The position numbers were made by a program, and so were the translations under genes. From positions 1 to 64,000 of the forward strand of contig QCTJ01000001.1 in the NCBI GenBank assembly GCA_003211205.1: 64,000 nt of DNA, given 5' to 3'. The DNA is from Synechococcus sp. AG-673-F03. Its GTDB lineage: Bacteria; Cyanobacteriota; Cyanobacteriia; PCC-6307; Cyanobiaceae. Positions 1 to 64,000 of this stretch are shown in pieces. Each line of letters begins with the position of its first letter. Position 1 is the stretch's first letter. Below the pieces are notes generated by a model. It saw only the letters and a list, made by a program, of their open reading frames with translations. It did not search any database and had not been told where the DNA came from.

Positions 1-4
1 CGAT

Positions 5-985
5 TCAGGTTGCCAAAATGTCTCCAGTAACCCAGTACCGAACCCGTGATGGATGCGAGGCGATGTAGTCGTCCACTGCAGCCTCAGCAGTCTGGTCATT
101 GGCCTGCAACAGCAAATCCGACATCTCCTGATCGGGCAGATGAAAGCGAGTCAGGAAGCCGGCCACATCTTGCATGTCCAAATCCAGCTGAGGACGACCG
201 AGCGCGTGAATCCACTCAATCCCACCAAACAGCCGTTGTGGATCCTGAAGGAAACGCAACCCATAACGGGCGAACATCCAATGCGGTGTCCAGCTGGTGA
301 CCAGCACCCACCGTTGCTGGCGGATGGCCTGATCAAGCACCGCCGTCATTGCAGCACTGCTTGACGCCACAAGCTCCAGATCGTTGAGGCGATAGCTCTT
401 GAGTGCTTCCACCGAGGCCTGATTCAAACCCGAGCCAGGATCAATCCCCTGCACGCGGTTGTCGAACCGTGACGCCAGGGAAGGATCACGTAAATCAGGA
501 ATCGCAGAGAGCTCCGAAGCAGGCACGTAATCCGGCACCACCCAGCCCAGGCGGCCTGAATACATCGAGCCGAAGTCGACCACCCGATCGCGCACCCGCC
601 GGTAATAGTCACGGTGCGTCAACGGCAACCATGCCATCAGCATCAGATCCAGATCACCGCGAGCGATGGAGGCGTACTGAATGCCGATGTCGGCCAGAAC
701 ACGCTCAACGTTCACGTCGTAAGCCTGTTGGATCACCCTCTGAGCAATGAGGCTCACCACCTCAGCGTCAGCCCAGGGTGACCAACCAAGGCGCAGTGTT
801 GGTCTTGCAGATGCGGAACTGGGCAGCGAACTGCGGGAGCCCTCCACACCTCCCTGACCATCAGGGGCTGAAGAGCTCACCGAGGCGGATGGTGCACTGA
901 GCCTGACCAGGCTGGCTGCGGAAATCCCCGCAACCCCCAGGCCTCCGAGCAGAAAAGCCCGTCGCCTGATCCGTCGACCGCTCAT
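5..985 (-). CDS. proX: Glycine betaine/proline ABC transporter, substrate-binding protein
   Basis: This 326-residue protein is the periplasmic solute receptor of an osmoprotectant importer (OpuAC/ProX fold). The N-terminus has consecutive arginines followed by AFLLGG and a short hydrophobic stretch, which suggests a Tat-type signal; there is no lipobox cysteine. The body has the family pattern around GWSPWADAEV and a conserved GIDPGSGL stretch. The ATG at 985 is preferred over a TTG at 997 because a GGAGG motif lies just upstream of it. This ATG overlaps the permease stop by 4 nt (ATGA), so the two are probably translationally coupled. Exact ligand specificity is inferred from the neighbouring betaine synthesis genes. 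Confidence 0.88.
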   Translation of the reverse strand: MSGRRIRRRAFLLGGLGVAGISAASLVRLSAPSASVSSSAPDGQGGVEGSRSSLPSSASARPTLRLGWSPWADAEVVSLIAQRVIQQAYDVNVERVLADIGIQYASIARGDLDLMLMAWLPLTHRDYYRRVRDRVVDFGSMYSGRLGWVVPDYVPASELSAIPDLRDPSLASRFDNRVQGIDPGSGLNQASVEALKSYRLNDLELVASSSAAMTAVLDQAIRQQRWVLVTSWTPHWMFARYGLRFLQDPQRLFGGIEWIHALGRPQLDLDMQDVAGFLTRFHLPDQEMSDLLLQANDQTAEAAVDDYIASHPSRVRYWVTGDILAT

Positions 986-1881
986 GACGACCTCCAAAGA
1001 GACTTCCAGGCGCGCAGGCGCTCTTGAAGTGATGATCCAGGCTGACCAGCAAAGCTCTGACTAAGACGGTCAAGAATCACCGCCAAAATCACCACGGCGA
1101 TCCCCCCTTCAAACCCCATTCCCACATCAAGCTGCTGAATCCCACGCAACACCACATCACCGAGACCGCCACCTCCGATCATCGAAGCGATCACGACCAT
1201 CGAAAGTGACAGCATGATCGTCTGATTGACCCCGGTCATCACGGTGGGAATGGCACTGGGCATCTGCACCTTCCAGAGCAATTGGCGATCGCTGCAGCCG
1301 AAGGAGCAACCGGCTTCGATGAGGTCATCCGGAACCTGAACGATTCCCAGATGCGTGAGCCGGACCACCGGCGGCATGGCGAAGATCAGAGTGGCCAGAA
1401 TCGAAGGAACTGCACCCGTGCTGAACAACATCACTGCTGGAATCAGATAAACAAAAGCAGGCATCGTCTGCATCAGATCCAAACAGGGACGCACCAGCCT
1501 CCAGACCAGTCGTGAACGTGCTGAGAGAATGCCCAGCGGAAGGCCGATCAACAGGGCCAGGCCGGAGGCTGTGAGCACCAGCGAAAGGGTTGCGATCATC
1601 TCGCTCCAAAGCGCCATGGCGAGCACGAGATTGAAGCCAAGCAGAACGAACAGCGCGAACCCACCATTCACTCGCCAGAACCCCAGCACCGCGGTAATCA
1701 GAGCGAACAACCAGGCCGGTGGCCACTCCAACACCATTTCAGTAACAGAGACCAGGGCCAACACCGACACCTTGATCAGATCAAACAATCCCTGGGCATT
1801 GGCCAACAACCACTCAACAGAAAGATCGATCGCCTGACCAAGCCAACCGGCTTGATGAGCAGCAGCAAGGCTCAGCGTCAA
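982..1881 (-). CDS. proW: Glycine betaine/proline ABC transporter, permease
   Basis: This 299-residue inner-membrane protein has a binding-protein-dependent permease domain. It has about seven hydrophobic segments and an EAA-type loop (EAGCSFGCSDRQLLWKVQMP, around residues 195-215) that docks on the ATPase. It sits between the ATPase gene and the solute receptor gene with 4-nt overlaps at both ends, the arrangement of a three-gene operon read leftward. Function as the betaine channel follows from the family and the neighbours. It is a stand-alone permease, not fused to a receptor domain as in some OpuBC-type proteins. Confidence 0.9.
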   Translation of the reverse strand: MTLSLAAAHQAGWLGQAIDLSVEWLLANAQGLFDLIKVSVLALVSVTEMVLEWPPAWLFALITAVLGFWRVNGGFALFVLLGFNLVLAMALWSEMIATLSLVLTASGLALLIGLPLGILSARSRLVWRLVRPCLDLMQTMPAFVYLIPAVMLFSTGAVPSILATLIFAMPPVVRLTHLGIVQVPDDLIEAGCSFGCSDRQLLWKVQMPSAIPTVMTGVNQTIMLSLSMVVIASMIGGGGLGDVVLRGIQQLDVGMGFEGGIAVVILAVILDRLSQSFAGQPGSSLQERLRAWKSLWRSS

Positions 1882-3083
1882 TCGCCTGCCTCCATTGCGA
1901 GCAGCAACTGACGCGTGCTGATCACGCCCAGCAGCCGTTTGTCGTCATCCAGCACGGGCACTGGCTCAGCACTGGTTGCCACCACATCAATGGCAGCCTT
2001 CACCGATGTGCCTGTCGACAACGTCTTGATGGCAGCCATGTCGACCCAGCCGAGACCAGGTCGAATTAGACCGCGGAAATACTGCAGACGATCCGTCACA
2101 TACATCGTGACTCCCCCCTCATCAGGCAGAGGTTCGCCCACATCGCAAATACTCAGATGAGGAGGAGGCTGCACAATCGCTTCCACTGTCAGAACGGACG
2201 CCACATCAACGTCGCGGAAAAAGCGTTTGACCTCATCATTGGCTGGATGCTGCAGCAACCGCTGAGCGGTATTGCACTGCAGTAGCCGCCCGGCCTGCAT
2301 CAAGGCGATCCGGTCACCGATCCTGATCGCCTCATCAAGATCATGGGAAATGAACACCACCGTGCGACGGTGCTCTGCCTGCAGGTCCAGCAACAGATCC
2401 TGCATGTCCTTACGGATCAAGGGGTCCAAGGCAGAGAAGGCCTCATCCATCAGCAAAATCGGCGGATCAAGGGCCAGTGCCCTTGCCAAACCGACCCTTT
2501 GCTGCATACCGCCGGACAGCTCACGTGGTCTTTTGCGGGCCTCTGCGGCCAGCCCTACTCGCTCAAGAGCCTGCATGGCGCGATCAGTCCTCGCCTTGGG
2601 AGCCATGCCCGCAACCTCAAGACCAAAAGCAGCATTTTCAAGCACGTTGCGATGGGGGAAGAGCGCGAACGACTGAAACACCATCGCCATCTGATGACGA
2701 CGCAGCTCCGCGAGCTGATGTGCCGTCATCGAGTTCAGCGAACATCCCTTGACAGTCACCTCCCCCTCGCAGGGAGAGATCAAACCATTCAGCATCCTCA
2801 GCAAAGTGGATTTACCTGAACCGGAAAGACCCATCACCACAAAGATCTCGCCGGCGCGAACCTCCAACGAAACATCCTGGACAGCAGCCCTCACGCCACG
2901 ACTGGCATGAAGCTCCTCAGGATCCGCACCTGAGCGCAGCTGCTCAATCAACTCTGCTGAGGATCTGCCAAACAGCTTCCAGACCGACTTGATGGAGATC
3001 TCTGACTGCACTTCAGAGCCTCCGCCCAAGCCTGAGCTGCTTATAGCAGTGGCCTGACCTGCTGAGCAGCGGTCAGTCACCAT
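1878..3083 (-). CDS. proV: Glycine betaine/proline ABC transporter, ATP-binding protein
   Basis: This 401-residue ATPase energises the importer. It shows Walker A GLSGSGKST, the signature LSGGMQQRVGLARALAL and Walker B ILLMDEAFSALDP. A C-terminal region of about 110 residues has CBS-like sequence, ending near VISTRQLLLAME. In OpuA-type systems CBS domains sense ionic strength. The first 25 residues are poorly conserved-looking, so the start at 3083 is uncertain. It is first in the operon and divergent from the betaine synthesis genes, with 172 nt between the chosen starts that must hold both promoters. Confidence 0.9.
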   Translation of the reverse strand: MVTDRCSAGQATAISSSGLGGGSEVQSEISIKSVWKLFGRSSAELIEQLRSGADPEELHASRGVRAAVQDVSLEVRAGEIFVVMGLSGSGKSTLLRMLNGLISPCEGEVTVKGCSLNSMTAHQLAELRRHQMAMVFQSFALFPHRNVLENAAFGLEVAGMAPKARTDRAMQALERVGLAAEARKRPRELSGGMQQRVGLARALALDPPILLMDEAFSALDPLIRKDMQDLLLDLQAEHRRTVVFISHDLDEAIRIGDRIALMQAGRLLQCNTAQRLLQHPANDEVKRFFRDVDVASVLTVEAIVQPPPHLSICDVGEPLPDEGGVTMYVTDRLQYFRGLIRPGLGWVDMAAIKTLSTGTSVKAAIDVVATSAEPVPVLDDDKRLLGVISTRQLLLAMEAGD

Positions 3084-3113
3084 CCGTTTTCCACAAAGCC
3101 TTCATCTGCGTAG

Positions 3114-3142
3114 CTGACAGCTTCAAACGCCGTGATTAGGTT
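3114..3142 (+). promoter_or_regulatory. Candidate sigma-70-type promoter for betaine synthesis genes
   Basis: CTGACA at 3114-3119, a 17-nt spacer and TAGGTT at 3137-3142 form a plausible -35/-10 pair in the proV to GSMT intergenic region, pointing toward the methyltransferase genes. The match to consensus is only moderate and no transcript data are available, so this is tentative. Confidence 0.3.
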
Positions 3143-3255
3143 GCGAATTGAGCCCGTTCGCAACGTCGATACAGCTCAGAGGGTCGGTAACGAGCTGCCA
3201 GACAGCGCCGCTGCTGTCCTTCGCACCGCCCCGCGCAGTAGAGGAGCCGACCGGC

Positions 3256-4098
3256 ATGACCACACTCAGAAGCCAGCCTTCAGCGGAATCCGGTGATGCG
3301 CAACGCTTCGGACAGCGACCCGAACGTGTCCGGGAAACAGATCATTATCAGCAGGAATACATTGAACAGTTCGCAGACCGCTGGGATCGCCTGATTGATT
3401 GGGATGCCCGGGAAGAAGCTGAAGGCAACTTCTTTGTGCGCTTACTGCACGAGCACGGCGCCCGCTCGGTCCTGGATGTAGCGACAGGCACGGGCTTCCA
3501 TTCCGTCCGTCTTCTACGCGAGGGCTTCGATGTGGTGAGCGTGGATGGCAGCCCCAACATGCTTGCCCGTGCCTTCAAAAACGCACGGGAACGCGATCTG
3601 CTGATGCGCACGGTTCATGCGGACTGGCGCTTCCTCAACCGCGACATTCACGGCGAGTACGACGCCGTGATCTGCCTGGGCAACTCATTCACCCACCTAT
3701 TCCGCGAGCGGGATCGTCGCAAGGCCTTGGCCGAGTACTACGCGGTGCTCAAGCACAACGGCATTCTGATTCTTGATCACCGCAACTATGACCGCCTGCT
3801 GGAGGGAACCTCCACAAGCGGCAAGAGCAATGTCTACTGCGGTAAAGACGTCGAAGTGGGACCGGAACACGTCGACGATGGACTGGCCCGTTTCCGTTAT
3901 GCCTTCAGCGATGGCAGCACCTATCACCTGAACATGTTCCCGCTGCGGCACGGCTACGTGCGGCGTCTGATGCGAGAGGTGGGATTCCAGAGGATCACCA
4001 GCTACGGCGACTATCAACGCGGCCACGATGATCCCGACTTCTACGTGCATGTCGCTGAGAAGGAATATCTGTTCGACACCGACATCACAGCGATCTGA
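3256..4098 (+). CDS. gsmT: Glycine/sarcosine N-methyltransferase
   Basis: This SAM-dependent methyltransferase (280 residues) is expected to methylate glycine to sarcosine and dimethylglycine, the first two steps of betaine synthesis from glycine. SAM motif I is visible as VLDVATGTGFHSVRLL, followed by the acidic post-I motif VVSVDGSPNML. The open frame extends to a TTG at 3148, but the ATG at 3256 is preferred: GAGGAG lies 9 nt upstream and the protein then begins just before the conserved region. The next gene encodes the matching second enzyme after only 3 nt. Such two-enzyme pairs are known from halophilic cyanobacteria and marine Synechococcus. Confidence 0.85.
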   Translation: MTTLRSQPSAESGDAQRFGQRPERVRETDHYQQEYIEQFADRWDRLIDWDAREEAEGNFFVRLLHEHGARSVLDVATGTGFHSVRLLREGFDVVSVDGSPNMLARAFKNARERDLLMRTVHADWRFLNRDIHGEYDAVICLGNSFTHLFRERDRRKALAEYYAVLKHNGILILDHRNYDRLLEGTSTSGKSNVYCGKDVEVGPEHVDDGLARFRYAFSDGSTYHLNMFPLRHGYVRRLMREVGFQRITSYGDYQRGHDDPDFYVHVAEKEYLFDTDITAI

Positions 4099-4101
4099 GA
4101 G

Positions 4102-4959
4102 ATGGCGAGCAACTATTCCGAAGCAGCCAGCACCGCGGCCAACTACTACGACAGTGATGATGCCGATCGGTTTTATGCAGGCATTTGGGGCGGCGAGGAC
4201 ATTCACATCGGCCTTTATGAGAGTGCGGAGGAGCCGATCGCAACCGCAAGCCGTCGCACTGTCGACGCGCTGATCGCTTTGATCGGTCAGCCTCTTCCCC
4301 CGAACGAAGCAACCACCCTGAGGGTGGTGGACTTCGGGTCTGGCTACGGGGGAGCAGCCAGGCGACTCTGCAGCAACCCTGGAATCAAGGTGGATGCCAT
4401 CAACATCTCTGCGGTTGAGAACAACCGACATCGGCTGCTCAATCAAGAGGCCGGCCTCTCTGAGCGCATCACCGTTCACGATGCTTCCTTCGAGGCAGTC
4501 CCCCTCCCCGATGGCTGCGCCGATGTGATTTGGAGTCAGGACGCGATTCTCCACTCCGGTGACCGCAGGACGGTGATGCAGGAAGCAGCACGTTTGCTGA
4601 AACCTGGCGGCGTGATGGTGATGACCGACCCCATGGCAGCCGATGGTGTCAATGCTGATTCACTCACGGCGATTCTCGGTCGCATTCACCTTGCGGATCT
4701 CGGATCACCAGAGCGGTATCACCGCTGGGGTACCGAGGCAGGGCTAACGCGGACGGCATGGCATGAGCGCACAGCGATGCTGATCGAGCACTACAACAGG
4801 GTCCGCCTGGAGTTGCGCCGCCGCCGTGAGGAATTGGAAAGCAGCATCACACCGGGGTATCTGGAGCGGATGGACGCCGGACTGGGCCATTGGGTTGATG
4901 GTGGCCAGTCAGGCAAACTCAGCTGGGGCTTGATGCGTTTCAGTAAACCCCTGAACTGA
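4102..4959 (+). CDS. Dimethylglycine N-methyltransferase
   Basis: This 285-residue SAM methyltransferase probably completes betaine synthesis by methylating sarcosine and dimethylglycine. Motif I is VVDFGSGYGGAARRL with INISAVENNRHR after it, and a ubiE-like core continues through WSQDAILHSGDR and LLKPGGVMVMTDPM. It begins 3 nt after the glycine/sarcosine enzyme, and its stop overlaps the next gene start (TGATG). Substrate assignment rests on family resemblance and pairing. The N-terminal DADRFYAGIWGGEDIHIGLY segment is typical of this enzyme group. Confidence 0.85.
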   Translation: MASNYSEAASTAANYYDSDDADRFYAGIWGGEDIHIGLYESAEEPIATASRRTVDALIALIGQPLPPNEATTLRVVDFGSGYGGAARRLCSNPGIKVDAINISAVENNRHRLLNQEAGLSERITVHDASFEAVPLPDGCADVIWSQDAILHSGDRRTVMQEAARLLKPGGVMVMTDPMAADGVNADSLTAILGRIHLADLGSPERYHRWGTEAGLTRTAWHERTAMLIEHYNRVRLELRRRREELESSITPGYLERMDAGLGHWVDGGQSGKLSWGLMRFSKPLN

Positions 4960-5462
4960 TGGAGCCAATCTCAGAGCAGACCCCAGCATCGAGCCACTCG
5001 CCGATGGAGGTCGTGAATCAACTGATTCAGGACTGGAGCCTCGAACCACATCCAGAGGGTGGATGGTTCCGTGAGCTGTATCGCAGCTCATCACGGGTCA
5101 CCCGTGCCGATGGCCAGCAACGGACAGCCATCAGCAGCATCCTCTACCTGCTGGATGCAGGGTCCAGAAGCCGCTGGCATGCAGTCCATCAGGCCGATGA
5201 GGTCTGGACCCATCTCCAGGGAACACCCCTGAGTCTCTGGACTCTTGAACCGGAGGGAGGCCAAGCCGTGCAGCATGTGCTCTCGATGCACAATCCTGTT
5301 CATGTGGTGCCAGCAGGCCACTGGATGGCGGCGCGCTCGGAGGGGCAGTACTCCCTGGTGAGCTGCTGTGTCGGACCGGGTTTCGACTTCAACGACTTCG
5401 AGATGCTTCGGGACAGGCCGGCTTCTGAACAGCCTTCAGGGGCCCTCAGCGAGCTGATCTGA
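4959..5462 (+). CDS. Cupin superfamily protein (DUF985)
   Basis: This small 167-residue protein matches the DUF985/cupin_5 family. The first half carries [17 protein letters not shown] and the core [20 protein letters not shown] with the conserved His/Asp residues around [10 protein letters not shown]. Cupins form beta-barrels that often bind a metal, but no reaction is established for this family. Its ATG overlaps the preceding methyltransferase stop, so it is co-transcribed with the betaine genes. Whether it has a role in osmolyte metabolism is unknown. Confidence 0.8.
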
Positions 5463-5496
5463 GCTCTCTTACGCTCAAACGAGAGAAGGCATTCCA

Positions 5497-6585
5497 TTGG
5501 GCAGCAGTTTCGGCACCCTGTTCCGCATCAGCACCTTCGGCGAGTCCCATGGCGGCGGGGTCGGCGTGATCCTGGAGGGTTGCCCGCCACGACTGGAACT
5601 CGACGTGCCAGCGATTCAGGCCGAACTGGACCGGCGTAAGCCAGGCCAGAGCAAAATCACCACACCGCGCAAGGAAGCCGATCAGGTGGAGATCCTGAGT
5701 GGTGTCATAGATGGCATGACACTGGGCACACCGATTGCCATGGTTGTCCGCAACAAAGACCAGCGGCCCCAGGATTACCAGGAGATGGAGGTTGCCTTTC
5801 GACCCTCCCACGCCGATGCCACCTATCAAGCGAAGTACGGCATTCAGGCGCGCAGCGGCGGCGGCAGGGCATCGGCGCGCGAAACGATCGGTCGCGTAGC
5901 TGCTGGTGCCATTGCCAGGCAGTTGCTGAACAAGGTCCATGGCACGGAGGTCGTGGGCTGGGTCCGGCGCATTCATGACCTCGAAGCCACGGTGGACATC
6001 AATGCGGTGAACCGCGAAGCCGTGGAAGCCAACATCGTGCGATGTCCGGATGCTGTGATGGCTGATCGGATGATCGAACGGATTGAGGCGATCGGCCGCG
6101 AGGGCGACTCCTGTGGAGGTCTGATCGAATGCGTTGTACGCAGGCCTCCCGTAGGCCTCGGAATGCCTGTGTTCGACAAGCTGGAAGCGGATCTGGCCAA
6201 GGCGGTGATGTCACTACCTGCAACCAAAGGGTTCGAAATCGGCTCAGGTTTCGCCGGCACACGGCTGAAAGGAAGCGAGCACAACGATGCCTTTCTGCCC
6301 AGCGACGAAGGCCGGCTGCGCACAGCCACCAACAATTCCGGCGGAATTCAGGGAGGCATCAGCAACGGTGAACCGATTGTGATCCGGGTGGCCTTCAAGC
6401 CAACCGCAACGATCCGCAAAGAGCAGCAAACGATCAACGACCGCGGACAGGCCACCACCCTCGCCGCGAAGGGTCGACATGACCCGTGTGTGCTGCCCAG
6501 AGCCGTGCCGATGGTGGAGGCCATGGTAAATCTGGTCCTGGCCGACCACCTGCTTAGACAGCAGGGTCAGTGCAGCCTCTGGTGA
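5497..6585 (+). CDS. aroC: Chorismate synthase
   Basis: This enzyme makes chorismate from EPSP, the last shikimate step before aromatic amino acids, folate and quinones, using reduced FMN. The 362-residue sequence has the diagnostic N-terminal [18 protein letters not shown] and the basic motif [21 protein letters not shown]. The start is a TTG at 5497 preceded by a GA-rich GAGAGAAGG. No ATG or GTG fits the conserved N-terminus. It lies 34 nt after the cupin gene and converges on the H1-like gene with a 16-nt gap. Confidence 0.96.
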
Positions 6586-6601
6586 GGCTGCACTTGGAGA
6601 T

Positions 6602-7273
6602 TCAGCTGCGAGCCGGAGACGGAATGCCGCTGCCGCTCCCCAGCTGAGCTGCGGCCTTGGCCATGCGTCCGGCCACCGACCCGGATGCCGATGCCTTAGT
6701 GGCCTTGCGGGCACGACGAGCCGAACGTGGCTTACTTGCAGTGCTCACTGTTGTCGACGTTGTCGTCGTCTTTTTGGCGGCTCTCGTCGCGGTCGGCTTG
6801 CGTGAAGCGGATTTCTTCACAGAAGTCTTGGCGACTGCAGCTTTCGCTGCTGGAGCCTTAGCCGTGGAAGCCTTCACGGCAGCACGCTTTTTGGCAGCGG
6901 GCTTTTTGGCAGCAGGTTTCTTGGCCGCAGTCTTATTAGCGGCAGGCTTTTTGGCAGTCGACTGACGTGCAGGCTTACCGGTGGACTGGCGGTTGCGATG
7001 GCTCAACACCATCACCCACTCCTCATCGCTGAGTGAAGAGGGTTTGCTGCCATGGGCATTGGCCAGCTTGGCGGCCTTTTCAATGTCCTGAATGAGATTG
7101 ACCCAGGAGGTTGAGAAACGCTTGTCGGACTGCGAGCGAGCCCCGCTTTCGACCAGGGTCTCCACGACGCCGGAGGCGGTGACCTTCTTGCGACGTCGAT
7201 TGAAAATTTCCTTCTGCAACTGAGCGATCAAAGCATCAGCTTTGTCACTCAACTTGATGGATAGCTGAGACAT
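6602..7273 (-). CDS. Ribbon-helix-helix-like protein with histone H1-like basic tail
   Basis: This 223-residue protein has two clear parts. Residues 1 to about 95 begin LSIKLSDKADALIAQL, then a basic turn and KVTASGVVETLVESG, a strand-helix-helix pattern like ribbon-helix-helix DNA-binding domains. From about residue 96 the sequence is almost only K, A, P, T, S and R with repeated AAKKPAAKKPAAKK blocks, as in bacterial H1-like proteins. I infer a nucleoid or DNA-binding role. No enzyme motif is visible. It is convergent to aroC and separate from the aldolase gene upstream (52 nt). Confidence 0.7.
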   Translation of the reverse strand: MSQLSIKLSDKADALIAQLQKEIFNRRRKKVTASGVVETLVESGARSQSDKRFSTSWVNLIQDIEKAAKLANAHGSKPSSLSDEEWVMVLSHRNRQSTGKPARQSTAKKPAANKTAAKKPAAKKPAAKKRAAVKASTAKAPAAKAAVAKTSVKKSASRKPTATRAAKKTTTTSTTVSTASKPRSARRARKATKASASGSVAGRMAKAAAQLGSGSGIPSPARS

Positions 7274-7325
7274 CGTTCCTGAAACATCTCTCTTATCTGT
7301 AGCAGATGGGTCTCATCGCTACCAC

Positions 7326-7979
7326 TCATGCGCCAATCCAGGCAGCAAGGGAGGGATCAAAATCCTTGTTTTCGAACACAGTTCGACCAAGCGCGATGGC
7401 GTCATATCCAGCGTCGAGCCAGGAGTAGAGGTCACCGGCACGCAAGCCTCCAGCGGCAATCATGAAAGGGAGATTCCCCATCGGCGCAGCGATCTGACGA
7501 TAAAAGCTGCGCCCAAGAACGCTTGCCGGAAACAACTTCACCAAACGGCAACCCAGATCACAGGCTTGCCTGATCTCTGAGGGAGACATCACACCGGGGA
7601 CCAACAAAAAATCAAGCTGCTTCGCTCTTTGCTGTAACTCCCGATCCAACAGCGGCGACATGGCGTAGCTGAATCCAAGCTCAGCCACCTGCTGCAGAGC
7701 CGATTGCTGCGTGATCGATGCTGCTCCAAGGGACAGAAAGGGGTGACGAGACCTCGCTGCGATCACAAGATCAGGCCAGCGGGGATGATCAATCCATGCG
7801 ATCTCTACATGCTGAACACCCGCCTCCACCAGCTGATCGAGCTGACGGCAGAGACGGGTGGTGAAAAAAACTCCCTCCAGATCAATGGGTTCTGGACGCA
7901 AAACAACCAGAAGGGGTTGGATCCGCAACGAGCGAATCAACCCCAGATCAGTTTCAGACGTATTCGGCAATACGGACAT
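7326..7979 (-). CDS. eda: KDPG/KHG aldolase family protein
   Basis: This 217-residue class I aldolase probably cleaves 2-keto-3-deoxy-6-phosphogluconate to pyruvate and glyceraldehyde 3-phosphate, the last Entner-Doudoroff step. The Schiff-base lysine is in CRLVKLFPASVLG, and the conserved glutamate is in VEIAW. The C-terminal phosphate-binding AAGGLRAGDLYSWLDAG is present. It overlaps the 3' end of ftsH by 26 nt, so translation is probably coupled to the protease gene. A 2-keto-4-hydroxyglutarate aldolase activity is also possible in this family. Confidence 0.82.
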   Translation of the reverse strand: MSVLPNTSETDLGLIRSLRIQPLLVVLRPEPIDLEGVFFTTRLCRQLDQLVEAGVQHVEIAWIDHPRWPDLVIAARSRHPFLSLGAASITQQSALQQVAELGFSYAMSPLLDRELQQRAKQLDFLLVPGVMSPSEIRQACDLGCRLVKLFPASVLGRSFYRQIAAPMGNLPFMIAAGGLRAGDLYSWLDAGYDAIALGRTVFENKDFDPSLAAWIGA

Positions 7980-9807
7980 CGCTGCGGATCAGCAGTTCCT
8001 GGAACTCTTCTGCATCCACAGTTTCCTGGTCCACAAGCATGTCTGCGAGCTCTTCGAGCACAGCGCGATTGTCGACAAGAACCTTGGTTGCACGCCTATA
8101 GGCCAGAGCAACAAGATCAGAAACTTCCTCGTCGATGGTTGCCGCAGTGTCTTCCGAGAAGTCACGCTCAGCCGCGATATCACGTCCGAGGAACATGCCT
8201 CCCTGAGAACGACCAAGAGCCACCGGACCCAGCTTGTCGCTCATCCCGAAGCGGGTAATCATCTGTCTTGCAGTTGAAGCAACCTGCTGGAGGTCATTGG
8301 AAGCACCTGTGGTGACCTCGTCTTCTCCGTAGACGATCTCTTCGGCAACACGACCACCGAGCGCAACGGCCATCTGGTTCTGCAGGTAGGTACGTGAATA
8401 AAGGCCCGACTCCATCCGTTCCTCACTAGGAGTGAAGAAGGTCAGACCACCGGCATTTCCACGCGGAATGATCGAGATCTTCTGAACCGGGTCGTAATCA
8501 GGCATGAGGGCACCAACCAGAGCATGACCAGCCTCGTGATAGGCAACGAGACGCTTACGGCGATCACTCATCACGCTGTCTTTTTTCTCAGGACCAGCCA
8601 TTACCCGCTCGATAGCGTCACTGATCTCGTCATTACTGACTTCGCTCAAATCACGCCTGGCAGCAAGAATTGCTGCTTCGTTCAGCAGGTTGGCCAGGTC
8701 GGCGCCCGTGTAGCCAGGAGTTCTGCGGGCTACCTTATCGAGGTCGACATCTTTGGACAGCGTCTTGCCACGGGCATGAACCCCAAGGATTTGTAGACGA
8801 CCTGCGTAGTCGGGTCGATCCACCGTGACCTGACGGTCAAAACGTCCAGGACGCATCAGAGCTGAGTCGAGGACATCCGGACGGTTGGTGGCCGCAACAA
8901 TGATGATTCCGGTATTGCCCTCGAAACCATCCATTTCGGTGAGCAACTGATTCAGTGTCTGTTCACGCTCGTCATTGCCACCACCCATGCCAGCTCCACG
9001 CTGACGGCCGACCGCATCAATTTCGTCGATGAAGATGATGCAGGGTGCATTCTTCTTCGCCTGTTCAAAAAGATCGCGGACACGGCTCGCACCAACGCCA
9101 ACAAACATCTCGACAAACTCCGAACCGGAGATCGAGAAGAAAGGAACGCTGGCTTCACCAGCCACAGCTTTGGCCAAAAGAGTCTTACCGGTACCTGGAG
9201 GGCCCACCAGCAGAACACCTTTAGGGATCGTGGCTCCTACAGCAGTGAAGCGATCAGGGTTCTTAAGGAAGTCAACGACTTCTGTGAGTTCGAGCTTGGC
9301 TCCTTCAACACCCGCAACGTCGCCAAAAGTGGTTTGCGTGGATGGCTCCATTTGTACGCGAGCCTTGCTTTTGCCAAAGTTCATTGCCTGGTTACCACCG
9401 CCGCCGCCGGACTGCGCACGACGGAAGAGGAAAAACAAACCACCCAGCAGCAACAAGGGGAAGATCAGGCTTGAAGCGGCCTGCTGCCAAGCCCCGGGCT
9501 GGCGGGAGGGCTGAACCGCGATATCAACGTTGTGATCGGTGAGCAGCTTGAGGAGGTCCTTGTCGGGCGCGAGATTCACCTCAGCGCGCCGACCATCAGT
9601 CTCGACAATCTGAGCAGTACCACGATCCGGGGAAAGGAGCACTCGGCTGATCTGATCTTCCTGGACCCTCTCCACAAAATCGCTGTAGCGAAGTGAGCGT
9701 GCCTCGGGTTGAGGGTTGCCGGCACCACCAAAGAAAGCCGGTGCGATTACAACGATCGCGAGCACGAGAAGGGCACCAAGGCCAATGTTTCGCCAACGTT
9801 TGTTCAA
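7954..9807 (-). CDS. ftsH3: ATP-dependent zinc metalloprotease FtsH (FtsH3 type)
   Basis: This 617-residue membrane protease degrades damaged membrane proteins in hexamers; cyanobacterial FtsH complexes turn over PSII D1 protein. Two transmembrane segments (about residues 10-25 and 110-130) flank a lumenal domain. The AAA module has [26 protein letters not shown] and the SRH near [20 protein letters not shown]. The zinc site is HEAGH at about residue 425. The N-terminus [14 protein letters not shown] is close to cyanobacterial FtsH3, which pairs with FtsH1 or FtsH2; the paralogue name is from memory of the family. Confidence 0.93.
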
Positions 9808-9853
9808 GGGTCTTCCGCCTCTGATGAAGGAATGTTAATAGGTAGTTGAGAGT

Positions 9854-11020
9854 TCAGGTGGACCGGAGTACATCCACGACGCTCTTGAAAGCGAACCACT
9901 CGGGGATCTCTTCACCGCTGCGCAGCATCTTGCGGAACTGAGTGCCGCTGAGCTTCTTCACGTGCAGCCCTCTGGCCTCGGCGTGTTCTGCGGTGACGTA
10001 ACCCTCCTCCTCCGTGTAGACGAGGTTGAGAGAGGGCACGGTCTCCATGGTGAGTTCAGGCGCGCACTCCTTGGCAAAGTTCTGAGCGTCGTAGGGACCG
10101 TAGAAGTCATCACCGCTCAGGGAAGACTTACAGCCGGCCATGTCACGCCCAATGATGAAATGGGTGCAGCCGTAATTACGGCGAATGATCATGTGCTGCA
10201 AGGCCTCACGAGGGCCTGCCATATGCATGGCGTAGGGCAGGTAAGCCCAGCGGATCCGAGCGTTATTCACCTCGGCAGCAAGTCGCTCATAGGTCTGGAA
10301 TCGCACAGCACCAGGGATGTCATCCTGCTGGGTGGGACCGCAGGTTGGATGCACAAGCACCACTGCGTTTTCACTGACGTTGCTGGCATGCAGGGCTCGA
10401 GTGAATAGCTCGTAATGGGCTCTGTGGATAGGATTACGGCATTGGAAGGCCACAACGTCCTCCCCTGCGGGAAGGCCTGCGCGGACCTCAGCTGGCGTTT
10501 TGCAAGGAAACACACGCGAAGGCAGTTCAAGGCCCTGAATCCGACCACCGAGGTAGAAACGGCGACGCTCTGTGGCGATCATGCGCACAGCCGGATGTTC
10601 CAGGGATGTGGTGCCATAGCAACCCTTGGCCTCGATGACCTTGTCTGGCTCCCACTTGTCCTCAACAGTGAGCACACCAAGGTCCTGGCCCTTATAAGTG
10701 AACAGAATCTTCTGCCCGACCGTGATGTCCTCACGGTCGGTGTCCATCACGATCGGCAGTCCGAACAGATACCCCGAGGTGGTGCGGTTCCCGGCCACAA
10801 CTGCGTCGTAATCGGCCTGGTGCATGAAACCCCTTTCAGGGGAGAAGCCCCCGACCACCAGCAGTTCAACGTCACAAGCATTGCGATCGGAGCATTCGAT
10901 GCTGCTGCTGGCTGAAGCCTTGACTGCAGCTTTGTCACCCTCCGGAACCATCAAATCAACCAGGGTGCCGCCATAGGGAGCGATCACACCGGTCTGAGAG
11001 GAAGGGGTGCTGGCAGTCAT
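9854..11020 (-). CDS. sat: Sulfate adenylyltransferase (ATP sulfurylase)
   Basis: This 388-residue enzyme activates sulfate with ATP to form APS, the first step of sulfate assimilation. The nucleotide-binding motif QCRNPIHRAHYELFTRAL and the downstream GRDMAGCKSS are present, along with an N-terminal PUA-like domain. The open frame runs 15 codons further upstream, but the ATG at 11020 gives MTASTPSSQTGVIAPYGG, the usual start region. It lies 46 nt upstream of ftsH3 on the same strand and may share a transcript with it. Confidence 0.95.
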   Translation of the reverse strand: MTASTPSSQTGVIAPYGGTLVDLMVPEGDKAAVKASASSSIECSDRNACDVELLVVGGFSPERGFMHQADYDAVVAGNRTTSGYLFGLPIVMDTDREDITVGQKILFTYKGQDLGVLTVEDKWEPDKVIEAKGCYGTTSLEHPAVRMIATERRRFYLGGRIQGLELPSRVFPCKTPAEVRAGLPAGEDVVAFQCRNPIHRAHYELFTRALHASNVSENAVVLVHPTCGPTQQDDIPGAVRFQTYERLAAEVNNARIRWAYLPYAMHMAGPREALQHMIIRRNYGCTHFIIGRDMAGCKSSLSGDDFYGPYDAQNFAKECAPELTMETVPSLNLVYTEEEGYVTAEHAEARGLHVKKLSGTQFRKMLRSGEEIPEWFAFKSVVDVLRST

Positions 11021-11093
11021 GACAGGCCGGATGGATTGGGAAGACGGCGCGATTCTCCCAGACAACAGCCTGCGGCTTCATCGAAAAGGGGTC

Positions 11094-11120
11094 ACAACAA
11101 AAAAGGGGCCGAAGCCCCTT
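11094..11120 (-). terminator. Intrinsic terminator of psbO
   Basis: On the minus strand, AAGGGGC, a CGAA-type loop and GCCCCTT pair over 7 bp (11103-11120). A run of six T residues and further T-rich sequence follow at once. It starts 28 nt after the psbO stop, so it should end the psbO transcript before sat. Confidence 0.85.
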
Positions 11121-11147
11121 GTTGCTGATCAAACTGTCTTGAAGTAA

Positions 11148-11969
11148 TCAGGCCTCTTCGAGCTGGCCGAAAAGCTCTCCGGTGATTTTGACGTCCACAG
11201 TCTCTCTGCTGCCCATATCAGAGTCGGAAGGCTGAATGGCGGAAAACACGCCAGCGAATTCGCCGGTTTCGGGATCAACACGTGTTATGGACAGGCTCAT
11301 CACACCCTGGCCATCGATGTACTGCTTCTTGTTCTCTTGCTCGAGCTCCTGGTAATCACCGCCGAGACCAATCAGACCCTGGGGGTAGTCCACACCAGTT
11401 GTGAGTGAACGGCCTTTGGGGTCAAGGAAGTTGCTGGTGCGGTAGCTCGGTGTGCGGTACTCGCCTTCAAAATCGGTGCTGGTGGTGATGGCTGCACCTT
11501 CCGCATCGACCTTCAAATTTTTGCTTGAAAACGTGAAAGGAAACTCCTCTCCGCCTGGGACCAGAACGGTGATGGCCTGGAAGTCGATGCCACCCTCCTC
11601 CGTGAAGGAAATGCCTTTCTCACTGACAACGAGGTCCCCGTAGACCTGGTCAAGACTGGAGGTGTAGCGGGTGAGGATCTTGCCCTCAACGAACTTGGCT
11701 TCCTGACGCTTGTTGGCAGGCTCACCTTTGACGAAGACCTGGCTGGGATGCATGCAGATGGCAGTCAGCTGATAGTCGTTGCCGGGAGTCAGCGGAATGG
11801 AACCACGTGCGGATTCAGGCAGCGTGGGGCAATCATTCGCCCTGCCGGTGTTACGGATGTCGTCGTAGGTGATGTTCGAGCGATCAACTGCCTGAGCATC
11901 TCCGCTGCAGGCAGTGACGAAGGTCAGACAGAAAGCCAGCACAAGGGCCAGCAGAGGACGGATGCGCAT
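11148..11969 (-). CDS. psbO: Photosystem II manganese-stabilising protein PsbO
   Basis: PsbO is the 33-kDa lumenal extrinsic protein that stabilises the oxygen-evolving manganese cluster. The 273-residue precursor starts MRIRPLLALVLAFCLTFVTAC, a signal peptide ending in a cysteine, followed by the mature NITYDDIRNTGRANDCPTL. The ATG at 11969 is chosen because the longer open frame adds an unrelated 31 residues. It is divergent from a small conserved gene, with a 118-nt intergenic region, and is followed by a strong terminator, so it is likely monocistronic. Confidence 0.97.
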   Translation of the reverse strand: MRIRPLLALVLAFCLTFVTACSGDAQAVDRSNITYDDIRNTGRANDCPTLPESARGSIPLTPGNDYQLTAICMHPSQVFVKGEPANKRQEAKFVEGKILTRYTSSLDQVYGDLVVSEKGISFTEEGGIDFQAITVLVPGGEEFPFTFSSKNLKVDAEGAAITTSTDFEGEYRTPSYRTSNFLDPKGRSLTTGVDYPQGLIGLGGDYQELEQENKKQYIDGQGVMSLSITRVDPETGEFAGVFSAIQPSDSDMGSRETVDVKITGELFGQLEEA

Positions 11970-12087
11970 GGAGGGGAAGCCGAAACGCCGGCTGTTGACG
12001 AAGTCCACCGGACAGGCGGATCTTACAGGTGTCAAACGGCCGCACCGGCTTGCCTTTTGCACGTCTCAACAACGTGAAGTGTTCTCC

Positions 12088-12393
12088 ATGCAGCGCGACG
12101 GCAGTGAAATCATCCAGGAGAAGCTGCAGCCGGCGCTGAAAACACTCCGAGAACTTTCAGAACATCATCGAGACGATCCCGAGTATTTGCTCCTGCTTCA
12201 ACGTGATCTGGAAGCCCTCCACAGAGACATCCAGGACGATGCGTTTCAGGCAAGCCTTCCAGAAGACCGCCAAAAACTGTTCGCTCTGCTTAAAACGATG
12301 GAACGCAGCGGCGGCTGGCCCTCTATCCCGCGACTGCAACTGCGCACGTTCATCGGCCTTGTGGAGCAGGGTCCCGCCGATATGGCTGCTTGA
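12088..12393 (+). CDS. Conserved hypothetical protein
   Basis: This 101-residue soluble, largely helical and charged protein has no recognised domain. The start at 12088 gives MQRDGSEIIQEKLQPALKTL; the upstream part of the open frame is antisense to psbO and is discarded. It is divergent from psbO. It converges on coaBC with no gap, both genes ending on the palindrome TGATCA at 12391-12396. Similar short proteins are, as far as I recall, conserved in marine picocyanobacteria, but no function can be given. Confidence 0.65.
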   Translation: MQRDGSEIIQEKLQPALKTLRELSEHHRDDPEYLLLLQRDLEALHRDIQDDAFQASLPEDRQKLFALLKTMERSGGWPSIPRLQLRTFIGLVEQGPADMAA

Positions 12394-13656
12394 TCAACAG
12401 GCCTGTTTGATCTCTGACAGTCGATCCAGCAAGCGATGAGACAACACGAGCTTGTCTTCGAGAGGACAGATCTGATGACGATCGCCTGGACCGAGAAGCC
12501 AGCCGGCGTTCTGATCACTGTCAAGCCCCTGACCGAGGCGGTCGACAGGATTGACCATCAACAGATCACAGCCCTTGGCCTGAAACTTTCGGCGGCCGAG
12601 CTCAAGCAGTTGCTCATCGGTTCCTGTCAGGGCGGCAAAACCCAGAACAGACTGACCCGCGGGGCGCCTGCTCACCAGTGAATGAAGCAGATCAGGCACT
12701 GGCTCCCAACCAGCCTCCAGCGACTCAATCAGTTGGTGTTTCGGCAGCTTCCCAACACCAGTGGAACTGGTTCGGCGCAAATCAGCGACAGCCGCGCACA
12801 TCAACACCGCATCTGCTTTCGGCTGCAGCTGTTGGATCCTGTCGTCCATGGCGGCACTTCCCACCACTGCATGACACTGCAGGCCTTCCAGCCAGGATGG
12901 CGGAACTTGCAGCGGGCCATGAACCAAATCAACGGTGGCACCGCGCAGATGAGCGGCCTGAGCCAACAGAACACCCATGCGGCCACTGCTGCGGTTGGAG
13001 AGAACACGTACACAGTCCAAAGCCTCCAAAGTCGGACCGGCGCTCACCAGCACATGCCTCCCGCGCCAGTCGGCTTTGAGGCGGCCCTCAGCATCGGCTT
13101 GCAAGAGGGCACTTTCGGCAGCCAGTTCTATCCTGACTGGGTCAGCCATGCGGCCCGTGCCTAGACGGTCACAGGCGAGCAGACCGCCCTCAGGCGCCAG
13201 GGGCAGCACTCGAGGATCATCAAGCAGAAGGCCCCAGTTGCGCTGCACGGCAGGGTGGGTCCACATGGCTGTGTTCATCGCTGGCGCCGCCAGAACTGGG
13301 CACTCACAAGCCAGCAGGAGACTGGCCAGCAGTCCCTCGCCATCACCCTGCACCCAACGGGACAGTGATGTTGCACTGAGCGGGGCCACCACCACAAGAT
13401 CCGCCCATTCAGCCAGTTCGATATGCAGTGGGCGCAGACATGCAGGGTCCCACTGGTCGGCGTCCTGCAGACAGGGATGACGACTGAGCGTTGCCAGAGC
13501 CACTGGGCTCACTAAACGGGCAGCACTTGCAGTGAGCACACAGCGGACCTGAGCCCCCGCCTGCACAAGCGCACTGACCAGCAGCGGAGTCTTGACAGCC
13601 GCAATACTCCCTGAGGCAGCGACCAGCACCCGTCGTCCCTTCAGTAGCCCCGGCAT
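12394..13656 (-). CDS. coaBC: Bifunctional phosphopantothenoylcysteine decarboxylase / phosphopantothenate-cysteine ligase
   Basis: This protein catalyses two steps of coenzyme A synthesis. Its N-terminal flavoprotein half has ASGSIAAVKTPLLVSAL, the histidine in PLHIELAEWADLVVVAP and the substrate motif APAMNTAMW. The C-terminal CoaB half begins near VSAGPTLEALD and has NRSSGRMG and AAVADLR. The 420-residue length is normal for the fused form. It is 4 nt downstream of the DUF2555 gene stop, so the two are probably co-transcribed. Confidence 0.95.
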   Translation of the reverse strand: MPGLLKGRRVLVAASGSIAAVKTPLLVSALVQAGAQVRCVLTASAARLVSPVALATLSRHPCLQDADQWDPACLRPLHIELAEWADLVVVAPLSATSLSRWVQGDGEGLLASLLLACECPVLAAPAMNTAMWTHPAVQRNWGLLLDDPRVLPLAPEGGLLACDRLGTGRMADPVRIELAAESALLQADAEGRLKADWRGRHVLVSAGPTLEALDCVRVLSNRSSGRMGVLLAQAAHLRGATVDLVHGPLQVPPSWLEGLQCHAVVGSAAMDDRIQQLQPKADAVLMCAAVADLRRTSSTGVGKLPKHQLIESLEAGWEPVPDLLHSLVSRRPAGQSVLGFAALTGTDEQLLELGRRKFQAKGCDLLMVNPVDRLGQGLDSDQNAGWLLGPGDRHQICPLEDKLVLSHRLLDRLSEIKQAC

Positions 13657-13660
13657 TGGC

Positions 13661-13864
13661 TCAGTCCTCGTCGAAGGGTTCCTGATCGATCAAATGGGCG
13701 TATGGAGCGGTGAGCTCCGGTCGATGAATGGCGAGGGATCTCAATAGATGCCAGTCATTCAGGCCTTCAAAGGGAGTTAGGTAGTCGTCGTACTCCAAAC
13801 GGCGCGCCAGTGTCGCAACGGATGCCTCATCAAAAGAAGCCAATTGCTCCGGAGTGATCAGCAT
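13661..13864 (-). CDS. DUF2555 family protein
   Basis: This small acidic protein (67 residues from the ATG at 13864; 72 from a codon at 13879) resembles the cyanobacterial DUF2555 family. Conserved-looking stretches are LARRLEYDDYLTPFEGLNDWHLLRSL and the C-terminal PYAHLIDQEPFDED. It is the first gene of a pair with coaBC. No biochemical role is known for the family. Confidence 0.75.
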   Translation of the reverse strand: MLITPEQLASFDEASVATLARRLEYDDYLTPFEGLNDWHLLRSLAIHRPELTAPYAHLIDQEPFDED

Positions 13865-13935
13865 GCAGGCACGAAGCACTAATGATCATTTTGCCTTCGA
13901 GTGCGTTGGAAAACCGGCGCTAGGTTGATCTGCCC

Positions 13936-14008
13936 GGGGACTTAGCTCAGCTGGTAGAGCGCTGCGATCGCACCGCAGAGGTCAGGGGTTCGAATCCCCT
14001 ATTCTCCA
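13936..14008 (+). tRNA. tRNA-Ala (CGC)
   Basis: A 73-nt cloverleaf: acceptor GGGGACT/ATTCTCC, D arm GCTC/GAGC, anticodon stem CTGCG/CGCAG with loop ATCGCAC (anticodon CGC, reading GCG), T arm AGGGG TTCGAAT CCCCT and discriminator A. The G3-U70 wobble pair, the alanine identity element, is present. Position 6-67 is a C-U mismatch. No CCA is encoded. Confidence 0.93.
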
Positions 14009-14017
14009 TCGGGACTT

Positions 14018-14191
14018 ATGAGATCAAGGTTGAATTGGAGTGCTGATGCAGAACAGTCGCTCAAGGAAGTTCCTTTTTTTGTGCGACCAGCCGTTCGCCG
14101 CAGAATTGAATCGATGGCACAGGAGTGCCAGCTCGACTGCATCGATTCAGCGTTTTACGCCGAAGCCAGGGCGAAATTTGCGAAACGCTGA
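14018..14191 (+). CDS. PCP-reductase-domain mini-protein (PF08369-like)
   Basis: This 57-residue reading frame is easily missed because of its size. It reads WSADAEQSLKEVPFFVRPAV, then an arginine-rich RRRIESMAQ, then an Asp/Ile/Asp and tyrosine-rich end. This matches the pattern of the protochlorophyllide-reductase 57-kDa-subunit domain: W-x-x-A, L-x-x-V-P-F-F-V-R, R-R-x-I-E. The domain is found at the C-terminus of ChlB and in small stand-alone cyanobacterial proteins. It starts 9 nt after tRNA-Ala and may be read from the tRNA promoter. The stand-alone role is unknown; a link to chlorophyll metabolism is inferred from the domain only. Confidence 0.75.
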   Translation: MRSRLNWSADAEQSLKEVPFFVRPAVRRRIESMAQECQLDCIDSAFYAEARAKFAKR

Positions 14192-14194
14192 ATC

Positions 14195-14347
14195 ATGATC
14201 AGGCCCACGCTTGGCTACCGACGGGCGAGCAGACCTTCACTGCTGATGGCGCTCAGCATCACGGCCTGTCTTTCAGTGCTCGTCAGACCGTCCGCTCTTT
14301 TGACCTACGGGCTGATTCTTCTGGCAGGTGGCCTTTCCCGCCGCTGA
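14195..14347 (+). CDS. Candidate small membrane peptide
   Basis: A 50-codon frame begins 3 nt after the PCP mini-gene stop and in the same frame. It has a basic N-terminus (MIRPTLGYRRASR) followed by two hydrophobic stretches, SLLMALSITACLSVLV and ALLTYGLILLAGG, and ends in RR. About two thirds of third codon positions are G or C, like its neighbours. This looks like a two-pass or hairpin membrane peptide, but no homologue is recognised and no clear ribosome-binding site is seen, so it may be chance. Confidence 0.4.
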   Translation: MIRPTLGYRRASRPSLLMALSITACLSVLVRPSALLTYGLILLAGGLSRR

Positions 14348-14412
14348 TTAACGCTGTTGAGAGCGTTCATTCAGGCCATGCGGTAAAAGAGAGGTTGAGA
14401 AAGCCCCTATTG

Positions 14413-14613
14413 ATGTCTCAGTCGAAAAGAGAACAGGTAGTGAGCCATCTGCGCTACATCCGCCAAGAACTCCGTGAAATGCATCAGGGCGTCATGGAAG
14501 ACGGCCTCCTGCCAGAAGCCGGCGAAGTGCGAGGCGTGATGGCCCAAATGGAAGCGCTACTTGAACTGCTCGAAGGCAAAAGCTCTCGCAAAGCAAAAGC
14601 TGAATCCGACTGA
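14413..14613 (+). CDS. Small conserved helical protein
   Basis: This 66-residue charged protein starts at an internal ATG of a longer frame and reads MSQSKREQVVSHLRYIRQEL, then an acidic helix-rich middle (RGVMAQMEALLELLEGK) and a lysine-rich end. It is predicted to be soluble and helical. It is third in a row of very small genes after tRNA-Ala and precedes ycf20. I do not recognise a domain. Confidence 0.6.
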   Translation: MSQSKREQVVSHLRYIRQELREMHQGVMEDGLLPEAGEVRGVMAQMEALLELLEGKSSRKAKAESD

Positions 14614-14840
14614 ATCTTGAGGTCTCCACTTGCCAAGCAGAGCTGTTCAGGCTTTTCTACGAAAATAACCACGTCCTCAACCGGACAATTTTGGGCTTTT
14701 TGCATCAAAAGCCTCAATATGTAGCGGTTGACAAAGGCAATCACCCCATAAATGGTGTATACATTGAACGGCAGGGTTTCGGGCCGGGTGATGGGGATCA
14801 TCGGTTGTTATCCCTGCCTCTCTTTCAAGAGGTTGCCAAG

Positions 14841-15182
14841 TTGACAGCCCGTCTTCAAGCAACACGCCTTCAGCGAACAGTCGGAGAAGCCGCGACCAGG
14901 TTGGACCTGTGGGCGACCAATCCATGGCGACGTACGTCACTACTGCTCATCGCTCTAACAGCAAGTTTCATGATCGGAAACGGCGTTGCTTCCGTCTCTG
15001 GTGCTCTCAATCTGATGGACCCTTTGGCAGCGATGCTCACCGTGGGGCTGATGGAACTCATGGTGCGGGCAAGAAGACACTGGGCCAAAGATCGCGACAG
15101 TCACTTAGGTCGACAATTGCTCGACATGACGCGAATTGGGCTGCTTTATGGCCTCTTACTGGAGGGATTCAAGTTGCTTTAA
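14841..15182 (+). CDS. ycf20: Ycf20-like protein (DUF565)
   Basis: This small membrane protein has the Ycf20/DUF565 hallmark NPWRRTSLLLIALTASFMIG followed by two or three hydrophobic segments and a C-terminal GLLYGLLLEGFKLL. Ycf20-like proteins in plants and algae affect thermal dissipation of excess light; the cyanobacterial role is not settled. The frame is open further upstream (TTG at 14691), but a TTG at 14841 is chosen. It has AAGAGG 8 nt upstream and gives 113 residues, close to the family length. The start is uncertain. Confidence 0.75.
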   Translation: MTARLQATRLQRTVGEAATRLDLWATNPWRRTSLLLIALTASFMIGNGVASVSGALNLMDPLAAMLTVGLMELMVRARRHWAKDRDSHLGRQLLDMTRIGLLYGLLLEGFKLL

Positions 15183-15260
15183 ACCGCTCCAAGTCATTGA
15201 AAGCGCAGACAAAACTGTTCGACATCCATACGCTGAATCCAGATCGTCAAGCTTGCATCC

Positions 15261-16766
15261 ATGGCTGGAGAGCATTACTACCTCGAGCTGGATCCACCGG
15301 AAGATCGCCTGCGACATGCGCCTCACGTGGTGATTGTGGGCGGCGGATTTGCGGGTGTTCGTGCCTGCAAGGCACTGGCCAAGGCAGACGTCCGCATCAC
15401 CCTGATCGACAAACGCAACTTCAATCTTTTCCAGCCTCTGCTCTATCAGGTTGCGACGGGACTGGTCTCCAGTGGTGATGTAGCGACCCCACTGAGACAG
15501 CTGGTTGGACGCCAAAACAATGTGCAGGTCCTGCTTGGTGAAGTCACTGAGATCAAGGCTGAAGACAAGCAGATCATCTTCAGCGGCAAGGCTTACAGCT
15601 ATGACCACCTTGTGCTGGCAACAGGTTCGGGAAGCACCTTCTTCGGTCATGAAGAGTGGCGGACCTTTGCCCCACCGATGAAAATTCTTGAACACGCCGA
15701 GGAGATTCGGCGACGTCTGCTGATGGCCATGGAGCAGGCCGAACAGACTCCTGACCCTGAGGCACGTCGTTTCCTGCAGACCGTCGTGATCGTTGGAGGA
15801 GGGCCCTCCGGTTGCGAAATGGCTGGAGCCGCTTCGGAGCTGATGCGCAATGCCATGCGCAAGGAATTCCGCCAGCTGAATCTGGAAGACACGAGGATCG
15901 TTGTGGTCGACCCAGGCGACCGCGTACTGAGAGCGATGCCGGAAGATCTATCTCAGGCTGCACAGAAAACCCTGTCTGCTCTCGGTGTGGAGTTTCTGTT
16001 CAAAGGGCGTGTGCAGAGCATGCAACCCGGTGAAGTGATTGTGGGAACACCCGATGGTGAGCTCAAGCTGCAGGCAGCCACAGTGATATGGACCGCCGGA
16101 GTACGGCCATCTCATCTGGGCCGCATGTTGGCGGATTCCGTGGGCTGCAAGACGGACCGTGCCGGCCGCGTGATCGTAGAGCCAGATTTCTCCATGAAGG
16201 ATCATCCCGAGATCCGGGTGGTGGGCGATCTCTGCTGCTACAAGCACACTCGAGATGGAAATCAGCTGCCTGGAATGGCAGGACCTGCAACCCAGGCCGG
16301 AGGGTTTGTGGGCAAAGACATCGCCGCAATTGTGGCCGGAGGATCACGGCCGAACTTCAGCTGGTTTGATTTCGGCAGCATGGCCGTACTGGACCGTGTC
16401 GATGCGGTCGCAGACTTGCGTGGATTCAAATTCAAGGGCGGTCTTGGCTGGCTGCTTTGGGCCGCTGCTCACCTCGCCTTCATGCCCAATGAGGAGAATC
16501 GCTTCTCATTGCTCCTGAAATGGATCTTTGCGGTGGTCTCTCAGGCCAGAGCTTCGATGTTGCTGACGGGCATGCCTAGTCAGCACATGGGCTTGGACGC
16601 ACCGGATGCTGCGTTCCCGATGGCACCAGGAGTAGGCCCATCCATCTCAGAGCCCGGAGCAGCACTGCGGGCAGCGATGGACTACTACTCCAATCAGGTT
16701 TCCGGTCTTTCGCCTCAACCCAAAGCAGGAGAGTTCACAGAGGATTCCGCCGCTGCCATCAAATAA
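15261..16766 (+). CDS. ndbB: Type 2 NADH dehydrogenase (NDH-2)
   Basis: This 501-residue monotopic flavoprotein oxidises NAD(P)H and reduces quinone without pumping protons. The FAD-binding motif [17 protein letters not shown] is near residue 25, and the second Rossmann motif [15 protein letters not shown] is near residue 180. A third conserved stretch, [20 protein letters not shown], carries the FAD site. The C-terminal third has hydrophobic segments and is longer than in E. coli Ndh. Its last 52 nt overlap pyrB on the other strand. The specific cyanobacterial paralogue letter is uncertain. Confidence 0.85.
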
Positions 16767-17755
16767 AGCAAGGCCATCCTGATTGGGATTCCATTGCTCA
16801 CCTGACTCTCCACCAGGTTGGCGTTCAGGTCATCAAGCAGGGCCCCACTCATCTCGACCCCCCGGTTGACCGGGCCAGGGTGAAGTACCGGGATTGAGGC
16901 TCCGCATCGAGCCAATCGCTCATGGCTGAGACCGTAATCACGGTGGTAACGATCAAGCCCACTGAGCAGGTGCTGACGCATGCGTTCCTTCTGCAAGCGC
17001 AGGGTCATCACCGCATCCGCCCCCTTGAGTGCGGTATGTAGGTCGCGGCAGATCGTCAGCGACCCGCGCTTGTCAACAGGATCGGTGGCCTGGCCTGGAG
17101 GTGGTTCAGCGAGGAAATCGGCGAACGCATCTGGTAGCAAAGTGGGCGGACCGCAGAGCACGACCTCTGCACCACAAGCCGTCAAAGCCCAGAGATTCGA
17201 GCGCGCCACACGTGAGTGCAGGATGTCTCCCACGATCACAATCCGACGACCTCGCAAAGCCTCGGGGCGGGGATTGCTGGCATCAAAGTGATGAGCAAGC
17301 GTGTAGAGATCCAGCAGTCCTTGACTGGGGTGGCTGTGCAGGCCATCACCGGCATTGAGGATCACGGTGCGCTCACCCGTGCGCTCCAAAGCTTCAGCCA
17401 GCTGCCGAGGCACACCAGTACAGCGGTGCCTCACCACCAGCATGTCGGCGCCCATCGCCACATAGGTGCGGGCGGTATCGAGCAGTGATTCCCCCTTGCT
17501 GAGCGAACTGCTGGAGGGCGAAAAACTAGAGACGTCTGCAGAAAGGCGCTTGGCAGCCAGCTCGAAACTGCTGCGGGTCCGCGTGCTGGGCTCAAAAAAG
17601 AGGGTGGCCACCAAGCGACCCTGCAGCGCAGGCAGGCGACGAGCACCTGTGGCCGGCATCGATCTGAAGCGATGGGCCAACTCCAGAACAGTCGCGAAGT
17701 CCTCTAACGAAAAGGCCGCGAGATCAAGGATGTGTCGGTGTGTCCAGGCGCTCAA
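16715..17755 (-). CDS. pyrB: Aspartate carbamoyltransferase catalytic subunit
   Basis: PyrB condenses carbamoyl phosphate and aspartate, the committed step of pyrimidine synthesis. The carbamoyl-phosphate motif [19 protein letters not shown] is present near residue 55, with [12 protein letters not shown] after it and [11 protein letters not shown] near the C-terminus. The 346-residue length is slightly above the usual 310. Its start overlaps the end of the glycosylase gene by 32 nt, and its 3' end overlaps ndbB by 52 nt tail to tail. Confidence 0.95.
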
Positions 17756-18365
17756 CTGGCCTCACCTCACTGATTCTCATCGTAGAGGCGCACAGCTCAG
17801 CTGCCCAGCCTGGGTTGGGTCGCAAGGCTTCACTGGGTTTCGGGGAACGATCCCCGCGAGCCCGTTTGCTAACGCTGCGACTGGCCTGCAGGTACCAGCG
17901 CAAAGGCAGCTCTTCGGCCTGACTGATTCCGATCCGGGTGGTAGTGACCACAGCAGGTTCGCTCAGCTCGGCGGGGCGAGAGGCCAACCAGAGATCACCG
18001 CCTCCCCAGACCGACAAAGCATCACAACGGCGATCGATTCCGAAACGCCGGGCCAACAGGCCCGGTCCGGCCGCAACCCGTTCGGGTTCATCGGGAAGCG
18101 CCACAGCCCTCAACAACACTCCGTTCGCCCAGTCAGGACGGTCGGTCACCACATTCACGCAGTGATGAACGCCATAGCTCACGTACACGTAGAACCGACC
18201 AGGCTCACCAAACAGCGTTTCGTTCTGCGGTGAACGGCGGCGGTAACCGTGACAGGCAGGCTCATCCTGCGAATACGCCTCCGTTTCCACAATCACGCCC
18301 CAAAGCAAACATCCATCTGTCTGACGTTTCACCAGCCGGCAACCCACCAGCTCAGGTCCCACCAC
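17724..18365 (-). CDS. DNA-3-methyladenine glycosylase (AAG/MPG family)
   Basis: This monofunctional glycosylase removes alkylated purines for base excision repair. The family motifs are clear: [38 protein letters not shown] and [19 protein letters not shown]. The first standard start is a GTG at 18365. However, family-like sequence ([11 protein letters not shown]) continues in frame upstream to about 18398 without an ATG, GTG or TTG before an upstream stop. The true start may be a rare codon (ATC at 18419 is one candidate) or the N-terminus is shortened. It overlaps pyrB. Confidence 0.85.
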
Positions 18366-18624
18366 CTCTGCAGGGCGGCAGAAGAAGGATTTGGGTAGAG
18401 CTGGGAAATCTTGAGTGATGGTCTGGCTGGCTGTGGGAGTGGCTGGAGCGACAGCGTCAATGCGCTTCCTGCAGCTTCGCAGTGGAGAATCCGGTGCTTA
18501 GGCCGATTCCAAAAACTCCGAATCATTTGGCGATTGACCACATAATGGCCCCCGCCCGAGGTGTCAGGGCAACCGCAAGCGCGCGCAAAACCTGGCAGCC
18601 TGAAAGCATTGGTCACTGTCACGG

Positions 18625-19401
18625 ATGAATCCTGCGCTTCAGCAACGGCGTGAGTTCTGCTTTCTGGTGCTCGTCGGGCTGTTTCTAGGGACGCTGGGCA
18701 TGCTCAACATCCTTGGCCTGACCCGCTTCCTCGAACTAGGGCACATTGGCTCCTGGCCAGTTGTGGTGGCCGTTGGTGCCCTGCCTTATCCGATCACCTT
18801 TCTCTGCACGGATCTGATCAGTGAGCTCTGGGGCGAGAAGAGGGCCGCGCAGGTGGTTTGGGTTGGCCTATTGCTCAACGGCTGGGTCGTGCTGATCCTT
18901 TGGCTGGGAGGAATTTTGCCAGGCGTGGAGGGCGCACCTGATGCAACCTTCTTCGAAATCCAACGCCTGGCATTCGGATCAGTCATCGCCTCCATGGCTG
19001 CCTATCTGACGGCTCAGTTCGTCGATGTGCGCATGTTCCATTTCTGGAAAAGGGTGAGCAATGGCAAGGCACTGTGGCTGCGCAACAACGGCTCCACGCT
19101 GGTGAGCCAATTGGTGGACACCAGCGCTGTAGTGCTGATCAGCCATTACGCCTCCGGCGTTCTCCCCGTGCGTCCGGGTGAACCGGTGGCTCCGCAACTG
19201 ATCTCGTTCATCGCCAGCGGCTATCTGTTCAAGTCGGCCGCTGCACTGGCGGACACCCTGCCGTTCATCTGGATCACTGGTCGACTGAGACAGTGGCTTG
19301 AGATCCCCCACAGCGGCAGTGAGATCGGGGGCGATGACGATCCCTGCATGCAAGTGATGACAAGCACCAATCCGCTGTCAGGCTTGGAGAAACCGATCTA
19401 A
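18625..19401 (+). CDS. yhhQ: Queuosine precursor transporter (YhhQ/VUT family)
   Basis: This 258-residue polytopic membrane protein probably imports a 7-deazaguanine precursor of queuosine (preQ0 or preQ1). It has about six membrane segments and the family stretch ALPYPITFLCTDLISELWGE near residue 55, plus LVSQLVDTSAVVLI and a conserved GYLFKSAAALADTLPF in the second half. The ATG at 18625 is in good position. A 47-codon membrane protein gene follows after 4 nt. Confidence 0.85.
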   Translation: MNPALQQRREFCFLVLVGLFLGTLGMLNILGLTRFLELGHIGSWPVVVAVGALPYPITFLCTDLISELWGEKRAAQVVWVGLLLNGWVVLILWLGGILPGVEGAPDATFFEIQRLAFGSVIASMAAYLTAQFVDVRMFHFWKRVSNGKALWLRNNGSTLVSQLVDTSAVVLISHYASGVLPVRPGEPVAPQLISFIASGYLFKSAAALADTLPFIWITGRLRQWLEIPHSGSEIGGDDDPCMQVMTSTNPLSGLEKPI

Positions 19402-19405
19402 CGCC

Positions 19406-19549
19406 ATGGATGCCGCACTCTCCGGTTTCAACCTGGGTACTGTGTTGCTGTTCAGCTGCGGCTTCTTCGTGGTGGCCACGTTCTTGTTCGGCACCTTGGG
19501 CGGCTACTACAACACCGATCAGTACGACGGCAAAGGCACAGCTCACTAA
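19406..19549 (+). CDS. Conserved small single-pass membrane protein
   Basis: A 47-residue frame just after yhhQ reads MDAALSGFNLGTVLLFSCGF, then a hydrophobic helix to about residue 34, then a polar tail ending YDGKGTAH. One membrane helix and a short acidic/basic tail are typical of small thylakoid subunits of PSI, PSII, cytochrome b6f or NDH-1. I recall related sequences in picocyanobacteria but cannot name the family. It is too short for many gene finders. Confidence 0.65.
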   Translation: MDAALSGFNLGTVLLFSCGFFVVATFLFGTLGGYYNTDQYDGKGTAH

Positions 19550-19593
19550 ATCCAGCTCTCAGGATCGACTATCAAGCCAACGCGACGCTCGGC

Positions 19594-20382
19594 ATGCCTT
19601 CCATCCTCCCCGGCCCCGCCGCCAGCAACGACACCATTCGCCTGGCCCTGCAGAGCTGGCCTGACGTTGATCAGTACCTGCAGAGCTGCAAAGGAATCAT
19701 TGTTCCGCTTGGATCCACTGAGCAACACGGCCCGACGGGAGCCATCGGCACCGACGCCCTGACTGCCGAGGCCGTAGCGCTTGAGCTCGGACGGCTGAGC
19801 GGCGTCCTGGTGACACCGGTGCAGGCTTTCGGCATGGCCGAACACCATCTGGGGTTTGCAGGCACCATGAGCCTTCAGCCCGCAACCTTGCTGGCTGTGA
19901 TGCATGACCTTGTGATCTCACTGGCCACTCATGGCTTCGAGCGGATCCTGGTGGTGAACGGTCATGGCGGCAACATCGCCACAAGCAAGGCAGCCTTCGC
20001 TCAGGCCTATGGCACCGCCGCAAGCCGCGGCCTGGAGGTTGCCCCACGCTTGCGTTGCAGGCTGGCGAACTGGTTCATGGCCGGTCCGGTGGTGAGGCGA
20101 GCCCGTGAGCTCTACGGCGACCGCGAAGGACAGCACGCCACCCCCAGCGAGATTGCCGTCACCCTGCATCTCCACGACAGCCTGATCAGCAAGCAGAGGT
20201 CGCTGCCAGATCCAGCACCCTGCGGATCGATTCATGGGCCTGCGGACTTCCGCCGGCGCTACCCGGACGGCCGCATGGGATCAGACCCTTTTCTGGCCAG
20301 ACCAGAACACGGCCAGGAGCTGTTGAACACGGCAGCGAAGGCGTTGCGCGAGGATCTGGAAACTTTTCTCGCCGCTGCATGA
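19594..20382 (+). CDS. Creatininase family amidohydrolase
   Basis: This 262-residue metal-dependent hydrolase has the family's N-terminal metal site [21 protein letters not shown], with glutamate and histidine ligands, then [13 protein letters not shown] and the diagnostic VVNGHGGN. It also has a glutamate-containing [11 protein letters not shown] segment. In other organisms the family hydrolyses creatinine or riboflavin-pathway amides, so the substrate here is unknown. Its stop overlaps the gatC start by 4 nt (ATGA). Confidence 0.82.
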
Positions 20383-20672
20383 ACAAGATCACCGCCGACG
20401 ACGTGCGCAAGGTGGCCCATCTGGCCCGCCTCGATCTACCTGAAGAGAAAATCACGACCTACACAGGGCAGCTCGAGCGCATTCTCGATTATGTGGATCA
20501 GCTCCAAGGTGTGGACACAGAAGGTGTTCCTCCCACCACCCGTGCGGTGGAGGTGGTCAATGCCACCAGAACAGACAAGGTGGAACCCACTCAGGTAAGA
20601 GAAGAACTTTTGGAACAGGCACCTTTAAGAGAAGGAGACTTCTTCCGAGTGCCCAAAATTCTGGCTGAATGA
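20379..20672 (+). CDS. gatC: Aspartyl/glutamyl-tRNA amidotransferase subunit C
   Basis: This 97-residue subunit holds GatA and GatB together in the enzyme that converts Glu-tRNA(Gln) to Gln-tRNA(Gln). The typical start [17 protein letters not shown] and the middle [20 protein letters not shown] are present. It is coupled to the creatininase-family gene and ends directly against crtR: both stops lie in the palindrome TGATCA at 20670-20675. Confidence 0.95.
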
Positions 20673-21701
20673 TCAGCGAGAGGAGGAACGCTTTGACTCG
20701 GTTTTGATCGCAATCTGGTTGACAAATCCCAGCCAGGACCTCTGCAAGCGTCGCAAAGGCATGAATCTGGCGACACGGCGCATTTTTCCCCTGCGGCGTT
20801 TATGGCTGCGAACACCAACAAGAATGTCGTAGAGGAAGTTGTATCCATCGCGGCGCGTTTCAAAAATCCCCAGCCGCTGTGGGGAGCCTTTGGAATCAAG
20901 CAAAGGCTTTGTGGCTTCATAAGCAGGTTTGTAATCAAACCAGGGGATGGAGGGCCAGAGGTGATGGATCAAGTGATAGTTCTGACCCATGATCAACCAA
21001 TTCATGAGCCGACCTGGATAAATCCTGGAGTTTTTCCAGCGATTACGTGACGTAAAAGGTCGGTGGGGCAAGTAATCAAAAAACAGCCCCAGAGTCACTC
21101 CCACCATCAGAGCTGGAGCAAACCAGCAGTTGAATATGAAAGGAAGAAATTGAAATTTGGCCGCAGCAAGAACAATCACCAGAAACACACTGCGCTCGAG
21201 ACCCCACTGCATCAATTCCCAACGCTTCCACAATCTGCGCTGAAAGAAAAACCACTCATGATAAAAGAATCGAGGAGCAATTAACCACAGAGGTCCGAAG
21301 GTGCTCACGATGTGATCAGGATCATTGTGGGGATCGTTCACATGGGCGTGGTGCTCGAGATGAACCCTGGTGAAAACAGGGAAACTGAAGCCGAGCAAGA
21401 GTGCTGAGCCATGCCCCATGGCCTGATTGATCCAGGAAACCGGATGCGCAGATTTATGGCAGGCGTCATGGATGACGGTGCCTTCTAAGTGCAGAGCCAG
21501 AAAACCTGTTGCCAACAGCACAGGCAGGGGCCATCCCGCTGCAAACCAACCCCAGACAGTAAGTGCGGCCAGCACATAACCACCAAAAAACAACACCACT
21601 GTGAGGTTCAAGGGTGCAGGTGGTGCCAGGAATTCCCTCGGCACAGAGCGCAGGCGAGTCTCAGCGCCTTGCGTTGCAGGTTGTCCGAGAGCCTGTGTCA
21701 T
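20673..21701 (-). CDS. crtR: Beta-carotene hydroxylase
   Basis: CrtR adds hydroxyl groups to beta-carotene rings to make zeaxanthin, a main carotenoid of marine Synechococcus. It belongs to the membrane di-iron fatty-acid-desaturase superfamily: the histidine boxes are HDACHKSAH, HLEHHAHVNDPH and HLIHHLWPSIPW, with hydrophobic segments between them. The ATG at 21701 (MTQALGQPATQ, 342 residues) is chosen over an upstream codon whose extension would run into the tRNA-Leu promoter region. The tail is strongly basic. Confidence 0.9.
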   Translation of the reverse strand: MTQALGQPATQGAETRLRSVPREFLAPPAPLNLTVVLFFGGYVLAALTVWGWFAAGWPLPVLLATGFLALHLEGTVIHDACHKSAHPVSWINQAMGHGSALLLGFSFPVFTRVHLEHHAHVNDPHNDPDHIVSTFGPLWLIAPRFFYHEWFFFQRRLWKRWELMQWGLERSVFLVIVLAAAKFQFLPFIFNCWFAPALMVGVTLGLFFDYLPHRPFTSRNRWKNSRIYPGRLMNWLIMGQNYHLIHHLWPSIPWFDYKPAYEATKPLLDSKGSPQRLGIFETRRDGYNFLYDILVGVRSHKRRRGKMRRVARFMPLRRLQRSWLGFVNQIAIKTESKRSSSR

Positions 21702-21755
21702 CAACGAGGGGAGATTGGCTGACCGCAGTAAGTGGAACCAAATTAGGGAAACGGA

Positions 21756-21837
21756 TGCCCACCGGGGGACTTGAACCCCCACGACCGAAGCCACTGGTAC
21801 CTAAAACCAGCGCGTCTACCAATTCCGCCAGATGGGC
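21756..21837 (-). tRNA. tRNA-Leu (UAG)
   Basis: An 82-nt class II tRNA with acceptor GCCCATC/GGTGGGC, discriminator A, D arm with GGTAGACGCG, anticodon stem CTGGT/ACCAG and loop TTTAGGT (anticodon UAG), a variable arm around TGGCTTCGGTCG, and T arm GGGGG TTCAAGT CCCCC. It reads CUA and probably other CUN codons. It lies 54 nt upstream of crtR on the same strand. Confidence 0.94.
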
Positions 21838-21891
21838 AGGTTGCAACTCTAGGCAGACAACCAGAATGCACCCAGACATGCTGCTTCCTTG

Positions 21892-22428
21892 ATGCTGGCC
21901 ACAATCGCTGGAGACCTTTGTCTGCTGTTGGGCCTGGCAGTACTGCTGCTGCCATTGCTCGCCACGGAACTGAGTCGACCCAGAGACGGGATCTGGGGAG
22001 GCATTGTGCTGCTGCTCGGCCTGGTGTTGGTCACCAGTAGTGACCGCCTGCGCGGCGCACCGATGCTCGCCGTCATCTGCAGCGCGTTGCTGATCAGTCG
22101 ACTCGGCGCAGAAGTCGCCCAATCACGCTGGCAACGACTCAGCCAAGAGGAGCAACAGCGACTGCGCTCAAAAGAACGTTGGGCGACGAGCGCGCAACAG
22201 CTCAGCACGTCCGTCACCACACTCCTGACCAATCTGCAGGCTGCACTCGGCAGCCTGAAACCAGAACCACCTGCTGACAATCGTGAAGAGGGCAGTAGCC
22301 GCAGCGGCAAACGCTGGGTTCGTCCGGAGGACTCCAATCAGCCAGACACCCCGGAGGACGCTCTTTCAACAACTCTAGAGAAGCCCAAGGAGGCAACAGC
22401 ACCCAACTTGGCCAGCGAGGACGGATAA
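21892..22428 (+). CDS. ycf66: Ycf66 family protein
   Basis: This 178-residue protein has two or three N-terminal hydrophobic segments ([19 protein letters not shown] and [14 protein letters not shown]) and then a hydrophilic, low-complexity C-terminal half. This matches the Ycf66 family known from cyanobacteria and some plastids; its function is unknown. The ATG at 21892 follows a TTG at 21889 and is preferred. It precedes ileS by 22 nt and may be co-transcribed with it. Confidence 0.75.
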
Positions 22429-22450
22429 TTCCGTCTGCAGCTGCCCAACC

Positions 22451-25360
22451 GTGAGCAAGGAGACGCGCGACGCCAACGCCGAAGGACGTCCCTCCTACAA
22501 GGACACGCTCAACCTGCTGCAGACCAGCTTCGGCATGCGCGCCAATGCCGTGAAGCGGGAACCAGAGCTGCAGTCATTCTGGACTGAGAACGGGATCGAC
22601 CTGAAGCTGGGCCTGCAGAACTCAGGGCCGATCTTCACCCTGCACGACGGACCGCCTTACGCCAATGGCCCCCTGCATATGGGCCATGCCTTGAACAAGG
22701 TGCTCAAGGATGTGATCAACAAATATCAGATCCTGCGAGGACGCAAGGTTCGTTACATCCCTGGCTGGGACTGCCATGGCCTGCCGATCGAACTGAAGGT
22801 GCTGCAGTCGATGGATCAGGATCAGCGCCAGGCGCTCACACCGATCAAACTGCGCAAAAAGGCCGCCGCCTACGCCCGCAAGCAGGTAGACGGCCAGATG
22901 AAAGGGTTTCAGCGCTGGGGGATCTGGGCCGACTGGCAAGAGCCCTACCTCACCCTGCAGAAGAACTACGAAGCCGCCCAGATCAGGGTCTTCGGCGAAA
23001 TGGTGCTCAAAGGGCACATCTATAGGGGTCTCAAACCGGTGCATTGGAGCCCCAGCTCGCAGACAGCACTGGCGGAGGCAGAGCTCGAGTACCCCGATGG
23101 CCACACCAGCCCCAGCGTCTACGTCGCCTTCCCGGCGGTTGAACTACCCGCACCGCTGCGCGACGCCCTCAGCACAGAGGGCATCGAATTGCCCGGTGAT
23201 GCCGACGCACTCGGGAAGACCCTTCAGGTGGCGATCTGGACCACAACCCCCTGGACGCTTCCGGCCAACCTGGCGGTCTCCGTCAATGAACGCCTGGACT
23301 ATGCCCTCGTCGACGATGGCGAGGGGCGGCTGCTTGTGGTGGCCGCTGACCTGATCGACTCCCTCGCCACAACGCTGGAGCGACCACTAGTCCGCAAAGC
23401 CACGGTGAAGGGAGCGCTGCTTTCCGGACTGACGTACCGCCATCCCTTGCTGGACCGCACCAGCCCCGTTGTGATCGGCGGTGAATACATCACGACGGAA
23501 TCGGGCACAGGCCTCGTGCACACGGCACCAGGCCATGGAGTCGACGACTTTCACACAGGCCAGAAAAATGGCCTAGCTGTTCTGTGCCCTGTCGACGAAG
23601 CTGGCACGCTCACGGACGAGGCGGGACCCTTCGCCGGTCTCAATGTCCTGAAGGAGGCCAACCCAGTGATCATCGACGCGCTCGAGACGGCAGGAGCACT
23701 GCTGAAGCAGGAGGCCTACGGACACCGCTACCCCTATGACTGGCGCACCAAAAAGCCCACGATCTTCCGTGCCACCGAACAGTGGTTCGCCTCCGTCGAT
23801 GGCTTCCGTCAGCAGGCCCTGGATTCCATCGATCGAGTCGAGTGGACACCCGCTTCAGGTCGAAACCGCATCGAGGCGATGGTCAAGGAACGGGGCGACT
23901 GGTGCATCTCCCGACAGCGCACCTGGGGTGTGCCGATCCCCGTCTTCTACAACCGCAGTGGAGGCGACGTCCTACTCAACGCCGACACCCTCGCGCACAT
24001 CGAAGGGCTGATCGCCGAACACGGTGCCGATGTGTGGTGGGAAAAAGACGAAGCTGATCTTCTGCCTCCCGCCTATGCCGATCAGGCTGAGCAATGGCGC
24101 AAAGGCACCGACACCATGGATGTGTGGTTCGACTCCGGCTCCAGTTGGGCCGCAGTCTCCAGCCAACAAGAGGGCCTTGGCTATCCCGCCGATCTTTACC
24201 TGGAGGGCTCCGACCAACATCGCGGCTGGTTCCAGAGCTCATTGCTGACATCAGTGGCAGTCAATGGTCATGCCCCCTACCAGCGAGTGCTCACCCACGG
24301 TTTCGCCTTGGATGAAAAAGGTCGCAAGATGAGTAAATCGTTGGGCAACGTTGTTGACCCGATGGTGATCATCGAGGGCGGCAAGAACCAGAAGCAAGAA
24401 CCTGCCTACGGCGCTGATGTGCTGCGCCTGTGGGTGAGCTCGGTTGACTACTCCGCTGATGTGCCGATCGGTGCCGGCATCCTTCGCCAACTCGCGGATG
24501 TCTACCGCAAGGTGCGCAACACCAGCCGCTACTTACTGGGCAACCTCCACGACTTCAATCCAGCCGACGACGCCATTCCTGTGGAGAAGCTGCCATTGCT
24601 GGACCGCTGGATGCTGCAGCGAACTGCGGAGGTGATGGATGAGATCACGGAAGCGTTCGAGAGCTATGAATTCTTCCGCTTCTTCCAACTACTGCAGAAC
24701 TTCTGCGTGACCGACCTGTCGAACTTTTATCTCGACATCGCCAAGGACAGGCTCTATGTGAGCGCACCCTCCGACCGACGACGAAGGAGCTGTCAGACCG
24801 TGATGTCGCTGATCATCGAACGACTGGCTGGTCTGATCGCTCCTGTGCTGTGCCACATGGCCGAGGACATCTGGCAGAACCTGCCCTACGAGGTGGAGGA
24901 GACATCGATTTTCCAGCGCGGTTGGCCAACTGTTCCAGCCGACTGGCGCGATCCCAGCCTCAGTGAACCGATCCAGCGATTGCGCGAGCTGCGTGCTGCG
25001 GTGAACAGAGTTCTGGAGGACTGCCGAAGCAGACAGGAACTGGGGGCATCGCTGGAGGCAGCCGTCAGAATCGAAACTCGCAACCCAGAGCTGGAGTCAG
25101 CCCTCAACTGGTTGAACGAGAACGGCGATGCGGAGGCTGATGGTCTGCGCGACTGGCTGCTGGTCTCTCAGCTGCAATTAGGAGGAGAGCCCTGGGCCGA
25201 ACTCCTCGCCGACCAGAAAGACGACACCGCGATCATCGAGGTGAGCAGAGCCCGTGGGATCAAATGCGAACGCTGTTGGCACTACGAGAGTGATGTGGGC
25301 CAGCACAACCAGCATCCAACCCTGTGCGGGCGCTGTTGCAATGTTCTGAATCGTCGCTGA
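22451..25360 (+). CDS. ileS: Isoleucyl-tRNA synthetase
   Basis: This 969-residue class I synthetase charges tRNA-Ile. The HIGH signature appears as [14 protein letters not shown] near residue 75 and the KMSKS signature as [10 protein letters not shown] near residue 628. Editing-domain sequence lies between, with [12 protein letters not shown] and [15 protein letters not shown]. The C-terminal zinc site has [10 protein letters not shown] and CGRCCNVL. The start is GTG at 22451. The stop abuts the next gene on the opposite strand in a TGATCA palindrome. Confidence 0.98.
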
Positions 25361-25654
25361 TCACCAGCTGGCCTGAGCCAGCAGGTCTTCCGGATTCACA
25401 GGCCCGACAAGCCTGGTTTCACCGGAGGGGTCCAGCGGGCCCTGCAGCAATTCCGCCCAATCCAAGCGCGTGCCATCGGGGAGAACCGATGCATCTGGAT
25501 CGAAGGCTGTGGGATGGGTGGTGCTGCTGCTGAAGCCACGAAAGATCAACAGTTCAAACGGCTCATCCAACACAAACCCGTGCAACCTCACCACCCGATC
25601 AGGGCTCAGACGCGTGCGCTCTTCCATCTCCTGAACGAGGGCGGTGAATTCCAT
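25361..25654 (-). CDS. Conserved cyanobacterial hypothetical protein
   Basis: This 97-residue protein from the ATG at 25654 starts MEFTALVQEMEERTRLSPDR and continues VVRLHGFVLDEPFELLIFRGF, an alternating pattern suggesting a small beta-rich fold. The rest is acidic and ends DLLAQASW. No catalytic motif is recognised. It follows the DUF3177 gene by 2 nt, so the pair is an operon, and it ends against ileS. Confidence 0.65.
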   Translation of the reverse strand: MEFTALVQEMEERTRLSPDRVVRLHGFVLDEPFELLIFRGFSSSTTHPTAFDPDASVLPDGTRLDWAELLQGPLDPSGETRLVGPVNPEDLLAQASW

Positions 25655-25656
25655 GA

Positions 25657-26268
25657 TCAGAAATCCCCGGCGACCCGTCCCTGCTTGGGAAGACGCACCA
25701 GAGCCCACTGCAGCAGACCGACGACGTAAGCCACCAGAGCCACATAGCCGATGAAGGCCGCCACGGCCATCGTCCACTCACCACCGAAGACGAAGTCGAA
25801 CACACGCTCAGCGACTCGATGCAGCCCCTGGGGCGCCTCCAGCCAAAGCCGACAGGAATCGGTCTCGAGCTGACGGGTGCAACCCAGTGCCGAACCCGAC
25901 ATCACGGCGGCGAACAAGGCGAAGAGTGTGAGGGCCCATCGCCAGACCCGCACCGTGAACGGCAGCGCGCGCCCCGGAGGACTATCGGCCAGCTCCTCAT
26001 TGAGGTCAACCCAGAACCATAGAGACGCAGCCATCAGCAGAGGCGCCAGAAATGCCGTGAAATATCCGATCGGCCGTTGATCAGTCAGCAACAGCACGCT
26101 GATCGCCAGCAGACTTGCCACTTTCCAGTAGATCCCGAGCAACCTCACCAAGGCAGGGTCGCGTCGAAGCCCCGACCAGATCAGAAGCACAAGCGGAATG
26201 CCCAGAGCAATCGTCGCCCCGAGGCGATAGGTGAGCCACACCAGGGTGCGTGTTGTGAAATCGGACAC
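25657..26268 (-). CDS. DUF3177 family membrane protein
   Basis: This 203-residue integral membrane protein has five or so hydrophobic segments. The N-terminal half reads LVWLTYRLGATIALGIPLVL, IYWKVASLLAISVLLL and SLWFWVDLNEEL, which match the cyanobacterial DUF3177 family. The second half (MAVAAFIGYVALVAYVVGLLQW) is less conserved. Function is unknown. It is divergent from the FIST gene, with 70 nt between. Confidence 0.75.
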   Translation of the reverse strand: MSDFTTRTLVWLTYRLGATIALGIPLVLLIWSGLRRDPALVRLLGIYWKVASLLAISVLLLTDQRPIGYFTAFLAPLLMAASLWFWVDLNEELADSPPGRALPFTVRVWRWALTLFALFAAVMSGSALGCTRQLETDSCRLWLEAPQGLHRVAERVFDFVFGGEWTMAVAAFIGYVALVAYVVGLLQWALVRLPKQGRVAGDF

Positions 26269-26338
26269 CGGCCAGGGACATCAGAGGGCCATTATCACGG
26301 TCATCTAGCAGGTCGACAGGATTGGTAAGGTCCAATCC

Positions 26339-27643
26339 ATGGTTCCGTTCAATCCTCTCGACTGGTTCCAGAGCCGCGGGCTGCAGGCTCAATGCCGACA
26401 TGCCCTTTCCAGAAAGCCTTCTCTTGAAGATGCTGCAAGGGAAGTCACCAGTGCTCTGGGCTCGAATGAGGCCGATCTGGCCCTCGTGTTCATCTCGAGT
26501 CATTTCGCGAGCGATCTGACCCGCCTACTGCCGCTGCTGCAAAAACGCCTGAACGCCAAACACTGGCTCGGATGTCTGGGCGGTGGTGTCGTTGGCACCA
26601 CAACCTCAGGCGAAGCCCATGAAGTGGAACGCACGCCAGCACTCAGCGTCAGTCTCCTAAACCTTCCTGGAGCTGAACTGAACAGCTTCTGTCTCGACAG
26701 CAGCCAACTGCCCGATCTTGATGGAGCCGCCCAGAACTGGCAGGACTGGGTGGGGGTGAACCCTGACCACAGCCGTTCAATGCTGCTGCTGCTCGATCCC
26801 GGCTGTCATGCCATCAACGATCTCGTGAGCGGACTGGATTACGCCTACCCCGGCATCGCCAAAGTCGGAGGCATCGCCGTACCTCACAACGCCGATCATG
26901 GTTCTCTGCTCTATGGAGATCAGGTCATCGATGGAGCGGTAGGCCTGAGCATCGGCGGCACCTGGAGCCTGGATCCAGTGGTCGCCCAGGGATGCCGACC
27001 GATTGGACCGGTCTTCGCCATCGAACAGGCTCAACGCAACGTTCTGCTCGAACTGAGCGACGGTGATCGCAGAGCCAGTCCAGTGACCTGCTTACAGCGC
27101 GTGCTTGCCGATCTCAGCGCCGAAGACAGGGAATTGGTGCAGCACTCACTATTTCTGGGTGTGGAGCGAGAGCAATTCATTGCCGATGCCATGCTCGCTG
27201 GCCTGAATCAGGGTGGCGTCTCAGCTGATCGCCCCGAAAGGTCCTTTCTGGTGCGCAATCTGATCGGCGTGGATCCACGCAACGGCGCGGTTGCCGTTGC
27301 CGATCGCGTGCGTGCCGGACAAAAAGTGCAGTTCCAGTTGCGTGAAGCGCAGGCCTCAAGACAGGAAGCCCACCAGCTGTTGCAGACCAGACGCGATCAA
27401 GGCAGCGACGCCACACCGTTAATGGGACTCCTCTTCGCCTGTCTGGGCCGGGGCAACGGCTTGTTTGGCAGCCCCGATTGCGATGTCAGCATCGCTCGCG
27501 ATGTCTTTCCACAACTTCCAGTTGCCGGCAGCTTCTGCAACGGCGAAATCGGCCCCCTCGGAGGAGCCACGCATTTTCATGGCTACACCGCCTGCTGGGG
27601 CCTGTTGCGCTGCGATCCTTCCGAAAGTGCAACGCGATCCTGA
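26339..27643 (+). CDS. FIST domain-containing protein
   Basis: This 434-residue protein has the FIST N and C domains, a sensory module predicted to bind small ligands such as amino acids. The N-terminal part includes [16 protein letters not shown] and [18 protein letters not shown]; the C-terminal part has [15 protein letters not shown] and [21 protein letters not shown]. No kinase or output domain is attached, so it may act as a stand-alone binding protein. Its stop overlaps the trmB start (TGATG), which suggests a shared transcript with the following three genes. Confidence 0.82.
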
Positions 27644-28350
27644 TGCGGCAGCACGTCAATCCCCTCAGCCGCTTCTTTCAGCTGCCTCTGGAATTGCCCG
27701 GTCCCGATCAGCTGTTTGACATCGCCAATCGCCCCATCCATTTGGACATCGGCTGCGCCCGGGGCGTCTTTCTACTGGAGCTTTCAGCACTGAAACCAGA
27801 CTGGAATCATCTGGCTGTGGAAATCAGGCGTCCGCTCGTGCTGGCAGCCCAGCGTGACCGCGACAAACTCGAACGTCACAATCTCCATTACCTCTTTTGC
27901 AATGCCAACATCAGCCTTGAGGGCTGGCTTGCGGAGCTGACCGCGGATCAGCTGCAGCTCGTGAGCATCCAGTTTCCGGATCCCTGGTTCAAGCGGCGAC
28001 ACCGCAAGCGCCGGGTGATGCAACCCTCGCTACTGCTCGCCATCGCTGCCGCTCTCAGTCCCAGTCGCGAGCTTTTTCTGCAAAGCGATGTTCTTGAAGT
28101 GGTGGAACCGATGGTCACACTGGTCGAACTGAGCGGTTGCTTCGACCGCCCCGACGAAGACACGCGTCCCTGGCGCACCAACAACCCTCTACCGGTGCCG
28201 ACCGAACGCGAACGCTACGTGCAAGAGCAGGGCCTTCCTGCCTACAGAGTGCTTTACCGGCGCAACGAACAGCCACTGCCAGAGCTGGAAGAACTTGAGA
28301 TCGCCTGGCAACGGGTCGATAATCCCGCTGATGTTCCTCTCAATCACTGA
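27643..28350 (+). CDS. trmB: tRNA (guanine-N7-)-methyltransferase
   Basis: TrmB methylates G46 in the variable loop of tRNAs using SAM. The 235-residue sequence has [18 protein letters not shown] as SAM motif [10 protein letters not shown] after it, and the family signature [19 protein letters not shown]. The ATG at 27643 is chosen; the longer frame upstream is inside the FIST gene. It overlaps the next start by one base (TGATG). Confidence 0.93.
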
Positions 28351-29648
28351 TGGCTGAGGCTTCGGCCCCGACCCCTTGGTTGCTGCGCTGGCAAGGACTA
28401 CTACCAGGTTCAGCGGCACAGCAGAAGCGCCTAAGCGATCTGGCGGGGATCGTCCTGATCCTGCTGATGGCCGGACTTCCAGTCCTCACGCGTGCTGGTC
28501 TGGGCCTGATCGTGCTGGCCTGCGGAGCCCTTTGGGTGCTCTGGTCACTCACCAGAACTCCCGCTCACATCGGCTCGATCAGTGGCTGGCTGCTGCTGTT
28601 CCTGGCTGTGGCCGTGCTGGCCACAGGTCTTTCACCGGTACCGAGCGCCGCCGCCAAAGGTCTGCTCAAGCTGATCAGCTACCTCGGGGTCTATGCCCTG
28701 ATGCGCCAGCTACTGAATGTCAGGCCTGAGTGGTGGGACCGCTTGGTGGCGGCCTTGCTGGGCGGATCTCTGCTGAGCAGCCTGCTGGCATTACGCCAGC
28801 TGTATGCCCCCACAGAGGAATTGGCTCGCTGGGCCGATCCCAACTCGGTGGCGGAGGGCACCCTCCGCATCTACGGGCCACTGGGCAATCCCAATCTCCT
28901 GGCGGGGTACCTAGTGCCAATCCTGCCCATTGCCGTCGTGGCAATGATTCGCTGGCGTGGCTGGGGGGCCAGGCTCTACGCAGCCACAGCAATGATCCTC
29001 GGCTGCGCTTCAACACTGTTCAGCTATAGCCGCGGTGGCTGGCTTGGAATTGTGGCTTCAGTCGGTGTGCTGATGCTGCTCCTGCTGCTTCGGTACATCC
29101 GAAACTGGCCAGCGCTCTGGCGACGGCTTCTTCCCCTGGCCCTGCTCGTCATTACTGGCGTGGTACTGGCCGTTGCCGCCACACAGGTGGAACCGATCCG
29201 CACCCGAGTCGCCAGCCTGCTGGCAGGTCGAGGCGACAGTTCCAACAATTTCCGGATCAACGTCTGGCTCGCGGCGATCGATATGATCCAAGACCGTCCT
29301 TGGCTGGGCATCGGCCCTGGCAATGCAGCCTTTAACAGCGTTTACCCCCTTTACCAGCAACCGAAATTCAACGCTCTCAGTGCCTATTCAGTGCCGCTTG
29401 AAATCTTGGTTGAGAACGGCATCCCTGGCCTGCTCGCCTGTCTGGGGCTAGGGGTTGCCAGCCTTCGTAATGGTTGGCGTGCCCTGACTGCAGACGCAGA
29501 GCTTGCTCTTCCCTGCCTGGGCTGCCTCGCAGCCATCGCTGGTCTGCTGATCCAGGGTGCCGCCGACACCATCTTCTTCCGTCCCGAAGTGCAAATCAGC
29601 GGCTGGTTTTGCCTGGCCACCCTGAGCCAAATGCGCCGAGAGCCTTGA
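28350..29648 (+). CDS. ictB: IctB-like O-antigen ligase family membrane protein
   Basis: This 432-residue protein has about 10-12 membrane segments and a large loop with NPNLLAGYLVPILPIAV, then NNFRINVWLAAIDMIQDRPWLGIGPGN, which is the Wzy/O-antigen ligase pattern. Cyanobacterial members are called IctB and were first linked to inorganic carbon accumulation, but direct bicarbonate transport is disputed. A polysaccharide ligase or polymerase role is equally possible. It is embedded in a four-gene run with overlapping starts and stops. Confidence 0.78.
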   Translation: MAEASAPTPWLLRWQGLLPGSAAQQKRLSDLAGIVLILLMAGLPVLTRAGLGLIVLACGALWVLWSLTRTPAHIGSISGWLLLFLAVAVLATGLSPVPSAAAKGLLKLISYLGVYALMRQLLNVRPEWWDRLVAALLGGSLLSSLLALRQLYAPTEELARWADPNSVAEGTLRIYGPLGNPNLLAGYLVPILPIAVVAMIRWRGWGARLYAATAMILGCASTLFSYSRGGWLGIVASVGVLMLLLLLRYIRNWPALWRRLLPLALLVITGVVLAVAATQVEPIRTRVASLLAGRGDSSNNFRINVWLAAIDMIQDRPWLGIGPGNAAFNSVYPLYQQPKFNALSAYSVPLEILVENGIPGLLACLGLGVASLRNGWRALTADAELALPCLGCLAAIAGLLIQGAADTIFFRPEVQISGWFCLATLSQMRREP

Positions 29649-30628
29649 ACAAGCAAGTTCCCATCTTGGCTGGATTTGATGCCGGACAGACCCAATGCCG
29701 TTGCCGATTGAGTGCTTGGGAGGACGGCAAACTTCGAACGGTCGGCGATGGTTCAGGGCCAGGAGTGAGCCATCTGGATGCTGCTGACGGAGAAGAGCGC
29801 TTTCGTTCTGCCATCCGCTTCAGCCTCGACAGAGCCCGACTCGACTGGGCTCAGCGATGCGGTCGGGATGCCAACAAGTCAGAGCCAATCTTTGCTGCAG
29901 CCATTGGAGCCAGTGGCATCGAGGCTGGAACGCCCCTGCAGGAGAGGGGCGGAGCGCTACTCGCTTCAGAACTGCAACTGCCCGAAGCGCGCTGTCTGGC
30001 AACCGGCGATGAACGCACCGCCTTGCGAGGCGCATTCCCCGATCAGGCAGGCATCGTGCTGATCAGCGGCACCGGAATGATCGTGGTGGGCCGCAACGCC
30101 AACGGTCGCGAGCATCGTTGCGGTGGCTGGGGCTGGCGTCTGGATGGCGCAGGCTCCGCCTTCGATATCGGCCACGAGGCGCTTCAACTCAGCGTGAAGA
30201 TGGCCGATGGCCGTGCTCCTGATGGGACCCTGCGCCAACGGCTCTGGGATGCGCTGAGCTGTCGCAGCGCCGCCGACCTCAAAGCACTCGTGGTCAGCCC
30301 AAACCATGGGGTTGCCGACCAAGCGAGGCTGGCACCGCTGGTCGACGAAGCAGCCGCACAAGGGGATTACGCTGCTCGGGCAATCCTGCAACGATCTGCC
30401 TCCGCACTCGCTCAGGCAGCAGCAGCCACCGCGAAGGCACTCGATCTACACACACCATCACTAGCTGCACGCGGGGGAGCACTGGAGCACTTGGCGGAGT
30501 TCCGCCACCTCGTTCACCAAACAGTGTTCGACTTACTGCCAGGGAGCAAATGGCCATCGGCATCAGGGGATGCCTGTGATGGTGCGCTGGCCTGCGCGAT
30601 GGATCGTTCCCCCCTTAAGCCGCATTGA
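29645..30628 (+). CDS. BadF/BcrA-type ATPase, N-acetylglucosamine kinase-like
   Basis: This 327-residue protein has the actin/hexokinase-like fold of the BadF/BadG/BcrA/BcrD family: the phosphate-1 motif ILAGFDAGQTQCRCRLS at the start, GIVLISGTGMIVVGRN in the middle and CGGWGWRLDGAGSAFDIGHEAL after it. These features resemble bacterial N-acetylglucosamine kinases. The start is a TTG at 29645 overlapping the previous stop. It is convergent with glmM, which handles glucosamine phosphates, and the 3' ends overlap by 14 nt. An amino-sugar substrate is an inference. Confidence 0.72.
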   Translation: MNKQVPILAGFDAGQTQCRCRLSAWEDGKLRTVGDGSGPGVSHLDAADGEERFRSAIRFSLDRARLDWAQRCGRDANKSEPIFAAAIGASGIEAGTPLQERGGALLASELQLPEARCLATGDERTALRGAFPDQAGIVLISGTGMIVVGRNANGREHRCGGWGWRLDGAGSAFDIGHEALQLSVKMADGRAPDGTLRQRLWDALSCRSAADLKALVVSPNHGVADQARLAPLVDEAAAQGDYAARAILQRSASALAQAAAATAKALDLHTPSLAARGGALEHLAEFRHLVHQTVFDLLPGSKWPSASGDACDGALACAMDRSPLKPH

Positions 30629-32003
30629 GATGGCGGTCGGCCGCTTCAGCCAGGCGACCGGTCCAGCGTTCGACAACATCCGCTTCGGCTGCTTCCACCA
30701 TCACCCGCAATAGAGGCTCGGTACCGCTTGCGCGTACCAGCACCCTGCCGTCTTCGGCCATCGAGCGTTCTGCTTCGTCGACTAGCTCTCGCAGAGGCGC
30801 GCACTCGGCCCACCCTTTGCGACGGGCGAGGTCTGTCACCCTGACATTCACCAACTTCTGTGGATAGGCCTGGAAGCTGCGATCTAGCCAGTCAGCGAGA
30901 GTCATCTGCTGGCCATGGCAAAGGCTGGCGAGCTGAAGCGCCGTAAGAACCCCATCACCAGCGAGTCCATGGGCAGAAGAGAGGATGTGGCCGGATTGTT
31001 CCCCACCCAGGGCTGCACCACTGCTCACCATGGCCGCGTGCACATGCTGATCGCCGACAGGAGTCCGCTCTAACTGCCCCCCTCTGGCCTGCCAGGCCCG
31101 CTCAAATCCGAGGTTGGACATCACCGTGGCCACCAGGCGCTGATCAGGCAGAGCACCGCTGTCTTGAAGCACAGACCCCCAGAGATAAAGCACATGGTCA
31201 CCATCAACCACGCGACCACGACCATCCACTGCAAGCATCCGATCGGCATCACCGTCGAAGGCGAAGCCCATGGCCGCACCGCGTTCGATCACCGCCTCGC
31301 GCAGCGGGCCGAGATGGGTCGATCCACAGCCCACATTGATGCGTTCACCGTCGGCTGTGCCATGCAGCACGGTGAGGTCGGCCCCAAGTGCGCGGAAGAC
31401 CTCTGCACCGCAGGCGGTTGCTGAACCCCAGCACAGATCGAGCACGATCGGTACCCCATCCAGACGTTGATGCTGAACACTGCTCAGCAGACTGTCGCGA
31501 TAGTGCTGCAGCAATTCAGCGCGGTGGCTTGCAGCGCCACATCCGCTGATCGGCCCAGCAGCATCAGCCTCCCCACGCAGACCGGATTCGATGCGGCGTT
31601 GCAACTCGGAGCCCAGCTTGCTGCCGTCTGGCCCAAACACCTTGATGCCGTTGTCTTCAGGCGGATTGTGACTTGCCGAAACCATCAACCCGCCTGATGC
31701 CTGAAAGCGTCGGATCAGACCGGGAACCGCCGGTGTGGGGCAAAGGCCAAGAGTCCAGACCTCACGACCTGCAGCAGTCAGACCGGCGGTCAGAGCGGCC
31801 ACAACCATCGAACCGCTGCATCGGGAATCCATCCCGATCAGAACGGGACCATCCGGCGGCAAGACACGACCACACCAGAAACCCACCTGCAACGCCAGAG
31901 CGGGTGTGATCGCCGTACCGACACGGCCCCGCAGACCATCAGTTCCGAAACTGACCTCGGGGGACTGAAGTGAACCGAGCGGATGGGCGACGGAAGAGGC
32001 CAT
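30615..32003 (-). CDS. glmM: Phosphoglucosamine mutase
   Basis: GlmM interconverts glucosamine 6- and 1-phosphate for UDP-GlcNAc synthesis, feeding peptidoglycan and lipopolysaccharide. The active-site phosphoserine motif GGLMVSASHNPPEDNGIKVFG is present near residue 110, the metal loop is FAFDGDADRMLAVD, and the C-terminal phosphate site is VRASGTEPLLRVMVE. The length of 462 residues is normal. The start has the typical FGTDGLRG signature about 20 residues in. Confidence 0.94.
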   Translation of the reverse strand: MASSVAHPLGSLQSPEVSFGTDGLRGRVGTAITPALALQVGFWCGRVLPPDGPVLIGMDSRCSGSMVVAALTAGLTAAGREVWTLGLCPTPAVPGLIRRFQASGGLMVSASHNPPEDNGIKVFGPDGSKLGSELQRRIESGLRGEADAAGPISGCGAASHRAELLQHYRDSLLSSVQHQRLDGVPIVLDLCWGSATACGAEVFRALGADLTVLHGTADGERINVGCGSTHLGPLREAVIERGAAMGFAFDGDADRMLAVDGRGRVVDGDHVLYLWGSVLQDSGALPDQRLVATVMSNLGFERAWQARGGQLERTPVGDQHVHAAMVSSGAALGGEQSGHILSSAHGLAGDGVLTALQLASLCHGQQMTLADWLDRSFQAYPQKLVNVRVTDLARRKGWAECAPLRELVDEAERSMAEDGRVLVRASGTEPLLRVMVEAAEADVVERWTGRLAEAADRHLNAA

Positions 32004-32089
32004 AAGGTCTCATTTGTGGACTGAACCTTAAGAGCCCTGAGACAGCCGATCACTGAACCAGTGACAGGGCCACAGCCGCACGATGCCGA

Positions 32090-32293
32090 TCAGCTCCAGC
32101 GCTGAGGCACAAGCAGCAGGGCTGCCAGTTCCAGCAGAGCCCATAAACCCATCAGCAGCACCACCCAGCCAGGCAACCACTGCAAGGGCCAGAGCCAGCG
32201 CAGGCCCCAAACCACAAAAGCCAGCCCTAATGCCACAACCAGGCGCAAGCGTTGGCGCCGGCCAGGTCGCGGTTGCCGACGCTGAGCAACCAT
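32090..32293 (-). CDS. Small two-pass membrane protein
   Basis: This 67-residue protein starts MVAQRRQPRPGRRQRLRLVV and has two hydrophobic, tryptophan-rich stretches, LVVALGLAFVVWGLRWLWPL and PGWVVLLMGLWALLELAALLL. The basic N-terminus favours an inside location. It is divergent from the lytic transglycosylase gene (25 nt apart) and 86 nt upstream of glmM. The start at 32293 is chosen over a longer frame that would run into the transglycosylase gene. Function unknown. Confidence 0.6.
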   Translation of the reverse strand: MVAQRRQPRPGRRQRLRLVVALGLAFVVWGLRWLWPLQWLPGWVVLLMGLWALLELAALLLVPQRWS

Positions 32294-32318
32294 CCAGTTC
32301 GATCCTGCTGGGCACAGA

Positions 32319-34400
32319 ATGCCAGCAGTTTCCAGCCACGGCTTGAACACTCGAGAGACCCGCGGACCGCTACTTCTTGGCGGCACCACGCTTCTGACTG
32401 TTCTGGCGATCTTGGGTGGCCGCGCCCTCTTGCGCAGTCAGCACCATCCGATCACACCAGAGCTGAGTGACGCGCAGCTCTGGACGCACTACCGCTGGTC
32501 CGCGAGCCCTGACCAGCGGCGCGAAGCCGCCCTGATGCTGGCCAGCCGCAGCGGCGATTCTCCGCAAAGGCGCAGCCACCTCCTCACCGGCCAGGGCTGG
32601 GGGCCAGCTCCAATGGCCGCTGTGGCCTTGAAACAACAAGCTCTGGCGGCAAAGTCACTGGGCCCCGATCAGGAGGAGCAACAACACTGGCGGGATCTAC
32701 TCCGACGTTTCCCAACGTCAACGGCCAGTGCCGATGCCCGCTATCACCTTGCTGATCACCAACCGCAACTGAAGCAGGAGCTGCTCAGACTTCAACCCGC
32801 CCATCCAGCCGCTCTGGCGGCCGCCGCGGAACTGCCGGACGACGCCGACCAGGCCTTGGTGCAATCCAGTGCTCTTCATTTGGCCCGATGGGGAGCGAAC
32901 TGGCCTGGGGCGCAACGGCTGCTTCGCAAGGCCTGTGGTGCCATCACAGGCGAAGGACTTGAGCAGCAGCAGCGTCTGCAACTGGCAGCGGCACTGGCTG
33001 AGCTGGGTGATGGCCAGTCCGCTGAACTTTGCCTACAGGGAACACCCCTGGCACCGTCTCAGGCACTGTCGATCGGGCGCACACTGCTTCGAGGCAATGA
33101 GGAACAACAGCAACGCGGTGAAGCGATGTTGCTGCAACTGGCCAAGGATCATCCGGACAGCCAGGAGGCACTGAACTCAGCAGCGCTGCTGAGCGAGCCT
33201 TTGCGTCCGAAACAGGCATTGATCGATGCTTTGCCTGAATCTCTCCAGCAGCGATCGGCCGATGTGGCCGCAGCCCGGGTTCGTCTCGCAGGGGGCGAAG
33301 GAGGGCTGGTCGTGCTGCAACGCTGGCCAGGCCATCCAGCCAGTTGGCAACTGCAGTGGGACCTCGCTCGCGAAGCACTGCTCAGAGGTCAATGGGAACA
33401 GGCACGGTCATGGCTGACTGCGATCAGCGCGGAACAACTGCCTGACCCCCTGCGTGCGCGCCAGCAATTCTGGCTGGGGATGTGCATGGACAAGCTCGGA
33501 GATCGCAAAGGTGGCCAAGAGATCTGGCAGTCGCTGACGCGTCAGCAGCCACCCGGCTATTACACCTGGCGAGCTCAGGCCAGGCTGGGATCTGGAAACC
33601 TGCCGGCTCTCTCGGGCAACAAGGTCCTCCCAGCCACAGAGGCTGACCGTTTGAACTCTGTTCAAAGCTGGATCCCTCTCAACAGCGGCAGTCGCTTGGT
33701 TGACCAGCTCTGGCGCCTTGAGATGCATCAGGAAGCCTGGGAAACCTGGCGCAGCGAAGTCAGCAATACCAATCCATCCCCCCAACAACTTCTACTGGAG
33801 GGACGACTTCGGCTGGGGGTGAATGACCACTGGACCGGTCTCAGCCGACTATGGCGGGCCAGTCTGCGACTGGTGTCCCCAGCCTGCGAGACACGTCAGG
33901 TACTGCACAACAGCCTTCATCCCCGACCGCTCCTGCCTCTGTTACTGGCAGCTTCAGAGCAAGAAGAGGTGCGATTGGAGCTGCTACTGGCTGTTGCGCG
34001 TCAGGAATCTCGGTTTTCCCCTGGTGTGGCTTCACCCGTTGGTGCCGTGGGACTGTTGCAACTGATGCCGACCACTGCAGCCGAAGTGGCGGGCGAAAAG
34101 CTGAGTGCCGCTCAATTGCGCGAAGCAGACCGCAATGCAGTTCTCGGGGCTCGCTATTTACGAGGTCTCCTGGACCAATGGCAGGGCAACCCCTGGCTGA
34201 CGGTGGCCAGCTACAACGCCGGGCCTGGGGCAGCGGAATCTTGGGTCAGTGATGAACTGAATAAAGACCCTGAGCTGTGGGTCGAACGCATTCCATACCC
34301 TGAAACCCGTCTTTACACCAAGAAGGTGCTCGGCAATCTCTGGGCGTACCTGAACAACAGCTCAGGCAACGATGCCAACACTGATCGCTGCACCCAGTGA
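32319..34400 (+). CDS. Soluble-type lytic transglycosylase (SLT family)
   Basis: This 693-residue protein likely cleaves peptidoglycan glycan strands in the periplasm. An N-terminal hydrophobic segment (LLLGGTTLLTVLAILGG) is a signal anchor. A long helical-repeat region with many Gln and Leu follows, like the superhelical domain of Slt70. The catalytic SLT domain is at the C-terminus: LLAVARQESRF with the active glutamate near residue 560, GAVGLLQLMPTTA and VASYNAGPGAAESW. Its last 39 nt overlap the gene on the opposite strand. Confidence 0.88.
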   Translation: MPAVSSHGLNTRETRGPLLLGGTTLLTVLAILGGRALLRSQHHPITPELSDAQLWTHYRWSASPDQRREAALMLASRSGDSPQRRSHLLTGQGWGPAPMAAVALKQQALAAKSLGPDQEEQQHWRDLLRRFPTSTASADARYHLADHQPQLKQELLRLQPAHPAALAAAAELPDDADQALVQSSALHLARWGANWPGAQRLLRKACGAITGEGLEQQQRLQLAAALAELGDGQSAELCLQGTPLAPSQALSIGRTLLRGNEEQQQRGEAMLLQLAKDHPDSQEALNSAALLSEPLRPKQALIDALPESLQQRSADVAAARVRLAGGEGGLVVLQRWPGHPASWQLQWDLAREALLRGQWEQARSWLTAISAEQLPDPLRARQQFWLGMCMDKLGDRKGGQEIWQSLTRQQPPGYYTWRAQARLGSGNLPALSGNKVLPATEADRLNSVQSWIPLNSGSRLVDQLWRLEMHQEAWETWRSEVSNTNPSPQQLLLEGRLRLGVNDHWTGLSRLWRASLRLVSPACETRQVLHNSLHPRPLLPLLLAASEQEEVRLELLLAVARQESRFSPGVASPVGAVGLLQLMPTTAAEVAGEKLSAAQLREADRNAVLGARYLRGLLDQWQGNPWLTVASYNAGPGAAESWVSDELNKDPELWVERIPYPETRLYTKKVLGNLWAYLNNSSGNDANTDRCTQ

Positions 34401-34871
34401 ACTCGGGGGATTGGGCAGATCATGGCCAATCCAGATGCCTCCGATCACGATCACTGCAAGCCAAAACGCCATCAGCTGTGGAGGTGGAACCACTTTGATG
34501 CGACTGAGGTCGAGGCGTGCCAGCAATGTGGCGGACCCCAGAATCAAGACATCCGACAACAAGCTCAGGCTGAGAACGTAGAGCCCCACAGTGATTAACA
34601 GCGTGAGCGTGACCACCAGGCTGAGAACGCGACTCGACGCCATCAGCGTTGAAAGCTGACGGAGCAGTAAATCGGGCATGGTGCAGACCACCACCACCAC
34701 GACCGCCTGGATCATCTCCAACGCCCAGAACGTGCTCACCGAAATCGAATGGGCATCAGCCAGCCAAGCCTCCTGGATCGCCCAGTGATGGCCCAGGAAC
34801 AGCGACACCACGAAGAGAACGATCAGCAGCGGAGCCCGAAGCGGTAACAGCAGGAAACGCAAGACGGACAT
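34362..34871 (-). CDS. Conserved membrane protein of unknown function
   Basis: This 169-residue protein has four clear hydrophobic segments: LLLPLRAPLLIVLFVVSLFL, FWALEMIQAVVVVVVCTM, LVVTLTLLITVGLYVLSLSL and LMAFWLAVIVIGGIWIG. No charged catalytic motif is seen. It overlaps the end of the transglycosylase gene on the other strand and is divergent from txlA. I do not recognise the family; a cyanobacteria-only membrane protein is the best description. Confidence 0.65.
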   Translation of the reverse strand: MSVLRFLLLPLRAPLLIVLFVVSLFLGHHWAIQEAWLADAHSISVSTFWALEMIQAVVVVVVCTMPDLLLRQLSTLMASSRVLSLVVTLTLLITVGLYVLSLSLLSDVLILGSATLLARLDLSRIKVVPPPQLMAFWLAVIVIGGIWIGHDLPNPPSSLGAAISVGIVA

Positions 34872-34992
34872 CGGCTTGGAGGCAGATTCGCGGCGGACAA
34901 ACGTCGATCAACGACGCGATCATCTGCGATCGGACGCTAGCAACAGCAAGCGGTTTGTCCTGTCAGAGTGGTGGCATTGACGTCAGTCCGCG

Positions 34993-35538
34993 ATGACCGA
35001 CAGCGCTTCAAGCTCCAGCCTCAGCACCCTGCAGAAAGTTCTACTGCTGGTCTCAGCTCTGGTCCTCGCTGTCAGCCTTTTCCTGGTGCGCAACGGCGGT
35101 TCAATCGAATCGCCACTTGATCAGCTCGCCAGACGCTCGTTGTCGCCAGAAGTGGCACTCAGCAACGGTCGGCCGACAATCCTCGAGTTCTATGCCGACT
35201 GGTGTGAAGTCTGCCGAGAAATGGCTCCAGCGATGCTGGAGGTTGAACAAAGCCACAGTTCCGACCTGGATGTGGTTCTCGTCAATATCGACAATCCGCG
35301 CTGGCTTGACCTGACCGATCGCTACGACGTCACTGGGATCCCTCAGCTGAACCTGTTCTCCGCAGACGGCACAATGCGGGGCCGCTCGCTCGGAGCACGC
35401 AATGAAACCGAGCTGAATTCAATCGCCAATGCCTTGATCGACGGCAGCCCAATTCCAGATCTTGCCGGCGTAGGCAGCACGAATGCTCGTCCTGAGATCG
35501 CCTTGGCGGATTCCACCGGTCCAAGAAGCCACTCCTAA
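34993..35538 (+). CDS. txlA: Membrane-anchored thioredoxin-like protein (TxlA/HCF164)
   Basis: This 181-residue protein has one N-terminal membrane helix (LLLVSALVLAVSLFLV) and a thioredoxin fold with the active site ADWCEVC near residue 72, then the cis-proline segment YDVTGIPQLNLF. In chloroplasts and cyanobacteria HCF164/TxlA supplies reductant across the thylakoid membrane for cytochrome b6f assembly. That role is assumed here. A short disordered tail follows the domain. Confidence 0.87.
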   Translation: MTDSASSSSLSTLQKVLLLVSALVLAVSLFLVRNGGSIESPLDQLARRSLSPEVALSNGRPTILEFYADWCEVCREMAPAMLEVEQSHSSDLDVVLVNIDNPRWLDLTDRYDVTGIPQLNLFSADGTMRGRSLGARNETELNSIANALIDGSPIPDLAGVGSTNARPEIALADSTGPRSHS

Positions 35539-35606
35539 ATCCACTCGATGCTGACCGGAGAGGCGATGATCGACCGAACATCCCGTACCCGAAACCTCAA
35601 AACCTC

Positions 35607-36332
35607 ATGGATTCCCGCTTCCGGGTCGAACTGATCGCCGCCACGCCCAATCCTCAACAGAGCGTGTATGCAGGCATGCACCAGGACTACAGCGAAGGGT
35701 TCGTGGTTATGGAACGCGACCAGTGGCCGAACGAAACGAGGGCTGGAGAAATTTGCATCAAGCGGTTGCTGGGTGGAATGAAGGGCCACTACGGCCCACT
35801 GGAACATGCTCAGATCGTGTTGAACGTTGGCTGGTTCCCTCACTCGGTGATGCAGCAAGCGCGAACGCACCGAGTGGGCGTGAGCTTTGATGTGCAATCA
35901 ATGCGTTACACCGGCGAGCGGATCTGCAGAGCGGCTGAAGGGGAACTCGATCTCGAGGAAGTGTTCTACCTGCGTCCGGTCGGGGAGTACCGAGACCGAC
36001 TGGGCAAGAAATACACCTACGTCGATGAGCAACGACTCATCGATCTCAAACTCTGCCAACAAGCCGCGGAGCGCTATCGCGATCTGTTGCGCGAAGGCTT
36101 TTCCGAGGAGCATGCCCGAGGAATCCTCCCGTTTGACTACCGACAGCACTTTGTTGTCAGCTTCAGTCTGCGAGCCTTCCTTCACTTCCTAGACCTGCGT
36201 TCCAAACTCGACGCGCAACAGGAAATCAGGGAACTTTGCGACCTGATGTGGCCCCATCTTCAGAACTGGGCACCTGAGTTTGCTGACTGGTACGAGAAAA
36301 ACCGCTTGCACAAGGCACGCCTGGCGCCCTGA
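35607..36332 (+). CDS. thyX: FAD-dependent thymidylate synthase
   Basis: ThyX makes dTMP from dUMP using FAD and folate. The 241-residue protein carries the ThyX signature region as RTHRVGVSFDVQSMRY near residue 90; this is a variant of the classical RHR-x7-S pattern and typical for cyanobacteria. It lies next to dcd, whose product feeds the same pathway, on the opposite strand (28 nt between the 3' ends). Confidence 0.93.
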   Translation: MDSRFRVELIAATPNPQQSVYAGMHQDYSEGFVVMERDQWPNETRAGEICIKRLLGGMKGHYGPLEHAQIVLNVGWFPHSVMQQARTHRVGVSFDVQSMRYTGERICRAAEGELDLEEVFYLRPVGEYRDRLGKKYTYVDEQRLIDLKLCQQAAERYRDLLREGFSEEHARGILPFDYRQHFVVSFSLRAFLHFLDLRSKLDAQQEIRELCDLMWPHLQNWAPEFADWYEKNRLHKARLAP

Positions 36333-36360
36333 ATCGAAGCACGATCGCAACCAGCCCGAC

Positions 36361-36954
36361 TTAAACCTTGGCCAGTGTAACCCGCTCGGGTTGATGCTGG
36401 TATTTACCCTGCCGATCGCTATAAGTGGTGTCGCAGGGATCGCCTTCAAAGAACAACAGCTGACAGATGCCTTCATTGGCATAGATGCGGCAGTCAGCTC
36501 CCGAACTGTTACTGAATTCAAGCGTGAGATGCCCCTCCCAGCTGGCTTCAGCAGGTGTGGTGTTCACGATGATTCCTAGCCGCGCATAGGTGCTCTTGCC
36601 GAGGCAAATCACGGTGATGTTCGGCGGAACTTTCATCTTTTCAAGAGCCACACCCAGGCCGTAGGAATGGGCTGGAAGGATGAAATAGTCACCATCGTCA
36701 TCATGGTGAAGCTCGGTTGGTTCAAGGTTTCCAGGATTGAACCGCTTGGGGTTCATCACGGTTCCAGGAACATGCTTGAAGATCAGAAATTCCTGAGGTG
36801 ACAAACGCAGGTCGTAGCCGTATGAGGAACATCCGAAGCTGAGCACAGGTGCCAGCTTTTGCTCAGGATCGAGATGGCGGATCAACCCTTTCTGGAAGGG
36901 CTCGAGCATGCCAGAGGCAGCCTGTTCCGTGATCCAACGGTCATTTTTGAGCAT
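36361..36954 (-). CDS. dcd: dCTP deaminase
   Basis: Dcd converts dCTP to dUTP, the precursor of dUMP for thymidylate synthase. The 197-residue sequence shows [20 protein letters not shown] and the catalytic [21 protein letters not shown] with the active-site glutamate. The start overlaps the preceding adenosyltransferase-like gene by one base (TGATG on the minus strand), so they form an operon. Confidence 0.93.
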
Positions 36955-37577
36955 CAGAAACCCCTGCGCAGTTCCGTCACTTGATCGGCCAAACCCATGA
37001 GAGAGTCCGGAATCGACGGTCCTGTGATGATCACATCCATCGAACCAGGACGTGCATCCAGGCTGTCACGCACCTCAGCTTCGTTGAGGTAGCCAAGAGC
37101 AATGGCCAAGCCAAGTTCATCCAGCACCAACTGATCAAGATCGCCGCTGGCCAGGTGGCGGCGACAGATCTGCCAGACCGCTTGGACAGCATCCACAGTT
37201 GTGGGGTCAGCTGTACTGGCCTGATCCGAAAGACATCCCATCACTGCAGGTCTCATCCAGACCATGCGATCGCAGAGCGTGATCGCCGCATCAGGCCCCT
37301 GAGCAACGCCACCTTTAAGGAACTGCATCACTGCAACACGACTGCCAAGCCCAGCAGAACGCAAGGCCTGACTCAGCACTGTGCCGAAACTTCCTCGATA
37401 AGGAGCGGTATGCACCTGCAACTGCCCTTCAGGGGCTACCAGATGCAAGGGCTGCTGTGGCTGGAGCGATGGCAGGGGATGCAAACCCGCACGGTTCAGA
37501 ACCCGATGATCGGCACCGCTCTGCTGGCGGGGTCGATGGCTTGGGCTCAGGCTGGCGGTCATCTCGGTCGCTTCCAT
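36954..37577 (-). CDS. Cob(I)alamin adenosyltransferase-like protein with degenerate P-loop
   Basis: This 207-residue protein resembles CobA/CobO/BtuR. After a 50-residue disordered start it has [32 protein letters not shown] and the Walker-B-like [18 protein letters not shown]. In true enzymes the first motif is T-G-D-G-K-G-K-T-T; here it is [10 protein letters not shown], so the phosphate-binding lysine is missing. ATP-dependent adenosylation is therefore doubtful, and a changed function is possible. The start at 37577 is chosen from several ATG codons. It is upstream of dcd in one operon. Confidence 0.72.
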
Positions 37578-37706
37578 CGTGACTGGAATCGAATCGATCC
37601 AGCGGAATTTGAATCTAGCGGCGAAAGCGCAAATCACAATCCCTTTGACACCATCCCTGGTGTCTCTACTCCAACTGGCAGGCTCAAGATCCCGATCCTG
37701 TTCCCC

Positions 37707-38432
37707 ATGAGCGAGACCCAGCGCAACGATGGCCGAGAACCCGCCGACCTCAGGGCCTTCTCAATCGACTGGGATCCCATGGGTTTCGCTCTGAGCTCCG
37801 TGATCATGCGCACCGGGCGCACAACGGTTCTCTGCAGCGTTTGCCAGGAAGACGGCGTCCCTCGCTGGCGACGGGATCAAGGCCTGGGGTGGCTCAGCGC
37901 TGAATATCGCCTGCTGCCGGGATCCACCCCTGATCGTCAGCGCAGGGAGCTGATGAAACTGTCAGGACGCACCCAGGAGATCCAGCGCCTGATCGGCCGC
38001 AGCCTTCGAGCGGCAATCGACATGAAGGCGTTGGGTGAGAACACCCTGCTGATCGACTGCGATGTTATTCAGGCGGATGCGGGAACGCGGACTGCGGCGA
38101 TTACTGGGGCATGGCTCGCTCTGCAAAAGGCCTGCGAGCGCCTACTTACACAAGGTCGCATCAGCACCAATCCGGTCATCAACCAGGTGGCGGCTGTCTC
38201 TGTGGGACTGATCGAGGGGCATGCTCTGCTGGACTTGGACTACAGCGAAGACAGCCGGGCCGATGTGGATCTCAATGTGGTGATGAACAATTCCGGCGAT
38301 CTATTGGAGTTGCAAGGCACTGCCGAAGGTGCACCATTCAGTCGCAAGCAGCTCAACAGCCTGCTGGACCTTGCCGAACCAGGGTTGAAGCAGCTCATGG
38401 CTGCACAGCTGGATGCACTGCATGAGGACTGA
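37707..38432 (+). CDS. rph: Ribonuclease PH
   Basis: RNase PH trims tRNA 3' ends by phosphorolysis. The 241-residue frame begins [20 protein letters not shown], the usual R-x-D-G-R start, and continues with [30 protein letters not shown] and [23 protein letters not shown] longer open frame upstream is antisense to the adenosyltransferase-like gene and is not used. It is divergent from that gene and 75 nt upstream of ntcA. Confidence 0.95.
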
Positions 38433-38444
38433 GCCAGGAGAACC

Positions 38445-38486
38445 GTGTTCGTTGCTACAGGGTGACCGCGCATCGCTCCTTAACTT
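38445..38486 (+). promoter_or_regulatory. NtcA-type activated promoter upstream of ntcA
   Basis: GTG-N8-TAC at 38445-38458 matches the NtcA palindrome GTA-N8-TAC in five of six positions. It is followed after exactly 22 nt by TAACTT (38481-38486), fitting the -10 pattern TAN3T. This is the standard layout of NtcA-activated promoters, and ntcA itself is autoregulated in several cyanobacteria. The predicted transcript start would leave a short leader before the ATG at 38508. Binding is not shown here. Confidence 0.72.
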
Positions 38487-38507
38487 CCCCGCATTGATGC
38501 GTTGGTC

Positions 38508-39242
38508 ATGGCCGAAGTGATGCGCGGCTTTAGTCGGACTGCTCCCCAACCTGGGCGATCCGCAGAAACAAGCCTCACCAATGCGCCCAACCCCGCCAGC
38601 CGCACCCTGCTGGAAGTGATCCGTGATCTGGAAGGTGCCAGCACCGAAATGGTGGAACGGAACAAGACCATCTTTTTTCCAGGAGACCCGGCCGAGCGCG
38701 TCTATCTGATCCGACGAGGAGCTGTTCGTTTATCGAGGGTTTATGAGTCGGGGGAAGAGATCACCGTTGCCCTGCTGAGAGAAAACAGCCTGTTTGGCGT
38801 TCTCTCACTCCTCACCGGCCATCGCTCCGATCGGTTTTATCACTCCGTGGCCTTCACCAGAGTGGAAATGGTCACAGCCCCAGCAAGCTCCGTTCGCCAG
38901 GCGATCGAAGCGAACACCAGCGTGGGATTGCTTTTACTTCAGGGTCTCTCCAGCCGAATTCTGCAAACGGAGACGATGATTGAAACCCTCACGCACAGGG
39001 ACATGTCCTCCCGTTTAGTGAGTTTTCTACTTGTCCTCTGCAGGGACTTCGGGATGCCTGGCCCCCAGGGCATCACCATTGACCTGCGTTTGTCCCATCA
39101 GGCCATCGCTGAAGCGATCGGATCCACGCGTGTCACGATCACGCGTCTGCTTGGCGATCTACGCAATTCAGGCCTGGTCGAAATTGACCGCAAGAAGATC
39201 ACTGTTCTGGATCCGATTGCACTGGCCAAACGTTTCAGTTAA
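38508..39242 (+). CDS. ntcA: Global nitrogen regulator NtcA
   Basis: NtcA is the Crp-family activator of nitrogen assimilation in cyanobacteria and responds to 2-oxoglutarate. The 244-residue protein has an effector-binding domain ([19 protein letters not shown], then [10 protein letters not shown]) and the C-terminal helix-turn-helix [21 protein letters not shown], which is nearly invariant in NtcA. ATG at 38508 is used rather than a TTG two codons upstream. The promoter just before it has an NtcA-type site. Confidence 0.97.
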
Positions 39243-39300
39243 CCCCGCGACAGGTGAAGATGGGCAGCACCTCAGCGGCCTGCCGCATGTTTGACGCACC

Positions 39301-40512
39301 GTGACCGGCTGGCTGCTGCTGCTTTCCCTACTGATCCTCGGGGGGGTTCTCTCCACTCTTGGAGACCGACTGGGTTCGAGGGTCGGCAAAGCCCGGCTGA
39401 GCCTTTTCGGTCTTCGCCCACGTCAAACCGCGGTGGTGATCACTGTGCTCACGGGCAGCCTGATCAGTGCCTTGTCGCTCGGGATGATGCTGCTGGTGAG
39501 CCGTCAGCTGCGCGTTGGTCTGTTTGAACTCAATGACCTCGAAGCCCGCCTCCGCAGCAGCCGCTCAGACCTGAAGGGAAGCCGCAAGGCTCAGCGCAAG
39601 GCCCGGCAGCAACTCGCAGAGGCTCGGACCGATGAAATCAAAGCCAGAAAGATCCTGGCGGATGCGCAGGCTCGAGCCCGGGAGCTGCGCAGCACACTTC
39701 AACCCCTTCAGGAGCAGACGCGCCGACTGGAGGCCGAACGGCAGAGACTCAGCCAGGACGTGCGCAACCGCGATGCGGAAATCCAACGCACGGATGATGA
39801 ACTTCAAGCGGTGCGTCAACGCATCAGCTCAGGCGAAGCAGAGCTCCAGCAACTGGAGAAGAACCTGATAGCGCTGCGGCGTGGAGATGTGGCGATCAGC
39901 AGTGGCCAGCCGCTGGCCACAGTCACACTCATGCTGGATCGCCCTGATCAAGCCCGGCAAGTGATTGACCAGGTGCTGCGAGAAGCCAATCTGCAGGCTT
40001 TTCAGAAGGTTCTGCCTGGACAGGTGCCTGATCGTCAGATCATCCTCGTGCCCCGCCAGGACATTGAAAGGCTGGAACAAGCCATCCGAAAGCCTGGCAC
40101 CTGGGTGGTGCTACTGCGCTCAGCGGCCAATGTGTTGAGGGGTGAGAGCGTGGTTTACGCCTTCCCGGATGTACGTCCCAATGTGGCCATCACCATGGAG
40201 GGAGAAGTTCTGGCCAGAACCACTGTTGCCGGGCAGGACACCAATCCAGAGGCGGTGCAAAACCGCATCAACCTGCTGCTGGCATCGACTCTGGCGGAAG
40301 TGCGCCGAAGAGGGTCCCTGAGCCAAGGCCTTCAATTTGATGCCAACGCCGTCAACAGGCTCGCCAGGGAGCTGACCGAACGCAGCGGTGGACGGGTTGA
40401 ACTTCAGGCCGTTGCGGTGCGACGCAGTGAAACCGCCGATCCCATTGCCATCGAGCTGCGTCCAAGCCGCCCACTACGTCCAACATCAACACTCCAGGAC
40501 GACAGTCCATGA
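39301..40512 (+). CDS. DUF3084 family coiled-coil membrane protein
   Basis: This 403-residue protein has an N-terminal membrane helix (WLLLLSLLILGGVLSTLGD) and a second hydrophobic stretch (VVITVLTGSLISALSLGMML), then a long charged coiled coil (about residues 75-200) rich in Arg, Glu and Gln, and a C-terminal globular region with TVLMLDRP-like and AFPDVRPNVAITMEGEVLAR segments. This matches DUF3084 of cyanobacteria; the role is unknown. The GTG start and the 4-nt overlap with yqgF suggest operon organisation downstream of ntcA. Confidence 0.78.
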   Translation: MTGWLLLLSLLILGGVLSTLGDRLGSRVGKARLSLFGLRPRQTAVVITVLTGSLISALSLGMMLLVSRQLRVGLFELNDLEARLRSSRSDLKGSRKAQRKARQQLAEARTDEIKARKILADAQARARELRSTLQPLQEQTRRLEAERQRLSQDVRNRDAEIQRTDDELQAVRQRISSGEAELQQLEKNLIALRRGDVAISSGQPLATVTLMLDRPDQARQVIDQVLREANLQAFQKVLPGQVPDRQIILVPRQDIERLEQAIRKPGTWVVLLRSAANVLRGESVVYAFPDVRPNVAITMEGEVLARTTVAGQDTNPEAVQNRINLLLASTLAEVRRRGSLSQGLQFDANAVNRLARELTERSGGRVELQAVAVRRSETADPIAIELRPSRPLRPTSTLQDDSP

Positions 40513-40946
40513 GCAGGATCGTCTCGGTTGACCCAGGGCGCAACAAGTGCGGCCTGGTCCTTGTCGATTGCACCAGAGACTGCGTCATCGAAGGGCAGGT
40601 CGTTGCAACTGAAGCAGTGCTGGACACCCTGCAGTGCTGGAGGCAGGACGCACCGATTGAATTTTTGGCGCTGGGGAATGGCACAGCCAGCAACAGTTTG
40701 AGAGACCAACTTCCTGAAGATCTTCCCGTCAGAGTGGTGGATGAGCGCGGCACCACACTTCAGGCACGCAAGCGCTACTGGCAGCTGTGGCCCCCAAGGG
40801 GATGGCGGCGATTGATTCCCCAAGGCCTGCTGATTCCACCCAGCAAACTGGATGCCGTTGCAGCCCTGGTCATTCTTGAATCGGAGCTCGGCCGCAAGAT
40901 CCTGTGGCCTGGACCCGCCCCACTCAGAAACGGGCCCGCACAGTGA
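40509..40946 (+). CDS. YqgF/RuvX-like RNase H-fold nuclease domain protein
   Basis: This 145-residue protein has an RNase H-like N-terminus, RIVSVDPGRNKCGLVLVD, with a catalytic aspartate, and further conserved acidic positions (VRVVDERGTTL and KLDAVAALVIL). These match Holliday-junction-resolvase-like YqgF proteins, which process pre-16S rRNA. It differs from the canonical housekeeping RuvX in the middle part, so it may be a paralogue found in cyanobacteria. It overlaps the DUF3084 stop by 4 nt and the DUF3146 gene by 23 nt at the 3' end. Confidence 0.75.
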   Translation: MSRIVSVDPGRNKCGLVLVDCTRDCVIEGQVVATEAVLDTLQCWRQDAPIEFLALGNGTASNSLRDQLPEDLPVRVVDERGTTLQARKRYWQLWPPRGWRRLIPQGLLIPPSKLDAVAALVILESELGRKILWPGPAPLRNGPAQ

Positions 40947-41181
40947 AGCTGTAGTCACCACCGGCTTCCAACCTGTAGTCGGATTTCACAAGAAAGCGAA
41001 GCAACGCGTCCTGGATCAAGGCTCTGCCCAGGGAGGGCTCCACACTCAGCTCACCACGATCAAACAACCAGTGAAAAGTCCAGGTGAAGCCACCCGCCTG
41101 AACCTCTCCCTGCAGACACTTGTCTCGGAAGCTGTGCTGGTGCACCCGAAGATGAGCCGTCGTGACAGGCAGGCGTGCCAT
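40924..41181 (-). CDS. DUF3146 family protein
   Basis: This 85-residue protein is close to the cyanobacterial DUF3146 consensus, notably FHWLFDRGELSVEPSLGRAL and the C-terminal YRLEAGGDYSFTVRARF. Its alternating pattern suggests a beta-rich fold. The start overlaps the pth stop by one base (TGATG), so it is co-translated after pth. No function is known. Confidence 0.82.
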   Translation of the reverse strand: MARLPVTTAHLRVHQHSFRDKCLQGEVQAGGFTWTFHWLFDRGELSVEPSLGRALIQDALLRFLVKSDYRLEAGGDYSFTVRARF

Positions 41182-41813
41182 CAGGCCGGATCGCCATCAA
41201 GATCAGGCACCAGATTCACAGCATTGATGGCGTTCCCAGCACGATCCAGGCCTTGTCGCTGAATGTGATCAAGGCCGGACAACACTTCCCTCAGCACGTC
41301 TTGAAGCAGAGGTTCCTCAGACCGATTGAACTGACCAAGAACATGGGAGACCGTGCGAGCACGACGTTCCTCTGGAGTGCGCCCAGGAGCACCGATTCCA
41401 ATGCGAAGGCGAGCGAAATCCTGTGTGCCGAGATGCTGAATGGTGCTTTTCAAGCCGTTATGTCCACCGGCACCACCGCGCGCACGCAGGCGCAACCGTC
41501 CTAGCGGCAAGTCCATGTCATCGACGAGCACGATCAGCTGATGAATCCCTAGATCAAACCAATCCAATGCCGCACGGATCGAACGCCCACTGTCATTCAT
41601 GTAGGTCTGTGGCATCAGCAGCCTGAGTCGAGCGCTACCGGAACCGACATCAGCGAGATCACCCTGAAGCTTTGACATCGCCTTGAAATGACCACCATCA
41701 CGAGTTGTCAGCAACTCAAGTGCCATAAATCCGACGTTATGTCGTGTCGATGCATATTTTTCACCGGGATTGCCCAGTCCGACCACCAGACGGAGGTCAC
41801 CACGCTCGATCAC
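41181..41813 (-). CDS. pth: Peptidyl-tRNA hydrolase
   Basis: Pth frees tRNA from peptidyl-tRNA that has dropped off the ribosome. The 210-residue protein has VVGLGNPGEKYASTRHNVGF with the catalytic histidine, LLMPQTYMNDSGRSIRAALD and the substrate loop RARGGAGGHNGLKS. The start is GTG at 41813. It follows tatA by 3 nt and precedes the DUF3146 gene in one transcript. Confidence 0.96.
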   Translation of the reverse strand: MIERGDLRLVVGLGNPGEKYASTRHNVGFMALELLTTRDGGHFKAMSKLQGDLADVGSGSARLRLLMPQTYMNDSGRSIRAALDWFDLGIHQLIVLVDDMDLPLGRLRLRARGGAGGHNGLKSTIQHLGTQDFARLRIGIGAPGRTPEERRARTVSHVLGQFNRSEEPLLQDVLREVLSGLDHIQRQGLDRAGNAINAVNLVPDLDGDPA

Positions 41814-41816
41814 CGG

Positions 41817-42056
41817 TCAGTCCTCAGAAGCCTTTGGCGATGACGCAGGATCTGACGGCGAGGATGGTGGAAGTTCCTCTGGATCAGCCATCGCTTTGCT
41901 GATTTCGCGTTCGAATTCTTTAGAGGCTGTTTGAAAACCCTTCAGTGTTTTACCAAGTGTCCGGCCAAATTCAGGCAGACGCTTCGGTCCGAACACCAAA
42001 AGCGCGACGGCTCCGATGACGGCCATCTCAGGAAGTCCGATGCCGAAGATGTTCAT
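41817..42056 (-). CDS. tatA: Twin-arginine translocase TatA/E family subunit
   Basis: This 79-residue protein has one N-terminal membrane helix (PEMAVIGAVALLVFGPKRLP), the FGPKRLPEFGR hinge, an amphipathic helix and an acidic tail, as in TatA/E proteins that build the pore for folded-protein export across the thylakoid and plasma membranes. It lies between psbH (22 nt away) and pth on the same strand. Confidence 0.93.
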   Translation of the reverse strand: MNIFGIGLPEMAVIGAVALLVFGPKRLPEFGRTLGKTLKGFQTASKEFEREISKAMADPEELPPSSPSDPASSPKASED

Positions 42057-42078
42057 GGCAGGTGATGAGCGGACCGAA

Positions 42079-42279
42079 TCAGGCGCCGCCGTTCCAGTTC
42101 ACGTTGATTCCTTCAAGGATCAGAGACTGGTTGTAGAGCTGAAGGATGACCAGCAGAAAAACCAGAAACAGCACCATGAAAATGCCCATGACAGGGGTTG
42201 TACCCCATCCGGGGACAACCTTGCCGTACTCGGAGTTGAGGGGACGGAGCAGATCGCCTAAACGAGTGCGTTGTGCCAT
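42079..42279 (-). CDS. psbH: Photosystem II reaction centre protein PsbH
   Basis: PsbH is a 10-kDa single-pass subunit close to CP47. The 66-residue frame has the conserved [21 protein letters not shown] followed by a membrane helix ([17 protein letters not shown]) and NWNGGA at the end. The ATG at 42279 is used; the open frame upstream is not conserved. It is divergent from psbN, as in most cyanobacteria and plastids. Confidence 0.97.
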
Positions 42280-42365
42280 AGCGGCCCTGAGGTCTCGGGT
42301 GAAGTTCAGTTCCGATACTGTAAGGGCCCCGGCCCTGAAGAGGGTCGATCCTGTCGCGAGATTTG

Positions 42366-42506
42366 ATGGAAAGCTCTTCACCGGCGCTGTCTGTATCGAT
42401 TGCCGTGCTGACTGCCTTGTTCGGACTCACCGGTTTTGGTGTCTACACCGCCTTTGGTCCGCCGTCGAAACAACTTGATGATCCCTTCGATGACCATGAC
42501 GACTGA
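42366..42506 (+). CDS. psbN: PsbN, photosystem II assembly protein
   Basis: This 46-residue single-pass protein reads [20 protein letters not shown], then [11 protein letters not shown] and an acidic tail, the standard PsbN pattern. Its role is in PSII assembly rather than as a mature subunit. It faces psbH across 86 nt that include the small inverted repeat AGGGCCCCGGCCCT (42323-42336). Its 3' end overlaps the mannosidase gene on the other strand by 64 nt. Confidence 0.93.
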
Positions 42507-45484
42507 GGGGCCAAGCGCAGCTCTTGCAATGCTCCAGGAGTGATTGTTGTGGTCTGTTGTCCACCCTCAATCAACCAGCCCTGGTGACCGGGCGACCAGG
42601 TCACCCTTGCGCTACCGGGGTTTAGCAGCTGTACGAGAACCGCATTTTGGACAGCATCAGCTGAGTGATCCGGTCGGATCGAAACCGGAATCAGCTGCTG
42701 AGGCAGAGCAGGGAATCCACACCAGCGATCACAGGAATCGATCGGTCCCAGCCAACCCGGTTCACGAAAGCGAATCGCCGCCTGCGCAAGGCCATCGCGA
42801 AACCACCCCCTTGAAGCAGGCATCAGTGCCAGGCGATGACGATGTAGTCGCTGATCCGCTGATGGATCAGGCCAAGTCGGACCGCGAAGCAGTGAGATTC
42901 CCAGATGATGCGGGCCGGCATCGACCCCCTGAGGACCGTCAAGCAAAACGCCAAGTCCACCACCCGGGCCTGCTTCCTCACTGGCCAACCAGGAAATCAC
43001 AGGAACCTCCCAGCGAGCATGCTCGCTGGGCGTCAAGGCGACAGCGGGTCGTTCGATCACGCCGCCGCTGGTGTCCGCAGCCCAGCGCACCGCTCGCCTG
43101 GCAAGTGGACAGACCATGCGAAGCAGTTCATGGGTCTGATGCCAGTCGATGGTCACTTGCAGTTCAACGGAGGGACTGTCGGCTCGCAGCAGCACATCCA
43201 TGCGCAGCGCACTGCTTTCGATCGAGCTGCGCAGCACGACCCTGGCCACTAGCGGGCCCTGCTCCACCAGCTCCAGCTGCCAGTCAGCAGCCATCGGCAG
43301 TAGATGCTGCGGATAATCCACCGCCAGATCCCAGGCATCCCAGAACTCACCCCGATCGCGGTAGCGCCGGAACTGCACTGGTTCCGAGAGCTGATCAATA
43401 CCTTGCTCGTCCTGCAGGCGCGTCAGTCCCCTGTGGTCCAGCTCAAGCGTGAGCAGACCGTTGCAAAGTCGCCAGCTCTGCTCGGCGACGACCTGAACCC
43501 AAACCTGATTGCGCACAACAGGAGCAGCTGTCGCAGAGGCTGACGCAACGGCTGGTGAATCTCGATGACACTCCAGAGGCAGTGCCATCACCCCCTGAGC
43601 CTCGGGCAACTGCACCCACAGATCCCCGCCTGGAGCCACTTGTGAAGGCAGGCTATTGCCCTCACATGACCACCGACCTCGCGGCAGCCGCACCAGTGGA
43701 GACCAGCGCTGCAGTGGCTGAAGCCCGCACCATGCCCAGCGTTGACAACCATTGGCAGGCGATGAGCCCGCAGGCGACACGCGACTGAGCAACTGATGGA
43801 GACCGGCAGTCCGAAGCACTGCGGCACGTCGGCGGGCAGCTCGCCACTGGGGCTCCGCCTGATCAAACACTTCAGGGACCGATGTTCCGGGGAGGATGTC
43901 GTGAAACTGCTGGAACAGCAAGACTTGCCAGTCCCTCCTGTGCGTGGGTTGAGCTCCAAGGGCCTCCACCAGATCAGCCTCCCTCAGCAACCGCTCAAGG
44001 GTGCGGTTATGTCGTTTCTGATCCGGGCGTGATGTAGCACAACCCCGGTGCAATTCCAGGTACAACTCATCCTTCCAGACAGGTAACGACGGCCTGAGCG
44101 GCTCCAATTGCTTGAGGTACTGACGAACCGTTCCGGCTCGGCGCGGGGCTACTTGTGGATGGTCTTGCCAGAGCTGCATCTCCTCCAGCATTTCCCAGGT
44201 CGGTCCACCGCCGTGGTCACCCACACCCGGCACCCACAGCGCCTGATCCACACCTGTTTCGACCTGGAACCGCTGCTGTTCCTGCTGCATGGCCAAAGGA
44301 TCGGCATCCGTGCCGATGCCTGGCAACATCAACGCCAACAGCTCCGCACCTCCACGGCCACGCCAGCGGAACACTCGATGCGGGAAGCGGTTAGTGGCAT
44401 TCCAGGCCAGCTTGTGCGTGCAGAACCAGCGCACGCCTGTGGCACGAGCAACGGCCGGCAGCCCGCAAGCAAATCCGAAACTGTCCGGTAACCAGGCCAA
44501 GTCATGTCGCCACTCAGGGAACAATCTCTGACTGGTCTCCTGACCCAATGAAAATTGCCGCCAGAGTGAGGCCGTGCTCACCAGAACACAGTCGGTTTCA
44601 ACCCAAGGACCGTTGATCGGCTCCCAACGACCCAGACGACTGGCCTGCTGAATACGTGCAAACAGCGCAGGGCGGTGGCGCTCCATCCACTCATACAGAG
44701 CCGGGGTCGAGTGGGCGAAATGCAGATCCGGGCAGAGCTCCATCAAGTGCAAAGCGGAGTGGAACGTGCGTTCCGCCGCCTGCCAGGTGTCAGCAACAGG
44801 CCATAACCAGGCCAGATCCAGATGAGCGTGACCGACCCAGTGAAGCCCACCAGTGGCATGAGCCTGCCCTGCGAGGTGTTGATCAACCTGAGCCAGCGCC
44901 TCAGTGGACAGCGGATCGCAATCAAGCCACGACTCAGGCAGCGACTGTGCCTTGATGCCTGAGAGGTCAAGAGCCTGAGGGAGCAGACATCCCTGGGGAT
45001 CAACAGCGGGAACTGCGGGCTCCCGAACCAGATCACTGGTGATCAGTGCGCCATCGTCATGACAAGGACTGCGCAGCTCCAGAAGCAACCTCAGGCCTGC
45101 TCCCTGCCTCCAGTTCACCGGCAGCTTCCAGCGGCAACGGGTGTCGAACAAGTCTCCTTCATGCACAAGAACCCCGTCCACCCAGAGACGCACCTGGTCT
45201 GCCCACCAACTGAGAACAAGCCTTTCAAGGCTGTCCTCGCAGTACTGCCAGTGCTTTGGCCAGGGGATGGTCTGCTCAATTCGCAACCAGACACCCCCTC
45301 TTGGCCAGATCAACAGTCCACGCTTCGCCCAGTCAGGTCGATGCTGAGCTCCCCAAGGCTCTTCAAGGACGGAATGCCTGCCGAAATCACCGCATCGATG
45401 CCAAAAAGGGAGCAAATCGAGGCGGCTGCGACTTCGAAACGTTTCAATCCACGCCATTCGCCGGGGATTGAGAGGGGGCTGCAT
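42443..45484 (-). CDS. Glycoside hydrolase family 38 alpha-mannosidase
   Basis: This 1013-residue enzyme probably removes alpha-linked mannose. The catalytic domain has GHAHLDLAWLWPVADTW with the zinc-binding His and Asp, then WLPDSFGFACGLPAVARATG with the nucleophile-type aspartate, and QFHDILPGTSVPEVF. A C-terminal beta domain follows. ATG at 45484 is chosen: GGGAG lies upstream on the minus strand, and codons further up have no support. It sits between psbN and psbI, an unusual place for a carbohydrate enzyme, and no sugar transporter or other hydrolase is next to it. Confidence 0.88.
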   Translation of the reverse strand: MQPPLNPRRMAWIETFRSRSRLDLLPFWHRCGDFGRHSVLEEPWGAQHRPDWAKRGLLIWPRGGVWLRIEQTIPWPKHWQYCEDSLERLVLSWWADQVRLWVDGVLVHEGDLFDTRCRWKLPVNWRQGAGLRLLLELRSPCHDDGALITSDLVREPAVPAVDPQGCLLPQALDLSGIKAQSLPESWLDCDPLSTEALAQVDQHLAGQAHATGGLHWVGHAHLDLAWLWPVADTWQAAERTFHSALHLMELCPDLHFAHSTPALYEWMERHRPALFARIQQASRLGRWEPINGPWVETDCVLVSTASLWRQFSLGQETSQRLFPEWRHDLAWLPDSFGFACGLPAVARATGVRWFCTHKLAWNATNRFPHRVFRWRGRGGAELLALMLPGIGTDADPLAMQQEQQRFQVETGVDQALWVPGVGDHGGGPTWEMLEEMQLWQDHPQVAPRRAGTVRQYLKQLEPLRPSLPVWKDELYLELHRGCATSRPDQKRHNRTLERLLREADLVEALGAQPTHRRDWQVLLFQQFHDILPGTSVPEVFDQAEPQWRAARRRAAVLRTAGLHQLLSRVSPAGSSPANGCQRWAWCGLQPLQRWSPLVRLPRGRWSCEGNSLPSQVAPGGDLWVQLPEAQGVMALPLECHRDSPAVASASATAAPVVRNQVWVQVVAEQSWRLCNGLLTLELDHRGLTRLQDEQGIDQLSEPVQFRRYRDRGEFWDAWDLAVDYPQHLLPMAADWQLELVEQGPLVARVVLRSSIESSALRMDVLLRADSPSVELQVTIDWHQTHELLRMVCPLARRAVRWAADTSGGVIERPAVALTPSEHARWEVPVISWLASEEAGPGGGLGVLLDGPQGVDAGPHHLGISLLRGPTWPDPSADQRLHRHRLALMPASRGWFRDGLAQAAIRFREPGWLGPIDSCDRWCGFPALPQQLIPVSIRPDHSADAVQNAVLVQLLNPGSARVTWSPGHQGWLIEGGQQTTTITPGALQELRLAPQSSWSSKGSSSCFDGGPKAV

Positions 45485-45545
45485 CGTGATCTCCCAACCT
45501 TGACCCATAGGATGATGGCGCTCTCCCAGACGCCGGTCGGTCTCC

Positions 45546-45665
45546 ATGCTCGCCCTCAAGATCTCCGTTTACTCGGTCGTCTTCTTTTTTATCGGGATCT
45601 TCGTCTTTGGTTTCTTGGCGAGTGACCCGACTCGCACCCCGAGTCGCAAGGACCTGGAAGATTGA
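45546..45665 (+). CDS. psbI: Photosystem II reaction centre protein PsbI
   Basis: This 39-residue single-pass subunit reads [20 protein letters not shown] and then FGFLASDP-type sequence with a basic tail (TPSRKDLED), the conserved PsbI signature. PsbI sits beside D1 and helps early PSII assembly. The gene lies 61 nt from the divergent mannosidase gene and 112 nt upstream of the LptD-like gene. It is short enough to be missed by many gene finders. Confidence 0.95.
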
Positions 45666-45777
45666 GTGCAGAAGTGATCTGAACGCACACCGTTCAGGGG
45701 TCACGACGAACACTGGTCATGCCAGGTCTCAGGCTGCGGATGCTCATGTGAGGATCAGCGGCCTCTCCTAAGCGGAT

Positions 45778-48700
45778 TTGCCAGCTTACCGGTCTCCCAT
45801 CACGATCACGGGACTTCTGGCTGTGGCTGCAGTCCTTAGTTGTCCAGCACGATCAGAAGGTTTTGAAGACCTGGTCGAGTTCGGAGTGATTCCTCCCACA
45901 CTCGTTGAATCGCCTGCTGATGGCGATCGTGAGGCTTTAACAATCGAAGATGAGCCAGAAAAGGTTGCAGAACCTGGTTCAGTAGTTCAACCTCCACCCG
46001 AATTACGCCTGAGGGCTGACCGCCAGAGCTACGACGCCAGGCGTCAACTGTTGATCGTCGAAGGCAACGTAAGTGCTGTGATCAATGGCGGCGTGCTGCA
46101 GGCGGATCGCCTGGAGTTCGACACGACGTTCAACAGCCTCTTTGCTCGAGGCAGTGTTCGTTACCGCAAGGGTTCGCAGTATTTCCAGGCCAGCAGCCTG
46201 CGGTTCAGCTTGATCCAGGGCAGCGGCTCGATGGAGGACGTTTACGGCGTTCTCGATCTCGATACCGCTGCCGTTGATTTCAACCCACTGTCAAGCAATC
46301 AAATAAGCCCAGCTCCATACGCAACGCCAGCACGCCAGATCCCAATAGAGGATGCAAGCCAAGACAGGTTGTTGCCAGTGCTCTCGAGCACTGGGCTCAG
46401 ATTCCCGACTGCCATTGACATCGAGCTCGACGCGTTCACTGCCAATCGGATCAGCCCCCAGGGTGATGGTTCGGGCTTCTGGGACCAGAAACAGCCATTG
46501 CTAAGCGATGCTTGGCTTGTTCCGGACACCAACAGACCAAAGAGCAATGCCAGTGAAGGCATGGCTTGTCCGCCGGCAATCCCACCCATTCCCGACTGGC
46601 ATCCGCACCCTTGGGCCGTCACCGCCTGGGGCGGACAGATGATTGACTCCAACTTTGGCGACACATTCCTGTTCAACGGACGAATGCGTCCTGAGTATCT
46701 CCTGGGCATCAGCATGCAGAAACGCATCTGGCGAGCAGGGCCGTTGCAACTTGAGCTCGAAGCCGATCTGTTCGCCCACCAGGCCTACAAACAGCAGGGT
46801 GGCCCATTCAATCAGAACGTTCCCAACGCGAACACCCCAGCCCAGACTTTTGGAGAAGGCATCCTTGGCCTTGGCGCCCGCCTATGGGTTCAACCATGGC
46901 TCAACCTTGGATTCGTCGAAGGCATCAGCTACAACTCTGCGGTTAGTAATTACGAGCGCACCTACCGCGAAAATTACGCGAATCTGCTCAATTACCTAGC
47001 TTTTGAACTTGAAGCGGCGGTGTCTCCTGAGTTGTCCATGGTGGGGCGCATTCACCACCGCTCTGGTGCCTTCGGGAATTACAGCGGAGTGAAGGAAGGG
47101 AGCAACGCGTACTTGATTGGAGTGCGCTACAGATGGGGTCAGGACCAACCTGAGCCGGTCAGTCCTGAAGCACCGCCGCCGCAAGGTTGCCCAGATTCCG
47201 ACCGCGCTGCGCGGATCCGATCACAGAGTCTGAGCGAACAACTCGAAGACATCACCCTGGGGAATCCTGTGCGTGAGTCAGCTGCGAACTCTGCTTCTGC
47301 AGATGTCGCAAGGGATCCAGCGCACTCCGATGAATCGAGCCTTTCTCCAGCGGAGCAGGAGAAACTGCGCAGCGAGGCCATCGATCAACGGATCAGCAGT
47401 ATCCAGCTACAGCAGAGACTAGTGATTGAACAAAGAAGAGGTGTCAATAAGAACCTCCGCAACAGCGAAGTGCTGAGTGCCAATCGCTACGGAGGAGTGA
47501 AACCTTCTCAACTCAAAACCCGCGGGAAGACAAAGTTCATCACAGGAGAAATCAGCCGTTGGCGAATCCAGGCAGCCCAGATGCAATTCACTCCTGAGGG
47601 CTGGACTGCCGACCGAATGAGCTTCACCAATGACCCCTTCACACCTGCTCAGACTCGAATCGATGCAGAGGATGTCGTGGCTAGAGAGGAAGAAAATGGA
47701 GACATCCTGATTAAAAGCCAACGCAATCGCCTCATCGTTGAGGAACGTCTCTCCATTCCAGTTTCAAGGACCCAACGCATCCAGAAACAAGAAGAGGTAG
47801 AAAACCGCTGGGTACTAAGCATCGATAACGACGATCGCAGTGGTTTCTTCGTTGGACGCGATCTCAAGTCCATCAAACTCTCGAACAACATCACCCTCGA
47901 TCTGCAACCTCAGTTCCTGCTGCAGCGGGCAATTGACGGCAACAACAAGAGCTACATGAAACCAGGCGTATCCATCGACAGCTCAAAGGTCACACAAAGC
48001 AATGCCATCGGTGATCTGTTCGGCCTGGAAGCCGAAATAAATGGAACTGTAATGGGCTTGAACGTCGAGGCGGAAGCCGATATCAGCACATTCAACCCCA
48101 GCAATTTCATCAACGGCAGCCGTTTCTCGGGCGATATCAATCGCTTCATCAACCTGCCCTTGCTTGGCGAGGTGAAGACCCGGTTCTTCGGCGCCTATCG
48201 GTTCCGCGCCTGGAACGGCTCACTTGGAGACACTGATGTTTACAGCGCCTACGGCGCATTCGTGGAGAAGAAGGGCTACTGGGGATGGGGCAAGCTCTCA
48301 AACAATTACATCTGGCGCTTTGGCCTTGGTAACTACCAGGCGGAGAGCTTCACCAGCACCAACCTCATCGACACCACTCGCGCCAATTTCTACGGGTCAA
48401 TGAACAGCAGCTATCCACTTTGGCGCGGAAATCCGGCAGAGCTAACACCGGAAGCGGCCTACCGCTACTCGCCAGTCGCCATCGTGCCTGGCCTAACTTT
48501 ACTCACGAATGTGAACACAACCATTGCCGCTTTTGGTGACGGCAAAAGCCAGAGCACTGTCAGCATCAGTGGAGGACCAACGCTCACTCTGGGCACGTTC
48601 AGCAAGCCTTTTCTTGACTACACCCAGCTATCGATCGCCGGTGGAGGCACACTGAAACAGGGAGACAGCCCGTTTGAATTCGATCAGTCGGTGGATCTCG

Positions 48701-48993
48701 CAACTCTGGGCATCGGACTCACCCAACAGATTGCCGGGCCTCTGCTTCTCAATGCAGGGGTTGGAGTAAATGTGGATCCAGCCTCCAAGTTTTACGGCAA
48801 TGTGATCAACTCGAACATCGAGCTGCGCTGGCAGCGTCGCAGTTATGACTTTGGTTTCTACTACAACCCTTATGAAGGCATCGGTGGTTTCCGCTTCCGC
48901 CTGAATGACTTCAACTTCACAGGAACAGGACTGCCATTCATCCCCTACACACCACGCAATCTGCCCAACGAACTGGAAAGACGACCGTTCTGA
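45778..48993 (+). CDS. DUF3769 LptD/OstA-like outer-membrane protein
   Basis: This 1071-residue protein probably helps place lipopolysaccharide in the outer membrane. After a signal-like start (ITGLLAVAAVLSCPARSEG) there is an OstA-like beta-jellyroll stretch (LRADRQSYDARRQLLIVEGN, residues 75-150), then a long region whose C-terminal half alternates polar and aromatic residues like a beta-barrel and ends NELERRPF. This fits cyanobacterial DUF3769 proteins. The start is a TTG; an in-frame TAA lies 9 nt upstream and no ATG fits. Confidence 0.78.
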   Translation: MPAYRSPITITGLLAVAAVLSCPARSEGFEDLVEFGVIPPTLVESPADGDREALTIEDEPEKVAEPGSVVQPPPELRLRADRQSYDARRQLLIVEGNVSAVINGGVLQADRLEFDTTFNSLFARGSVRYRKGSQYFQASSLRFSLIQGSGSMEDVYGVLDLDTAAVDFNPLSSNQISPAPYATPARQIPIEDASQDRLLPVLSSTGLRFPTAIDIELDAFTANRISPQGDGSGFWDQKQPLLSDAWLVPDTNRPKSNASEGMACPPAIPPIPDWHPHPWAVTAWGGQMIDSNFGDTFLFNGRMRPEYLLGISMQKRIWRAGPLQLELEADLFAHQAYKQQGGPFNQNVPNANTPAQTFGEGILGLGARLWVQPWLNLGFVEGISYNSAVSNYERTYRENYANLLNYLAFELEAAVSPELSMVGRIHHRSGAFGNYSGVKEGSNAYLIGVRYRWGQDQPEPVSPEAPPPQGCPDSDRAARIRSQSLSEQLEDITLGNPVRESAANSASADVARDPAHSDESSLSPAEQEKLRSEAIDQRISSIQLQQRLVIEQRRGVNKNLRNSEVLSANRYGGVKPSQLKTRGKTKFITGEISRWRIQAAQMQFTPEGWTADRMSFTNDPFTPAQTRIDAEDVVAREEENGDILIKSQRNRLIVEERLSIPVSRTQRIQKQEEVENRWVLSIDNDDRSGFFVGRDLKSIKLSNNITLDLQPQFLLQRAIDGNNKSYMKPGVSIDSSKVTQSNAIGDLFGLEAEINGTVMGLNVEAEADISTFNPSNFINGSRFSGDINRFINLPLLGEVKTRFFGAYRFRAWNGSLGDTDVYSAYGAFVEKKGYWGWGKLSNNYIWRFGLGNYQAESFTSTNLIDTTRANFYGSMNSSYPLWRGNPAELTPEAAYRYSPVAIVPGLTLLTNVNTTIAAFGDGKSQSTVSISGGPTLTLGTFSKPFLDYTQLSIAGGGTLKQGDSPFEFDQSVDLATLGIGLTQQIAGPLLLNAGVGVNVDPASKFYGNVINSNIELRWQRRSYDFGFYYNPYEGIGGFRFRLNDFNFTGTGLPFIPYTPRNLPNELERRPF

Positions 48994-49005
48994 ATAGAGC
49001 CAGGT

Positions 49006-49479
49006 TTAGTTCGGACCACCCCCATAAATTAAATGGCTACCGGTGAGGTCTGCTCCTGCAAACCGCATTCCATCGGTACGCACATCTGGCGCATACGCAT
49101 TAATCACCACAGCTCCTCGCAGATCAGCGCGACGCAGGTCGGTTCTGGAGAGATCAGCATTACTGAGTTGCGCGCCTTGCAGGTCAGCGCCATCGAGACG
49201 GGCACCACTCAGATCTGCCCCTTCAAGGTTGGCTTCCCGCAAATCGGCGTTTCTGAGATCAGCATCACGAAGGTCAGCACCGATCAGGTGAGCACCCTGC
49301 AAACGAGCCGATCGCAGATCACAGCCGTAACAGGCACCGCTGATCAGCAATTGCTCTCTAGCAGATCCATGAGGCTGCACGAGGAATGGCTGAACAGGTT
49401 CAGCCTTCGTCGCAGCGATAGGAATCAGTATGCTTATAAGCAGGACATTGGTGAGCTGAACAGGTCTGAACTGATTCAT
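49006..49479 (-). CDS. Secreted pentapeptide-repeat protein
   Basis: This 157-residue protein has a signal peptide (LTNVLLISILIPIAATKAEP) and then about 17 pentapeptide repeats of the form A-D/N-L-x-x (for example ADLRDADLRNADLREANLEG), which build a right-handed quadrilateral beta-helix. Secreted members are common in cyanobacteria, but their roles are mostly unknown. Two cysteines (GACYGC) sit just before the repeats. It converges on the LptD-like gene. Confidence 0.85.
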   Translation of the reverse strand: MNQFRPVQLTNVLLISILIPIAATKAEPVQPFLVQPHGSAREQLLISGACYGCDLRSARLQGAHLIGADLRDADLRNADLREANLEGADLSGARLDGADLQGAQLSNADLSRTDLRRADLRGAVVINAYAPDVRTDGMRFAGADLTGSHLIYGGGPN

Positions 49480-49559
49480 GGCCGCAGCGCCTCTGTCTCA
49501 GTCTTAGACAATCTGGTCCCTCTCTGCCGTGGACCATGCATCACAAGGTCTCAGCAAGC

Positions 49560-50174
49560 TCAAAAACCATTCAGATAGGGGAGTGCCGCCATTGTGCGGG
49601 TCAGCTCAACATCTCTTGCCACGAGTTGGCCCGTGGCATCCCACTGGCCGGTACGAAGCATGTCCAGAGAACCTGAAGCCAGAGAAATGGTCTGCGACGT
49701 TGATCCATCACTGAACGTGAGGGCCTGAAGATCGAGCGTCCATTCAGCAGTGGGGTCCACTGCTACCGCATCCTGAAGAGCGCGGATCTGATCAGGAGTG
49801 GCCGTGGCACAGGGAATTCCCAAAGCGAGGCAATTGCCTTGAAAAATTTCGGCATAGCTCACACCCAGAACGGCACGGATCCCCCAGCGCATCAGTGCCT
49901 GCGGCGCATGTTCACGACTTGAACCACAGCCAAAATTGTCGTTCACAACCAGAATCGAAGCCCCTTGATGCACCGCCTGGTCAAACGGGTGTTCACCGGC
50001 CAGTTCCTTGCGGTCATCGGCAAAAGCCTGTTCCCCAAGAGCTTCAAAGCTCACACACTTAAGAAAGCGGGCTGGAATGATCCGGTCGGTATCGATGTCA
50101 TCACCCCTAAGCACAAGGCCTCGGCCCGACACATGGCCGATTGGGCCTTGAGGGAAGGCGATGGTCTCAGTCAT
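49560..50174 (-). CDS. leuD: 3-isopropylmalate dehydratase small subunit
   Basis: LeuD pairs with LeuC to isomerise isopropylmalate in leucine synthesis. The 204-residue protein has GDDIDTDRIIPARFL, NDNFGCGSSREHAPQALMRWG and the C-terminal swivelling domain. The ATG at 50174 gives MTETIAFPQGPIGH; codons further upstream overlap the leuC end region. It follows leuC on the same strand after 62 nt. Confidence 0.95.
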   Translation of the reverse strand: MTETIAFPQGPIGHVSGRGLVLRGDDIDTDRIIPARFLKCVSFEALGEQAFADDRKELAGEHPFDQAVHQGASILVVNDNFGCGSSREHAPQALMRWGIRAVLGVSYAEIFQGNCLALGIPCATATPDQIRALQDAVAVDPTAEWTLDLQALTFSDGSTSQTISLASGSLDMLRTGQWDATGQLVARDVELTRTMAALPYLNGF

Positions 50175-50236
50175 CACAGAACAATCAACGTGGGGAGAAA
50201 AGTCAGCGGTGGAATGGAACTGAATGCGATGCACGC

Positions 50237-51640
50237 TCAGCTCAGCTGGCGCACATCGCTCACTCGACCGGCGATAGCAGCAGCGGCCACCATCGCGGGA
50301 CTCATCAACAGAGTCCTGCCACTGGCGGAGCCCTGACGACCCTTGAAGTTGCGGTTGCTTGAACTCGCACTGATCTGGCTGCCCTCAAGACGGTCAGGGT
50401 TCATGGCCAGACACATGGAACAGCCCGGCTCACGCCACTCAAAACCTGCCTCGCGAAACACCTCATCGAGGCCTTCCTTTATCGCGGCACGAGCCACCTG
50501 TTCTGAGCCAGGCACCACAAAGGCCTTGATTCCCTCAGCAACGTGCCGACCGCGAGCCACAGCAGCCGCGGCCTGAAGATCACTGAGGCGACCGTTGGTG
50601 CAACTGCCAATGAAACAGACATCAACAGGTACTCCTTCAATCGGCTGTCCTGGAGCCAGGTCCATATAGCGATAGGCCTCTTCGGCAATCGGGCGGTCGG
50701 CCGGATCAAGCTGCTCAGAGACCGGAACGCGTTCATCAACACCAATGCCCTGACCTGGTGTGATCCCCCAGGTCACCGTGGGCGCGATGGCAGCCGCATC
50801 GAAGTGAATTTCATCATCGAAGGTCGCATCATCGTTCGACGCGAGTGAGCTCCACCAGGCAACAGCACGGTCCCAAATATCTGCTACTGGAGCCTCGGCG
50901 CGACCCTTCAGGTAATCAAAAGTGATCTGATCAGGATTGACGTACCCGCAGCGTGCACCTCCCTCAATTGCCATGTTGCAGAGGGTCATCCGCTCCTCCA
51001 TGGAGAGAACCTCAATCGCAGGCCCTGCAAATTCGTAGGCGTAACCGACGCCGGCCTTCACCCCCAGAGTGCGAATCACATGGAGGATCAGATCCTTGGC
51101 GAAGACACCATCCGTGAGTCGGTTCCCCACCCAGATGCGACGCACCTTCAACTTGCTAATGGCCAGGCTCTGACTGGCGAGCACATCACGCACTTGGCTC
51201 GTGCCAATACCGAAAGCAATCGCCCCGAATGCTCCATGCGTGGAGGTATGGGAATCACCGCAAGCAACAGTCATTCCTGGCTGGGTGAAGCCCAGTTCAG
51301 GTGCAATCACATGCACAATTCCCTGCCGACCACTCCCCAACCCGTTGAGTGTGATGCCGTGACGCGCGCAATTGCGCTCGAGGGTGCTGAGCATCTCCTC
51401 GGCCATAGGATCCGAAAACGGTCGCTCCTGACTGATGGTGGGAACGATGTGATCGACAGTGGCAACTGTGCGTTCTGGGCAGCGCACGGGAAGGCCCTTT
51501 TCATCCAAGGCCGCGAAGGCCTGAGGACTCGTGACCTCATGAATCAGATGGAGGCCAATGAACAGCTGCGTGGCACCTCCGGGAAGATCCGCGACGCAAT
51601 GCAGATCCCAGACCTTGTCGTAGAGGGTTCCGCTGCTCAT
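50237..51640 (-). CDS. leuC: 3-isopropylmalate dehydratase large subunit
   Basis: This 467-residue aconitase-family subunit carries the 4Fe-4S cluster. The cluster cysteines are in [13 protein letters not shown] and [10 protein letters not shown], and [21 protein letters not shown] is the family signature. It starts [14 protein letters not shown] at 51640. The gene order leuC-leuD is the usual one. Confidence 0.96.
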
Positions 51641-51683
51641 CTGATGTCAGCCGTCGGCAGTTAACACTAATCGCCGACATCCA

Positions 51684-52955
51684 TTACCCAGCCTCCATCA
51701 GACGCAACCGCAATCGATTGAGAGCCTCTCCAACGCTCACGGTCTGGACCCAGTCTCGTCCGCGCGTTTCACCGAGACGGATGGGCTGACTGAAACAACC
51801 ATCGGGACCGGCAACGGCGATGTACACCAAGCCAACCGGCTTCTCCTCCGAACCACCAGCAGGGCCGGCAATGCCCGTCACCGCCATCGACCAGTCGCTT
51901 CCCGTGACGCGTCGTGCACCCTCCGCCATGGCTTGAGCCACAGGATCACTGACCGCCCCGAACTGCTCAAGAAGCTCAGCTGATACGCCAAGAAGACTTT
52001 GTTTCAGGGCATTCGAGTAGGCGATCACTCCGCCCAGCAGAACATCAGAGGATCCTGGGATCGCCGTGAGTTCGGCCCCCAAACCACCGCCGGTGCAGGA
52101 TTCGGCAACCGAGAGGGTACGTTGCTGCTTGCGCAACTGTTCAAGAACCACCGACGCCAGCGACTGATCATCACAACCAAAACAAAGCGAGCCGGTGCGC
52201 TGACGCAGTTCTGCTTCGGTGGCATCCAGCAGCCGCAGCGACTCTGCTTCGGAAGTGGCGTGAGCTGTGACGCGCAGTTTGACCTCACCACGACCCGCAT
52301 AGGGCGCCACCGTGGGGTTGCTCTGATCCAGTAGATCTTGAAGCTGTTCAGCCAGGGTGGATTCACCAATGCCCCAGAAACGCAGTAATCGACTTTTGAA
52401 CACACCTTTTGACAGCCCCGAGCGTTGAAACCAGGGCACTGCCGTGGCCTGCCACATGCTCCGCATCTCAATGGGGACCCCAGGGAAGGTGAGCACTGTG
52501 AATCCCTCAATCGGGGACCAAATCATTCCTGGAGCCGTTCCATTGATATTGGGCAGCACATCCGCACCACGCGGCAGCAGAGCCTGCCGGCGCGTCTCGG
52601 CTCCAGGAGTACGACCGCGACTGCGCGCTTTGGTTGTGATGTCGTCCCAGACCTCGGGACGCTCGTCCAACGGCGTGGAAAACGCTGCTGCAATAGCTTC
52701 CGTCGTCAAATCGTCGGGCGTTGGGCCCAATCCACCCGTGGTGATCAACACCCGCGAACGACGCGAGATGGCCTGCACTTCAGCGATCAAGCGATCACGG
52801 TTGTCACCCACCACCGTCTGACGGAAGTGCGGCAATCCAAGAGCTGCCAGTTGCTCAGCCAGCCAGCGTGCATTGCCGTTGACAATGTTGCCGAGCAGCA
52901 GCTCAGTCCCAATGCAGAGAATCTCGACCCCGGAAGGAGGGGACGCATCAGCCAC
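51684..52955 (-). CDS. cinA: CinA/competence-damage protein, nicotinamide-nucleotide amidohydrolase
   Basis: This 423-residue protein has the N-terminal molybdopterin-binding-like domain ([21 protein letters not shown], then [13 protein letters not shown]) and the C-terminal CinA domain ([19 protein letters not shown], then [12 protein letters not shown]), which deamidates NMN in other bacteria. Full length is conserved. Its start overlaps the transferase stop by 8 nt, so the two genes are in one operon. Confidence 0.92.
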
Positions 52956-54093
52956 GGGAATCCGAGCAGCACGACTGGGTGCATCCTTCCTGAGGCTCTT
53001 GATCTGTCGCCTCGAGGAAAAGGTCGCTTTGGCGATGTCGCTGGATCACCATCACGGTTCCCACGAGAATTGCCGTGGCCAATCCCAGCCAGAGAAACCG
53101 CATTTCCACATTGGCCACCACCATGGAGATGGAGGCCAACCATTGCGTGAACACATAGATCAGCAGAACGGTGCGGCGGTGACTGAAACCCGCGCGCAGT
53201 AACCGGTGGTGAAGATGGCGACGATCGGGATAAAAGGGCGAACGACCTGAGCGCAGGCGGCCCATGATCACCGCAGACATATCCGCCAAAGGCAGGGAGA
53301 GAATCAGCAAAGGCAGAAGCAAGCTGACCGTGGTCACTCCTTTGGCGGGACCGACGATGCTGATTGCCGCGAGGCTGAATCCCAGGAAATAGGAGCCACC
53401 GTCGCCCATGAAAATCCGGGCCGGATTGAAATTGTGTCGCAGGAATCCGAAACAGCACCCAGCCAGTGCTGCAGCCAGGAAAGCCGCGGCCACCTGATGC
53501 AGAGAAAAGCTGACGGACACCAGGCCGATCGCAGCAATACCGGCGACACCGGCCGCGAGTCCATCGAGGCCATCCAACCAGTTGATCGCATTGGTGATGC
53601 CAACAAGCCAGATCACCGTGGCTAAAAGGCTGATCACATCCGGAAGGATAACGGCTTCGGCACTGCTGGAGAGCCAGGGAAGGTCAATCGCGCCGATCTG
53701 AACACCCTGCGACCAGACCACCACAGCCACAGCTACTTGACCGGCCAATCTCGGCCAGGGAGACAGAGAAAAGAGGTCATCCGCCAGGCCGATCACGAAA
53801 AAGCACAGTGATCCAGCCAAGGTTGTCCAGATGAGCTGGTCGCGAGCCGGTGTCAACATCCCGAACCCCCCGAACAACCAGGTGAGACCAAGCGCCAAAC
53901 AGAACCCCAGCACCATGGCAATGCCGCCGAGACGCACCATCGGAACACTGTGCTGTTTCCGAGCGTCGGGAGTATCAGTGAAGCCGTGCCTGAGTCCTAG
54001 CCGCCTCACCAATGGCGCAATTGCTGTTGTGATCAACGTCGACGTGACGAAGATCCCGACAGCAACGGCGAGGGGAGTACTCGCGAGAGTCAA
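52948..54093 (-). CDS. WecA/TagO-type undecaprenyl-phosphate sugar-1-phosphate transferase
   Basis: This 381-residue polytopic membrane protein starts the assembly of a lipid-linked glycan. Family motifs are clear: [18 protein letters not shown] with the DD pair, [27 protein letters not shown] and the basic loop [17 protein letters not shown]. This fits the MraY/WecA superfamily, and the basic HLHHRLLR loop points to the WecA branch. The sugar, probably a HexNAc phosphate, is inferred. It overlaps cinA downstream. Confidence 0.87.
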
Positions 54094-54183
54094 ACAAAAC
54101 TCCGGAGGTGGCGACCAGGATGAGGCCGAAACATCAGGATCCTAGGCAGACCTCTATGAAGGATCCAGTGCTCCTTAGTCCAG

Positions 54184-55473
54184 TCAGGCAAGCGCCGGCT
54201 CCGCGGCGGCGGCGTAAAGGGGAAAACGGCTGCAAAGGCTGGCAACCGTCTGGAGACAACGAGCCTGAATGGCATCGTCCTCAGGATTGAGCAGTCGATC
54301 AGCGATCACATCCGCCACTTCACGGAAGGCAGCGACATCAAAGCCCCGTGTGGTGAGAGCTGCAGTACCCAGGCGCAGGCCGCTGGTCACGAAGGGTGAT
54401 TCAGGGTCAAAGGGAACGGTGTTCTTGTTGGCGGTGATGTGGACATCACTCACGAGCAGATCCGCGACCTTTCCGGTCATGCCGATTCCCCTTAGATCAA
54501 GAAGAACCACATGGTTCTCGGTGCCACCGCTCACCACATCAATGCCGCGCTCGATCAAGCGCTCCGCCAGAGCGGCAGCATTGGCGACCACCTGCTGGCT
54601 GTACGACTTAAACGAGGGCAGCAACGCCTCTCTAAAGGCGACTGCCTTCGCAGCGATGACATGCTCTAAAGGGCCGCCCTGAGTACCGGGGAAAACGGCT
54701 TTATCGAATTTCTTGGCGAACTCAGCATCACGGCAAAGGATTAAGCCGCCACGGGGGCCGCGCAAAGTTTTGTGCGTAGTGGTCGTCACAACATCGCAAT
54801 GGGGGACAGGGCTGGGATGAACACCCGCTGCTACAAGCCCGGCGATATGGGCCATGTCTGCCAGCAGATAGGCGCCCACCTCATCGGCGATCGCGCGGAA
54901 GGCGGCGAAATCGATGATGCGGGGATAAGCGGAATACCCACACACAATCAGTTTTGGCTTCTTCTCAAGAGCCAACGCTCGGATCGACTCCATATCAAGG
55001 CACTGGGTTTGCTTGTCCACGCCGTACTGAACGACGTTGAACCACTTACCGCTGACGTTGACCGGAGAACCATGGGTGAGATGGCCCCCATGGGAGAGGT
55101 CGAGACCCATGATCGTGTCGCCGGGCTGAAGCAGTGCCAGAAACACAGCAAAGTTCGCCTGAGCACCACTGTGAGGCTGAACGTTGGCCCAGGCTGCACC
55201 GAACAACTGCTTGGCACGCTCGATCGCAAGCTCTTCGACCGCATCAACATGCTCACAACCGCCGTAATAGCGTTTGCTAGGCAACCCTTCGGCGTACTTA
55301 TTAGTGAGCACGGAGCCCTGAGCTTCCATCACCGCCCTTGACGCAAAGTTCTCGGAGGCAATCAGCTCGAGATGAGTCTCCTGACGCTTCTGCTCCTGAT
55401 CAATCAGACCGGCAATGGCCGGGTCGGACGACGCCAGGGATGCATTGATCGGGACCGAAGCGAAATCCGCCAT
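54184..55473 (-). CDS. glyA: Serine hydroxymethyltransferase
   Basis: GlyA converts serine and tetrahydrofolate to glycine and methylene-tetrahydrofolate. The 429-residue PLP enzyme has [40 protein letters not shown] and the PLP lysine in [14 protein letters not shown]. The ATG at 55473 gives [14 protein letters not shown], the usual start; codons further upstream are not conserved-looking. It is downstream of tRNA-Arg and its terminator. Confidence 0.96.
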
Positions 55474-55545
55474 GCGTCGCAATATTGCTTTGCCCAAATC
55501 GTAAGCAACGAGCCCTGCAGTGACGTGACATGACAGGACGTGAGC

Positions 55546-55571
55546 AAAAAAAAACTGCCCTGAGGCAGTTT
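55546..55571 (-). terminator. Intrinsic terminator after tRNA-Arg
   Basis: On the minus strand AAACTGCC, a 4-nt loop and GGCAGTTT form an 8-bp stem (55552-55571) followed by a run of nine T residues. It begins 7 nt after the tRNA-Arg 3' end, so it should stop that transcript before glyA. Confidence 0.88.
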
Positions 55572-55577
55572 CACAAA

Positions 55578-55651
55578 CGCGCCTGGAGAGATTCGAACTC
55601 CCGACCCTCTGATCCGTAGTCAGATGCTCTAATCCGCTGAGCTACAAGCGC
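55578..55651 (-). tRNA. tRNA-Arg (ACG)
   Basis: A 74-nt cloverleaf with acceptor GCGCTTG/CAGGCGC, D arm GCTC/GAGC, anticodon stem TCTGA/TCAGA with loop CTACGGA (anticodon ACG), T arm GGGAG TTCGAAT CTCTC-type, and discriminator G. Wobble A34 is expected to be deaminated to inosine by TadA. No CCA is encoded. Confidence 0.94.
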
Positions 55652-55743
55652 TTGCGTCACACCATCTGACCCCACGAAGGTGCCGTTCGTCAACTGCGGT
55701 ACATCCGCGCGCCAGAATCGTTGCAGTGCAACGACACTTCCCA

Positions 55744-55998
55744 ATGCCCATCCGCTGGTACGGCACCGGTGACAACACAGATCCCCTATATAGGCACTAC
55801 AGCCGGATTGTGAATTTCACACTGCATGCGGGGGCTTTCATCGCACTAAGCAGCGGTCTGTGGTTTGTGCAGTCGATGAGACATCCCTGGAATCACCTTG
55901 ATCTCTTCACTGAAATCTGGTTTGTCGCCCTGTTGATCCACCTAGCTGTAGTGGTCAAGCGACGTCCTCCTGCGGATGCGGACAGCCGTGAATCCTGA
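55744..55998 (+). CDS. Small two-pass membrane protein
   Basis: This 84-residue protein reads MPIRWYGTGDNTDPLYRHYS, then a hydrophobic segment (FTLHAGAFIALSSGLWFVQS) and a second one (FTEIWFVALLIHLAVVV) with a basic, polar tail. The ATG at 55744 is preferred to a GTG six codons upstream. It is divergent from tRNA-Arg and 30 nt before the DUF3181 gene. Function unknown. Confidence 0.62.
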   Translation: MPIRWYGTGDNTDPLYRHYSRIVNFTLHAGAFIALSSGLWFVQSMRHPWNHLDLFTEIWFVALLIHLAVVVKRRPPADADSRES

Positions 55999-56028
55999 CG
56001 GCACGATGGTTCAAGACACCTTCTCGCC

Positions 56029-56319
56029 ATGACCCTGGATGCAGCTGACCTGAAAGACCTCTCTGCAGCCCTGAGTGAACGGCTCTATCTACAGATTGCT
56101 GGCTGGCATCTCTACCTCGGAGATGCTGGCTTAGCGGAGACTCTGGCGATTGAATGCAGTGCCCTACTGGACCAGGGTCCAGCCGTCTGCGCTCGACGCG
56201 CACTTGAGGCCGTGCAAGTTCCCATCGGTGCTGGAAGCAGCCGACTGCCGTTGGCCCGCTTGTTGCCGTCCTCGCAACTTTCCGAGCTGGAGCAGATTCT
56301 CGAGGACCACTGCCGATAA
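56029..56319 (+). CDS. DUF3181 family protein
   Basis: This 96-residue protein matches the cyanobacterial DUF3181 pattern: LYLQIAGWHLYLGDAGLAETLA near residue 20, then a helical segment and VPIGAGSSRLPLARLLPSSQL near the end. No function is known. It is second in a row of three small genes leading up to the convergent murJ. Confidence 0.75.
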   Translation: MTLDAADLKDLSAALSERLYLQIAGWHLYLGDAGLAETLAIECSALLDQGPAVCARRALEAVQVPIGAGSSRLPLARLLPSSQLSELEQILEDHCR

Positions 56320-56344
56320 GGTTGCTGACCTTCAGGGAGTGAGC

Positions 56345-56608
56345 GTGCTCATCATCGAGGTCACCAATGCCCGCGACGTGGTGCGTCAGCGCATCGGCCG
56401 CCTGGGTGAGCGCCTAATCGGCAAAGTGGTCGATCCGGAAGCACAAGTGGAAAAGGCTCTGATTCAGGAGATCGACACTGCTTTCCGGGAGTTCGGAATC
56501 GAGGCAAGGATTCTGTCCGTACAAGGTCCTCAGTTGGTGGGACGCCAGCACATCGAGCTCCCCATCCAGGTTCGTGAAGAGCGAGAGGTGCGTCTCAACG
56601 ACGCCTGA
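56345..56608 (+). CDS. Conserved hypothetical protein
   Basis: This 87-residue protein starts at a GTG with GGGAG a few nt upstream and reads LIIEVTNARDVVRQRIGRLG, a charged helical middle (VDPEAQVEKALIQEIDTAF) and a beta-like end (RQHIELPIQVREEREVRL). The open frame extends upstream into the DUF3181 gene and is trimmed. It overlaps murJ by 14 nt at the 3' ends. No domain is recognised. Confidence 0.6.
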   Translation: MLIIEVTNARDVVRQRIGRLGERLIGKVVDPEAQVEKALIQEIDTAFREFGIEARILSVQGPQLVGRQHIELPIQVREEREVRLNDA

Positions 56609-58202
56609 AACGGCTGGCAATCCCACGGCTGATCTCACTTACCTCAGAGACAGACAGGGCCTGAGCGCACAGCACAAACAGCAGCAATCCCAACGCACCG
56701 GAAAGACCCACCTGGAACATTCGGCCAACGAAGTTCTCGTGCCAGGCAACGCCAAGGCTGAGCGCCCAGGCCGCCAGTCCTGCGGCCACTGCCGCAAGGG
56801 TGAGCTTGAGTGCGTCGAGCCCCCACTCAAGCAGCGGCAATCCACCCAGTCGCTTCTGCAGCGCCAAGAGCAATGCAAGACAAGTGAGCAGATTGATCAG
56901 AACAGTGGCCAGCACCAACCCTGGAGCCCCAAGATTGATCGGGAACTGAGGCCCCCAAGGGGAAGGGCCACCCACAAGCGCCCAGTCAAAAAGCACATTG
57001 AGGCCGATCCCCGCCATGGAGAGGCGGAAAGGGGTTGTTCCATCGCCAAGTGCATAAAAAACACGAACCAGCACATCCCGGCCGAGATAAGCCGGCATGC
57101 CGATCCCATAAGCCATCAGCAGACCGGTCACCAGCTGCACGGCCTGCTGATCAAACGCGCCACGTTCATAGACAAGGGCGACGATGGGCGTCGACAGAGC
57201 CAGAAACAAGGCCCCAAGCGGCAGCATCGAAGCGGTCGACAGCATTAGTCCCTGACGGATCCTGGCGATCAGCTGCAGCCGATCTTCGGCAGCTGTGAGT
57301 CTTGAGAACGTGGGCAGCAATGGCACCAGCAGAGCATTGGAGATCAGGCCCAATGGGGTCTGGACCAACAGATTCGAGTAGCTCAGGCCTGCTGCCGCAC
57401 CAAGGATGCCTGAAGCAAAAAACATGTCGGTGAACACATTGATCTGCAGCATTCCCGAAGACAACGTGGCGGGGCCCATCACCCGCCAGACCTCGCGCAC
57501 GCCGGGATGACTCCAGTCCCAGGACAGACGCAGGCGCGCCATCCCCTGACGGGCTAGGGCCGGCAGCTGCAGCAACCACTGCAGCAAAGCCCCGACCAGT
57601 GTGGAGAGTGCCAGGACCACGCCACCCCAGAGGGCATTCACAGGCAGGGCGGTCTCGGCCCCGAGCTGCCACCACAGCAGGCCCACCCCAAGAACGAGAG
57701 CCACGCTCGACATCAGCGGTGAGATGGCGGGGATCCAGAACTCATCGGCAGCATTCAGCGACCCGAAGCCAAGTCCGATCAGACCTGCCAGCAGTGCCAT
57801 GGGAGCCATCACCTGCAACTGCGCCACGGCGATCTGATGCAGATCCGAGGGCAATCCAGGACCCACAAGCGTGATCAGTGGATCGGCAGCGAGCACCAGC
57901 ACCGCAGTGACCACGAGCAGCAAGGCACTCACGGTGGTGTTGAGGGTGGCCAGGATATGGGCCCCTTCCTCACGCGGCCGGCGGCTGAGCACACTGACCA
58001 TGGCGCTGTGAAAAGGGCCGTTGATCCCTCCCAGCAGAATCAGCAGAAAACCGGGAAGGATGTAGGCGTAGCTATAGGCGTCATAGGCCGCACCAACTCC
58101 GAACGCCGCAGCAATCACCAGCTGACGGATCAGCCCTCCAGCTTTGCTGAGCAAGGTGCCATAGGTGACCACCAGAGCGATGCGCTTGAGAGATCTCCCC
58201 AT
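56595..58202 (-). CDS. murJ: Lipid II flippase MurJ
   Basis: MurJ moves lipid II across the membrane for peptidoglycan synthesis. The protein has about 14 hydrophobic segments and the MVF signature around LGGINGPFHSAMVSVLSRRPRE and NVFTDMFFASGILGAAAGLSYSN. ATG at 58202 (MGRSLKRIALVVTYGTLLSK, 535 residues) is the likely start; longer starts to 58262 run close to sfsA. It is divergent from sfsA with 81 nt between. Confidence 0.9.
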   Translation of the reverse strand: MGRSLKRIALVVTYGTLLSKAGGLIRQLVIAAAFGVGAAYDAYSYAYILPGFLLILLGGINGPFHSAMVSVLSRRPREEGAHILATLNTTVSALLLVVTAVLVLAADPLITLVGPGLPSDLHQIAVAQLQVMAPMALLAGLIGLGFGSLNAADEFWIPAISPLMSSVALVLGVGLLWWQLGAETALPVNALWGGVVLALSTLVGALLQWLLQLPALARQGMARLRLSWDWSHPGVREVWRVMGPATLSSGMLQINVFTDMFFASGILGAAAGLSYSNLLVQTPLGLISNALLVPLLPTFSRLTAAEDRLQLIARIRQGLMLSTASMLPLGALFLALSTPIVALVYERGAFDQQAVQLVTGLLMAYGIGMPAYLGRDVLVRVFYALGDGTTPFRLSMAGIGLNVLFDWALVGGPSPWGPQFPINLGAPGLVLATVLINLLTCLALLLALQKRLGGLPLLEWGLDALKLTLAAVAAGLAAWALSLGVAWHENFVGRMFQVGLSGALGLLLFVLCAQALSVSEVSEISRGIASRFRRR

Positions 58203-58283
58203 CGATGCCTGCTGAACCATGCCGTCAATGAAAGAGATCTTCGGACCATCGCCAGGCACCATGGCGCCAGTCAGCCCGCCTCC

Positions 58284-59048
58284 ATGACCGGCACCCCTCT
58301 GCTTGAGTTCACTCCTCTAACGGAGGGAGTGCTGATAAAGCGCTACAAGCGCTTTCTCGCCGATGTGGAACTCAAGGACGGGTCAGTGGTGACGGCGCAC
58401 TGTGCCAACACCGGACCGATGACCGGCGTGCTCCACCCTGGAGGTCGGGTGAGGATGCGATACGCCCCTTCCCCCAAGCGCAAACTGGCCTGGACCTGGG
58501 AACAGGCTGAAGTACCAAGCGCTGATGGGACCTCCTGTTGGGTCGGAATCAATACGGCTCTCCCCAATCGGCTGATCAGAGCCGCCATTGAGGCCGGTTG
58601 CCTACGCAACACCCTGGGGCCGATCGCGGGGATCCGCGCTGAAGTGCCCTACGGCGAGAACCGCCGCAGTCGTATCGATCTGCTGCTCACTCCCGAAGAG
58701 GCGGCCCCTGATCCACGCCCGATCTACCTGGAGGTGAAAAACACCACATGGTGCGATGGGCCGCTGGCTCTGTTCCCCGACACAGTCACCGAACGGGGTC
58801 AAAAGCACCTGCAGGAGCTGATGGCTGTGCTTCCTGATGCACGTGGGGTGCTAGTGCCCTGCCTGAGCCGCCCCGATGTGTCGTGTTTTGCCCCGGGGGA
58901 CAGCGCTGATCCGCGCTACGGCGAGCTGTTCCGTGAGGCATCCAAAGCAGGTGTTGAGGTAGTGCCCTGTGCCTTCAGCTTCGAGATCGATCGAATCCTG
59001 TGGGAGGGCCAGCGCCCTGTCCAGGCGAGCCAATCAGCGATTCGGTAG
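58284..59048 (+). CDS. sfsA: DNA/RNA nuclease SfsA
   Basis: This 254-residue protein belongs to the SfsA family, first described as a sugar fermentation stimulation protein and later shown to have nuclease features. It has RYKRFLADVELKDG, CANTGPMTGVL and the restriction-endonuclease-like core RRSRIDLLLTPEEA plus YLEVKNTTW with acidic and lysine residues. ATG at 58284 is used. The upstream part of the open frame is antisense to murJ. Confidence 0.92.
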   Translation: MTGTPLLEFTPLTEGVLIKRYKRFLADVELKDGSVVTAHCANTGPMTGVLHPGGRVRMRYAPSPKRKLAWTWEQAEVPSADGTSCWVGINTALPNRLIRAAIEAGCLRNTLGPIAGIRAEVPYGENRRSRIDLLLTPEEAAPDPRPIYLEVKNTTWCDGPLALFPDTVTERGQKHLQELMAVLPDARGVLVPCLSRPDVSCFAPGDSADPRYGELFREASKAGVEVVPCAFSFEIDRILWEGQRPVQASQSAIR

Positions 59049-59143
59049 CAACGGCGACTCGAGAAGTGTTCACTATTGAGCAATTTGTCCAAGTCTGATG
59101 GTCTCTATCAAGACTGTCTGAACTGCAGTTTCGCTTTCTTTCC

Positions 59144-60616
59144 ATGACAACTGCTCTGCATCCGCCATCGCGGCGGCGCAAAGCGCGCCTCCAAGAGGCA
59201 AGCCTGATCGAAGGTCCAATGCTTCTCCTTCAGAGCATTCGGGGCTTCAAATCCAATCGCTCAATGCTTTGGCTGGGCTGCGTGCCCTTGGCATTATTTG
59301 GGCTTGGCATCTTCAACCTTTCGGCACGCGCCGCCGAAATGCCAGCACTCAGTGCTCAGTTTCTCGCCAACAATCTCTGGCTTCTGGTCGCGACCATTCT
59401 CGTGATCTTCATGAATGCTGGCTTCGCAATGGTCGAAGCAGGCATGTGTCGTCAAAAAAATGCCGTCAATATCCTCGCCAAAAATCTGTTTGTGTTCGCA
59501 CTGGCTGTAACCGCTTACTGGTTCTGCGGTTATTCATTGATGTATGGAGATCCGGTTGCAGCCGGGTGGCTTTACTTCAACAGCTTGTTTTTTGATCCAA
59601 CTGTCACTCCCGAGATCATTGCCTCAGATGGTCTTGTCCCGACAGTTGATTTCCTATTCCAGTCTGCCTTTGCCGGAACTGCAGCGACGATCGTTTCCGG
59701 TTTGGTCGCTGAACGGGTCAAGTTTGGTGAGTTCGTGATTTTTGCGCTGGTTCTCACAGCGGTCATCTATCCGATCTCTGGCTCATGGCAGTGGAACGGA
59801 GGCTGGCTGTCTGAGCTGGGCTTCATTGATTTCGCAGGCTCTTCGATCGTTCACTCCGTTGGCGCCTGGGCAGGCGTGGTCGGAGCGATGTTGCTCGGAC
59901 CACGTATCGGCAAGTACGTGAATGGCAAAACCCAAGCCATGCCTGGTCACAACATGGCCATTGCAACTCTCGGCGCCCTGATCCTCTGGATTGGCTGGTA
60001 CGGATTCAACCCCGGCTCAGAACTGCAGATGGATCAGTACGTGGCCTATGTGGCAGTCACCACAACATTGGCTGCTGCAGGGGGAGCAATCGGGGCAACC
60101 GTGATCTCAACTCTCACATCGGGCAAGCCTGACCTCACCATGATCATCAACGGCATCCTCGCCGGCCTGGTGAGCATTACGGCCGGTTGCGGCAACATGA
60201 CCATGGTCGGCTCCTGGGTGGCAGGTCTGATCGGCGGCATCATCGTGGTGTTTTCCGTTGCAGCTCTTGACGCTGCAGGAATTGACGATCCGGTCGGTGC
60301 ATTTTCAGTTCACGGCGTTTGTGGTGTCTGGGGCACCGTTGTGGTCGGACTCTGGGGCGTCAAAGGCATGTCTCCAGAAGACTTCTCGGTGGGAATCGGC
60401 CTGTTCAATGGCGGCGGTTTCTCACAACTTGGAATCCAGGCACTCGGTGCAGGTGCTTATGCCATCTGGGCTCTTGTGACCTGCTGGATCGCCTGGAGCG
60501 TGATTGGCACCTTGTTCGGCGGCATCCGCGTAACCGAAGAAGAGGAAATTAATGGCCTCGACATCGGTGAACACGGAATGGAGGCGTATCCCGATTTCGC
60601 CTCTGCTGGCAACTGA
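59144..60616 (+). CDS. amt: Ammonium transporter
   Basis: This 490-residue Amt/Rh protein takes up ammonium. After a basic N-terminus and a signal-like segment (LGCVPLALFGLGIFNLSARA) it has about eleven membrane helices with NAGFAMVEAGMCRQKNAVNI, GSSIVHSVGAWAGVVGAMLL and VHGVCGVWGTVVVGLWG, which include the pore histidine region. An internal ATG at 59219 (MLLLQSIRGF) is an alternative start. It is likely nitrogen-regulated, but no convincing NtcA site was found upstream. A strong terminator follows. Confidence 0.93.
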   Translation: MTTALHPPSRRRKARLQEASLIEGPMLLLQSIRGFKSNRSMLWLGCVPLALFGLGIFNLSARAAEMPALSAQFLANNLWLLVATILVIFMNAGFAMVEAGMCRQKNAVNILAKNLFVFALAVTAYWFCGYSLMYGDPVAAGWLYFNSLFFDPTVTPEIIASDGLVPTVDFLFQSAFAGTAATIVSGLVAERVKFGEFVIFALVLTAVIYPISGSWQWNGGWLSELGFIDFAGSSIVHSVGAWAGVVGAMLLGPRIGKYVNGKTQAMPGHNMAIATLGALILWIGWYGFNPGSELQMDQYVAYVAVTTTLAAAGGAIGATVISTLTSGKPDLTMIINGILAGLVSITAGCGNMTMVGSWVAGLIGGIIVVFSVAALDAAGIDDPVGAFSVHGVCGVWGTVVVGLWGVKGMSPEDFSVGIGLFNGGGFSQLGIQALGAGAYAIWALVTCWIAWSVIGTLFGGIRVTEEEEINGLDIGEHGMEAYPDFASAGN

Positions 60617-60638
60617 AGTCCTCCTGAAGGACTATTTA

Positions 60639-60666
60639 CCCCGGTCCACAGGGACCGGGGTTTTTT
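60639..60666 (+). terminator. Intrinsic terminator of amt
   Basis: CCCCGGTCC, loop ACAG and GGACCGGGG pair perfectly over 9 bp (60639-60660) and are followed by six T residues. It lies 22 nt after the amt stop, so amt is probably monocistronic. Confidence 0.93.
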
Positions 60667-60746
60667 CTTGGTTTTGTCAGTACGGGCATCAGCAAAAGAC
60701 AGCTCCCACTCACAGCCCATAGAGTCATCGCACTGCCGCAGCGGCC

Positions 60747-61946
60747 ATGGATACCCACGCCTTCAAGCGCTCTCTTCATAATTCCGACCGCTACAACCGT
60801 CGAGGTTTCGGGCGCGCTGAAGAGGTGGCTGGAAGCCTGGAACAGGCCTACCAGAGCAGCCTGATCGGATCCATCCGAGAAAATGGCTATCAACTCAGCC
60901 ATGGACGCTTGAATGTTCGATTGGCTGAAGCCTTTGGTTTCTGCTGGGGAGTGGAGCGGGCCGTCGCCATGGCGTACGAGACGCGCAAGCACTATCCGAG
61001 TGAACGGCTGTGGATCACCAATGAAATCATCCACAACCCTTCGGTGAATGATCATCTCCGCAAGATGAATGTCCATTTCATTCCTGTCGACCAGGGAGTG
61101 AAGGACTTCTCAGGTGTGGAATATGGCGATGTGGTGATTCTTCCTGCTTTCGGGGCCACCGTGCAGGAAATGCAATTGCTCAATGATCGTGGCTGCCACA
61201 TCGTTGACACCACATGTCCCTGGGTGTCCAAGGTTTGGAACACCGTGGAAAAGCACAAGAAGCATGTGTTCACCTCGATTATTCACGGGAAGGTGAAACA
61301 CGAAGAGACTCTCGCCACCAGCTCCTTTGCCGGGACGTATCTCGTGCTTCTGGATCTGGAGGAAGCTCAGTTCGTCGCTGATTACATCCTCGGGAACGGT
61401 GATCGAGACAGCTTCATGGCCCGTTTTGCCAATGCCTGTTCTCCTGGCTTCGACCCGGACCGAGACCTGCAACGTGTCGGTGTCGCCAACCAGACCACCA
61501 TGCTGAAAAGCGAAACAGAGGAAATCGGTAGGCTGTTCGAACGCACGATGCTGACCAAGTTCGGTCCTATCCAACTGAACGAACACTTTCTGGCCTTCAA
61601 CACCATCTGCGACGCAACCCAAGAGAGACAAGACGCGATGTTCTCCCTCGTCGACGAACCCCTTGATCTCATGGTCGTGATCGGCGGGTACAACTCCTCC
61701 AACACCACCCACCTTCAGGAAATTGCCATCAGTCGTGGCATCCGTTCGTTCCACATCGACACACCGGAGCGAATCAGCGAGGACAACAGCATCGAGCACA
61801 AACCACTCGGCGAAGACTTAACCCGTGACACCGACTTTTTACCGAGTGGGCCGATCACGGTTGGCATCACGTCTGGAGCTTCAACCCCTGATCGGGTGGT
61901 AGAGCACGTGATCCAACGCATGATCGCCATCAGCGACGCAGATTGA
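60747..61946 (+). CDS. ispH: 4-hydroxy-3-methylbut-2-enyl diphosphate reductase
   Basis: IspH makes IPP and DMAPP in the last step of the MEP isoprenoid pathway, using a 4Fe-4S cluster. The three cluster cysteines are in [23 protein letters not shown] and [12 protein letters not shown]. The 399-residue length, with an N-terminal extension of about 60 residues, is the cyanobacterial and plant form. The motif [16 protein letters not shown] is also conserved. It is 18 nt upstream of the DUF1997 gene. Confidence 0.96.
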
Positions 61947-61964
61947 TCGCCGAGAAGCTTTACA

Positions 61965-62636
61965 TTGATTCATCACAGCAACACCCCTGATCGGGGCTCG
62001 TCCGTCCTGCTCTTGTCGAGACCATCCGACGAAGCCCTACGTCACCAGGAAGACGTGGACCCACAGGTGCGTTGCTATCGCAGCCACTTCAGTGACCGCA
62101 TGGAAATGCGGGCAGATCCCGACACGATTGCGACATATCTGGATCAACACCAGGGCTGGTTCCGCAGGTGTGCGTCGCCCATGGAGGTCGAAGCTCTCGA
62201 TCCCCAGGCTTATGCGCTGACCCTTGGACGCTTTGGGAATTTCGGCTTCGAAGTGGAGCCGACCATCGGCCTACGACTGTTGCCGCGCCAAGAGAGGAGT
62301 TACGCGATTGAAACCGTTGCCCTTCCAGATCACGATCCAGCTCTGGCTAAGTTGTACGACGTTGATTTTCAGGCCAATCTGAGCCTGGTTGACCAACCTG
62401 TAAACGACTTGGAGCATGATCAAACGTGGGTGAACTGGTCTCTGGATCTCACCGTCTGGATTGCACTTCCCAGAGTGATCACCATGCTCCCCAATGGCCT
62501 GGTTCAGTCCAGCGGCGACCACCTACTGCGCCAGATCGTGCGCCAGATTTCACGCCGACTGACCTGGAAAGTTCAGGAGGATTTCCACGCCACTCATGCA
62601 CTGGCATGCCCTCCAAGACAAAGGGCTGCTTTCTGA
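61965..62636 (+). CDS. DUF1997 family protein
   Basis: This 223-residue soluble protein has the DUF1997 pattern seen in cyanobacteria and plants: RSHFSDRMEMRADPDTIATYL, YALTLGRFGNFGFEVEPTIGLRL and WVNWSLDLTVWIALP with QIVRQISRRLTWKVQEDFH at the end. Function unknown. The start is an uncertain TTG at 61965, because the first ATG is well inside the conserved part. It may share a transcript with ispH. Confidence 0.75.
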   Translation: MIHHSNTPDRGSSVLLLSRPSDEALRHQEDVDPQVRCYRSHFSDRMEMRADPDTIATYLDQHQGWFRRCASPMEVEALDPQAYALTLGRFGNFGFEVEPTIGLRLLPRQERSYAIETVALPDHDPALAKLYDVDFQANLSLVDQPVNDLEHDQTWVNWSLDLTVWIALPRVITMLPNGLVQSSGDHLLRQIVRQISRRLTWKVQEDFHATHALACPPRQRAAF

Positions 62637-62960
62637 TAGGTGATTCAACAGAATCAGCCGCAATGATTGACCAAATCAACGACAGATAGAAAAAGCTCAA
62701 TATTGATTGGCCCTTGCCAAAATTTCGGCCAAAAGCTTTAAGCTACACGTCATTCACTGAACATTAGTCATTCTTAAAAATAGGCAATCGTTGTCGCTAC
62801 TAAACGGAATTGATCAAGCGTGAAGCCGTGGAGCTTCCCTAAAAGCGCTCTCAACAATCCTTCAGAGCGATCCCCAAAACCCCTAATTCAGACGATCTGA
62901 TTTGTTGCAAATTGTGAAAACACCCATATGTTATCTTTTTTACTTCTCGACCAATTAGCA
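62637..62960. other. AT-rich intergenic region with inverted repeats and a candidate promoter
   Basis: No gene was found here. It starts with TGATTC-AACA-GAATCA (62641-62656) just after the DUF1997 stop, then TTGGCC/GGCCAA (62707-62732), then TCAGA-CGA-TCTGA (62888-62900). TTGCAA (62905-62910), a 16-nt spacer and TATGTT (62927-62932) form a good promoter-like pair pointing at the repeat-protein gene. The first hairpin has no T tract, so it is not called a terminator. Confidence 0.45.
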
Positions 62961-63302
62961 ATGGCATTGTCAGGGTTTGAGATTGCCGTAGGCGGCCTCG
63001 CTTCCATTCCAGTGTTGGGCGGCCTGGTCCTACTCGGATACAAAGCTTTCGGCGAGAAAAACCTCGATACCTCCAAGCTAAAACCCAAAAAACCAGCAGC
63101 TGCTGACAAGAAACCCGCACCTGCTGCCGGCAAAAAAGCTGCACCTGCTGCAGAGAAGAAAACTGCTCCCGCCGCTGATAAAAAAGCCGCACCGGCTGCT
63201 GACAAAAAAGCTGCTCCCGCCGCCGATAAAAAAACCGCACCTGCTGCTGACAAAAAAGCCGCTCCTGCTGCTGATAAGACAGCTGGTTCAACAGAGGGAT
63301 GA
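62961..63302 (+). CDS. Membrane-anchored Lys/Ala/Pro-repeat protein
   Basis: This 113-residue protein has one N-terminal hydrophobic helix (FEIAVGGLASIPVLGGLVLL, residues 6-25), a short linker and then a tail of about 65 residues made almost only of K, A, P, D and T. The tail has seven 8-residue units of the form KK-x-APAA-x. The ATG at 62961 is used because an upstream ATG falls inside the predicted -10 element. It may expose a basic tail, but no family is recognised. Confidence 0.6.
   Translation: MALSGFEIAVGGLASIPVLGGLVLLGYKAFGEKNLDTSKLKPKKPAAADKKPAPAAGKKAAPAAEKKTAPAADKKAAPAADKKAAPAADKKTAPAADKKAAPAADKTAGSTEG
63108..63275 (+). repeat. 24-bp tandem repeat encoding KK-x-APAA-x units
   Basis: Seven consecutive 24-nt units encode KKPAPAAG, KKAAPAAE, KKTAPAAD and related octapeptides. 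Units differ by many synonymous changes, so selection seems to act on the protein. Lysine pairs create A6 and A7 runs (A7 at 63228-63234) that could favour slippage. Confidence 0.85.
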
Positions 63303-63565
63303 ATGCCATCCAGGCAATTCCTCCTTGGCCTCTCAATGCAGCATCTTTTAAATCAGAAGACGCAGATTAAGTCATTAAAACAGAGATAAATTCATCAAAA
63401 CACGACTCAAGTCGCCAAAAGTTTATAGCGATTTGCATTCTCCAATCTCCACCACCGATTCAGCCATTCATGGGACAACCGTGATCATTGGATCGCACTG
63501 AAGACAAAAAAGATGCGTGAATGAATTCATTGGCGACTAAGATCAAAGTGCAATGATGCACAAAC

Positions 63566-63889
63566 ATGGGTGACTGGAGTCAGCAGCTTCTGGAGCTGAA
63601 TTTCCAAAAAGAAACAAAAGAAGATGGTTCGACCTCTTATACGCTCATCACTGGACATCGACGAGACTATTACTGGACAAAAATCACTGTGAAGCAGGTC
63701 GGCTCACCGACGCCCGATGCATGGCAAGTGACCTGCGCAAGATCAGAGATTCGAATTGGTCTCTGGAAAATTCATAATACGACTCAAGACATCAGCGTCG
63801 TCGTTCACACAAGTGCTCAAAAAATGATCGAAGACATAAATTATCAAACAAGCCTGAAGCCAAGCTTTTTGTCAAAGATCAGCAACTGA
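63566..63889 (+). CDS. Hypothetical protein
   Basis: This 107-residue soluble frame starts MGDWSQQLLELNFQKETKED and reads with alternating polar and aromatic residues (SYTLITGHRRDYYWTKITV, then WQVTCARSEIRIGLWKIHN), suggesting a small beta-rich domain. No motif is recognised. Codon and base use look more AT-rich than in the rest of the window. Gaps of 263 nt before it and 111 nt after it hold no other supported gene. Confidence 0.5.
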   Translation: MGDWSQQLLELNFQKETKEDGSTSYTLITGHRRDYYWTKITVKQVGSPTPDAWQVTCARSEIRIGLWKIHNTTQDISVVVHTSAQKMIEDINYQTSLKPSFLSKISN

Positions 63890-64000
63890 TCCCATACCGA
63901 GGCTTGATTCACCAAAGAGAACTCGATGATCACCTGGCTTTAAGTTTGGCAAAATGACTGCAAATTAAGAATCAGTTCATACGACCTGAGATGACGATGG

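Follow-up and report, generated by a model that had tools for sequence, protein, structure and literature searches.

Do the very small genes that follow tRNA-Ala in Synechococcus sp. AG-673-F03 form a single thylakoid operon, and what could be the role of the 66-residue protein, P66, encoded among them? A first-pass annotation of the window, the 64,000-nt stretch of DNA analysed here, had described four plus-strand frames behind this tRNA and had suggested that they could be a small thylakoid-related operon partly read from the tRNA promoter. We favour, with a probability of about 0.6, a reading in which the row would comprise at least three transcription units instead of one thylakoid operon, and in which P66 would be a near-invariant hairpin adaptor or regulator.

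Gene content of the row behind tRNA-Ala

The tRNA-Ala gene (anticodon CGC, 13936..14008, plus strand, as all features below unless stated) was identified with ARAGORN and Rfam (RF00005). All four frames were found behind it. The first (14018..14191) encodes a stand-alone PCP_red protein of 57 aa (PF08369, E 1.4e-15, 57.4 bits, cut-off 32.5). It is followed by ORF50 (14195..14347), a candidate membrane peptide of 50 aa with the motif RPSALLTxgLIxLAGgL, by the gene of P66 (14413..14613), a near-invariant protein with two predicted helices, and by ycf20 (DUF565, 14841..15182; PF04483, 46.3 bits, cut-off 27). The divergent neighbour is isiD, of the DUF2555 or ssl0461 family (13661..13879, minus strand; NF050006, 96.3 bits, cut-off 90; PF10742, E 2.2e-26), and coaBC is also located upstream on the minus strand. 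Downstream of ycf20 are the gene of an NAD(P)H/FAD oxidoreductase of NDH-2 type (15261..16766; PF07992, E 3.7e-46, NDH2_C below cut-off) and pyrB.

The picocyanobacterial family repeatedly shows the gene order coaBC, isiD, tRNA-Ala, (PCP_red), ORF50, P66, ycf20, NDH, pyrB. Within 21 loci picked via the NDH gene, some of which end at contig ends, P66 is present in all 21, tRNA-Ala in 19, ORF50 in 14 and PCP_red in 5. Ten reduced-genome loci (L114-L117, L119-L124) retain isiD, P66, ycf20 and pyrB; no tRNA, PCP_red, ORF50 or NDH gene turned up in them. The first-pass annotation had staked the small frames on their presence in close relatives, and the locus comparison finds them kept there. Its description of the row is confirmed apart from the start of ycf20.

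Frame-specific substitution supports the three smallest genes. In-frame pN/pS is 0.15 for PCP_red and 0.30 for ORF50 (nine close loci) and 0.016 for P66 (ten close loci); it exceeds 1 in both other frames of each gene, reaching 1.2 and 2.5 for ORF50. As judged by this test, PCP_red, ORF50 and P66 are real genes.

PF08369 is the C-terminal domain of ChlB, a subunit of the light-independent protochlorophyllide reductase. The 57-aa protein of the window corresponds to that domain alone and lacks the catalytic part of ChlB. The same genome has, on contig C6, a second PCP_red-domain frame, whose 657 codons presumably encode ChlB. Other cyanobacterial families likewise have short open frames (about 62-145 codons) with this domain. 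Among 45 de-duplicated loci, selected for having P66, 22 have an intact-looking PCP_red gene and one has a broken copy; the search found none in the other 22. This tally refers to DNA reaching at least 1.2 kb upstream of P66 and is affected by L048-L051 and L053, where the tRNA itself is beyond the examined DNA or unseen. A genome-wide search in G006, G012, G013, G019, G020, G023, G026 and G030 returned only a frame of more than 500 codons, which supports absence. Going by these counts, PCP_red is dispensable and freely lost. At L063 (same place as L012; G015), the PCP_red frame behind the tRNA contains in-frame TAG and TAA codons, a sign of decay in one lineage. In L045-L047, about 1.2 kb of DNA with no PCP_red match separates tRNA-Ala from ORF50.

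ORF50 was matched in 38 of the 45 loci (tblastn, E up to 1). It gave no convincing match in Pfam, NCBIfam or PHROGs, and its candidate membrane nature is a judgement by eye.

The start of ycf20 differs from the one read before. The DUF565 gene ending at 15182 stands (PF04483, E 5.8e-12), but the TTG at 14691 does not stand as its start. Over its first 50 codons, the TTG-14691 frame covers DNA that is conserved but frame-shifted in many relatives, and this stretch is not coding. In the alignment, one column holds a start codon (TTG, GTG or ATG) in each of 14 close loci; in the window this is the TTG at 14841. With this corrected start, the protein has 113 aa, fewer than the earlier frame, and its C-terminal part matches the Ycf20/DUF565 family above cut-off. 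A minus-strand ORF (14484-14801) that spans the gap between P66 and ycf20 was judged noncoding by eye; one-base indels are found inside its alignment.

Conservation and distribution of P66

Over the 45 de-duplicated loci the mean amino-acid identity of P66 is 97.6%, against 51% identity at third codon positions. For codons 1-56 (43 loci), pS is 0.72 and pN is 0.0065. By these measures the first 56 residues are nearly invariant and synonymous sites are near saturation. Extreme purifying selection on P66 is shown by these data, as its coding status is by the frame test above. Among 36 members of the P66 family, R17 and P34 are invariant and K5, L20, R21 and L49 nearly so. Orthologue identity falls to only 60-70% in seven loci of the small-genome genus g31.

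Comparison of stretches of two divergent genomes, G001 (800 kb) and G034 (797 kb), places P66 seventh of 289 reciprocal-best proteins, with 95.5% identity for a median of 71.7%; this rank is approximate, overlapping ORFs having been thinned by score. The proteins above it are a 4Fe-4S protein, which we take to be PsaC, an ORF with no Pfam match, PsbH, S-adenosylhomocysteine hydrolase, an epimerase-type protein and an acyl-carrier-type protein. The Pfam-less ORF (L179:13354-13671), ranked second with 98.9% identity over 87 aa, could be a further tiny orphan or else a frame read wrongly. The near-invariance of P66 throughout most marine Synechococcus and their near relatives suggests an important job. 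Being as conserved as PsbH- and PsaC-type proteins, P66 may take part in an important interaction, perhaps overlooked since the gene is tiny. Few phototrophs are as abundant as marine Synechococcus and Prochlorococcus.

A member of the P66 family was found in 248 of 250 genomes of the picocyanobacterial family. In a phylum sample, matches were obtained in 36 of 292 genomes, all 36 belonging to this family. A further search gave a match in 37 of 37 genomes of the family and in none of 23 others. Paralogues with about 30-62% identity are scattered through the same genomes.

Searches for known relatives returned no convincing match. In Pfam, the window protein matched Protein_K (E 0.014) and DUF6674 (E 0.028), both below cut-off. 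The best Pfam matches over the family members, MerR-DNA-bind (0.0021), Stonustoxin_helical (0.0039), CdaS_N (0.0045) and GST_C (0.0052), are unrelated to each other and were taken as chance. NCBIfam gave no match, and PHROGs gave only phrog_1713 (E 0.099). In the PDB, the lone match at E <= 0.001 was 3jqh (1.4e-5, 2.4e-5), where several repeats were matched; it was also taken as chance. A phage origin was considered and rejected: tblastn with P66 or one paralogue found no match in phage records, and none of 24 matches of a pattern search in viral contigs is a relative. We found no published account of P66, a weak negative given the thin coverage of subscription journals. Within these searches, P66 is a lineage-specific near-invariant orphan, with no family model or convincing structural relative.

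The orthologue is not universal in the family. In genera g4, g33 and g209 (26 of the 250 genomes), the top hit to the P66 family is weaker, with E between 1e-22 and 7e-14, and the strongest of these, in G491 (E 1e-22), falls inside the range of true g31 orthologues. IsiD had no match in these 26 genomes, 18 of them being named as lacking it and the remaining 8 missing from the match list. Four more of the 250 genomes have no IsiD match (G029, G503, G638, G639), and G503 and G638 have no P66 match of any kind either. The locus was read in two of the 26 genomes, G033 and G077. There, coaBC, ycf20 and pyrB are contiguous and both P66 and isiD are gone. Since the P66 orthologue is missing from these two genomes and diverged in g31, P66 is not indispensable everywhere. 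G033 and G077 each contain, in addition, a second, diverged DUF565 gene (L216, L217, L220, L222).

These observations bear on the possibility that P66 is a photosynthesis or iron-stress accessory tied to IsiD and ycf20. Its gene adjoins both isiD and ycf20, and it is absent together with isiD. Moreover, in G033 a distant P66 paralogue (L086 / L229) lies between two genes of CP43/CP47-type antenna proteins (PF00421), presumably pcb. However, the joint loss may result from one deletion of neighbouring genes, and it therefore shows linkage, not function. In addition, ycf20 remains in G033 and G077, and the antenna neighbourhood is known from one genome. We consider this role unlikely.

Proposed transcription units and the ycf20 leader

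A conserved promoter-like element, GGTAAAAG, is located at 14382..14389 inside CATGCGGTAAAAGAGA. This element or a close variant is found 30-36 nt before the ATG of P66 in 49 of 53 loci, a set that is non-independent because it includes close relatives (L071 and L110 read alike); the shuffle rate is 0.01. It would act as the promoter of P66. A consensus promoter scan returned no sigma-70 site in the window. Downstream of P66, an intrinsic terminator was called in 17 of 41 loci, compared with 4 of 123 shuffles, and its stem varies between lineages; the other 24 loci show none, nor was one detected in the window. No plus-strand terminator was found in the window behind the tRNA, PCP_red or ORF50, or between P66 and ycf20. 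As the adjacency of P66 and ycf20 is very stable, some read-through is likely.

The preferred arrangement, drawn from sequence comparison, would be as follows. A first unit would start with tRNA-Ala and extend into ORF50, taking in PCP_red where that gene is present. A second would be P66, with its own promoter and, in many relatives, its own terminator. In the third, a promoter of its own and a short structured leader would precede ycf20. Read-through from the tRNA promoter, as proposed for part of the row, is plausible for PCP_red and ORF50, the gaps being 9 nt from the tRNA to PCP_red and 3 nt from PCP_red to ORF50. It is not the simplest explanation for P66, preceded by its own element, or for ycf20, which has its own leader.

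The alternative is one small thylakoid operon, extending from tRNA-Ala to ycf20, driven by the tRNA promoter and serving jointly in chlorophyll supply or light dissipation. Ycf20 (DUF565) is linked to thermal dissipation. The first-pass interpretation is partly supported: the frames are kept in close relatives, and the photosynthesis link holds by family for PCP_red and ycf20 only, with IsiD added on the opposite strand. All three of these belong to library families. The genes are also on the same strand and tightly spaced, their order is kept across many genomes, and the window itself shows no terminator between them. The single operon, by contrast, is not supported. It is weakened, though not disproved, by the element of P66, by the terminators found after P66 in relatives and by how freely PCP_red is lost: of the 45 loci, 23 gave no such gene or a broken one. 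P66 and ycf20 also persist in the ten reduced-genome loci cited above, which yielded neither the tRNA nor PCP_red, ORF50 or NDH. We consider one operon distinctly improbable.

The gap between P66 and ycf20 contains a conserved leader that, like the near-invariance of P66, is new in the row as seen in our alignments and had escaped the first-pass annotation. In the window, a -10-like box, TATACA (14758..14763), precedes a segment (14770..14826) with GGCAGGG, GGCCGGGTGATGGGGATC, CCCTGCC and a T-rich tract. The same order, with the T-rich tract in many loci, is seen ahead of ycf20 in relatives. In 24 aligned sequences the box reads TATACA in 14, TAGACA or TAAACA in 4 and other letters in 6, usually 6 nt before GGCAGGG; it would be part of a promoter. 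The core GGGTGATGGGG is strictly present in 41 of the 53 loci (a looser pattern gave 45, including false rows such as L080 and L048). Among the 11 pairs of the predicted hairpin, none has a double compensatory change. The single-sequence fold has a z-score of -1.46, and 15 of 200 shuffles are equally stable. As far as alignment and folding go, the hairpin rests on conservation rather than covariation. An Rfam scan of the leader (E up to 5) gave a single match, Dictyostelium_SRP (E 3.7), taken as chance. Elsewhere in the window, the psbNH RNA (42297-42355; RF01753, 70 bits) is the sole non-tRNA Rfam match above gathering score.

The central part of the leader belongs to a multi-copy motif, GGC(C/T)GGGTGATGGGGAT(C/T). 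A slightly relaxed 18-letter version of it matched 19 of 19 same-genus genomes, 1-6 times each, and 3 of 11 from other families. Reversed controls gave no match to the 18-letter pattern in 30 genomes; for a looser 15-letter pattern with one mismatch, one control match was found in each of 6 of 40 genomes. The genome of the window has four copies, at 14782-14799 in the window and at C7:45692-45709, C7:53433-53450 and C45:3488-3505. We aligned 57 distinct copies, many of which are followed by terminator-like stems, as read by eye. Twin copies in the same direction, 138-198 nt apart, occur in 14 distinct loci, and predicted outward-facing terminators flank both sides in six of these (L232, L240, L258, L263, L269, L277). 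Together with the corrected start of ycf20, the motif provides a further testable target.

The GGCCGGGTGATGGGGATC-type motif of marine Synechococcus is possibly related to the picocyanobacterial ncRNA Yfr103. Yfr103 is described as a multi-copy RNA conserved in marine Synechococcus, of 290-328 nt and with seven paralogues in CC9605 (PMC5069720). The spacing of the twin motifs would fit that length. The ycf20 leader, in contrast, carries just one motif and would measure about 55-60 nt. A shorter stretch, GGGTGATGGGGATC, which comprises 14 bases of the motif, is found in the start region of a sigma-70 gene (L237:1785-1799, and also L233, L239, L241, L243 and L245). Translation of two of these six genes gave matches to Sigma70 regions 1.2, 2 and 3. 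This sharing may be due to chance.

Predicted fold and possible partners of P66

The AlphaFold2 model of the P66 single chain is a hairpin of two helices, residues 5-29 and 33-53 (pLDDT 86.1, pTM 0.64). Search for structural similarities using Foldseek gave no match at E <= 0.001. The two-helix hairpin is a generic fold, too common to fix a function. The best small matches include Rop/Rom, with Foldseek TM scores of 0.74/0.86 and an E of about 1.2 for 1rop. VIA-align gave Z 7.6 for Rop (rmsd 2.0 over 55 residues), and Z 8.2 for a transposase, 7.8 for AvrRps4 and 7.7 for 14-3-3. All these matches, and the UVR-type ones given below, fall in the range expected by chance for helical hairpins.

Extreme constraint throughout the core suggests that P66 touches, at many points, a partner that is just as constant. 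The hairpin would probably dimerise into a four-helix bundle, and P66 would act as a small adaptor or regulator upon this almost invariant partner. The latter could be the proteolysis or repair machinery, an RNA or the photosynthetic apparatus.

For the first of these partners, P66 would be a UVR-like hairpin adaptor that binds ClpC or UvrB/UvrC in the manner of the McsA and UvrC hairpins and steers proteolysis or repair. The model superposes closely on such hairpins: VIA-align gave an rmsd of 0.6 over 45 residues for the C-terminal domain of UvrB (Z 7.0), 1.5 over 51 residues for McsA (20% identity, Z 7.6) and 2.4 over 55 residues for ClpC (Z 7.4), the aligned stretches being presumably UVR or middle domains. 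However, these Z values are below 8 and tied with those of unrelated hairpins, and the Foldseek search was empty at E <= 0.001. At the sequence level, UVR (PF02151, which we assume to be the family of this domain) is absent from the best 25 of 36 Pfam families matched by the 36 P66 members (E up to 10). We consider a UVR-like function quite doubtful.

The RNA option would make P66 a Rop-like four-helix bundle that aids the pairing of complementary RNAs. Its predicted hairpin resembles ColE1 Rop/Rom in size and arrangement, variants of Rop/Rom recur most often among the small full-length structural matches, arginines R14, R17 and R21 lie along helix 1, and the RNA-like multi-copy motif is directly downstream. 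However, no sequence relation to Rop was found, phmmer and profile searches giving no Rop chain at E <= 10. Identity in the Foldseek matches, at E about 1.2, is 9-14%, and the transposase, AvrRps4 and 14-3-3 chains score equally or higher. R14 is not kept across all paralogues, and P66 is present in L114-L116, where the ycf20 locus has no motif. This makes a Rop-like function very improbable. Its extension, in which P66 would be the first member of a family of Rop-like, RNA-pairing proteins in picocyanobacteria and would serve short RNAs that carry GGCCGGGUGAUGGGGAUC or its complement, the ycf20 leader included, is more improbable still.
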